A stretch of DNA of 40,682 nucleotides. It comes from Verrucomicrobiota bacterium (GTDB lineage Bacteria; Verrucomicrobiota; Verrucomicrobiia; Chthoniobacterales; UBA6821). Below are positions 1 to 40,682 of this stretch, one piece after another. The notes beneath the pieces were generated by a model that searched no databases, was not told the DNA's origin, and saw nothing but the letters and a program-made list of their open reading frames with translations. The position numbers were made by a program, and so were the translations under genes. How positions within the stretch are numbered: the stretch's first letter is position 1; every line of letters begins with the position of its first letter. The DNA is taken from positions 1 through 40,682 of the forward strand of contig WBXH01000004.1 of NCBI GenBank assembly GCA_008933015.1, in the 5' to 3' direction.

Positions 1-435
1 GCGATGCGCTCCTCTCGCTCGGGACATAGTTTTCTGGGCATCGATCAGGAGGGCATGACCAGCATTATCAAGACGGCGGGCAACCCCGACGGACACCTAG
101 TCCTGCGAGGTGGACGCGACGGTGTGAACTATCATCCCGCGCATACCACGGATGCAGCAACCAAGCTCATGGCAGCAGGAGTTCCCTCCGCCATCATGGT
201 GGACTGCAGTCATGCCAACAGCGGCAAGGACCCCAACCGCCAACCGGAAGTCTGGGCCAGCATCCTCGAACAGCGCGCCTCGGGCCGAACCGACATCGTC
301 GGGGCGATGCTGGAGAGCCATATCGAGGGAGGCGCCCAGGCGCTGGAGGGAGATCCCTCCAAGCTGCGCTATGGTGTCTCGATAACGGATGCCTGCCTCG
401 ATTGGGAAAGCACTGCCGCTCTCCTGCGTGGCTAG
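1..435 (+). CDS. Class I 3-deoxy-7-phosphoheptulonate (DAHP) synthase, C-terminal part; truncated by window edge
   Basis: HSFLGIDQEG..SIIKTAGNPDGHLVLRGG, MVDCSHANSGKDPNRQ and ESHIEGGAQ motifs; frame open to the window start. Confidence 0.93.
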   Translation, partial: AMRSSRSGHSFLGIDQEGMTSIIKTAGNPDGHLVLRGGRDGVNYHPAHTTDAATKLMAAGVPSAIMVDCSHANSGKDPNRQPEVWASILEQRASGRTDIVGAMLESHIEGGAQALEGDPSKLRYGVSITDACLDWESTAALLRG

Positions 436-452
436 GGAGCTAAACCCTCCCC

Positions 453-1055
453 ATGGATCCTGAGGGCCATCCAGCGGCAACGGTCGGAGAGCTCTCCTTT
501 GCAGCCCTCGATTTCGAGTCGGCTGGAGAGAGGGCCAACGTAGCAGGCGTGCCTGTTCAGGTAGGTGTCGCTTGGATGAACGGGTTGGACTTGGAGGCTT
601 CCTCTTTCTACAGGAGTTATCTGAAAACCGATCGACCCGTGACATGGGCCGCGCAGCAACTTCACGGGATAACGAACAACGACCTGCAGGATGCGCCGGA
701 ATTTCTTGCCCTCTGGCCCGAGATGAAGCGGCGGCTTGGTGGGCGGTGGATCGTTGCCCATGGTGCTGGGACGGAAAAACGCTACCTAAGAGCTTTTCCT
801 CTCCACGGATTCGGTCCATGGGTCGATACGCTCAGCCTGAGTCGGAAAATCCTGACGGGGCGTCCTTCGTACGCGCTCTCGGATCTGGCCGAGGAATTTT
901 CCCTTGAGGAGCAGGCAAGAGTCCTACTGCCTGATTTCCGGTGGCACGAGGCACTCTCGGATGCAGTCGCTTCGTTACTCCTCCTGCGCAAGCTCATCGA
1001 GTTGATGGGAATCCAGGGTCACCGCGGAGAAGTCCTATTGGTGCAAGGTGGATAG
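453..1055 (+). CDS. DnaQ-like (DEDD) 3'-5' exonuclease domain protein
   Basis: LDFESAG...VQVGVAW, QLHGITNNDL, IVAHGAGTEKRYL, DTLSLSRK and HEALSDAVAS are consistent with the exonuclease fold. Confidence 0.7.
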   Translation: MDPEGHPAATVGELSFAALDFESAGERANVAGVPVQVGVAWMNGLDLEASSFYRSYLKTDRPVTWAAQQLHGITNNDLQDAPEFLALWPEMKRRLGGRWIVAHGAGTEKRYLRAFPLHGFGPWVDTLSLSRKILTGRPSYALSDLAEEFSLEEQARVLLPDFRWHEALSDAVASLLLLRKLIELMGIQGHRGEVLLVQGG

Positions 1056-1162
1056 ACTGAAGACTGGGAGAGATCATCAGCTCTAGTATCGGATTCTTTT
1101 CCTCTTGGTCTTGGTAGAGGCATTCATGCCGCTAAGACTTCTCCAGTTACAGACTAAAGAAG

Positions 1163-1246
1163 TGGTGCTCGGGGAGGGACTCGAACCCTCATGCCTTTCG
1201 GCATGCGCCCCTTAAACGCACGTGTCTGCCATTCCACCACCCGAGC
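1163..1246 (-). tRNA. tRNA-Leu, best-folding anticodon AAG, CCA encoded
   Basis: Reverse complement GCTCGGGTGGTGGAATGGCAGACACGTGCGTTTAAGGGGCGCATGCCGAAAGGCATGAGGGTTCGAGTCCCTCCCCGAGCACCA; 7-bp acceptor, long variable arm, TTCGAGTC T-loop. Confidence 0.92.
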
Positions 1247-1363
1247 AAGGGAGGAGCATCATAAGGTGGGATCGCCGGGGAGCAAGAGATAAAACATCAA
1301 AATTTCTGTTGTGTACCCGAGCCTTCCGTGGCATCCTCACTCTCCTTTTTCCAAAGATTTCCC

Positions 1364-1678
1364 ATGTCCTACGCAATCATCCAAACCGGCGGCAAACAGT
1401 ACCGCGTCTCCGAGGGAGACGTTCTGAGTGTCGAGAAACTCGATGTCGAAGCCGGCACCGAAACCACGTTCAATGACATTCTGCTCGTCGTGAACGGCGA
1501 CAAGATCAACCTTGGCCTCCCCCACGTTGCTGGAGCCTCTGTAAAGGCCGAAGTCGTCGAGCAGTACAAGGACGAGAAGGTCATCGCATTCAAGTTCAAG
1601 CGCCGCAAGGGGTATCACCGCACGGTCGGTCATCGCCGCAAGCTCACCAAACTGAAGATCACTAAGATCTCAACCTAA
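1364..1678 (+). CDS. rplU: 50S ribosomal protein L21
   Basis: [19 protein letters not shown]...[24 protein letters not shown]; start trimmed from ORF start 1328 to the conserved N-terminus. Confidence 0.98.
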
Positions 1679-1715
1679 GCTTTACCAATCATTTCAACCC
1701 ACACATCCCACTGCC

Positions 1716-1994
1716 ATGGCACATAAAAAAGGACAGGGAAGCGTCAAGAACGGCCGCGATAGCGAAAGCAAACGTCTTGGCGTCAAAAAATTCGGCGACC
1801 AGTCCGTGATCGCTGGCAACATTATTATCCGCCAGCGTGGAACCAAGTTCCTTCCTGGTCTCAATGTCGGACTTGGACGTGACTACACGATCTGGTCGCT
1901 TGTCGACGGGAAGGTTCGTTTCGACCGCGCTGGTCGTCGTGTGAATGTCGATCCCGTTGCCGCTTCTGCTGCCAAGTCGGTCGCAGCCAACTAA
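1716..1994 (+). CDS. rpmA: 50S ribosomal protein L27
   Basis: [47 protein letters not shown]. Confidence 0.98.
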
Positions 1995-2022
1995 GCTTTT
2001 CTTTCAGATCGTTCTGGAAGTC

Positions 2023-2670
2023 ATGAACACCCCCGGCGCTCCAAAGCCGGGGGTTTCTTTTATCTCGGTCTCTCGTTTCGGCGTTCTTGGATCGGGGAAG
2101 GGATCTAATTTTCGGGCTCTTGCCGAGTCCTTTAAAGGTACTTCTCGGGAGTGTGAACCGGTGATAGTCCTTTCCGATGTTGAAGAGGCCGGCATCCTTG
2201 ATCTGGCGAGGCAATTCGGAATTCCCCATCGTTTTGTGGCCCCCGGCCCCTTCCGCACTCGGATGTCCACCGAGGCTGAGGAGGAAATGGTCCACATGCT
2301 TCAGGAGGCCGCAGTTGATTTCGTGGTGTTGGCCGGATTCATGCGAGTGATCAAGGAGCCTCTCCTGAAAGCCTTTCCGGGTCGGATTCTGAATATTCAC
2401 CCCTCGCTACTTCCCGCTTTCCGAGGGCTGGAAGCTTGGAAGCAGGCTGTCGCAGCCGGCGTTCCCGAGGCCGGATGCACTGTTCATCTGGTGGATGCCG
2501 GCGTCGATACGGGACGCATCCTTGGTCAGAGCAAGGTGCCCGTACACCCCGGTGATACTGCGGAGTCTCTTCACGCCCGCATTCAGGTCGCCGAGCATGA
2601 ACTTTATCCCCGGATGGTGAGGGATTTTGCAGAATCGATAAGCTCTCGCTGTGGAGCTGAGACGCGATAA
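2023..2670 (+). CDS. purN: Phosphoribosylglycinamide formyltransferase (PurN-like)
   Basis: FGVLGSGKGSNFRAL, VLAGFMRVIKEPLL, ILNIHPSLLPAFRGLEAW, GCTVHLVDAGVDTGRIL; exact start uncertain (ATG 2023 lies upstream of a hairpin). Confidence 0.88.
   Translation: MNTPGAPKPGVSFISVSRFGVLGSGKGSNFRALAESFKGTSRECEPVIVLSDVEEAGILDLARQFGIPHRFVAPGPFRTRMSTEAEEEMVHMLQEAAVDFVVLAGFMRVIKEPLLKAFPGRILNIHPSLLPAFRGLEAWKQAVAAGVPEAGCTVHLVDAGVDTGRILGQSKVPVHPGDTAESLHARIQVAEHELYPRMVRDFAESISSRCGAETR
2030..2061 (+). terminator. Intrinsic terminator-like hairpin after rpmA
   Basis: CCCCCGGC(2030-2037) - GCTCCAAA - GCCGGGGG(2046-2053), perfect 8-bp GC stem followed by TTTCTTTT. Confidence 0.8.
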
Positions 2671-2775
2671 AAAGAGGCAAAGTTTTCCCCTCCCTAGATG
2701 GGGGTTTCGAAGTAGCCTCTGCTCTTAGATTTTTCTTACCAGCGCACATAATTCATCCTTCATCCTTTTCTTACC

Positions 2776-4788
2776 GTGTCTGGCTTCAGACTTTTTGACC
2801 TCAACCCCGAGCAGTTTCGTGCCGCCACGCATCCTGATGGTCCGATGCTGATTCTTGCCGGGGCTGGAACCGGTAAAACCCGCGTGCTTACAGCCCGCAT
2901 TGCGTGGCTTGTCTCCCAAGGAGTTGATCCTGCCTCAATCCTTGCGGTCACGTTCACCAACAAAGCGGCCAAGGAGATGCGCGAACGTGTTGCTGGATCT
3001 GTGAACTCCGAGCAGGCAAAGCTGATCACACTCTCCACCTTTCACGCCCTTTGCGTGCGGATGCTCCGGAAGCACGCTCACCTCCTGGGATACAAGGAGA
3101 ACTTCAGCATCTTCGATGAGTCCGACCAGATCGGTCTGGTGAAGAAACTGGCGGCGCGCATCCACGACAAACAGGATCCGGTCGATCCCAAGCTAGCGCG
3201 CGCCATCATCAGCAAGGCCAAGAATCTTGGGATGAGCGAACCAGAGACTACGGATACGGCGCTTGGAAGTCTTTTTTCCAAATATCAGAACGAGCTTCGC
3301 ACGCTCAATGCGATGGACTTCGACGATCTCCTGCTCCAAGCGCGCACCCTACTGCGTGATCATCCCGAGGCTCGGGAAGATTGGCGATCCCGCTACCGCC
3401 ATGTGATGGTGGATGAGTTTCAGGACACGAATGCCCTGCAGCTTGAGTTGGTAAGCCTTCTGACAGGAGACGACAGGCCGAATATCTGTGTGGTGGGCGA
3501 CGACGATCAGAGTATCTACGGATGGCGGGGAGCCGAGGCCGCCAACCTTCTTGAATTCGAATGTCACTTTCCTGACCCGGAGGTAATCAAGCTGGAGCAG
3601 AATTACCGTAGCACCGATGTCATCCTTTCGGTGGCCAATCGCCTAATCTTGAATAATTCCCGCCGTCGCGGAAAACGCCTCTGGAGCGAACGCAAGGAAG
3701 GAGACCCCGTCCGTATTCTTTCCGCGGCAGATGACAAGACGGAGGCGGAGTTCATTGCCGATGAGATTCAGGCCTCCGGGCCCAACAGCTCAAAGGCTCG
3801 TCCTTGGACAGACTTCGCAATCCTCTACCGGATGAATGCTCAGTCACGTCAGTTTGAGGAGGTGCTGCGCGAACGGAGAATTCCTTATCGCGTGGTAGGA
3901 GGGAAGAGTTTTTTTGACCGCCGCGAAGTGAAGGATGTCGTCGCCTACCTCGGTGCCCTCTTGAATCCTGACGATGACAATGCTCTGCTCAGGGTTCTGG
4001 CAAACCCACCGAGGGGGATCGGAAGCACGACGCTGCAGCTAGCCAACGAGGCGGGGGCAAAGAATGGGAAGAGCCTTCTTGCGATCTTGAACGAACCTGA
4101 ACATCTGGACGTGAGTTCCTCCAAGACGCGGAGTGCCATTCAGCGGTTTACGGAGGACTGGGGAGCCTATCGGATCCAGCTCCAGACACCCGGAGTCGAT
4201 GCCGCCTCAATCCTAAGGTGTATCCTGGAAGAGTGCGGCTATTTCGAGGATCTGAAGAAGGGATGTAAATCAGAGCAGGAGGCTGATAACCGTCAGGAAA
4301 ATGTGAGGGAGTTGCTAAATGCGTTGGGTGGTTACTGCCAGCGTCACCCGCGGGAGGGAGCCCGTGGATTTCTCGACGGACTAATGCTGGAGCAGGAGCG
4401 CGAGGAGGAGAAAGAGGAGGATCGATCCGGAGTCACCCTGATCACTCTTCATGCGGCCAAGGGGCTTGAATTTCCAGAGGTCTGGCTTGTCGGAGCCGAG
4501 GACGGGCTCCTTCCCCATGAACGATCAAAGGCCGAGGGAACGATCGAAGAGGAACGACGCCTTCTCTATGTCGGCATCACGAGAGCCCGTCATCGCCTGA
4601 CGATTACTCATTGTTCCACGCGTCAAAAATATGGAAGTGTCAGCTCATGTGGCCCAAGCCCTTTCTTGCTCGAGTTGATCGGTGACGGTGTCGATTCCGG
4701 TAGCATGGAAGGAATCCTTGCCGAGCCGATGAGCGAGGAGGAAACACTCGATGCCTTTGCCCGGATGAAGGCCATGCTCAATGGGTAG
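2776..4788 (+). CDS. UvrD/PcrA-family ATP-dependent DNA helicase
   Basis: LNPEQFRAATHPDGPMLILAGAGTGKT (Walker A), VDEFQDTN, GDDDQSIYGWRGA, LEQNYRS, TLHAAKGLEFPEVWL, EEERRLLYVGITRAR; GTG start. Confidence 0.96.
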   Translation: MSGFRLFDLNPEQFRAATHPDGPMLILAGAGTGKTRVLTARIAWLVSQGVDPASILAVTFTNKAAKEMRERVAGSVNSEQAKLITLSTFHALCVRMLRKHAHLLGYKENFSIFDESDQIGLVKKLAARIHDKQDPVDPKLARAIISKAKNLGMSEPETTDTALGSLFSKYQNELRTLNAMDFDDLLLQARTLLRDHPEAREDWRSRYRHVMVDEFQDTNALQLELVSLLTGDDRPNICVVGDDDQSIYGWRGAEAANLLEFECHFPDPEVIKLEQNYRSTDVILSVANRLILNNSRRRGKRLWSERKEGDPVRILSAADDKTEAEFIADEIQASGPNSSKARPWTDFAILYRMNAQSRQFEEVLRERRIPYRVVGGKSFFDRREVKDVVAYLGALLNPDDDNALLRVLANPPRGIGSTTLQLANEAGAKNGKSLLAILNEPEHLDVSSSKTRSAIQRFTEDWGAYRIQLQTPGVDAASILRCILEECGYFEDLKKGCKSEQEADNRQENVRELLNALGGYCQRHPREGARGFLDGLMLEQEREEEKEEDRSGVTLITLHAAKGLEFPEVWLVGAEDGLLPHERSKAEGTIEEERRLLYVGITRARHRLTITHCSTRQKYGSVSSCGPSPFLLELIGDGVDSGSMEGILAEPMSEEETLDAFARMKAMLNG

Positions 4789-4821
4789 GGAGGCAAGCTG
4801 CCCTACCTTGAGATGCTCGGA

Positions 4822-5055
4822 TTAGGAGTGCTGATTCCTGGATCGATTTGGGGCTAATTGGCTAGTGGTCTGGGCTACAGATTCTCGTTTCACCGCCGCC
4901 GCTTTTTCAAGAGCCTTCAGGGTATTCGCCTCATGATGGTGCTTGTCCAAGCTGTCCCCCGTGAGATCCCGATCTTCCCGAGAGGTGTGAACCCTCTCCT
5001 TCATGGCTGCTTCGGAAAGAATGCGTGTGCGTGATTTGTGCGATGTTGTGCTCAT
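4822..5055 (-). CDS. Small hypothetical charged protein (77 aa)
   Basis: Only substantial ORF in the uvrD-fcl gap; no recognised domain. Confidence 0.3.
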   Translation of the reverse strand: MSTTSHKSRTRILSEAAMKERVHTSREDRDLTGDSLDKHHHEANTLKALEKAAAVKRESVAQTTSQLAPNRSRNQHS

Positions 5056-5209
5056 GGTAGTAAGTCAAACATCGCTCCATCGAACGAGGGATCAAGATCC
5101 GGCTCCTAATCAGAATCCTTATTTCATTCTTCTCTAAGGATCCCTAAGCCAGAGGAGAGCTAATGAGACTAAGCTGATGCCGACCTCTCCCCGAGGTATT
5201 TACCGCTCT

Positions 5210-6160
5210 TTAAATTTGGCGGAGTGTTCCTGCCGACTGGAGCATCTTAAAGTCCTCGTAAGCGTGTCTGAGACCTGTCTCCAGATCATATTTTGGCTTC
5301 CAGCCCGTTGCTAGAAGCTTGGAGCTGTCCATAAGCTTCCGGAGCGTTCCATCGGGTTTGGAGCTATCCCAGAGGAGTTCCCCTTGAAAGCCCGTAATCT
5401 TGGCGATGAGTTCGGCGACTTCCTTGATGGAGACATCACGGCCATAACCGATATTGATCCAGTCCGGAGGATTCTCCAGACCAAGCACGGTCAGGAGACC
5501 TTCTGCTAGGTCATCGGCGTGCAGAAACTCACGCCGTGCGATGCCTGTGCCCCAGAGGGTGACGGTCGGAGTATTGTTCTGTACTGCTTCGTGGAAGCGT
5601 CGGATCAGCGCAGGGAGAACGTGGGAATTCTCCGGGTGGTAGTTATCTCCCGGGCCGTAGAGATTGGTCGGCATAGCGGAATGGAAGAGGACCCCGTACT
5701 GCTGACGGTAGAACTGACAGAGTTTGAGCCCCGTGATCTTTGCAATGGCGTAGGCCTCGTTGGTTTTCTCTAATGGGGATGTCAGCAGGCACTCCTCGGT
5801 CATTGGTTGGGGTGCTTCCCGCGGATAGATGCAGGAGCTGCCGAGGAAGAGAAGACGCTTCACCCGATGCCGCCAGCCCTCGTGGATCGTGTTATGGGCA
5901 ATAGCCAGATTCTCATGAATAAATTCGGCCGGATAGGTGCTGTTCGCGTGGATTCCGCCCACTCGCGCGGCGGCGACGATGACAACATCTGGATTTTCCC
6001 GCGCATAAAATTCCCGGACGGCCACCGCATCGCGGAGATCCAGTTCCTTGCGCGTGCGCAGCAGGAGATGATCGAATCCCCGTGCACGAAGAGAGCGGAT
6101 GATAGCAGAGCCGACCATGCCGCCATGTCCGGCGATATGAATCCGAGAAGCTTTGTCCAT
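5210..6160 (-). CDS. fcl: GDP-L-fucose synthase
   Basis: [67 protein letters not shown]. Confidence 0.96.
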
Positions 6161-6214
6161 GATCAGCTGGTGCAGGTTAGATTCAGACGAGGCTAAAGCG
6201 TTTCACGAAAAGAA

Positions 6215-6247
6215 TCAGGGAGGTGTGATGGAGCCAACCACACCTCC
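6215..6247 (-). terminator. Candidate terminator/attenuator hairpin overlapping the gmd stop
   Basis: Perfect 9-bp stem GGAGGTGTG(6247-6239) / CACACCTCC(6227-6219) on the minus strand, then C-TGA-TTCTTTTC. Confidence 0.5.
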
Positions 6248-7255
6248 GCTCGTGTTTTTATAGGCCAGTTCACGGCGAGCCAGTTCGAGATCAGCCTCGG
6301 TCATGATGCGGACCAACTCCTTGAGCTTCACCTTGGGCTCCCATCCGATCTGCTTTTTCAGCTTGGCGGGATCTCCGATGAGAAGCTCGACCTCGCTTGG
6401 GCGCTCATAGCGCTGGTCATACTTCACGTATTCCTTCCAGTCGAGATCCAGTAGGCCGAAGCACTCTTCGCAGAAAGCCCGGATCGTATGAGTCTCCCCG
6501 GTTGCGCAGACATAATCGTCAGCCTTCTCCTGCTGGAGCATCAGCCACATCACTTCGACGTATTCCTTGGCATAGCCCCAGTCGCGCTGGGCGTCGAGGT
6601 TGCCGAGAAAGAGGTCGTTCTGCAGACCCATCTTGATACGTGTGGCGGCGCGGCTGATTTTGCGGGTGACGAAGGTTTCACCACGTCGAGGGCTCTCGTG
6701 GTTGAAGAGGATGCCGTTGGACGCATGCAGATTGTAAGCCTCGCGGTAGTTGACCGTGAGCCAGTAGGCGAAGACTTTGGCACATCCGTAAGGGGAGCGG
6801 GGATGGAATGGTGTCGTCTCCCGCTGGGGGACTTCATGTACCTTGCCGAACATCTCGGAGGAGGAGGCCTGATAGAAACGCACATCTTGCGTCAGACCGG
6901 CCTCACGCACTGCCTCAAGGAGTCGCACAGTGCTGAGACCAGTGACATCACCTGTGTATTCCGGCACATCAAAGGAGACACGCACGTGACTCTGGGCGCC
7001 TAGATTGTAAATCTCGTCGGGGCGCAAGTCGTAGAGAAGGCGCGTCATTTGGGAGGAGTCAGCGAGATCGCCGTAGTGGAGGAAGAGCCTCGTCCCGTGG
7101 ACATGGGGATCATTGTAGAGATGATCAATGCGCTGGGTATTGAAGGTCGAAGCACGGCGGATAATGCCGTGCACTTCATACCCTTTACCCAGAAGCAGTT
7201 CTGCCAAATACGAGCCATCTTGGCCCGTGATGCCTGTAATGAGTGCTTTCTTCAT
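6215..7255 (-). CDS. gmd: GDP-mannose 4,6-dehydratase
   Basis: [84 protein letters not shown]. Confidence 0.98.
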
Positions 7256-7515
7256 CCTTGTACCCTATCAAATGCAAAGGGCTTGTCATTGCGGAAAAGG
7301 CTATCGCCTTGATCTGACTTGCTTACTGGCCCATTAAGAAGCGGCTCCCTTGGAAAGAGTCATCCTACCTTTGCCTTAAGATTGTACGAATCCGAGTGAG
7401 GATCGACGAAACGCTACCAAGGATCCTTGAGGAAAAGAGTGGGTTATCCTACTTCCCTAAAAATAGGGATCAGGGTGAGCCTCTGTTTCTACGTCGGTTC
7501 TTCTAATCAAACAAT

Positions 7516-7575
7516 GCCAAGGTCATGAACACCAAGTTAGTGAGAACCAAGGTGACCACGACCAAGACTTCTAGG
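7516..7575. repeat. Degenerate 15-bp tandem periodicity, 4 units of RCCAAG-N9
   Basis: gCCAAG/ACCAAG occurs at 7516, 7531, 7546 and 7561, exactly 15 bp apart. Confidence 0.5.
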
Positions 7576-7663
7576 GATTCTAGTTTCATGGAGTTTTGGG
7601 TGGGGTTATCAACCACTTCCCTGTAAGCACGAGTCGTGCCAAGATTCCGCTAGAGTGATGCAG

Positions 7664-7891
7664 TCACTCTTCATCGGCTTCTATACAGAGAGAGTGATCT
7701 TTGGCCCACGTGGCGATGCTGGCGGACCATGCAGGCTCATCGCTGAACTCGGCGAGGCGATCTTTAGCGCCCGACCAGAGTTCGACAGGTAACGAGATGG
7801 GTTCGGGCGGTCCAGAATGGAGGGGAAAAAATGCCTGACGCCCAAAAACCGAACCAGTGAGCCAATCCGCTGGTGGTGTGCTTTTTTTCAT
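7664..7891 (-). CDS. Small hypothetical protein (75 aa)
   Basis: Isolated ORF in an otherwise non-coding region; no recognised domain. Confidence 0.35.
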   Translation of the reverse strand: MKKSTPPADWLTGSVFGRQAFFPLHSGPPEPISLPVELWSGAKDRLAEFSDEPAWSASIATWAKDHSLCIEADEE

Positions 7892-8142
7892 GGAGGGTGG
7901 TGTTTCATGGAGGTTCGCTGGGATCCATTGGGATCACTTGATCGCCCCCTTCTTATACCTTTGACACACAGCCCAAGCGATTCGTTGAAGGAGATTTTTG
8001 AGAAGATCCTTCGCAACCGAAGCGATTTTTCGACTAGGACTCTAAAACATCACTGCGCCATTCAAGTCGATAGGCTATGCCGTTCTTGTCTCCGCCAAGA
8101 GGAGGGAGATTTCATCCATACCATCTCCATTAATGAAGTAAA

Positions 8143-8218
<76 letters not shown>

Positions 8219-8271
8219 GTCTGAGCCAAGAAGTTGTCATGAAGGGCGTCGTTCGGCAAGCCCTCGGCAAC

Positions 8272-8895
8272 TTAAAGTTGAGACTGGATCCAGCGGATGG
8301 TGGGTCCGATCAAGGGGACGTGATCCCAAACGCCCTGAGCTGAGTCCCAGAAGTCCTGATGCAGGATCACGCGCCCTTCACGATCAAATCGGACGAGGGT
8401 GACGCCAATCGTGCGGATGGTTTTCCCTTTGGCGAGTTTCTTCATGCGCGTCTCCATGGTCCATCGGAAGTAGTAGTTTCGGCCCGATGTTGCCACGTCG
8501 TCGAAGGTGACGCTCATGCTATCAAGTCCCTGGGCTGTCTTGATGAAATAGTCACGGATAGCAGAGGATCCGTGAAGTGTCTTGAGAGTGTCGTTCAAAA
8601 AGGAGTCCGGGGCGTAGACCTTTTTGGTCTCCTCCCGTGCCATCTTCTCATCAAGATGGGCGAGGAAGCGCTCGAAGCGGCTGATCGCGTCCTGCTCGGC
8701 GATGCTCCCGTGCGGAGGGACCTGGACTGACGCGGTGGCAACCATGGCCTCCTGAAATGCGCTGACTGGATTCTTGCCCTGCGATGCGGTCGTTGCGGGA
8801 GATGCTTTTAGAAGAGGAATGCTCTGCGAGGCAAGGCTCAGTGCACAGGCTAGGAAAATAAAGAAAGCTCGATATGAGTGATTGGGAGAAAACAC
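8272..8895 (-). CDS. Exported SnoaL/NTF2-like protein
   Basis: N-terminal signal-like segment; RFERFLAHLDE...SSAIRDYFIKTAQGLDSMSVTFDDVATSGRNYYFRWTM..GVTLVRFDREGRVILHQDFWD resembles the SnoaL-like fold. Confidence 0.6.
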   Translation of the reverse strand: MFSPNHSYRAFFIFLACALSLASQSIPLLKASPATTASQGKNPVSAFQEAMVATASVQVPPHGSIAEQDAISRFERFLAHLDEKMAREETKKVYAPDSFLNDTLKTLHGSSAIRDYFIKTAQGLDSMSVTFDDVATSGRNYYFRWTMETRMKKLAKGKTIRTIGVTLVRFDREGRVILHQDFWDSAQGVWDHVPLIGPTIRWIQSQL

Positions 8896-8977
8896 CTAGT
8901 TACCATTCCTCCTGAGGATGAAGCCGTCAACCTTCCTGCTCTTGTCATCATCGAGAAGAGAGGCGATAAAAGGGGGT

Positions 8978-9370
8978 ATGGGACGCAATGAGCAGAGTTT
9001 TCTAATGGAAATCGCCGGACCCAAAATCGAGGTGCCGGATCTTCTGAAGTTCGAGACCGCTCGTAATCATAGTCTCTCCAACAAGATCATGAGCAGGCTC
9101 AAGGATCTGGAGCGAGAGTACAACGATCTGAGGGAACTCCACCGGTGGAATGAATTCGTCGAGGGATTCAAGATCGGTTTTCAAACTCGCCTGAATCAGG
9201 ATTACTACCTCTATGAATCTGCCGGCGAGCAGGGTGGCAGGAAATTCCTCTCTCTCATCAGCCCCGATGAGATAGGAGCTTCCTATACCTTCCATGGGAA
9301 GACCCGACTCCACAGTGAAGGCTATTTCGTGAAGGTAGCAGACCAGGTGCAAGTCGAGAAAACCGCCTAG
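8978..9370 (+). CDS. Hypothetical protein, possibly DUF2452-like
   Basis: LKDLEREYNDLRELHRWNEFVEGFKIGFQTRLNQDYYLYES...RKFLSLISPDEIG; family assignment by recollection of motif pattern only. Confidence 0.5.
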   Translation: MGRNEQSFLMEIAGPKIEVPDLLKFETARNHSLSNKIMSRLKDLEREYNDLRELHRWNEFVEGFKIGFQTRLNQDYYLYESAGEQGGRKFLSLISPDEIGASYTFHGKTRLHSEGYFVKVADQVQVEKTA

Positions 9371-9384
9371 GAGACCAGCAGAAG

Positions 9385-10569
9385 ATGCCACTTTGGATCC
9401 GTTGGATGATCGTAGTGGTGGTGTTGATCCTAGCAGGAGCGGTTGTCCGGCAGGAGTGCGGGGATTCGATCGCCAAAGGGTTCGAGGTGACAATGATTCC
9501 GAAACCTTCCAAGGACTCGGCTCCCCTCTTCCAAGAGGAGATCATCAATAAGGACCAGAATTTGCCCTTCATCCATGTTTGCTCTCTCGTGGAACTCGCG
9601 GGTGATAAACTCGGAGCGCTTTGGTATGGAGGTCCCTACGAGTACTGCCACGACAACTGCATCTACTTTTCCACCCTAAAAAAAGGTACTTGGACCGCTC
9701 CTCGGGCCATCATGACCCCGGAAAAGATCGAGCGGGATCTGGGTCGTCCGATCAGGTGCCTTGGCAATCCACTCCTTCTGGTCAATAGGGATGGGTCGTT
9801 GAGGTTGCTCTTCGTGACGATTGCCATGGGTCGATGGTCGGGCTCCCAGATCAATACCAGTCTCTCCAAGGATGGCGGAGTCAGTTGGTCTCGGGTAGAG
9901 CGCCTGACACTGAGCCCGCTCTGCAACTTCAGCGAACTGGTGCGCAACCGCCCAATTCCCCTTGTGCCCGTGAGTCCGATGACGGTGAAATCCGGCGACT
10001 CTTGGTGCGTTCCTCTCTACCAGGAGTTGATCGGGAAGTTTCCGGAGTTGCTCTGGCTTAAAGAGATCGATGATCGGGTTGTTGCTCAAAAATCGCGCAT
10101 GGCCGGCGGGTGCGCGACACTCCAACCCTCGCTGCTCCCGTTCGACAAAGAGACTGCCGTGGCGCTTCTCCGTGACTGGACGCAGGCCAAGAGAATCTTC
10201 ATGAGCCGCACGAAAGACGGAGGCATTACCTGGACCGACCCCGTGGCCACGAGCCTGCCGAATCCAGATGCCGGGATCTCGGGGCTCAGATTATCCGATG
10301 GCAACTTGATCGTTGCCTACAATGACTCTGTCATCCTCCGCGAAAAACTCTCCTTGGCATTCAGCGACGACTCTGGAGCGAGTTGGAAGAATATCTTCCA
10401 ACTGGAACATGATCCCGATGCCTGTTCCTCCTATCCCTTTCTAATGCGTACCACCGACGGCATGATCCGCATGGTCTACACCCATGAAGGGGATAACATC
10501 AAGATGCTGACAATCAACGAATCCTGGATCACTGCGCAACTCACAGGGATGGGGAGACCGATACGATGA
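9385..10569 (+). CDS. Membrane-anchored sialidase-like (BNR/Asp-box) protein
   Basis: N-terminal TM segment; Asp-box-like repeats SLSKDGGVSW, SRTKDGGITW, AFSDDSGASW. Confidence 0.8.
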   Translation: MPLWIRWMIVVVVLILAGAVVRQECGDSIAKGFEVTMIPKPSKDSAPLFQEEIINKDQNLPFIHVCSLVELAGDKLGALWYGGPYEYCHDNCIYFSTLKKGTWTAPRAIMTPEKIERDLGRPIRCLGNPLLLVNRDGSLRLLFVTIAMGRWSGSQINTSLSKDGGVSWSRVERLTLSPLCNFSELVRNRPIPLVPVSPMTVKSGDSWCVPLYQELIGKFPELLWLKEIDDRVVAQKSRMAGGCATLQPSLLPFDKETAVALLRDWTQAKRIFMSRTKDGGITWTDPVATSLPNPDAGISGLRLSDGNLIVAYNDSVILREKLSLAFSDDSGASWKNIFQLEHDPDACSSYPFLMRTTDGMIRMVYTHEGDNIKMLTINESWITAQLTGMGRPIR

Positions 10570-11168
10570 GGGCAGTTGCCGAGCACCTCCATCACCTTTA
10601 TGCGGCGCTCGCTCCTTGGAGTGCTCTCGCCCTCCTCCTGCTTGGGCGGAGTCCATTCCTCTCGCTGACGCGGATCTTCGGGTCTCTCTTCCTAGCCTTT
10701 TTTCTCCTTCGAATTCCGATAGCGGGATGGTCCTGCTTCCAATGGCTCATGGTCCTTGAGCCGAACCCGAGCTTCATCCTGACAGGTTTGCTGGTTGTTG
10801 CGCTAGGGCAGCGGGTGAGCGGGGTCAGACTTTTCCATCCAAGTGACTGGAAAGCCGGTTGGATCTTCGGAGCCATCGCCTCGATTGTTCTTTATCCGAT
10901 GGCGTTGGGACTGACTGTCATGGATCCCTACAGCTTAGGTTGGAAGCCGGAGCTGCCCGTGGTCGTGGCCACGGCGGCAATTATTCTTATCCTACGGAGA
11001 AAGCGCTTCGGTATTATCCTTATCCTTCCATTTGTCGGATTTCTCCTTCGATTGCAAGAATCTCATAACTTCTGGGACGCAGTGATCGATCCCTTCTACG
11101 GAGGCATGGCGCTGATAATTTCAGCAGCTTTACTTGTTAAGAAAATTAGGAAGGGCAAGGAGTTCTAG
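10566..11168 (+). CDS. Multi-pass membrane protein, translationally coupled to the sialidase-like gene
   Basis: ATGA overlap with the upstream stop; several hydrophobic segments. Confidence 0.7.
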   Translation: MRAVAEHLHHLYAALAPWSALALLLLGRSPFLSLTRIFGSLFLAFFLLRIPIAGWSCFQWLMVLEPNPSFILTGLLVVALGQRVSGVRLFHPSDWKAGWIFGAIASIVLYPMALGLTVMDPYSLGWKPELPVVVATAAIILILRRKRFGIILILPFVGFLLRLQESHNFWDAVIDPFYGGMALIISAALLVKKIRKGKEF

Positions 11169-11180
11169 CTCTTCAGTAGA

Positions 11181-12851
11181 TCAGTGCGTCTGAATCAGCC
11201 AGTCCCAGTGAAAAAGGTGATGGGTGATATTGCCCATCAAAATATCACGGGTTTCGGCGGCATTGAAGCGGTCGATCATGTTGAGCCGCTTGCCGAGGAT
11301 GATTCCCGAAGGAGCAGCATGATCAAGAGGCAGGCTGACGACTAGGAACTGAGCCTCGGCGGGTGGGCTTTTCCAGTGCTCGTAGGGTTTTACGGATGCT
11401 CCCGGCAGCAGGAAACCATAACTTTCCTCGCGGGCGTTGAAGTTTGATGGAACTGAGACCTCGCAGCCAATCACCGACTCGATTCCTTCGCCGCTGAAGA
11501 GGCCCGGCCCATGATCGAGAGGTAGCGCAAAGAGAAGATAGCCGAGGTAAACCATCAGCACCGAGGAGGGTAGTAGCGGACGGGTGAGATCTTTGTTAAA
11601 CATCCCGATCACCACCACGGCCAATCCCACGACGATGGGTAGAATCACCCAGACAGGGTAGAGTGTTCCCAAGCCGACAGAGTGCTGAAGCAAAAGACCA
11701 AGTCCGACGAGGCCAATCATGATGATCCCCGAGGCGGCGATGGTCACAGTGGCAATCCAGTGAGGTAGGTGAGCGAGGCGTATTGCTAGCAAGAGTGCCA
11801 GTGCAGGCATGGCGGGGAGGAGGTAGCGCTCGTCACGTTGGTTGGGAATGCAGAAGAATGCAGCCAAGACGAGCATCCAGATCCAGAGGAAGATTTCCAA
11901 GAGGCTCAGATGGAGCTTTCTTTTCCAAGCATCCCAAAAAAGTGCCACTGTGAGCAGGGCGAGGAGTCCCGCGTTCAGGGGGTAGGCGACAACGATTCTC
12001 CAGAGGCTCGACTGCCCCCAGAGAAGATTCAGCAAATAGCTTTCCCCGCCCGTATTGAACTTCCCGGCATTTTCTTTCCAGACAAAGTCTTGAAGGACAA
12101 GCAAGGGGTTCGGATCAAGCCAGAACCAGAGGCTGAAAAGAAGCAGTGCCGATGCGAGGGTCATGGCCAGGCGCCAGGCATCCCTTTTTAGGAAGGGGAG
12201 AGCTTGCCACCCTCGTGCGCGGAGTTGCCAGAGGGCCATCGTGAGAACGACTGGAACGACAAGTGCAAAGGATTTATAGAGTAGACCGATGCCGATCATG
12301 CCTCCGCAGAACCAGGGCCAGAAAATGCCCTCTGGAAACTCCGGCTTCCGATGGAGCAGTAAGAGGGCAAGGGGAGCGAAGAGCCAGAAAGTTTCCGGTG
12401 CGCTTGTGAGGAAGACCCGTCCGTACCGGTAGGTGCTGAAGAAGCTGAGGAAAAAAAGCGCCGCCGAAATGCCGAGAACGGGATTGTGGGTTCTACGGAA
12501 CCCAATCATCACAAGGAGTCCAGCCGTCAGCAGAGTATAGAGTGCATTCGGTGCCCGAAGACGAGCGAGGGACCAGTTGGTCCCCCATCCCGTGGAGATA
12601 ATCCCCTGCCAAAAAAGAAGAGGTGGCTTCGTATTGCGTGCCTTTTCATCGAGTGACTGGAGTGGTAGCAGTTGACCGGTTTCCGCGGTGAGGTGTGAGA
12701 TCTGGGCATAGAGGAGTTCATCACCGTTGGTGGCCAGATGGTCGCTCCCCAGGCCTGTGCAGTAGACGATAACGGCCAGTAGCAAGGAGACCCACGCGAT
12801 CATAAGGGAGCGATGGCGTTGGAGGTGCGGGAGGGAATAAGAATCGGTCAT
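11181..12851 (-). CDS. ArnT/PMT-like (GT39/GT83-type) membrane glycosyltransferase
   Basis: YCTGLGSDHLATNGDELLYAQISHLTAETGQLLPLQSL...NTKPPLLFWQGIISTGW, followed by many TM helices; start chosen at MTDSYSLP. Confidence 0.8.
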   Translation of the reverse strand: MTDSYSLPHLQRHRSLMIAWVSLLLAVIVYCTGLGSDHLATNGDELLYAQISHLTAETGQLLPLQSLDEKARNTKPPLLFWQGIISTGWGTNWSLARLRAPNALYTLLTAGLLVMIGFRRTHNPVLGISAALFFLSFFSTYRYGRVFLTSAPETFWLFAPLALLLLHRKPEFPEGIFWPWFCGGMIGIGLLYKSFALVVPVVLTMALWQLRARGWQALPFLKRDAWRLAMTLASALLLFSLWFWLDPNPLLVLQDFVWKENAGKFNTGGESYLLNLLWGQSSLWRIVVAYPLNAGLLALLTVALFWDAWKRKLHLSLLEIFLWIWMLVLAAFFCIPNQRDERYLLPAMPALALLLAIRLAHLPHWIATVTIAASGIIMIGLVGLGLLLQHSVGLGTLYPVWVILPIVVGLAVVVIGMFNKDLTRPLLPSSVLMVYLGYLLFALPLDHGPGLFSGEGIESVIGCEVSVPSNFNAREESYGFLLPGASVKPYEHWKSPPAEAQFLVVSLPLDHAAPSGIILGKRLNMIDRFNAAETRDILMGNITHHLFHWDWLIQTH

Positions 12852-12936
12852 AGCAGGGCAGTGGTTCATCACTAAACGATAGGCCGAGCATCTAATAGCC
12901 TTTTCCCCGATCCACGCCGATATCGCAACCTGGCAA

Positions 12937-13701
12937 TCAGGAGCTGGCGCTCGAGTAGTGCCTCAGGGCAGAGTTCCACATCAGTCGTGTGGCGCCGACC
13001 ATGAGGAGAGTGGCAGCAATTAACTGGAGGATGATGGGCCAGGGATTCTCTGCGGCATGGATCAGGATGCGGGAGGGGATATTCGCGACGATAATTACCG
13101 GGATCAGCCAGCTGAAAACCAGTTTGAAGGCGCCACGGTAGATCGTGTCCGGGTAGCGTCCGATATTGAAAAGGCTGTAGTAGCCGTAAATAAGACCCTG
13201 CGAGCGGACCATCCAGAAACTTGAAGCGGCAAATACGAGCATGATGCAGTAGTGGATCAGGATGCCGCAGAGGACTGAGACTGCGTAGAGCAGGATCTGA
13301 GAAAACGTCGGGAGAATGGCGAGCTTCCAGAGCGAGAAGGAGACGAATCCGGCGCCAACCAGTGCATTGATGACGTTATCCATTCCGAACTGCTTCATCG
13401 AGACCACGAACTGGGTATCCACCGGGAGAAGGAGCATGAAGTCCATCTTGCCCGTGCGGACAAGCTCGGGCAAATTCGCCAGGTTCATATAGAAAAAAGC
13501 CTGGAAGAGCTGGCCGATCAGTTGATGGGTACCGATCAGAAGCACGACCTCCCACTTCGACCATCCCCCGATCCCCCCGACATAGGAGAAGACAACTTCG
13601 ATAAAGACAATCTGTCCCATGAACCAAAGGACCTCGACCAGCATCCAGAGGAGGAAATTCAGCTTGAAACTCATCTCCCTGATGAGCGAATTGCGGAACA
13701 T
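12937..13701 (-). CDS. ABC-2 type transporter permease
   Basis: MFRNSLIREMSFKLNFLLWMLVEVLWFMGQIVFIEVVFSYVGGIGGWSKWEVVLLIGTHQLIGQLFQ..FMLLLPVDTQF; start trimmed from 13851. Confidence 0.75.
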   Translation of the reverse strand: MFRNSLIREMSFKLNFLLWMLVEVLWFMGQIVFIEVVFSYVGGIGGWSKWEVVLLIGTHQLIGQLFQAFFYMNLANLPELVRTGKMDFMLLLPVDTQFVVSMKQFGMDNVINALVGAGFVSFSLWKLAILPTFSQILLYAVSVLCGILIHYCIMLVFAASSFWMVRSQGLIYGYYSLFNIGRYPDTIYRGAFKLVFSWLIPVIIVANIPSRILIHAAENPWPIILQLIAATLLMVGATRLMWNSALRHYSSASS

Positions 13702-13724
13702 GATGGAATAGATCGCCCAATAAT

Positions 13725-13754
13725 GAGAAAGGCCACGATGCGTGGATCGTGGCC
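13725..13754 (-). terminator. Terminator-like hairpin between desaturase and ABC permease
   Basis: Minus strand GGCCACGAT-CCACGC-ATCGTGGCC, perfect 9-bp stem (13731-13754), followed by TTTCTC. Confidence 0.55.
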
Positions 13755-13813
13755 TGTTCATGGAACGGTCAGAGCGGCTGGAAGTGCAGCCCTTTTCGGA
13801 AGTATGGAAGCTC

Positions 13814-14776
13814 CTAGAGAGGAGGATGTTGAGCGGCGGCTTGAGTAACAACTTCGGCCATGGTTCCGGCCATCACTGCGGCAGCTGCACCCGTCTCAAG
13901 GATGACGCCTGGCAGAACATCGCGCTCCTCGGCCACATCTGCTGAGACGCGGCGCTTGGCACGGCGCTCCTCTGAAATACGGACAACACTCTTGATTAGC
14001 CCCAATTTTTCCAAGCCGCCGATGATGTAGGCTGAAGGGTCGATCTGCCACCAGTGCATGCCGTGATTGGCGGAGCGGGGGAAGGCGTGATGGTTGTTGT
14101 GCCATCCTTCTCCCATGGCAAGGAGGCCGATCAGGAGGTTGTTCCTGCTTTGGTCCGTCGTGACAAACTCACGGTTGCCGTAGGTGTGGCAGACCGAATT
14201 CACCGCCCAGGTGACATGATGGTTTAGGAACATACGAACGGCGCCGCCCCAGAGAAGGCCATACCAGCCTCCGATCAGGTAGGGGATTACAAGGCTCAGA
14301 AGCGCCCAGAGCACGAAGGTATTGCTGATGAAGACCACCAACTTATCCTTAAGGAGGGGCCCAGCATAGCGTTGCACATCAGGACGGAAGTCATCGAGAA
14401 TCCAGCCGACATGGGCATGGAAGAAGCTTTTCACAGGGCTGTGCGGATCTTCATCTTCGTCAGAGTTGGCATGGTGCTGGATATGGGTGGCCGCCCAATT
14501 CAAGGCGGGGCCTTGGAAAGCCATTGAGCCACAGATTAGGAAAAAGCCACGGATCCAATCCGGAGCTTCAAAACCTTTGTGGGTCAGCATCCTGTGGTAT
14601 CCAACCGTAATACCGAGGGCGCACAGGGTGTAGCCGACAACCAGTATGATAAGGTCTTTGGAGGTAATGAAACGACCCCAGAGGGAATAAATCGCGAAGG
14701 CGGTGGCCAAAAGGGGAACCCAGACCAAGAGTTGGAGAACGATCTTGGCCTTCAAGGAGACTGGTTTGCACGACAT
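13814..14776 (-). CDS. Acyl-CoA/fatty acid desaturase
   Basis: Histidine boxes HRMLTH, HIQHHANSDEDEDPHSP, HNNHHAFP; TM segments. Confidence 0.93.
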   Translation of the reverse strand: MSCKPVSLKAKIVLQLLVWVPLLATAFAIYSLWGRFITSKDLIILVVGYTLCALGITVGYHRMLTHKGFEAPDWIRGFFLICGSMAFQGPALNWAATHIQHHANSDEDEDPHSPVKSFFHAHVGWILDDFRPDVQRYAGPLLKDKLVVFISNTFVLWALLSLVIPYLIGGWYGLLWGGAVRMFLNHHVTWAVNSVCHTYGNREFVTTDQSRNNLLIGLLAMGEGWHNNHHAFPRSANHGMHWWQIDPSAYIIGGLEKLGLIKSVVRISEERRAKRRVSADVAEERDVLPGVILETGAAAAVMAGTMAEVVTQAAAQHPPL

Positions 14777-14803
14777 AGAGTCAATAATCTACTCTACCAT
14801 TAG

Positions 14804-14817
14804 CTTCTTGCAAGAAG
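14804..14817. promoter_or_regulatory. 14-bp perfect palindrome upstream of desaturase, candidate operator
   Basis: CTTCTTGCAAGAAG, 27 nt upstream of the desaturase ATG, overlapping a possible -35 (TTGCAA, 16-nt spacer, TAGATT). Confidence 0.4.
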
Positions 14818-14867
14818 AGATACCCCTCCCGTGAAGGGAGAGATTCTCCTGATAATGATGAAAAGCC

Positions 14868-15737
14868 TTATCTAAACACTTCCTGCATCGCGGAATCCAC
14901 ATCCTTAAAACGATATGTAAAGTTCTGACCAGTAAAGTTTTTTGGGATAATCCTCTGGCTATCGAGCATCACGTGGGAGAGATCTCCAAGCGCGAGGCGC
15001 AGGGCGAATGTGGGGGCGGGGAAGAGTGCCGGACGGTGTGATGCACGGGCGGCGGCCTTAGTGAAAACCGCATTGGTGACTGGAGACGGCATGACCGCAT
15101 TCATGGGGCCTCTGATCGCATCGTTGTGAAGGCACTCCATCACCATGGAGGCCAGATCCCCTACTTCGATACACGACATCCATTGACGGCCCGATCCGAG
15201 CCTGCCCCCAAGTCCCGCACGGAAGGCTGGCTTGATGAGGTTCATGGCTCCCCCTTCGCGGCCCAGGACAAAGCCGATTCTGAGTAACACGACCCGGACG
15301 CCCAACGACTCGGCCTTGAGTGCCTCTGCCTCCCATGTCTGGGCGACCTCTGAAAGAAATCCTGTGCCCGGAGGGGCATCCTCATCGGTAATCACCTCCC
15401 CAGTATCACCATAGTAACCGATGGCCGAGGCGCTCACGAGCACTTTAGGGCGCACCTCCGCTGCGGCAATACCTTCCACTAAACGGCGCGTTCCCTCCAC
15501 GCGGCTATCCATGATTTTTCGTCGTTTTTCCCGCGTCCACAGGCCGATGATCGACTCGCCGGCCAGGTGTACCAACCCATCGCAGCCGGAAACATCCAGC
15601 GGGTGGGTAAAGGAAAAAAGCCTGCCTTCCATTTTTTGGCGGCGGCTGAAGAGAAGAACCTCGTCACCCTTGGTGAGTGCTGCGCGCCGCACCATGTTGC
15701 CGATGAAGCCTGTGCCGCCAGTGATGCCTATTTTCAT
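14868..15737 (-). CDS. NAD-dependent epimerase, TIGR01777 (YfcH/SDR39U1-like) family
   Basis: MKIGITGGTGFIGNMVRRAALTKGDEVLLFSR, DGLVHLAGESIIGLWTREKRRKIMDSRVEGTRRLVEGI, VSASAIGYYGDTGE. Confidence 0.93.
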   Translation of the reverse strand: MKIGITGGTGFIGNMVRRAALTKGDEVLLFSRRQKMEGRLFSFTHPLDVSGCDGLVHLAGESIIGLWTREKRRKIMDSRVEGTRRLVEGIAAAEVRPKVLVSASAIGYYGDTGEVITDEDAPPGTGFLSEVAQTWEAEALKAESLGVRVVLLRIGFVLGREGGAMNLIKPAFRAGLGGRLGSGRQWMSCIEVGDLASMVMECLHNDAIRGPMNAVMPSPVTNAVFTKAAARASHRPALFPAPTFALRLALGDLSHVMLDSQRIIPKNFTGQNFTYRFKDVDSAMQEVFR

Positions 15738-15767
15738 GAGTGGGGAGAAGTAGAGACTGTGCCGAGT

Positions 15768-17018
15768 TTAATTTGCACTTCCGAATCTCGCATGAAGCCA
15801 GCTGTATGGAAAGCGGTCGCCTGGGCAGTCCGTCGGCTTGGGGTTGATTTCCTTGTGAGCATGGACGATGGCCCGGCGTCCCTGGCTCTTGCCGACGCGG
15901 TCGCGTAAGTATCCCACGAGTTCATCGAGTGCCGCAATCTGGGCCTTAGTAGGCAGATCTCGGTTGAAGTCACCGACGAGGCAAATGCCGAGCGCAATGT
16001 CATTGAGGTAGTCGCTCGCGACATGGCCACCATTGAGTTGTGCAGTCCAGCGGTGGCCGATTTCAATCGCACCGTCGCCCGACCCGTGCCCATCTCCGAT
16101 CACAAAGTGGTAGGCGAGCCCATTCTTCATGTGGCGCACTCGGAGATGGTAGATGTCGAAGATCCGGGCATTCCCCTCGCGAGTTCCGCTATTATGGACA
16201 ACGATGTACTTCCAGCGTCCCCGGCGTACTGCGGCCCTGTCGATGGCAGCACGTGTTGAAGCGTTCAGATAGGTGTAGATTTTGTGCGATCCAAAGAGCC
16301 AGTCCCAACCGTGGCCGGAGTGTTCGGGTACGAGTACTGGCTGCAAACCCTGCGAGGTCTCGATGCCCGATTTTTCAATCGTGATGGGTGCCGAGGGAGT
16401 CGCTCCCCGAGGAAGTGGCAGGAGCGAGGAGGGAGAGGATGAAGGGGGTGAAAAGGGCGCTAAAGTGTGGGTCGCTATGGCAGGTGAGACCCTGGTCGGC
16501 GGATGATTGCTAGTGGTCGGCAAGGAGGCTTCTGCATGGGAGGAAGTCCCTTTACCTAGGGTGTGTGTGTGGGGTGGTGAAGAGGTGGAAGTTGTAACAC
16601 TCTCAGGGTTCGCATGGTGCGACAGCTGAACGTGGTGCGAATTGGAATGTGAGGAAGAATGTTTTTTGGATGGCTTGGGCTTAGGGCTAGCGCTGGAGAC
16701 GGCTCTCGAGCCAGAGCCTTTGGTGGAATCAGATGAAGAGCCCGATGATGGGTGCTTCTTGGATGTGCCTGCGGTTCCTGAAGTTGTGGAAGTTTGTGAA
16801 GAAGAGGACTTTTTCTTCTTTTTAGATGATGTGGAAGAAGTTGCTGAGGAGGTCGTGGAGGATTGGTTTTTGAGAAAAGCCTCTTTTTTCTGAGTCTCGG
16901 TGAGTTCCGCGTGGAGTCTGGGGAGGGGCGCCAACAGTATCCCGAATAGGAGCGCAAGAAGGGCCGCGCACGGAGCGTAGGGCTGAGAAATACGGATCGT
17001 GTTGGGCGGCACGCGCAT
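15768..17018 (-). CDS. Exported N-acetylmuramoyl-L-alanine amidase/PGRP-like domain with long Ser/Lys/Pro-rich linker
   Basis: Signal-like N-terminus MRVPPNTIRISQPYAPCAALLALLFGILLAPLPRLHA; VVHNSGT, HAHKEINPKPTDCPGDRFPY (putative Zn ligands); start trimmed from 17144. Confidence 0.87.
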   Translation of the reverse strand: MRVPPNTIRISQPYAPCAALLALLFGILLAPLPRLHAELTETQKKEAFLKNQSSTTSSATSSTSSKKKKKSSSSQTSTTSGTAGTSKKHPSSGSSSDSTKGSGSRAVSSASPKPKPSKKHSSSHSNSHHVQLSHHANPESVTTSTSSPPHTHTLGKGTSSHAEASLPTTSNHPPTRVSPAIATHTLAPFSPPSSSPSSLLPLPRGATPSAPITIEKSGIETSQGLQPVLVPEHSGHGWDWLFGSHKIYTYLNASTRAAIDRAAVRRGRWKYIVVHNSGTREGNARIFDIYHLRVRHMKNGLAYHFVIGDGHGSGDGAIEIGHRWTAQLNGGHVASDYLNDIALGICLVGDFNRDLPTKAQIAALDELVGYLRDRVGKSQGRRAIVHAHKEINPKPTDCPGDRFPYSWLHARFGSAN

Positions 17019-17068
17019 GAGGCTACCATCAGTGTGCTGCGGATCAAGCCGAGTGCACGCGATTCCGA

Positions 17069-17842
17069 TCACAAGCGTTTTTTGCCGTAGAGAGCCTTTA
17101 CAAGGTAAAGGCCATAGGCGGGGGCCATTGCGGGAGTGGGCCAAGGTTTTCCCGATGTCAGGCGCTCCAGGAACACGCCGCTCTCTTCCTTTCCTTGGGC
17201 TACTCGGACCATGCCTCCGACCATCATGCGGACCATCCTGTAGAGGAATCCATCTCCTTCGAATGTAAGCGAGATCCCCGGGCCCCGGTCACGAACGGCG
17301 ACTCTATGGATCGTTCTTACAGTGCTCTTCGGGAGGGAGCCCGAGTCGGCGCAGAAGCCCCGGAAGTCATGGGTTCCCTCGAGTGCGTGCGCAAGTCCAC
17401 GGATCTTCTGCCGGTCAAGATTCCCGAAAAGATGCCAGGATCGCTTATGTAGATGGGGTGGAAGGACTGGGGCATGCCAGAGATCGTAGCGATAGATTTT
17501 TCCGGTCGCCGAGAAGCGAGATTCGAATCCTTTTGCTGCAGGTGTGGCCTTTAGAACACGTAGCTCGCTAGGCAGGGAAGCGTTCAACGCGGCGACCCAG
17601 CGTAAGGGGTCTGCCATACGACCGATCCGTTCGACCTGTCCGGGAGTCAGCGTGAAGTTAACCGTTTGGCCAAGGGCATGGACTCCCGCATCGGTACGCC
17701 CGGAACCGTACACAACGACGCGCTCTCCCACGATCTTACCAATGACCGCCTCGAGAGTGTCCTGAACTGTTTTGCCGCCTGGTTGACTCTGCCAACCTCG
17801 AAAGGCGGTGCCGTCATAGGCAACGAGGAGCCGGAGGTTCAT
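17069..17842 (-). CDS. truA: tRNA pseudouridine(38-40) synthase
   Basis: LRLLVAYDGTAFRGWQSQPGGKTVQDTLE, GSGRTDAGVHALGQ, FLYRMVRMMVGGMVRVAQG. Confidence 0.97.
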   Translation of the reverse strand: MNLRLLVAYDGTAFRGWQSQPGGKTVQDTLEAVIGKIVGERVVVYGSGRTDAGVHALGQTVNFTLTPGQVERIGRMADPLRWVAALNASLPSELRVLKATPAAKGFESRFSATGKIYRYDLWHAPVLPPHLHKRSWHLFGNLDRQKIRGLAHALEGTHDFRGFCADSGSLPKSTVRTIHRVAVRDRGPGISLTFEGDGFLYRMVRMMVGGMVRVAQGKEESGVFLERLTSGKPWPTPAMAPAYGLYLVKALYGKKRL

Positions 17843-17871
17843 CGATAAGGAAGAGGCTACTTTCTCGGAGC

Positions 17872-18321
17872 TCACATTGCAGCGGGGTTGGAATCCAGCC
17901 AATCCTGCAGGATCTGAACGGCTGCAACCTGATCGATAATCTGGCGCTGGGCTCGGCTATCCAAACCCGCCTCATGAAGGCGGCGAGTGGCCGCCGCCGT
18001 GGTTAGCCGCTCATCCCATAGGATAACGCGGGCCGGAGTGAGTGCGGCAACCGCTTCACCAAGGGCTCGGCTTTTTTCGGCTGCGGCACCATAGCTTCCG
18101 TTCATATTGCGGGGGAGGCCGATCACGATCGCGCATGAATTTTTTTCAGTTGCAACTGCGGCAATCGCCGCCGCACTCATGGCAAGGGTTGCAATCGCGT
18201 CTTTGCCTAACACCTTGAGTGTTTGCAGAGGGTGAGCCATGAATCCCATCTCGTCACTCAATGCCAATCCGATGCGTGCGGAACCGGGGTCCACTCCAAG
18301 GGCGCGGGAAGTTATGCTCAC
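17872..18321 (-). CDS. ruvX: Holliday junction resolvase-like YqgF/RuvX
   Basis: ALGVDPGSARIGLALSDEMGFMAHPLQTL, IVIGLPRNMNGSYG, ILWDERLTTAAATR. Confidence 0.95.
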   Translation of the reverse strand: MSITSRALGVDPGSARIGLALSDEMGFMAHPLQTLKVLGKDAIATLAMSAAAIAAVATEKNSCAIVIGLPRNMNGSYGAAAEKSRALGEAVAALTPARVILWDERLTTAAATRRLHEAGLDSRAQRQIIDQVAAVQILQDWLDSNPAAM

Positions 18322-18448
18322 CCCTCTATGACACCCGAGAGCTATTCGGGTGGCAAGGCGGGTGAGGCCCTGCCATGGAAATTTCTGATATGAAAAGCCG
18401 TTGATTCCGCATTGCGCCGAGGCTGACAGAGGAGTAGTGATACATGAT

Positions 18449-18748
18449 ATGGCTCAGCTTTCCTTAAACAAATTTTCAGATAATCTTCCCGTGACCGGTA
18501 CCATTGGTCTCTCGCAAGCTGCCGCTGGGGTGGGGCTCGGTCTGCTGATCGCGGATAAAATTTCAGGAGAATCCCGACGCCGTGCGGGTGGAGTGCTCTT
18601 GGTTGCGGGTGCTCTCGTGCTTGCTCCGGTCATCGCAAGCGTGATCTCCAAGGTGCGCAATCGTCCTCATTCCGCAAGAAGAGCCCTACGGCAACTGGAG
18701 TCGATCCGCGAGGATGTAGGATTCCACGATACTGACCACCTGATCTAG
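18449..18748 (+). CDS. Small membrane/glycine-rich hypothetical protein
   Basis: MAQLSLNKFSDNLPVTGTIGLSQAAAGVGLGLLIADK..AGGVLLVAGALVLAPVIASVISKV; two hydrophobic segments. Confidence 0.65.
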   Translation: MAQLSLNKFSDNLPVTGTIGLSQAAAGVGLGLLIADKISGESRRRAGGVLLVAGALVLAPVIASVISKVRNRPHSARRALRQLESIREDVGFHDTDHLI

Positions 18749-18782
18749 GCAAGCCCTGAAAAAAGGACCCCTTCCCCATAGG

Positions 18783-19355
18783 TTGGTTCTGGCTTCGGCC
18801 TCCCCCCGGCGTCATTCTCTGCTTGCCGCAGCGGGATTTGAAGTCGTCACCTGTCCCGCAGATGTGGAGGAAATCAAGGGAGGGCTTCATCCACGTGATC
18901 TTGTCCTGGAAAACGCGTTTATCAAGGCACAGGCGATCGCCCCAAGCAGGCCCGGGGAATTGGTGCTCGGCGCGGATACCGTGGTGGTGCTGGATGGTGA
19001 AATCCTTGGTAAGCCCGATAATCTTGATCACGCTGCCGAAATGCTCTTCAGGCTTGGAGGAAGGATCCATGAGGTTCTCACCGGGGTCTGTCTCCTAAAA
19101 GGGGGTAGGAATGGGGCGCGATGCCAGTTCGTTGAGTCAACCCGTGTTTCTTTTCGCAAGCTCGATGCAGATAGTATCGCTTCCTATCTCTTGGAAATCA
19201 ACCCGTTGGACAAGGCGGGAGGCTACTCGGCCCAAGAGGATCAAGGCCGTCTGATCGAGGGGATCGAGGGGTCGCTTGAGAATGTCATCGGCCTGCCGGT
19301 CGAGCAGGTGATCAGGGTCATCGAAACACATTTCACGGAGCCTCCTGCTGGGTAA
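18783..19355 (+). CDS. maf: Maf-like nucleotide pyrophosphatase
   Basis: LVLASASPRRHSLLAAAGFEVV, VLGADTVVVLDGEILGKP, AGGYSAQEDQGRLIEGIEGSLENVIGLP; TTG start. Confidence 0.95.
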   Translation: MVLASASPRRHSLLAAAGFEVVTCPADVEEIKGGLHPRDLVLENAFIKAQAIAPSRPGELVLGADTVVVLDGEILGKPDNLDHAAEMLFRLGGRIHEVLTGVCLLKGGRNGARCQFVESTRVSFRKLDADSIASYLLEINPLDKAGGYSAQEDQGRLIEGIEGSLENVIGLPVEQVIRVIETHFTEPPAG

Positions 19356-19513
19356 GATATCTCCCCTTGGGGGCGTTTTGCTCAAATAGGTGGAGTCGAT
19401 TCTCCGGAGCATGGCACGCTACGAATTCGGCTATACCGTGCGTTTTGCTAATGCTAACTTCTCACTGATCAATCCACTCGGATATTATTAATCCCCACGC
19501 GCCACCATCCCCA

Positions 19514-22500
19514 GTGTCTCCCGAGCAGGAAAAAACAGTTTTTGCAGATCCTCGAGGGGTTCGCCGGCGTGTGCTTCAGTTGATAATCCTATTCGGAGCC
19601 CTTCTGCTTCTCGGGGCGACTGGATACTTTTTCTGGGGTCTTCTGATCGGCCCTGAACTCAGGCTTCCGCTGACGCTTCGCAAATTCCACGATCAGTTCA
19701 AGGCCCTGCCCGCCGCAAAGATGCCGTTGATGGATGCCAAGGACAATTGGCGCCGGATCCGATCATCGGTACGCTCGACGTCCAATATTCCCGAATCAGC
19801 TGTCCAGAGATCTACGGAGACTGGAGTGATGCTCGGTTATGTCTCTCCATGGGATCCGGTGTCGATCCTGTCCATGGATCGTCATGCCGATCAACTCACC
19901 CATGTCGCCGCCGATTGGTTCAGTCTTAAGGGTGTGGAAGGAACCTTGGTGGAGGATGCCGCTGACAATGCCCGACTCCTTGCCGTGCGCAGAGGGCTCG
20001 GCTTCCTTCCCATACTCCGGAATCTTGACGGAGATGAATGGCAACCTGAAGCGGTGGAGGCCTTGGCAAGATCCTCCCCCGCCGATCGCGCCACATTCAT
20101 TGACAAGCTCGTCGGCCGCATGCCCCCGGGATCCACTGGCTTGCTGTTGGAGTGGAGCAATCTGGATCCCACCTATAAGGATGAAACCTCCCAGTTGATC
20201 AAGGAGCTTGCCGACCGCCTTCATGCATCCGGAAAGCAGCTCTGGTTTACTGTTCCGACGGGGAATGATTTCGATGCATTCAATCTCGAGTCGATCGCCA
20301 AATCCGCTGACAGAATGGTTGCCGGACTCTATGACGAGAACTCCGATTCCGACGACCCGGGACCTCTTGCAGATAGCGATTGGTTTCAAGGATGGCTTAA
20401 GACCATGATGGTGTATGGTCGCCCCGAGCAATGGGTCGTTGGGATGGGTTCCTATGGTTACAAGTGGAGAAAGGACAACCATTCCGTGGAATCGATCAGC
20501 TTCACGGACGCCATGGCCAGGGCCTCTCAGGCCGGCGTCGATCCAACGCAGGTTGATTCAAGCGAGTGGTCGCCCCATTTCGATTATTTGGCCGGCCCTA
20601 CTCAAAATCAGGAGAATGAAGTCTGGTTTCTTGATGCGGTGTGCCTTGCCAACCAAAAACGAGCCGCTGCCCCCTATCATCCGGGGGGCTATGCCCTATA
20701 TCGTCTTGGAGCCGAGGACCCCGCGGTCTGGAATGTCCTCCATGCGGATCCCCTGCAAACCCCTTCAGAGAAAGAGCTGCAGGATCTCGAGCACATCTCC
20801 CTTGGTGAGCTGATTGCTTCCACGGGAAGCGGAGACTTCATCACTGTGGGCGATGACTCTTATCCAGGGGAGCGTCAGGTAGAAATACGTTCCGACAATG
20901 GGGAAATCTTCGAGCGCTACACGAAGTTTCCGATGCCGGAGAGCATTGTTCGTCAGGGTGATCCGGGTCCCCACAAAGTGGCTCTGACCTTTGATGACGG
21001 CCCTGATCCAACTTGGACACCGAAGATCCTGAGTATTCTGAACGATAAAAAAGTCCCTGCTGCATTTTTTGTTCTGGGAACACAGGTCCAGCACTATCCC
21101 GATTTGCTCGAGCGCATCGCCCGGGAGGGTTACGAAGTCGGTAACCATACCTACACACATCAGAACATCGCGGAGGAGGGTGATGAGCAGATCGCCCTTC
21201 AACTCAATGCAACGACCCGTCTGATCGAGGCGGTGACGGGGCACTCGACCGCCTACTTCAGGCCCCCTTTTGGTATCGATGGAACGCCGGTCCAAGCTAG
21301 TGAAGTGCGTTCACTTCGGGTGGTGAGAGACTTGGGATATCTCACAGTTGCCGAATCGATCGACCCCGATGATTGGGAGCGCCCCGGAGCGGATGCCTTA
21401 GTTGAGAGGGTCAAGCGTCAGCGGCCAAGCGGAGGCTCCATCATTCTTCTGCATGATGGAGGAGGCGATCGTTCCCAGACTGTGGCGGCCCTGCCTCGTA
21501 TCATCGACTACCTCAGGAGCAGGGGAGACACATTCGTGAACCTTTCTGACATCATCGGACTGCCTCGAGACACGGTGATGCCCCCATTGCGGGAGCAGGA
21601 TCAGACCCTCTCGACCCGTTATGTCTACGGGGGATTTGTGGTCATTCGCCTCTTAGAGGCTGGAGCATGGTCACTGCTGATGATATTGACCCTACTCGCC
21701 CTAATCCGGGTGGTCTTCTACTCCCTTTGTGCCTTCCGACATCGCCGCCGCGAGAAAGAACAACCTATCCCCGAACCGCTGGTCTTGCCTTCGATTAGCA
21801 TCCTGCTTGCGGCGTATAATGAGGAGAGGGTGATTGCCTCCACGATTTCTCATCTCTTGGATGCCGATTATCCGGCCTCGCTGGAAGTGTTGGTGGTTGA
21901 CGATGGATCGAAGGACCTCACGACTGAGGTGGTTGCTGAGATAGCGGCTGCAGATGCGCGAGTGCGCTTTTTTACCCAGCCCAACAGCGGGAAAGCCTCG
22001 GCTCTCAGCAGGGCCCTCTCCGAAGCTCGTCATGGCATTATCGTGATGATCGATGCCGATACCATGGTGGCTCGCGATGGTCTCCGGAAACTCGTGGCAC
22101 CGTTGGCAGACCCTTTGGTGGGCGCCGTCTCCGGTTATATCCGGGTTGGTAACACAGGCCAGTGGCTCGGCAAATTTCAGGATCTTGAGTATGTCGGTGC
22201 CTTTGAAATAGACCGCCGTGCGCAGGATTTTCTCGGTTGTATAGTGGTGGCTCCAGGCGCTCTCAGCGCCTTCCGCAGGGAGACATTGGATGCGGCCGGC
22301 CCGATCACCAACGACACATTGGCTGAGGATACTGATCTAACCCTTCTGATTCACAAACTTGGCTGGAGGGTGGTCTTTGCTTCGGATGCATTTGCAGACA
22401 CGGAAGCTCCAGAGAGCATCAAGGCCCTTCTGTCACAGCGTTTTCGTTGGGCCTTCGGCACGCTTCAGTGTCTTTGGAAGCACGGCGACCTTCTCTTTGC

Positions 22501-22912
22501 CTCCGGATCGGGTTGGTTGGGCTGGTTCGCCCTCCCATCGATTTGGGTTTTCCAGATGGCGGTGGTAGCGATTACTCCCGTGCTCGACATCATTGTCTTC
22601 TGGTCGCTCTGGTTGGGCAGGGGTGTTGCCATATGGCCTTATTTCGTGGCCTCCTTGCTTCTCGATGTCTGCCTGGCTTTGGCTGCACTGATACTGGCAA
22701 GGCGTAGCCTTCGCTCGGCCTTGCTTGCTGTGCCGATGAGGTTGCTTTATCGTCCGATGCTCGGCTATGTGGTCTGGAAGTGCATCTTAAAGGCGCTTGC
22801 TGGGAGTTGGGTGAGGTGGTCGAAGCTTGAACGCACCGCTTCCGCGATCGTCCAGAGAGAGCAGCAGTCAAAAAAGAATGACGGAGAGCCGAAACTTGCC
22901 CTGCCTAAATGA
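19514..22912 (+). CDS. Trimodular polysaccharide synthase: TM + GH18-like domain + NodB deacetylase + GT2 glycosyltransferase
   Basis: GH18-like region (GSYGYKW; degenerate catalytic strand TGLLLEWSNLD); NodB TFDDGPDPTWTPKIL, GNHTYTHQNI, RPPFG; GT2 ILLAAYNEE, VVDDGSKD, MIDADT, LAEDTDLT, QRFRW; C-terminal TMs. Confidence 0.93.
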   Translation: MSPEQEKTVFADPRGVRRRVLQLIILFGALLLLGATGYFFWGLLIGPELRLPLTLRKFHDQFKALPAAKMPLMDAKDNWRRIRSSVRSTSNIPESAVQRSTETGVMLGYVSPWDPVSILSMDRHADQLTHVAADWFSLKGVEGTLVEDAADNARLLAVRRGLGFLPILRNLDGDEWQPEAVEALARSSPADRATFIDKLVGRMPPGSTGLLLEWSNLDPTYKDETSQLIKELADRLHASGKQLWFTVPTGNDFDAFNLESIAKSADRMVAGLYDENSDSDDPGPLADSDWFQGWLKTMMVYGRPEQWVVGMGSYGYKWRKDNHSVESISFTDAMARASQAGVDPTQVDSSEWSPHFDYLAGPTQNQENEVWFLDAVCLANQKRAAAPYHPGGYALYRLGAEDPAVWNVLHADPLQTPSEKELQDLEHISLGELIASTGSGDFITVGDDSYPGERQVEIRSDNGEIFERYTKFPMPESIVRQGDPGPHKVALTFDDGPDPTWTPKILSILNDKKVPAAFFVLGTQVQHYPDLLERIAREGYEVGNHTYTHQNIAEEGDEQIALQLNATTRLIEAVTGHSTAYFRPPFGIDGTPVQASEVRSLRVVRDLGYLTVAESIDPDDWERPGADALVERVKRQRPSGGSIILLHDGGGDRSQTVAALPRIIDYLRSRGDTFVNLSDIIGLPRDTVMPPLREQDQTLSTRYVYGGFVVIRLLEAGAWSLLMILTLLALIRVVFYSLCAFRHRRREKEQPIPEPLVLPSISILLAAYNEERVIASTISHLLDADYPASLEVLVVDDGSKDLTTEVVAEIAAADARVRFFTQPNSGKASALSRALSEARHGIIVMIDADTMVARDGLRKLVAPLADPLVGAVSGYIRVGNTGQWLGKFQDLEYVGAFEIDRRAQDFLGCIVVAPGALSAFRRETLDAAGPITNDTLAEDTDLTLLIHKLGWRVVFASDAFADTEAPESIKALLSQRFRWAFGTLQCLWKHGDLLFASGSGWLGWFALPSIWVFQMAVVAITPVLDIIVFWSLWLGRGVAIWPYFVASLLLDVCLALAALILARRSLRSALLAVPMRLLYRPMLGYVVWKCILKALAGSWVRWSKLERTASAIVQREQQSKKNDGEPKLALPK

Positions 22913-24111
22913 AGACCATGGTTCCAATGCCACGCATATTTTTAGTTCTTTCCGTTTTTTTGCTCTCCGAGACCGCGGGATTAACCTTTCCAACGAATGC
23001 GATGCAACAGCTTGTGATTCCAGCGCAAGGCTCTTATACCGGCGCCTATTGTGATTTTGGGGAGGGAGAGGATGCCGTCACCTACGAGGCGCTTGACCAC
23101 TTTCAAGAATTGACTGGAAAGCCCATGGCAATCGTGGCCTTCGGATCATTCTGGGGGCGTGAGAAGTTTCCCTCCGAGCAAGTGCAGATTGTGCGATCTT
23201 ACGGTGCTGTCCCACTACTCTTCTGGTCTCCCTGGGACGCACCCTTTGAGGAAAAGAACGGCCCCGACAAATATGCCCTGACCGAGATCCTAGCGGGCAA
23301 ATGTGATGCCTATATCGACAAGTGGGCTGATGAGGCGTCCAAGGTGCCAGGACAGCTCTTTGTCTCATTTGCTTGCGAGATGAACGGAACCTGGTTCCCG
23401 TGGTCGGGGTGGTTTTACGGCAAGGGACCCCGGGATCCTGTCACTCCTAAGAAACTTGGACCGGGGAATGATGCTTTGGCGAAACTCACCGGTACAGACG
23501 ACGGGCCCGAGATCAGTTGGTTTGGCAATGGGGATATAAAGAATCCTGCCACTTGGGAAGGGCCAGAGACTTTCAAGAAAGCCTGGCGATACGTCGTTGA
23601 TCGGGTAAGGGCGCGCGGAGCGACCAATATTCTCTGGGTCTTTCAGCCCAATAATTATTCCGATCCACCTGGCTTTATCTCGTGGAATCAACCGTGTGCC
23701 TACTATCCTGGAACCAAGTATGTCGACTGGCTGGGACTCAGTGTATATGGCAAACAGACGATGAATCAGGAAGATGACAAGTGGTGTGGTTTTGGGAAAC
23801 TGCTCGAATGGCCCTATCAGGAGATGTGCCTCCTAGATCCCGATAAGCCGATCATGCTGGCTGAGTGGGGCGTGACCGAATCACATTTGCCAAACGAGGA
23901 TAAGGGTGCGTGGATCACGGAAGCTCTCTCTACCATGAGCAAAAATTACCCGAGGTTGAAAGCGGCTGTTTTCTGGCATGAGCGATGGGAGAATGCCGAT
24001 GGTTCCTACAGCAACTTGCGCGTCAACTCATCACGTGGCTCCCTGAAGGCTTACCGGGAGGGCGTTTCTAATCCATTCTGGATCGGCAGGCCTCTCTGGA
24101 AAACACACTGA
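22909..24111 (+). CDS. Secreted GH26-like glycoside hydrolase (beta-mannanase-like)
   Basis: Signal-like N-terminus; SFACEMNGTWFPWSGWFYG (acid/base Glu), IMLAEWGVTE (nucleophile Glu); ATGA overlap with the upstream synthase. Confidence 0.85.
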   Translation: MKTMVPMPRIFLVLSVFLLSETAGLTFPTNAMQQLVIPAQGSYTGAYCDFGEGEDAVTYEALDHFQELTGKPMAIVAFGSFWGREKFPSEQVQIVRSYGAVPLLFWSPWDAPFEEKNGPDKYALTEILAGKCDAYIDKWADEASKVPGQLFVSFACEMNGTWFPWSGWFYGKGPRDPVTPKKLGPGNDALAKLTGTDDGPEISWFGNGDIKNPATWEGPETFKKAWRYVVDRVRARGATNILWVFQPNNYSDPPGFISWNQPCAYYPGTKYVDWLGLSVYGKQTMNQEDDKWCGFGKLLEWPYQEMCLLDPDKPIMLAEWGVTESHLPNEDKGAWITEALSTMSKNYPRLKAAVFWHERWENADGSYSNLRVNSSRGSLKAYREGVSNPFWIGRPLWKTH

Positions 24112-24185
24112 AGATTCGGTAATGTTTGTCGTCGATAGATCTTACGGGTTTTGACCGCAAGGCTGACTAGCGTTACAATGGCAAA

Positions 24186-25472
24186 ATGCGATTTATTACT
24201 TTTAAGGATCGCGGCTTTGAGCGCGCTATTTCTGCCCTGAACCGGCAGGCCGAACCGCATTCAGAAGTCCGCGACACTGTTTCTGAAATCCTGACTTCGG
24301 TCCGCAAGAAAGGTGACGGCGCCCTGCTCGAATACACGCTTAAATTCGGCGGCCCCAAGATCACGGCAGCGAAGATCCAAGTCTCACCAACGGAGATCAA
24401 GCAGGCGCATACAACGCTCACGCCCAACGTGAAAAAAGCCCTTGCCGCCTCAATTGCCAATGTAACGGCCTTCGCCCGCAAGAGCCTCAGAAAAAACTGG
24501 TCGATGAAGAATGCCCAGGGAGCATCTGTTGGTGAGCGCTTCGATCCTCTTCCTCGAGTCGGTCTCTATATTCCGGGCGGGACAGCGCCCCTAGTTTCGA
24601 GCGCCATCATGACCTGTGGCTTTGCAAAAGCTGCAGGAGTTCCTGAAATTGTTGCAGTAACCCCAGCGGCGGCAGATGGCACGGTGGCTCCCGCCCTGAT
24701 GGCTGCCCTTGATCTCTGCGGGGCAACTGAAATCTACAGGGTAGGGGGTGCCCAAGCCATCGCAGCGCTTGCTTATGGTACAAAATCCATCCCGCCGGTG
24801 ACCAAGATCTTCGGTCCTGGAAATGCCTACGTTGTGGAAGCAAAGCGCCAGGTTTTCGGGCGTGTTGGTATCGATCTTCTTCCCGGGCCCAGCGAGGTTC
24901 TCGTAATCGCCGATGCCGGTGCAAATCCGGTTTGGGTAGCCGCCGATCTCCTTGCCCAGTCCGAGCATGGCACAGGGAGTGTGGTGATCCTTCTCAGTGA
25001 TTCTAAGAAGCTCATCGCATCCGTTGAGAAAGAAATAGAGCGCCAGTCAAAGCTTTCCACCCGCCCCGCGCATCTTGCTAAGGCGATGGCCAATGCCGTT
25101 CTGATCCTTGTAAGAGATATGAACCAGGCCGTGGAGATCGCAAATGGCTTTTCTGCCGAACACGTCTCGCTAGCCGTCCGCAAGCCAGAGCCCTTGGCGG
25201 CCAGACTAAACTCCGCAGGAGGCATCTTTCTGGGAGATATCTCACCAGTGGCTGCAGGCGACTTCCTTGCCGGCCCGAGTCACGAACTGCCCACGGGCGG
25301 CGCTGGGAAAGCCTTTGCAGGCCTCACGGCCGATCAGTTTCAGCGACGTACAAGCATCGTGCGCTTTGATGCTCCCGCCCTCAAAAAATCACTCCCATTC
25401 ATTGAAACCTTCTGCGAGATCGAGGGTCTTGATGCTCATGGCCGCTCGGTGAGTCTTCGATTGGGAGAATAG
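24186..25472 (+). CDS. hisD: Histidinol dehydrogenase
   Basis: VGLYIPGGTAPLVSSAIM, GGAQAIAALAYGTKSIPPVTKIFGPGNAYVVEAKR, DLLPGPSEVLVIAD, AGPSHELPTGGAG. Confidence 0.98.
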   Translation: MRFITFKDRGFERAISALNRQAEPHSEVRDTVSEILTSVRKKGDGALLEYTLKFGGPKITAAKIQVSPTEIKQAHTTLTPNVKKALAASIANVTAFARKSLRKNWSMKNAQGASVGERFDPLPRVGLYIPGGTAPLVSSAIMTCGFAKAAGVPEIVAVTPAAADGTVAPALMAALDLCGATEIYRVGGAQAIAALAYGTKSIPPVTKIFGPGNAYVVEAKRQVFGRVGIDLLPGPSEVLVIADAGANPVWVAADLLAQSEHGTGSVVILLSDSKKLIASVEKEIERQSKLSTRPAHLAKAMANAVLILVRDMNQAVEIANGFSAEHVSLAVRKPEPLAARLNSAGGIFLGDISPVAAGDFLAGPSHELPTGGAGKAFAGLTADQFQRRTSIVRFDAPALKKSLPFIETFCEIEGLDAHGRSVSLRLGE

Positions 25473-25511
25473 ACTTGGGCTTGCGGGTAACAGCTCATCA
25501 CCCTTGTCGCG

Positions 25512-26357
25512 ATGATTTGGAAATTCCGCAAGCATGTGATCGATCTCACCGCGCGGGGCATAATTATGGGTATCGTCAATGCGACCCCGGATTCATTTTC
25601 GGATGGGGGGTGCTTCCATGATCCCGATGAGGCGTGCAAACACGGACTGAAGCTTCTTAACGAGGGGGCTGATATTCTTGATATCGGGGGTGAGTCTACG
25701 AAGCCGGGCTCCATGCCCGTATCCGTTGAAAAAGAGCTCGGGAGAGTTATTCCGGTCATCCGGGCACTCCGGGCCCGGACGGACATACCCATTTCCGTTG
25801 ATACCTCTAAATCCGCAGTAGCCGAAGCCGCCTTGGAGGCCGGTGCTGATATCATCAATGATGTGACAGCATTACGAGGGGATCCTCGCATGGGTAATCT
25901 TGCGGCGAGATCCGGGGCAGGATTGATCCTGATGCACATGCAGGGTATTCCGGAGACGATGCAAAAAGCTCCATCTTACTACAATGATGACGTTGTCGGT
26001 GAGGTGGCAAAAAATCTTTCAGAACGGAGGGCTGCGGCCATAGGCTTCGGCGTGGATACGACCGCGATCATACTCGACCCGGGAATCGGCTTCGGAAAAA
26101 CTATCGCTCATAATCTGAGTCTTATCTGGGGTGTGCCGCGGCTCTCTTCGCTTGGAGCGCCCCTGCTGATAGGTCATTCCAGAAAATCTTTCCTCGGTGG
26201 CCATGCGGTCTGCGGGAGTCATGAGGATGCGCGTCTGCCGGCAGCGCTCGCTGTTACGGCTCTTGCCCGCCAACTTGGAGCGCGGCTGTTCCGCGTACAC
26301 GAGCCACGTCCGCATAAGGAAGCCCTTCGTATGACAGAGTCCATCCTGAACGCATGA
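25512..26357 (+). CDS. folP: Dihydropteroate synthase
   Basis: IMGIVNATPDSFSDGG, DILDIGGESTKPGS, PISVDTSKSAVAEAAL, ILDPGIGFGKT, GHSRKSFLG. Confidence 0.98.
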   Translation: MIWKFRKHVIDLTARGIIMGIVNATPDSFSDGGCFHDPDEACKHGLKLLNEGADILDIGGESTKPGSMPVSVEKELGRVIPVIRALRARTDIPISVDTSKSAVAEAALEAGADIINDVTALRGDPRMGNLAARSGAGLILMHMQGIPETMQKAPSYYNDDVVGEVAKNLSERRAAAIGFGVDTTAIILDPGIGFGKTIAHNLSLIWGVPRLSSLGAPLLIGHSRKSFLGGHAVCGSHEDARLPAALAVTALARQLGARLFRVHEPRPHKEALRMTESILNA

Positions 26358-27238
26358 AGGCCCTCTTCTCCGGAATGTTCGGGATGTTTCACGAGTATTG
26401 GACCTCGGGAATGGAGATCCTGATCATAGCCTCGATACTTTATTACATCTATCTCTACTTAAGGGGGACGCATGGCGCTCGCATCCTGATCGGTGTCGCC
26501 CTAGTCTTCCTGACCCTAAGCTTTATTTCTCAAGTGCTCGATCTGGCGGTGCTCGGATGGTTGCTGAGGAGCTTCTCCGTCTTTCTGGCGATCGCTCTGG
26601 TTGTCATTTTCCAGCCCGAGTTGCGCCGCGCCCTGAACGAACTGGGAAGTCATCGCTTTTTCACTACCGCGCTGCAGCGCCGAGAGGCTGTTGAGGAGCT
26701 GACCGATGCTGTCTTCGACCTCTCCAGCAAGGGATTCGGTGCGCTGATCGCCCTGGAGCGTGATATCAGTTTGAAACCCTTCTCCGAAAGCGGCGTTGAG
26801 CTGGATGCTGAATTTTCAAAAGAACTCCTCCTCACGATCTTTCACCCAAAGACAGTGCTCCATGACGGTGGGGTGATCGTGCGAGGCGAGCGGATAGTGG
26901 CCGCCGGTTGTATCTTTCCACTCACCCAGCGTGATGATCTGGACAGGGCAATCGGGCTAAGGCACCGAGCCGGCCTTGGTCTTTCAGAGGAATCGGATAC
27001 CATTGTCCTCATCGTTTCGGAGGAGAGCGGCCAAGTTTCGATTTGTCACTCGGGGGTTATTGAGCGCAACCTTAATGTCGAACGGTTCAGTAAGCGTCTT
27101 TCACAGCTTCTGCTCCTCGAAGAGAACAATGCGACGAATTCTTTTACACAACTGGAAGGAGAAACTGGTCTGCCTGCTCCTGGGCGCGGCCGTCTGGTAT
27201 CTCATTCGTCAAAATCTGGGTCCTCCTCCGGAGCGTAG
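26354..27238 (+). CDS. cdaA: Diadenylate cyclase (c-di-AMP synthase)
   Basis: N-terminal TM helices; VFQPELRRALNELG, TVLHDGGVIVRGERIVAAGCIFPLT, GLRHRAGLGLSEESD; ATGA overlap with folP. Confidence 0.97.
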   Translation: MKALFSGMFGMFHEYWTSGMEILIIASILYYIYLYLRGTHGARILIGVALVFLTLSFISQVLDLAVLGWLLRSFSVFLAIALVVIFQPELRRALNELGSHRFFTTALQRREAVEELTDAVFDLSSKGFGALIALERDISLKPFSESGVELDAEFSKELLLTIFHPKTVLHDGGVIVRGERIVAAGCIFPLTQRDDLDRAIGLRHRAGLGLSEESDTIVLIVSEESGQVSICHSGVIERNLNVERFSKRLSQLLLLEENNATNSFTQLEGETGLPAPGRGRLVSHSSKSGSSSGA

Positions 27239-27323
27239 AGCTCTGCACGCAGACAGTTCACAACCGGCCTTCGAGTCTTCTTCAAAGCACGGGGCAAAGA
27301 ACACGAAAAAAACCACGGATTAA
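27129..27323 (+). CDS. Short CdaR-like N-terminal membrane anchor without YbbR domains (64 aa)
   Basis: MRRILLHNWKEKLVCLLLGAAVWYLIRQN resembles the CdaR/YbbR N-terminal TM; lies exactly between cdaA and glmM, overlapping the cdaA 3' end. Confidence 0.6.
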   Translation: MRRILLHNWKEKLVCLLLGAAVWYLIRQNLGPPPERRALHADSSQPAFESSSKHGAKNTKKTTD

Positions 27324-27326
27324 TTC

Positions 27327-28685
27327 ATGGCCGAACGCATCCTTTTTGGAACGGATGGAATCAGGGGTATTGCCAACCGCTACCCCGTGACGCCGGAGGT
27401 AGCCTTGAGGCTGGGAAGAGCCGTGGGATTTCTATTCAGTAAGGAGGGGCGAGAACGACCTTGTTTTGTGGTCGGTCGCGACACGCGCCTCTCGGGTGGC
27501 ATGCTGGAGGACGCATTGGTTGCCGGCCTCAATTCAGCTGGAGCTGACGCTCTGCTTGCTGGCGTATTGCCCACCCCGGGAGTGGCAACACTAGTCCGCG
27601 AACTTCATGCGCAGGGAGGCGTTGTCATCTCAGCCTCACATAATCCCGCCGAGGATAACGGACTCAAACTTTTTGGCGCAGATGGCTACAAGTTTGATGA
27701 TGTGGTGGAAGAGCGACTGGAGGCCCTGATCCTAACCTCCGAGATCGACGGATTACGCCCTCGTGGGGACGAAGTCGGAATCAAGCGCATAATCGCCGAT
27801 GCCTCTCAGCGCTATGGCGCTTGCGTGATGGCGGGTGTTCCCGGCATGGCCCTGCATGGCATGAAGATCGCGGTCGATTGCGCAAACGGAGCCTCGTTCA
27901 GAACAACCCCAGAAGTGCTGCAAAAACTAGGCGCTTCAGTGTTGGCATTCCACGATTCACCTAATGGACTCAATATCAACGATTCATGCGGCAGCACCCA
28001 TCCCGGAGAGATCGCCAGACTTGTCCTTGAAACCGGAGCGCAGGCTGGGATTTCTCATGATGGTGATGCCGACCGGTTAGTTCTCGTTGATGAAAAGGGG
28101 GGAGTTCTCGATGGTGATGAGATTCTTGCAATGACTGCCCTTGATGGGTTGAAACGCGGAACTCTTGCGGGAAAGACTTTGGTAGCCACCGTAATGAGTA
28201 ATTTCGGTCTCGATGAGTGCCTAGCTTCTGCTGGAGGCTCTGTACTGCGAACTGCCGTCGGTGACCGCTATGTGGTTGAGGCGATGAGAAAGGGCAACTT
28301 CTCGATCGGAGGGGAACAGAGCGGTCACCTGATCTTTCGTGATCATGGGACGACCGGCGACGGGTTGCTTGCCGCTCTTCAGGTTCTTCGGATCATGACT
28401 GAGAGTGGGAAGCAGCTCAGCGAGCTTCGCCTCTGTCTTAAAAAATATCCTCAGGCCCAGAGAAATCTGACCGTAAAGTTCAAGCCCTCTCTTGAGACGT
28501 TACCCGAGGTTTCGGCTCTTATCGCGAAAACGGAAAAATCTCTGGCAGGCAAGGGACGTGTTCTCCTGCGGTATTCCGGCACGGAACCCAAAGTAAGGCT
28601 TCTGATCGAGGGGCCTAACCAGATGATGATCAACGCCGCTGCTGATGCTATTGCTGCCGCCTTGAACAAGTCCATCGGGGGTTAG
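27327..28685 (+). CDS. glmM: Phosphoglucosamine mutase
   Basis: LFGTDGIRGIANRYPVTPEVALRLGRAVG, GGVVISASHNPAEDNGLKLFG, HDGDADRLVLVDEKG, RYSGTEPKVRLLIEG. Confidence 0.98.
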   Translation: MAERILFGTDGIRGIANRYPVTPEVALRLGRAVGFLFSKEGRERPCFVVGRDTRLSGGMLEDALVAGLNSAGADALLAGVLPTPGVATLVRELHAQGGVVISASHNPAEDNGLKLFGADGYKFDDVVEERLEALILTSEIDGLRPRGDEVGIKRIIADASQRYGACVMAGVPGMALHGMKIAVDCANGASFRTTPEVLQKLGASVLAFHDSPNGLNINDSCGSTHPGEIARLVLETGAQAGISHDGDADRLVLVDEKGGVLDGDEILAMTALDGLKRGTLAGKTLVATVMSNFGLDECLASAGGSVLRTAVGDRYVVEAMRKGNFSIGGEQSGHLIFRDHGTTGDGLLAALQVLRIMTESGKQLSELRLCLKKYPQAQRNLTVKFKPSLETLPEVSALIAKTEKSLAGKGRVLLRYSGTEPKVRLLIEGPNQMMINAAADAIAAALNKSIGG

Positions 28686-28754
28686 GGGGCGTAATATAGC
28701 CGCTTCTTACGCAAGGAGGGCTTCTTACCTTAAGCCTATGCCAAGGGCTCTATG

Positions 28755-30044
28755 TCAGAAGGGCCTGGTCACCCCTCGCGAGTGAACGACTTCCCCCTTA
28801 ACGAAGCGCTCGTGATTTTCTTCCACGCGATCTAGGTCATAGAGGTAGTTCACCATGATGCCCGCAGATTCTCGGAGTCCTTTCTTGGAGAGGTCTGCGG
28901 CCCAATTGAGGCGGTAGAGTTTGGCTCCGTTTCCAAGATGAAACTTAGCAACCGGATTCCCTCCCTTTTTTGAGGAACAGTGAATCAGGTACAAGGAGCA
29001 AAGAGCGGAGAGGGCCTCACATTCCTTTCGGTTTGCCTGCGTGGGCATCCATCCCTCGCCCAGACGTTGCGGCCATGCTTTCTCCTTAAGATTAAGAGCA
29101 CGTATGGCTTCCTCTATCCGCTCAACAAGCGCCGGAGTCTTAACCGAATTATCCAAAGGCGCTCCAGATGCCGCCCATTCCATAAATCCCGGGATGGGTG
29201 AGAGGGTGACAAAAGTTTTAAGTGCCGGAAATTCCGTTTTCAGTTGGGCCGCTACCCGTTTGATAAGGAAATTCCCGAGAGAAACGCTACGAAGTCCCGG
29301 TTCGCAGTTGCTGATGGAATAGAAGGCTGCAACTTTGAATTTTCCACTCTCCAAGGGAGCGGATTTTTTATCAACTAAGGGGCCTATTCGATCGGGTATT
29401 TCTGACAGTAGGGCGACTTCAACGAAAATAAGGGGTTCCTCGGGAAGTTGGGGGTGAAAGAAGGCGAAGCAGCGACGGTCGGGTTGTAGACGCCGACGGA
29501 GATCTTCCCACCCGTCGATTTCGTGGACGGCTTCCTGCTCGATGATTTTTTCGAGAATCTGGGCCGGAGATTGCCAGTCCACGCGGTGCATCTTGAGGAA
29601 CCCGGGATTAAACCAGGAAGTCAGAAGATGACGGAAATCCTGATCAACAGCGGCGAATTCGGGATGTTTATCGAGAAGTTTCAATAGGTTCCTCCGCATG
29701 GTGAGAACGGCACGGGTTCCCTCAGGAGCCCTATTAATACGACGAAGAAGCTCCTGACGGGGAGTTTCGGCAACCTTTGTCAAGGTGATCAGATTTAGGG
29801 CATTGGGGTCTTCCGCATAGGCCTGGGCGGCCTTGAGAACGGCCTCTGGTTCAGGATTAAACTCCAATGCTAGGGCTCGATAAAAATCAACGCGCTGGGT
29901 TTCTTCGAGTTCCTGAAACTGGTGCATGACCTCTAGTGCCATGCTTGTGCTATTGGATTCCCCTCTTTCTGAAATCAGCTTTTTGGCGGCAGTCACCGCC
30001 CGTGCCAACTGCTTGGAACCAGTGAATCGTTCGAAAAATGACAT
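28755..30044 (-). CDS. Malonyl-CoA decarboxylase
   Basis: LTSWFNPGFLKMHRVDWQSPAQILEKIIEQEAVHEIDGWEDLRRRLQPDRRCFAFFHPQLPEEPLIFVEVAL, FYSISNCEPGLRSVSLGNFLIKRV, FVTLSPIPGFMEWA; start trimmed from 30134. Confidence 0.95.
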   Translation of the reverse strand: MSFFERFTGSKQLARAVTAAKKLISERGESNSTSMALEVMHQFQELEETQRVDFYRALALEFNPEPEAVLKAAQAYAEDPNALNLITLTKVAETPRQELLRRINRAPEGTRAVLTMRRNLLKLLDKHPEFAAVDQDFRHLLTSWFNPGFLKMHRVDWQSPAQILEKIIEQEAVHEIDGWEDLRRRLQPDRRCFAFFHPQLPEEPLIFVEVALLSEIPDRIGPLVDKKSAPLESGKFKVAAFYSISNCEPGLRSVSLGNFLIKRVAAQLKTEFPALKTFVTLSPIPGFMEWAASGAPLDNSVKTPALVERIEEAIRALNLKEKAWPQRLGEGWMPTQANRKECEALSALCSLYLIHCSSKKGGNPVAKFHLGNGAKLYRLNWAADLSKKGLRESAGIMVNYLYDLDRVEENHERFVKGEVVHSRGVTRPF

Positions 30045-30193
30045 GGAGGAATGGTTGAAAGCTTTAGCCGAAATGTGGAGGAGTCTTTTCTCTTTGTCTA
30101 GCAAGCAAGCTCCGGATGATTTCTCTGCTTGCATGGGGCTTTATGCATAGAAATGCTTAGCAGGATCGTTTCGATATCTTCGCCAGCACCCCC

Positions 30194-31357
30194 ATGACTA
30201 ACCCCTCCCGCTCCTCCGGGCCTCTTGCCGGCATTGTCGTTCTCGATCTATCCCGAATCTTAGCTGGGCCCTATTGCACGCTTCTAATGGCTGAGATGGG
30301 GGCTCGTGTGATCAAGGTCGAGCCACCCAAAGGGGGCGATGATGCGCGCGCCTATGGTCCCTTCGTGAATGGGAAATCCGCCTACTTTGCCTCGATCAAC
30401 CGAGGCAAAGAGAGCATCGCACTCGATCTCAAAAATGATGCTGATCGGAAAATCTTGGAGGGGTTGCTCGAAAAGGCGGATGTCATCGTTGAAAATTTCC
30501 GGCCCGGAACGATGGAGCGACTGGGTTACGGGTGGGAAACTCTGCATGTGAAATACCCGAGACTGATCTATGCCGCAGCTTCGGGCTTTGGTCATACCGG
30601 TCCTAATTCGAAAGACCCCGCCTACGACATGGTGATGCAGGGTCTCGGTGGAATGATGAGCATCACGGGTCACGAGGGGGGCGATCCGGCCCGGGTTGGC
30701 ATGTCTATCGGGGATATCGGTGCCGGACTCTACACGGCGATTGCCGTGAATGCGGCGCTAGTTCATCGATTGACCACTGGTGAAGCCACCAAGGTGGACA
30801 TCGCCATGTTCGACTGTCAACTGGCACTCCTTGAAAATGCCATCATGCGGTACAACGTGGAGGGTGAGGTTCCCGGACCGCTTGGAGCAAGGCATCCGAC
30901 AATCACTCCTTTCCAAGCTTTCCGTGCTGCGGATGGACCGATCATCATTGCTGCCGGAAACGATGGTCTGTTCGTGAAGATGTGCGAGGCTCTTGCCTGT
31001 CCCGACATGGCGGCCAACCCCGACTATGCCACCAATGCGTGGAGGCTCAAAAATCTTCAACTCCTCCAGAAGGAGATCGGGGAGGTGCTGAAAACCAAAA
31101 GTGTTGCCGAATGGGTGACGATTCTGGCGGCAGCAGGTGTGCCGAGCGGTCCCATCAATTCTGTAGCGCAGGCAATCAAACACCCGCAGGTGAGTCCACG
31201 GAATATGCTCGTTGAGGTTCCTGATGGCAGTGGTGGGACGCTCAAACTGGTCGGTAATCCCCTTAAGATATCGGGATTTGAGGATCCGTCCACTCGCGCT
31301 CAGGCTCCTGATCTGGATGGGAATCGGAATGATATTCTCTCTTGGATCGGCGGCTAG
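30194..31357 (+). CDS. Class III (CaiB/BaiF family) CoA-transferase
   Basis: GPLAGIVVLDLSRILAGPYCTLLMAEMGARVIKVEPPKGGDDAR, INRGKESIALDLK, DVIVENFRPGTMERLGYGWE, ASGFGHTGPNSKDPAYDMVMQGLGGMMSITG. Confidence 0.96.
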   Translation: MTNPSRSSGPLAGIVVLDLSRILAGPYCTLLMAEMGARVIKVEPPKGGDDARAYGPFVNGKSAYFASINRGKESIALDLKNDADRKILEGLLEKADVIVENFRPGTMERLGYGWETLHVKYPRLIYAAASGFGHTGPNSKDPAYDMVMQGLGGMMSITGHEGGDPARVGMSIGDIGAGLYTAIAVNAALVHRLTTGEATKVDIAMFDCQLALLENAIMRYNVEGEVPGPLGARHPTITPFQAFRAADGPIIIAAGNDGLFVKMCEALACPDMAANPDYATNAWRLKNLQLLQKEIGEVLKTKSVAEWVTILAAAGVPSGPINSVAQAIKHPQVSPRNMLVEVPDGSGGTLKLVGNPLKISGFEDPSTRAQAPDLDGNRNDILSWIGG

Positions 31358-31395
31358 CGGTTAGTTTTCAGGATAAAAAAGCAACCCTTACCCCC

Positions 31396-31803
31396 ATGAT
31401 GATTTACGGCACGGCCCTTCTCGCCATCTGTACCCTGATCGGTATCTCCATCGGAGAAGAGCTTGGGTCATTCCTAGGCGTGAAGGCTAATGTCGGAGGA
31501 GTTGGCTTTGCCATGCTCCTGCTTATCCTAACGACGTCCTGGCTTATAAAAAGGGGCCGATTCAGACCACTCTCCGCCGAGGGCATCCAGTTTTGGAGCG
31601 GTATCTATATTCCAATTGTTGTTGCGATGTCTGCCAAGCAGAACGTCGTCGTTGCGATGAAGGGTGGTCCCGCCGCAATCGTTGCCGGTGTTTTGGGGGT
31701 GGGGATCAGCTTTGCCATGATTCCCTACGTCAACCGGATCGGAGCCCCCAAGGATGCGCTGCCTGCCAAGCTGGAGGAAGTCCCGACGGAGAATATGCGA
31801 TGA
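31396..31803 (+). CDS. madL: Malonate transporter subunit MadL
   Basis: MMIYGTALLAICTLIGISIGEELGSFLGVKANVGGVGFAMLLLILTTSWL; followed by madM; start trimmed from 31342. Confidence 0.88.
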   Translation: MMIYGTALLAICTLIGISIGEELGSFLGVKANVGGVGFAMLLLILTTSWLIKRGRFRPLSAEGIQFWSGIYIPIVVAMSAKQNVVVAMKGGPAAIVAGVLGVGISFAMIPYVNRIGAPKDALPAKLEEVPTENMR

Positions 31804-32564
31804 TTGAGTTGCTGCGACATACGATGGAAGCGAATGGCCTGCTTACGGCGTTCGTTGTTGTTGGCGTGATGATGTGGGTCTCCAACTGGATTTCCAAGAC
31901 TTTGACCGGCGGGCGATTGCATGGCTCGGCGATCGCCGTTTTCGGCGGTCTTATCCTGGCCTACGTTGGAGGGGTCACCACCGGCGGAAAAAACGGGATC
32001 ACGGACATTCCTTTTTTTGCTGGAATAGGCTTGATGGGTGGAGCGATGTTTCGGGATTTCGCTATCGTCGCTACAGCGTTTGGGGCCTCCTTTGAGGATC
32101 TCAAGCGATCCGGGGTTTCCGTGATGATCGCGCTTGCACTCGGCATCACCGTCTCATTTGTTAGCGGTGCTGGTGCGGCTTATGCCTTCGGTTACCATGA
32201 TGCGGTTACTCTTTGTACGATCGGTGCAGGTGCCGCCACCTATATTGTCGGTCCGGTAACGGGCACTGCACTGGGCGCTAGCTCTGAAGCAATAGCCTTG
32301 AGCATCGCTGCCGGGCTGGTGAAGGCAATCGTCGTGATGATTGCCACGCCCCACCTGGCTAAAAAACTTCAACTCAATAACCCTCATACCGCCATGGTCT
32401 ATGGTGGCATGATGGGAACCCATAGCGGGATTGCGGCCGGCCTGCAGGCGACCGATCCCAAGCTTATGCCCTACGGGCTGATGGCTGCAGCTTTCTACAC
32501 CGGGTTAGGCTGTCTGGTCTGCCCATCAATCTTTTATTTTATACTTCTACGGCTATTACCTTAG
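31800..32564 (+). CDS. madM: Malonate transporter subunit MadM
   Basis: NGLLTAFVVVGVMMWVSNWISKTLTGGRLHGSAIAVFGGLILAYVGG.., GLQATDPKLMPYGLMAAAFYTGLGCLVCPS; ATGA overlap with madL; start trimmed from 31593. Confidence 0.9.
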   Translation: MIELLRHTMEANGLLTAFVVVGVMMWVSNWISKTLTGGRLHGSAIAVFGGLILAYVGGVTTGGKNGITDIPFFAGIGLMGGAMFRDFAIVATAFGASFEDLKRSGVSVMIALALGITVSFVSGAGAAYAFGYHDAVTLCTIGAGAATYIVGPVTGTALGASSEAIALSIAAGLVKAIVVMIATPHLAKKLQLNNPHTAMVYGGMMGTHSGIAAGLQATDPKLMPYGLMAAAFYTGLGCLVCPSIFYFILLRLLP

Positions 32565-32607
32565 TAGTTTTAAGGAGATCGGCGCTCTCCGACGATTTTT
32601 CCCTGAT

Positions 32608-33579
32608 CTAGGAATGCCCGAATCCCGCTCGAATATTCCCGATCCACTCCGAAATCCAGATAATCACGGCTCGTGAGAATTCTATGAAATCAAACGTGTT
32701 TTTCACGAAGTCCTCCGCGAAGGAGTGCAGGGATATCTCCTTGCCGGTCACTAGCAGAAGACACGTGATGATACTAAGATTGATAAGATAGATCACCATC
32801 AGCGAGAAAAAGGTGCCTCCGTAGTGCAGGTCGGGTTGTCCCTTGATGATGAGCAGGAAGGTGAAGACGAGGTGGAATGCCATTGTGAGTCCAATGAGTA
32901 GGAAAAGAACCCAGCGGTAGGGACTCATGTCAGTTGCGATCGATGCCGCGCCGTATAGGGTAATGACCAGCAGGCTGTAGATTGGGAAAAAATAGGGGGC
33001 TAGCGCGATCCATGTATTGACCCTATCGGTGAGGACATGTCCACCCTCCATGCTGACATGAAAATGATCCGCCACAGTGCCGCCAAATAGTTTCACCCAC
33101 AGGGCATGGGTGACTTCATGCCCGAAGACGTAGGGAAGCATTAGCATGTTTCGTGGAATGATGAGATAAAAAACCCCGAAGAGGATAATTCCCCCTGCAA
33201 AACATCCAAAGGACTGGGAGGCCAAGAGACCATGTTTCACGGAGGTGGCGAAGGAATGGGAAAAAGTTCGGGTCATTACCCATGCGACGGGTGCGAGGAA
33301 GAGGGCGATAATGAACTTTACAAGCGACTTCGGCACCGTGGCGTGTGCCACGGTGGCGGCTGCGGAGCTTTCCGGAGATGTCTGTCGGGAAAATTCCGAT
33401 GGTACGCCTTCATCGCCGGAACTTTTTCCCGTAAAGAGTTCCCCGGTTTGGGGAGAGAGAGTCTCCACCCGGATTCGATTTTTTGAACGGGAGTTTTTAC
33501 CCGCGGCGGATGGCCCCTTGATTCCCAAGACGCCCTGGTCAGTTTGGCCCTTGTCCTTTTTCTGGGAAGGGCGGGCCAT
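32608..33579 (-). CDS. M50-like integral membrane metalloprotease homologue
   Basis: HExxH motif (YVFGHEVTHALWVKLFGG) within a multi-TM C-terminal half; disordered N-terminus. Confidence 0.65.
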   Translation of the reverse strand: MARPSQKKDKGQTDQGVLGIKGPSAAGKNSRSKNRIRVETLSPQTGELFTGKSSGDEGVPSEFSRQTSPESSAAATVAHATVPKSLVKFIIALFLAPVAWVMTRTFSHSFATSVKHGLLASQSFGCFAGGIILFGVFYLIIPRNMLMLPYVFGHEVTHALWVKLFGGTVADHFHVSMEGGHVLTDRVNTWIALAPYFFPIYSLLVITLYGAASIATDMSPYRWVLFLLIGLTMAFHLVFTFLLIIKGQPDLHYGGTFFSLMVIYLINLSIITCLLLVTGKEISLHSFAEDFVKNTFDFIEFSRAVIIWISEWIGNIRAGFGHS

Positions 33580-33599
33580 GGTGCGTGCTAGCTGTCTCG

Positions 33600-34157
33600 T
33601 TAAGCCCTACCCATGTAGGCGCCGGTGCGTGTATCGACCTTCACGATCTCACCCTCCTTGATGAAGAGGGGCACCTGGATAACCTTCCCGGTCTCGAGAG
33701 TGGCTGTCTTCATGACATTGCTCGAGGAGTCTCCTTTCACGCCCTCGGGCGACTCGGCCACCCTGATGTTGGCTGAGGCGGGAAGTTCCACCGAGACTGC
33801 GCGCCCTTCGACGTAGAGGATCTCCACCTGCATGTTCTCAACAAGGAAGTCCTTCGAGTCACCCAGGAGGTCTGCTTGCAGCGTGATTGTCTCGAATGTC
33901 TCGGGATCCATGAAATTGTAGCCCTCCTGATCGGCATAGCTGAAATCAAGCTTGGTACGGTGAACATCCACGAGATCGACTTTTTCCGTGGAAGCAAAGC
34001 GAATGTCGGCCGACTTGCCCGTGCCGATGTAGCGGACAATGAGTTGGACAAAGGCGCGGAGGTTGCCGGGTGTGCGGTGAGTGACTTCAAGGACGATGGC
34101 GGCATTGCCGTTGTATTTGATAGCCATGCCTTTGCGGAGATCGTTTGCGAGTGCCAT
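33600..34157 (-). CDS. efp: Translation elongation factor P
   Basis: ANDLRKGMAIKYNGNAAIVLEVTHRTPGNLRAFVQLIVRYIGTGK..; KDFLVENMQVEILYVEGRAVSVELP; VIQVPLFIKEGEIVKVDTRTGAYMGRA. Confidence 0.96.
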   Translation of the reverse strand: MALANDLRKGMAIKYNGNAAIVLEVTHRTPGNLRAFVQLIVRYIGTGKSADIRFASTEKVDLVDVHRTKLDFSYADQEGYNFMDPETFETITLQADLLGDSKDFLVENMQVEILYVEGRAVSVELPASANIRVAESPEGVKGDSSSNVMKTATLETGKVIQVPLFIKEGEIVKVDTRTGAYMGRA

Positions 34158-34178
34158 AGAAGTTGTGCGGAGGGTTTG

Positions 34179-35150
34179 TTAGAGAAGTTTGAGTCGGGAC
34201 AGATCTTGAGAGTCGATGACGCCGAGGGGTTTGCCACCCTCATCCGTGACTACAAGATCATCAATGTGATGCTGTTCTAGCACCTTCAGTACCTCCGCGG
34301 CAAGTTTGTCGGCATGGATGGTGATCGGATTCCTAGTCATGACCCCGCTGACAGGTTGATTGCCGATCTGTGGATCGGAGGAGAAATGGCGTGCAAAATC
34401 ACCATGGGTAAAGATCCCCTCCAGAAGGCCCTGCTCATCGACCACAAGAGCAGCTCCAGCATGTTTGGAGGTGAGTTCCTTGAGTACGGAAATCACGGAA
34501 TCCGATCCCTTGACCAGGGCAATTTGATCGCCGCCGCGCATGATATCGCTGACCTTTAGAAGGAGGGTCCTCCCCAACTGTCCGGCTGGATGGAAGCGAG
34601 CGAAATCTTCCTTCGTGAAGCCCCTCTCTTCCAGCAGCACCATCGCCAGTGCATCACCGAGCGCCAACATCACCGTAGTGCTCGAGGTGGGCGCAAGGTT
34701 GTGTGGGCAGGCTTCCTGCGAGACCGATACATCGAGAACCAGATCACTAGCCTTTGCTAGGGAAGAATTGGGATTGCCCGTGAGGGAGATTTTCCGGATA
34801 TCAAATCGCGCCAAGGAGGGGAGAATGCGGATGAGTTCCTCCGTCTCACCGCTATAACTTAGGGTAAGGATCACATCCCCGTCGGAGATCACCCCGAGAT
34901 CCCCGTGGAGAGCATTGAGAGAGTTCAGCACAACGGCTGGCGCTCCCGTGCTGGTAAGTGAAGCGGCGATCTTCTCGCCGATATGGCCAGATTTACCCAC
35001 ACCGAGCACGACGATCTTGCCCCGCCGCTCGACGGCCTCGCGGAGCATTCCCACGGCAAGCGCAAAGCTGCTGTCGAGTCGCGCCGAAAGCCGGTGAAGT
35101 TCGTCGATTTCGATTGAGAGGACGCGGCGTGCGCGCTCAAGGGTTTCCAT
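34179..35150 (-). CDS. kdsD: KpsF/GutQ-type arabinose-5-phosphate isomerase (SIS + CBS)
   Basis: GKIVVLGVGKSGHIGEKIAASLTSTGAPA, HGDLGVISDGDVILTLSYSGETEEL, NLAPTSSTTVMLALGDALA, C-terminal CBS pair. Confidence 0.95.
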   Translation of the reverse strand: METLERARRVLSIEIDELHRLSARLDSSFALAVGMLREAVERRGKIVVLGVGKSGHIGEKIAASLTSTGAPAVVLNSLNALHGDLGVISDGDVILTLSYSGETEELIRILPSLARFDIRKISLTGNPNSSLAKASDLVLDVSVSQEACPHNLAPTSSTTVMLALGDALAMVLLEERGFTKEDFARFHPAGQLGRTLLLKVSDIMRGGDQIALVKGSDSVISVLKELTSKHAGAALVVDEQGLLEGIFTHGDFARHFSSDPQIGNQPVSGVMTRNPITIHADKLAAEVLKVLEQHHIDDLVVTDEGGKPLGVIDSQDLSRLKLL

Positions 35151-35270
35151 GTGTGGGAGTTTGACCGGATCTGATCCTTTTGATCAACGATGAAGGATAG
35201 GGCACCAAGATTCCCAAGAGGCTTTCCGAAGGCTTGCCCGCGGAGAACAAAGGCCCTTAAGTTAAAAGAA

Positions 35271-35618
35271 ATGAAAGGCATCAGTCCCCGTTTCCGGATG
35301 TTTTCCCTGATCGTCACCTTGGCGTCGACGGCTTTCCTCCCGATGAAGGGAATCCTTGCCCAGCAGGTGAACCCCGATGCCGGGTTCATCGCTCCCAAGC
35401 TTAAGAAAGCCAAAGTGGAGCAAAAAACCGATATGGGCGCTCCCAGTGCGTATGATATCCAGGGCATTGTTGCCCAGGCCTTTAAGATGAAGAACCCCCT
35501 TCAGATGGTCAGTCCGCTGGCCCCCAAGAAAGACGGGAACGGCCATGATGACATCGCCTGGGACCCCGATAATCCAGAGGTGCCTAAGGGAATCATCTTC
35601 TTCGGTGTCCAGTGGTGA
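35271..35618 (+). CDS. Small secreted hypothetical protein
   Basis: Signal-like MFSLIVTLASTAFLPMKGILAQ; no recognised domain; start uncertain. Confidence 0.5.
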   Translation: MKGISPRFRMFSLIVTLASTAFLPMKGILAQQVNPDAGFIAPKLKKAKVEQKTDMGAPSAYDIQGIVAQAFKMKNPLQMVSPLAPKKDGNGHDDIAWDPDNPEVPKGIIFFGVQW

Positions 35619-35649
35619 TTGGCCTAGAAATCATGTTTCCCGAAAAGTG

Positions 35650-36768
35650 ATGGGATCAACCGAGTCCGTGAAGGTTGCTCTTCTCTTTGTCTCAATGCCT
35701 GTCGGCGGAGCGGAGGATTTTCTTCTCTCGGCTAGCAAATACATGCCCGAGGAAATCAAGGCTCGTTTTGTCTGCCTGAGAAGCCTAGGTGTCCTCGGTG
35801 AGGAGGCTCTTGCAGCGGGACTGAAAATAGATCTGGTCCCGGTTTTCCCGACAAAGAGGGTGAACCCTCTCGGGATGATCCGACTAGCTCGCTGGTTCCG
35901 GCAGAACGGCATCCAAGTCGTCCACGCCCAATCCTACCACGATCAGCTGTTTGGGGTGATTGCTGCCAAATTAGCCGGGATCAAGTCCATCGTCCACCAG
36001 CAGAAGACGTTCCTCGAGATGAAGGGGCGTAAAGGATTCTTCATGCGTCACATCTACCGATGGGCTGATCACGTAATCGCCCTCTCGGAAGAGACCCGTC
36101 ACGATCTGATCGAGGCGTTCCAGTTGGATCCGAAGGAAGTCTCGGTGATTCCCAATGCGATTGACCCCGATCTTTTTCAGCCCGCAAAAGATCGCAAGGA
36201 GGTCCGGGCGCGCCTTGGATTATCCCCGGAAGGGATCTTAATCGGCTCGGTGGCCTCCCTCCATCCCACAAAAAATCATCAGGCAACGATCGGTGCCATG
36301 GCGCTCCTGGCCAAGAAAGGCCTCCCCCTGCCGACCTTCATGCTCTTTGGAGAGGGAGCAGACAGGGTCTCGCTGGAGCGCGGCATCCGGGAGAACAATC
36401 TGGAGGGGCATCTTGTTCTGGCTGGTCGCAAGCGCCCGGTGGCTCCCTGGATTCAGACGCTTGACTTCTTTGTGCTCGCCTCGCACTGGGAGGGGCAGCC
36501 GCTCGCTCTGCTGCAGGCGCTTGAGTGCAGGGTTCCGATTATGGCCAGCAGGATCGAGGGGAACACCATCCTGCTTGGTGAGGATCACCCAGGGTTATTC
36601 GCTCCGGGCGACCACGCCGGCTATGCGCACCTTCTGGAGAGGGCCATGACGGAAGCCCGGTTCCGCGATGACATTCTTAACTTCCAGGAGAAACTCCCCA
36701 GACCTTCCCTCCCGATCCTCAGCCAGCAACTCGGTAATCTCTACATCCGGTTGGCGGGAAGATCCTGA
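35650..36768 (+). CDS. GT4-family glycosyltransferase
   Basis: VALLFVSMPVGGAEDFLL, VVHAQSYHDQLFGVIAAKLAG, VIPNAIDPDLFQP, FVLASHWEGQPLALLQALECRVPIMAS; start trimmed from 35545. Confidence 0.92.
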   Translation: MGSTESVKVALLFVSMPVGGAEDFLLSASKYMPEEIKARFVCLRSLGVLGEEALAAGLKIDLVPVFPTKRVNPLGMIRLARWFRQNGIQVVHAQSYHDQLFGVIAAKLAGIKSIVHQQKTFLEMKGRKGFFMRHIYRWADHVIALSEETRHDLIEAFQLDPKEVSVIPNAIDPDLFQPAKDRKEVRARLGLSPEGILIGSVASLHPTKNHQATIGAMALLAKKGLPLPTFMLFGEGADRVSLERGIRENNLEGHLVLAGRKRPVAPWIQTLDFFVLASHWEGQPLALLQALECRVPIMASRIEGNTILLGEDHPGLFAPGDHAGYAHLLERAMTEARFRDDILNFQEKLPRPSLPILSQQLGNLYIRLAGRS

Positions 36769-37805
36769 GAGCTCTTCCGCTCGGCTAAGAGCGAATCAAC
36801 CGCCTCCAGTACAGCTTGAACGGTGATCTCTTGCATCAATTCTTCACCGGGAAGTTGATAGCGCTCGGTCTCGATCATCTTGTCTTTGGAGCGCACAACA
36901 CGATGGGGAGATTTCCAAGGCCTAAACTGATACGCGGGAGCATGTCCGAAGAGGGCCACCGAGGGGCATTGCACCGCGGCGGCCAAGTGCATCGCCGCCG
37001 TGTCAACTCCTACAAAAAGACCGGCTGAATCGATCAGGCCAGCAAGCTGTGGCCAAGAGAGAGCGCCTTCGGTAGTGATCACCCGCCCGCCGTTTCCTTC
37101 GCAGAGCATCGAGGCCTCCGAGATTTCACGGGGATTCGGGCCGCAGCTGATCACAACCTGAGGGAATGTTTTCAGCAGTTCGGGGATCACCTGCCTCCAT
37201 CGCTCCAAGGCCCATGACTTCGAGTGCCATCGGGTGGCGGCATGAACGAGGGCGTAGGATCCTTGGGGTAAATGCATCAGCTCATGAGGGGTTATCGCCT
37301 TCTGTGCAAATCGTAAGGAAGGGGGCTCCTCGGGCAGGGAGAGAGATTCCCGGACGGCATTGTAATCACGGAGCACTTGATGCACGGGACCATGACCGCT
37401 CGTGACAAGATGGTTGAAGCGGCCTTTCCAAAAATGTCCGAGCGGATCTCCCTCGGGCCGTTCATAGCTGTTGGTGCAACGAACGGTGGCGTGACTTGCC
37501 CACACGAGCATCCTCCCACGGTCGTTATCCCCCAACTCGAAGGCATAATCAAAGGGTGTCCTGATAACCTCGATGAGCGACACGAGATCCGCACCTGAAT
37601 CTCTCCATGTCCTTCTTCCCTCTTCAGGTCGGGCCGTTGTCACGATCCGGTCGATCTCCGGGCACCCTGCGAGGATGCCTTCGGTGCCACGCCTCACTGC
37701 GACCCAGATTTCAGCCTCGGGAAATTGACGCTTTGTCGCGACGATCGTTGGCGTCAGCAGGAGGTTGTCCCCGATGTGGCGGAGCTTTGTGAAGAGGATG
37801 CGCAT
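36741..37805 (-). CDS. GT9-family (heptosyltransferase-like) glycosyltransferase
   Basis: MRILFTKLRHIGDNLLLTPTIVATKRQFPEAEIWVAVRRGTEGIL, YALVHAATRWHSKSWALERW, AGLFVGVDTAAMHLAAAVQCPSVALFG; start trimmed from 37952. Confidence 0.93.
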   Translation of the reverse strand: MRILFTKLRHIGDNLLLTPTIVATKRQFPEAEIWVAVRRGTEGILAGCPEIDRIVTTARPEEGRRTWRDSGADLVSLIEVIRTPFDYAFELGDNDRGRMLVWASHATVRCTNSYERPEGDPLGHFWKGRFNHLVTSGHGPVHQVLRDYNAVRESLSLPEEPPSLRFAQKAITPHELMHLPQGSYALVHAATRWHSKSWALERWRQVIPELLKTFPQVVISCGPNPREISEASMLCEGNGGRVITTEGALSWPQLAGLIDSAGLFVGVDTAAMHLAAAVQCPSVALFGHAPAYQFRPWKSPHRVVRSKDKMIETERYQLPGEELMQEITVQAVLEAVDSLLAERKSSQDLPANRM

Positions 37806-37848
37806 TTCTATCCCGTCTCGTCCCATCCCATAAGCAACGAGTTCGGCC

Positions 37849-38298
37849 CTAGCTTCCGTGAACCGGGATGACGGTGACCGGGATGCTTGATTTGTGCAGC
37901 ACCGAAGTGACCACGCTGCCGCTGAAGAGCTGAAAGAGGGCACCATGACCATGGGATCCCAGAACGATCATTGAGGCCGCGAGTCGCTTGGATTGATTCA
38001 GAATCTCATCTACGGGAAGGGCTGTGGAGACGAGTGTTTCAACGGAGAGGCCTTTGCTTCTGAGCGGGGAGGCAAATTGCTCCAAGCGCTCCTTCACTAG
38101 GTTCAGGTCGGGTGGTTCCACCGGCACTGGGGCCGTGATCACATCCATGGCAGCTCCTACCGGCACATAGGAGGCAATCGGCTCCCATACGTTCAGTAGC
38201 ACGAGCTTTGCCTGCATGGCCTCGGCAAGGGCCGAGGCACCATCGACGACTTTTTGCGTGATCTGGCTGAAATCAACTGCGGCGAGGATCGTTTTCAT
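37849..38298 (-). CDS. Universal stress protein (UspA family)
   Basis: MKTILAAVDFSQITQKVVDGASALAEAMQAKLVLLNVWEP, MIVLGSHGHGALFQLFSGSVVTSVLHKSSIPVTVI. Confidence 0.94.
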   Translation of the reverse strand: MKTILAAVDFSQITQKVVDGASALAEAMQAKLVLLNVWEPIASYVPVGAAMDVITAPVPVEPPDLNLVKERLEQFASPLRSKGLSVETLVSTALPVDEILNQSKRLAASMIVLGSHGHGALFQLFSGSVVTSVLHKSSIPVTVIPVHGS

Positions 38299-38362
38299 GT
38301 TTGCAAGCATGGAACGGGGGCGCCCGCCTTGCCAGCGAAATGCACCCGCCTATACTGGAGGA

Positions 38363-39736
38363 ATGGAGGATCTTTTTGGCATGGGCCCGGGAACAGGTGA
38401 GATCGGCGAATTGCCTGCCGACGCACCGCTTGCCGCGAGAATGAGGCCTTCAAGCCTTGAGGAGTATGTCGGGCAGGAGCATCTCCTCGGGCCAGGCAAG
38501 CTCCTGAGAAGGGCAATTGAGGCCGACCGACTCTCCTCGATGATCCTCTACGGCCCGCCGGGAACGGGAAAGACGAGCTTGGCGCGGGTCATAGCCAGCC
38601 GTACCAAGAGCCGATTTATGGAACTCAGCGGCGTGGAGGGATCGGTCGCTGATATACGAAAAGCCGTCGGGATCGCTGCCATTGAGGCGGCCAAGGGGGG
38701 GCGCACCCTCCTTTTCATTGATGAGATCCACCGGTTCAACAAAGCCCAGCAGGATGCCCTTCTCCCCGATGTGGAGCGTGGCACGGTCAGACTGATAGGG
38801 GCGACGACCCAGAACCCCTTCTTTTCGATCAACAGTCCGCTCATCTCGCGCTCCCAGATCTTTCAGCTTCAGCTGCTGGGAACTCATGACCTTATTGCCC
38901 TTCAGTACCGGGCCATCGCGGATGCAGAGCGCGGCTTGGGCCAACTTCCAATCGATCTGGATGCTGATGCCGCCGCCCACCTCGCCACAATCAGCGACGG
39001 CGATGCTCGCAAGTGCCTCAATGCGCTCGAGATCGCGGCCCGCACGACTTCCTACGACGAGCATGGTCGTATCCGCATCACGCTCGAGATCGCCGCGGAG
39101 AGCATCCAGCGCAAAGTCCTCGTCTATGACGGCACGGGAGACGATCACTACGACACAGCGAGCGCCTTTATCAAGAGCCTGCGTGGTAGCGACCCCGATG
39201 CGGCCCTCTACTGGTTGGCCAAGATGCTCCATGCCGGGGAGGAATTACGTTTTATCACCAGAAGGTTGGTGATTTTTGCCAGCGAGGATGTTGGGTTGGC
39301 TGACCCGCTGGCCCTTCCTTTGGCGATCGCTGCCCAGCAGGCGGTTGAGTTTGTAGGGCTTCCCGAGGCCCGCATCACGCTTGCCCATGCGGTGGTCTAC
39401 TTGGCGGCCGCTCCGAAGAGCAACAGCGCCTGCGTTGCCCTTGGCAATGCTCAGAAGGATGTGGAATCGGGGCGCACACTCCCCGTACCCGCCCACCTGC
39501 GGGACTCCCACTACAAGGGAGCCAAATCGATGGGGTACGGGATTGGTTACCAATATCCCCATGACCACGAGGGGGGATATGTACCGCAGGCCTATCTTCC
39601 TGAAGGTGAGGGCCGCCATTATTACACCGCGATCAGGCAGGGAGCCGAAGCTCGCATCGCAGATCGCCTAGAGGCATGGAGAAAGCAGTTTAAGGAAACA
39701 GACGAGACGGATCAGTCTGCCGCCGATCGATCATGA
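38363..39736 (+). CDS. rarA: Replication-associated recombination protein A (RarA/MgsA AAA ATPase)
   Basis: PLAARMRPSSLEEYVGQEHLLGPGKLLRRAIEADRLSSMILYGPPGTGKTSLA, LLFIDEIHRFNKAQQDALLPDVE, IGATTQNPFFSIN; start trimmed from 38216 to the ATG after GGAGGA. Confidence 0.97.
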   Translation: MEDLFGMGPGTGEIGELPADAPLAARMRPSSLEEYVGQEHLLGPGKLLRRAIEADRLSSMILYGPPGTGKTSLARVIASRTKSRFMELSGVEGSVADIRKAVGIAAIEAAKGGRTLLFIDEIHRFNKAQQDALLPDVERGTVRLIGATTQNPFFSINSPLISRSQIFQLQLLGTHDLIALQYRAIADAERGLGQLPIDLDADAAAHLATISDGDARKCLNALEIAARTTSYDEHGRIRITLEIAAESIQRKVLVYDGTGDDHYDTASAFIKSLRGSDPDAALYWLAKMLHAGEELRFITRRLVIFASEDVGLADPLALPLAIAAQQAVEFVGLPEARITLAHAVVYLAAAPKSNSACVALGNAQKDVESGRTLPVPAHLRDSHYKGAKSMGYGIGYQYPHDHEGGYVPQAYLPEGEGRHYYTAIRQGAEARIADRLEAWRKQFKETDETDQSAADRS

Positions 39737-40527
39737 TACCCGTCGTTCTTACCATTGCGGGATCCGACTCTTCATGCGGGGCCGGCATTCAGGCCGACCT
39801 GAAGACATTCAGTGCCCTAGGCTGCCACGGACTCACTGCCCTCACCTGTGTCGTAGCCGAAACGCCGGGGAAGGTTCGCTCGATCCAGGCCATGCGTCCC
39901 GAAATCGTTCGCGATCAACTGGAAGTCCTTTTGACCGCTTATCCTGTGGCCGCCATCAAGACGGGGATGCTTTTCTCGACGCCAATTATCCGTGCCGTGG
40001 CAGAAGTTCTGGCCGGCCTGAAAACATTGCCCCCTCTCGTGATCGATCCTGTGATGGTCGCCTCCAGCGGAGATGCATTATTAAAGCCGAAAGCGGTCGC
40101 CTCCTACAGGAAGCACCTCTTCCCCTTGGCGGCGCTGATTACGCCGAACCTCGACGAACTCGGCGTCCTGACGGGAGACCGCCCCGACTCCCTTGCCGGA
40201 ATGATCCGTTCCGGGAAACAGCTTGCTGCACAAACCGGAGTCCCTCTTCTCCTAAAAGGAGGGCATTTGAAGGGGAAAACGGCCACGGATATCCTGATGA
40301 CGCAGGCTTGGGATCTGAGCGAGTACAGCGCTCCCTTTGTGCGGGGAGTCGAGACGCACGGAACCGGATGCACCTATTCCGCGGCGATTGCGGCAGGATT
40401 GGCTAAGGGATATCCACTTGCCAAGGCGGTTGGCGAGGCCAAGAAGTTCGTCACACGTGCCCTCAAAGGGGGTCATCGATGGGGCAATGTGGCCACACTC
40501 GATCAGGTTCAACTCACTAGGAGGTGA
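39733..40527 (+). CDS. thiD: Hydroxymethylpyrimidine/phosphomethylpyrimidine kinase
   Basis: [93 protein letters not shown] overlap with rarA. Confidence 0.97.
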
Positions 40528-40604
40528 GAAAGAAGCTTGCCGAGCGCGAAGGAATAAGGGATTTTCACAATCCCTTTTCAAGGGGGCAATGAGTTGGTCA
40601 TTAC

Positions 40605-40680
<76 letters not shown>

Positions 40681-40682
40681 CC

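Follow-up and report, generated by a model that had tools for sequence, protein, structure and literature searches.

A malonyl-CoA decarboxylase (MCD) and the malonate carrier MadLM are encoded at this locus with a class III CoA-transferase (CoAT) between them, and this arrangement raises the question of how imported malonate might be converted to the malonyl-CoA on which MCD acts. The window, that is the whole stretch of DNA analysed, is a 40.7-kb contig of the draft genome G000 (1.42 Mb, 114 contigs, 84.7% complete).

Organization of the locus

The preliminary description placed MCD on the minus strand, facing away from a class III CoAT that is followed by overlapping madL and madM genes on the plus strand. 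Matches to Pfam and NCBIfam models bear this out. The gene order stands as described, but the starts of MCD, madL and madM had to be corrected to those in Table 1. The MCD open frame reaches 30134, beyond the ATG at 30044; the latter is probably the true start, because the protein of the congener G481 begins at the same ATG, and the divergent gap would therefore be about 149 bp. A promoter scan of this region found nothing convincing, with no signal above that of shuffled sequences. CoAT, madL and madM form a tight run, with a 38-bp gap after the CoAT stop and then an ATGA overlap in which the madM start, read from the sequence, sits inside the madL stop. Terminator-like sites are no more numerous in the region than in shuffles, so the terminator call is weak. 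No Mdc/Mad decarboxylase genes are among those directly flanking the cassette.

Table 1. Features of the malonate cassette and its flanks, in window coordinates
Feature	Position	Strand	Evidence
glmM, left flank of cassette	27327-28685	+	
Cassette (read as gained), full extent	28686-32607	.	flanks adjacent in 8 cassette-free congeners; complete in G481
MCD, malonyl-CoA decarboxylase, 429 aa from ATG 30044	28755-30044	-	Pfam PF05292 + PF17408
Divergent intergenic region, presumed shared regulatory	30045-30193	.	sequence
Class III CoA-transferase (CoAT), 387 aa, candidate malonate CoA-transferase	30194-31357	+	PF02515
madL, malonate:Na+ symporter subunit	31396-31803	+	TIGR00807, 142.5 bits (cut-off 113.45)
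madM, malonate:Na+ symporter subunit	31800-32564	+	TIGR00808, 352 bits (cut-off 236.3)
Possible intrinsic terminator, stem-loop and T run, just 3' of madM	32574-32590	+	weak
HExxH membrane-protein gene, right flank of cassette	32608-33579	-	

Identities of the encoded proteins

All four proteins match their Pfam families (E-values: MCD, 4e-93, plus MCD_N; CoA_transf_3, 7e-124; MadL, 4e-45; MadM, 7e-112). MCD scores over the cut-off for both of its domains, matches the bacterial MCD structures 4ksf and 4ksa, and keeps the serine of TLSPIPGF and the histidine of FHLGNG. MadL and MadM, whose genes are adjacent, both pass the NCBIfam equivalog cut-offs for the symporter subunits (Table 1). CoAT belongs to class III by a full-length PF02515 match and a catalytic Asp (SIGD motif) that aligns with that of YfdE.

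CoAT passes no NCBIfam cut-off. Its best model is the YfdE-type NF008511, at 407 bits against a cut-off of 522, which leaves it below the curated limit for YfdE/ACOCT; the next best are the succinate-glutarate and succinyl-CoA:mesaconate CoA-transferases, at 337 and 328 bits. The best solved relative is Escherichia coli YfdE (structure 4hl6, E 4e-110), to which it is about 46% identical. YfdE is an acetyl-CoA:oxalate CoA-transferase that yielded no product from succinate or succinyl-CoA, and its GNxH loop has been named as a likely specificity element (PMC3720670). The loop reads GARH in the CoATs of the window, G481, G684 and G825, so that the GNxH of YfdE/ACOCT is lacking; importer- or MCD-linked relatives have GSRH, and three sequences of the YfdE type have GNRH. 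Such a change is compatible with a preference for an acid other than oxalate. G684, G825 and others with no malonate neighbours have the same change as the window CoAT. An AlphaFold model run without an alignment was uninformative (pLDDT 35).

Probable gain of the cassette within the genus

Among 15 other genomes of the genus, a close CoAT (91% identical) was found in G481 only. There the gene order is identical: glmM, MCD, CoAT, madL, madM, the HExxH membrane-protein gene, efp and kpsF. The preliminary description had proposed a search of genomes for this adjacency, and here it is found. The G481 cassette (genome 95% complete) lies on a 70-kb contig and is diverged in sequence, with 90% identity for MCD. 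Eleven other congeners with a readable junction lack the cassette, and in 8 of these glmM directly adjoins the HExxH gene; in G372, G454 and G465 other open frames lie between the two. Because the four genes are whole in G481 and the site is empty in most congeners, we take them to be one gained unit, a gain being the simpler reading of this distribution than repeated loss. In a survey of 390 genomes of the phylum, 9 had MCD, 6 had MadM and the window genome alone had both. This rarity, together with the presence of one cassette at a mostly empty site, argues that the co-location is not due to chance.

The importer genes have a different history from the rest of the cassette. Between G000 and G481, MadL and MadM are 50% and 66% identical in amino acid sequence, compared with 84-99% for the products of flanking genes, and at the nucleotide level madL (56%) and madM (64%) fall well below the neighbouring genes, MCD and CoAT (83-93%). 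Identity breaks at the 3' end of CoAT and recovers at the gene after madM. The two MadM proteins are sisters in the tree (98/83), within a clade that also holds the same-class genome G162 (100/99), and a path of 0.9 changes per site separates them, vs 0.11 for CoAT. Since madLM identity is low between conserved enzymes and conserved flanks, the importer appears to have been replaced in place, or to have diverged unusually fast, while MCD and CoAT stayed. It thus appears that the enzyme pair was retained together with a malonate carrier. Relatives of CoAT are found in Pseudomonadota, as are those of MCD, more weakly; those of MadLM belong to the same class as the window genome. The cassette therefore looks as if it was assembled from two sources.

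MadLM neighbourhoods in other genomes

We compared 85 other MadM loci, 80 from public genomes and 5 of the phylum. An AMP-binding, MatB-like malonyl-CoA ligase stands beside MadLM at 25 of them. The ligase of Bradyrhizobium jicamae (L075) passes the malonyl-CoA synthase cut-off (833/558); that of G162 has malonyl-CoA synthase as its best model, below the cut-off (465/558). The G162 locus (L011), whose MadM is the closest found to that of the window (68%), is ordered ligase-madL-madM, the same order as CoAT-madL-madM here. In B. jicamae a MatB-MCD pair is divergent from MadLM; of the architectures compared, this one comes closest to that of the window, MatB being the activating enzyme. In E. 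coli, MadLM supplied MatB with imported malonate (PMC12303837). The window CoAT thus appears, from gene order, to occupy the slot that is filled beside MadLM elsewhere by a MatB-like ligase. MCD is absent from 17 of 21 MadLM genomes tested, and a CoAT of the window type was found at none of the 85 loci; the synteny of MCD, CoAT and MadLM suggested in the preliminary description holds in G481 and was not met at these other loci.

No MatB-like enzyme was found in G000, at 84.7% completeness, or in G481 (best matches E 2e-18 and 2e-21, respectively), which sets both genomes apart from the Mat pathway. The single AMP-binding gene detected in G000 scores as a long-chain acyl-CoA ligase, in agreement with the earlier suggestion that MatB is missing, and the single class III CoAT of that genome is the cassette's own.

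CoAT relatives and an importer-linked arrangement in Pseudomonadota

When 399 Pseudomonadota genomes were searched with the CoAT of the window, two close relatives (75% and 65% identical) emerged, followed by a tier at 50-56% and, after a gap, matches of at most 46%. The two close relatives (tree support 100/98) adjoin penicillin amidase, and neither MCD nor a malonate carrier lies nearby. CoAT is linked to malonate genes in the genus of the window and in the order described below, and not in G684, G825 or G553. The window clade and the clade of that order fall into one group of the CoAT tree, with weak support (83/45). Among plasmid matches to CoAT, the best annotated ones lack MCD and Mad genes nearby; the two top records are almost unannotated, and their open frames, when searched, showed none either.

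In G904, a 1.2-Mb genome in the 50-56% tier, CoAT is divergent from DctP-DctQ-DctM, which is followed by MCD. Genomes of its order (hereafter the importer order) measure 1.0-1.5 Mb, and MCD is present in 44 of 198. At 37 of 41 MCD loci in this order, CoAT is divergent from DctPQM with MCD downstream, all within a few kb; of the other four, three are cut by contig ends and one, in G1117, has CoAT 15.6 kb away. CoAT, a carrier and MCD thus recur together in an independent arrangement with another importer. MCD lies directly 3' of DctM in some loci and after dus and tauE genes in others, which indicates that its exact place has changed while the association has stayed. Both enzymes are present in 43 of the 198 genomes (about a fifth), MCD only in 1 (a contig-end case), CoAT only in 41 and neither in 113; the Fisher p for co-occurrence, 8e-19, overstates the association because the genomes are related.

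Where a genome has no intact MCD, CoAT adjoins the importer in 19 of the 20 CoAT loci read, suggesting that the enzyme probably acts on the importer's cargo. MCD is not its obligatory partner in this order. MatB is clearly absent from several of these genomes (best E about 1e-18 to 1e-22); others contain ligases of 28-33% identity, and for these its absence is ambiguous. No paper describing malonate use in the importer order was found in the literature searched. The preliminary description also raised the possibility of a malonate-specific CoAT subfamily. That idea is weakened by the 41 importer-order genomes with CoAT and without MCD and by the penicillin amidase neighbours of the closest relatives, the latter arguing against malonate specificity for the whole branch.

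A proposed pathway and its alternatives

These genes probably constitute a gained cassette for malonate use. MadLM would bring malonate into the cell, and CoAT would transfer CoA from a donor acyl-CoA to malonate, forming malonyl-CoA with no need for an ATP-dependent ligase; MCD would then convert malonyl-CoA to acetyl-CoA and CO2. The donor would most likely be acetyl-CoA, possibly succinyl-CoA. With acetyl-CoA as donor, acetyl-CoA would be regenerated and the net reaction would be malonate to acetate and CO2. We infer malonate as the CoAT substrate, the identity of the donor and the direction of flux from gene content and context, and the 41 of 84 importer-order CoAT genomes that lack MCD are a counterpoint to the scheme. 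Re-activation of acetate by Acs costs the same as activation by MatB. An ATP saving would require that acetate be excreted, or that its re-activation cost less than the activation of malonate by MatB.

Succinyl-CoA as donor would leave the pathway otherwise the same: malonate and succinyl-CoA would give malonyl-CoA and succinate, and the net product would be acetyl-CoA, paid for with one succinyl-CoA bond. This variant is a tentative one. It draws on the succinate-glutarate and succinyl-CoA:mesaconate enzymes as next-best models, and on the apparent lack of an Acs to use free acetate, given that the only AMP-binding gene found in G000 is of the long-chain type, although the genome is incomplete and this picture is partial. 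Against it, YfdE, both the best model and the best structural match, uses acetyl-CoA and not succinyl-CoA. A different substrate for CoAT, such as oxalate or another short dicarboxylate, with MCD and MadLM adjoining for a loosely related purpose, seems unlikely to us. The closest characterised relative is indeed an oxalate enzyme, the closest homologues neighbour penicillin amidase and half of the importer-order CoATs are without MCD; but CoAT runs with madLM and was retained with MCD through the carrier swap, clusters of CoAT, importer and MCD occur independently elsewhere, the loop is G[AST]RH rather than GNxH, and no MatB was found that could turn imported malonate into the MCD substrate.

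It is also conceivable, if quite improbable, that the cassette feeds malonyl-CoA to fatty acid synthesis, with MCD as a mere overflow valve. The 17 of 21 sampled MadLM genomes without MCD would suit such a role, as would the MCD-free half of the importer-order CoATs, since import and activation without decarboxylation seems common. MCD, however, belongs to the gained unit here and is kept in the congener. To chance neighbours or an assembly artefact we give next to no credence: the genome is a fragmented draft of 114 contigs, but the same order in diverged sequence on the long G481 contig contradicts this explanation.

Comparison with known malonate and oxalate systems

The proposed pathway shares a malonyl-CoA intermediate, MCD and a dicarboxylate carrier with the Rhizobium Mat pathway (matA encoding MCD, matB malonyl-CoA synthetase, and matC), but the cassette has a class III CoAT instead of MatB, and MadLM rather than MatC. 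The MatB-MadLM loci of G162 and B. jicamae have the same carrier and likewise activate imported malonate; they differ in using an ATP-dependent ligase, and most such loci are without MCD. The Mdc/Mad decarboxylases of Pseudomonas and Malonomonas also combine a transferase step with decarboxylation, for the same net conversion of malonate to acetate and CO2, and MadLM, the Malonomonas carrier, is common to the Mad system and the cassette. In those systems, however, it is an acyl-carrier protein that bears malonate, not free CoA by way of a stand-alone CoAT. The oxalate system (YfdE/UctC or Frc with oxalyl-CoA decarboxylase) has the same two-step logic of class III CoAT, acyl-CoA decarboxylase and carrier, whereas the cassette has MCD rather than Oxc, a GARH rather than GNRH loop, and MadLM.

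The reaction proposed for CoAT from its gene context is that of malonate CoA-transferase, EC 2.8.3.3. A review gives this activity no KEGG function number and links it to malonate decarboxylase (PMC8307300). The literature searched yielded no stand-alone class III gene for EC 2.8.3.3 and no paper describing a CoAT plus MCD malonate route.

On balance we lean towards the view that, in addition to Mat and Mdc/Mad, bacteria have a third and widespread way to use malonate, made up of a stand-alone class III malonate CoAT together with MCD and assembled independently with MadLM here and with DctPQM in small-genome Pseudomonadota. In many bacteria with small genomes the enzyme pair recurs next to an unrelated importer, which points to a malonate route that has been overlooked. 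The predicted route would be missed by annotation, because CoAT would at best be labelled as an oxalate CoA-transferase and there is no MatB. EC 2.8.3.3, an activity that lacks a dedicated gene, becomes directly testable with one purified enzyme and, if the third route is true, would gain its own gene family.

Insertion site and madLM exchange

The junction between glmM and the gene for an HExxH protein, two convergent genes that flank the malonate cassette in the window, is a small insertion hotspot: three congeners lacking the cassette (G372, G454 and G465; loci L167, L171 and L175) hold different, unrelated open frames there. The HExxH gene is itself fast-evolving (47-86% identity within the genus), and its product has no Pfam match. 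Identity between two congeners breaks sharply at both ends of madLM, the malonate carrier genes; these were replaced in place, or else diverged very fast.

Coordinates of features at the cassette and of malonyl-CoA decarboxylase (MCD) matches
Feature	Position	Remarks
glmM / HExxH junction	window 28686-32607	
madLM	window 31396-32564	compared with L147:5384-6591
HExxH gene	window 32608-33579	323 aa, membrane-protein-like; motif HEVTHALW
Weak MCD match	G1053:C19:4374-4736	stop codons inside; genome retains CoA-transferase
Weak MCD match	G1060:C1:118312-118707	stop codons inside; genome retains CoA-transferase

Gene neighborhoods of the CoA-transferase and MatB-like ligases

Among 20 CoA-transferase loci from importer-order genomes (L309-L328), 19 have DctP adjoining the CoA-transferase, joined by DctQ and DctM where the contig reaches, and no MCD nearby; the sole exception, L326, has no importer. 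The MCD matches in G1053 and G1060, with their broken frames, are possibly decaying genes.

In three Pseudomonadota genomes (L221, L222 and L225) a penicillin amidase family gene adjoins the CoA-transferase, which is nearest to, or near, that of the window.

Ligase and CoA-transferase occur together in a single cluster in G741 (L229, L237), where the CoA-transferase frame overlaps a MatB-like ligase (57% to MatB of B. jicamae); a TctC receptor gene adjoins the pair and MCD lies a few kb off. MadLM with a MatB-like ligase is common across phyla in genomes without MCD (L010-L013, L029, L040, L054 and others), which suggests that malonate is scavenged for fatty acid synthesis.
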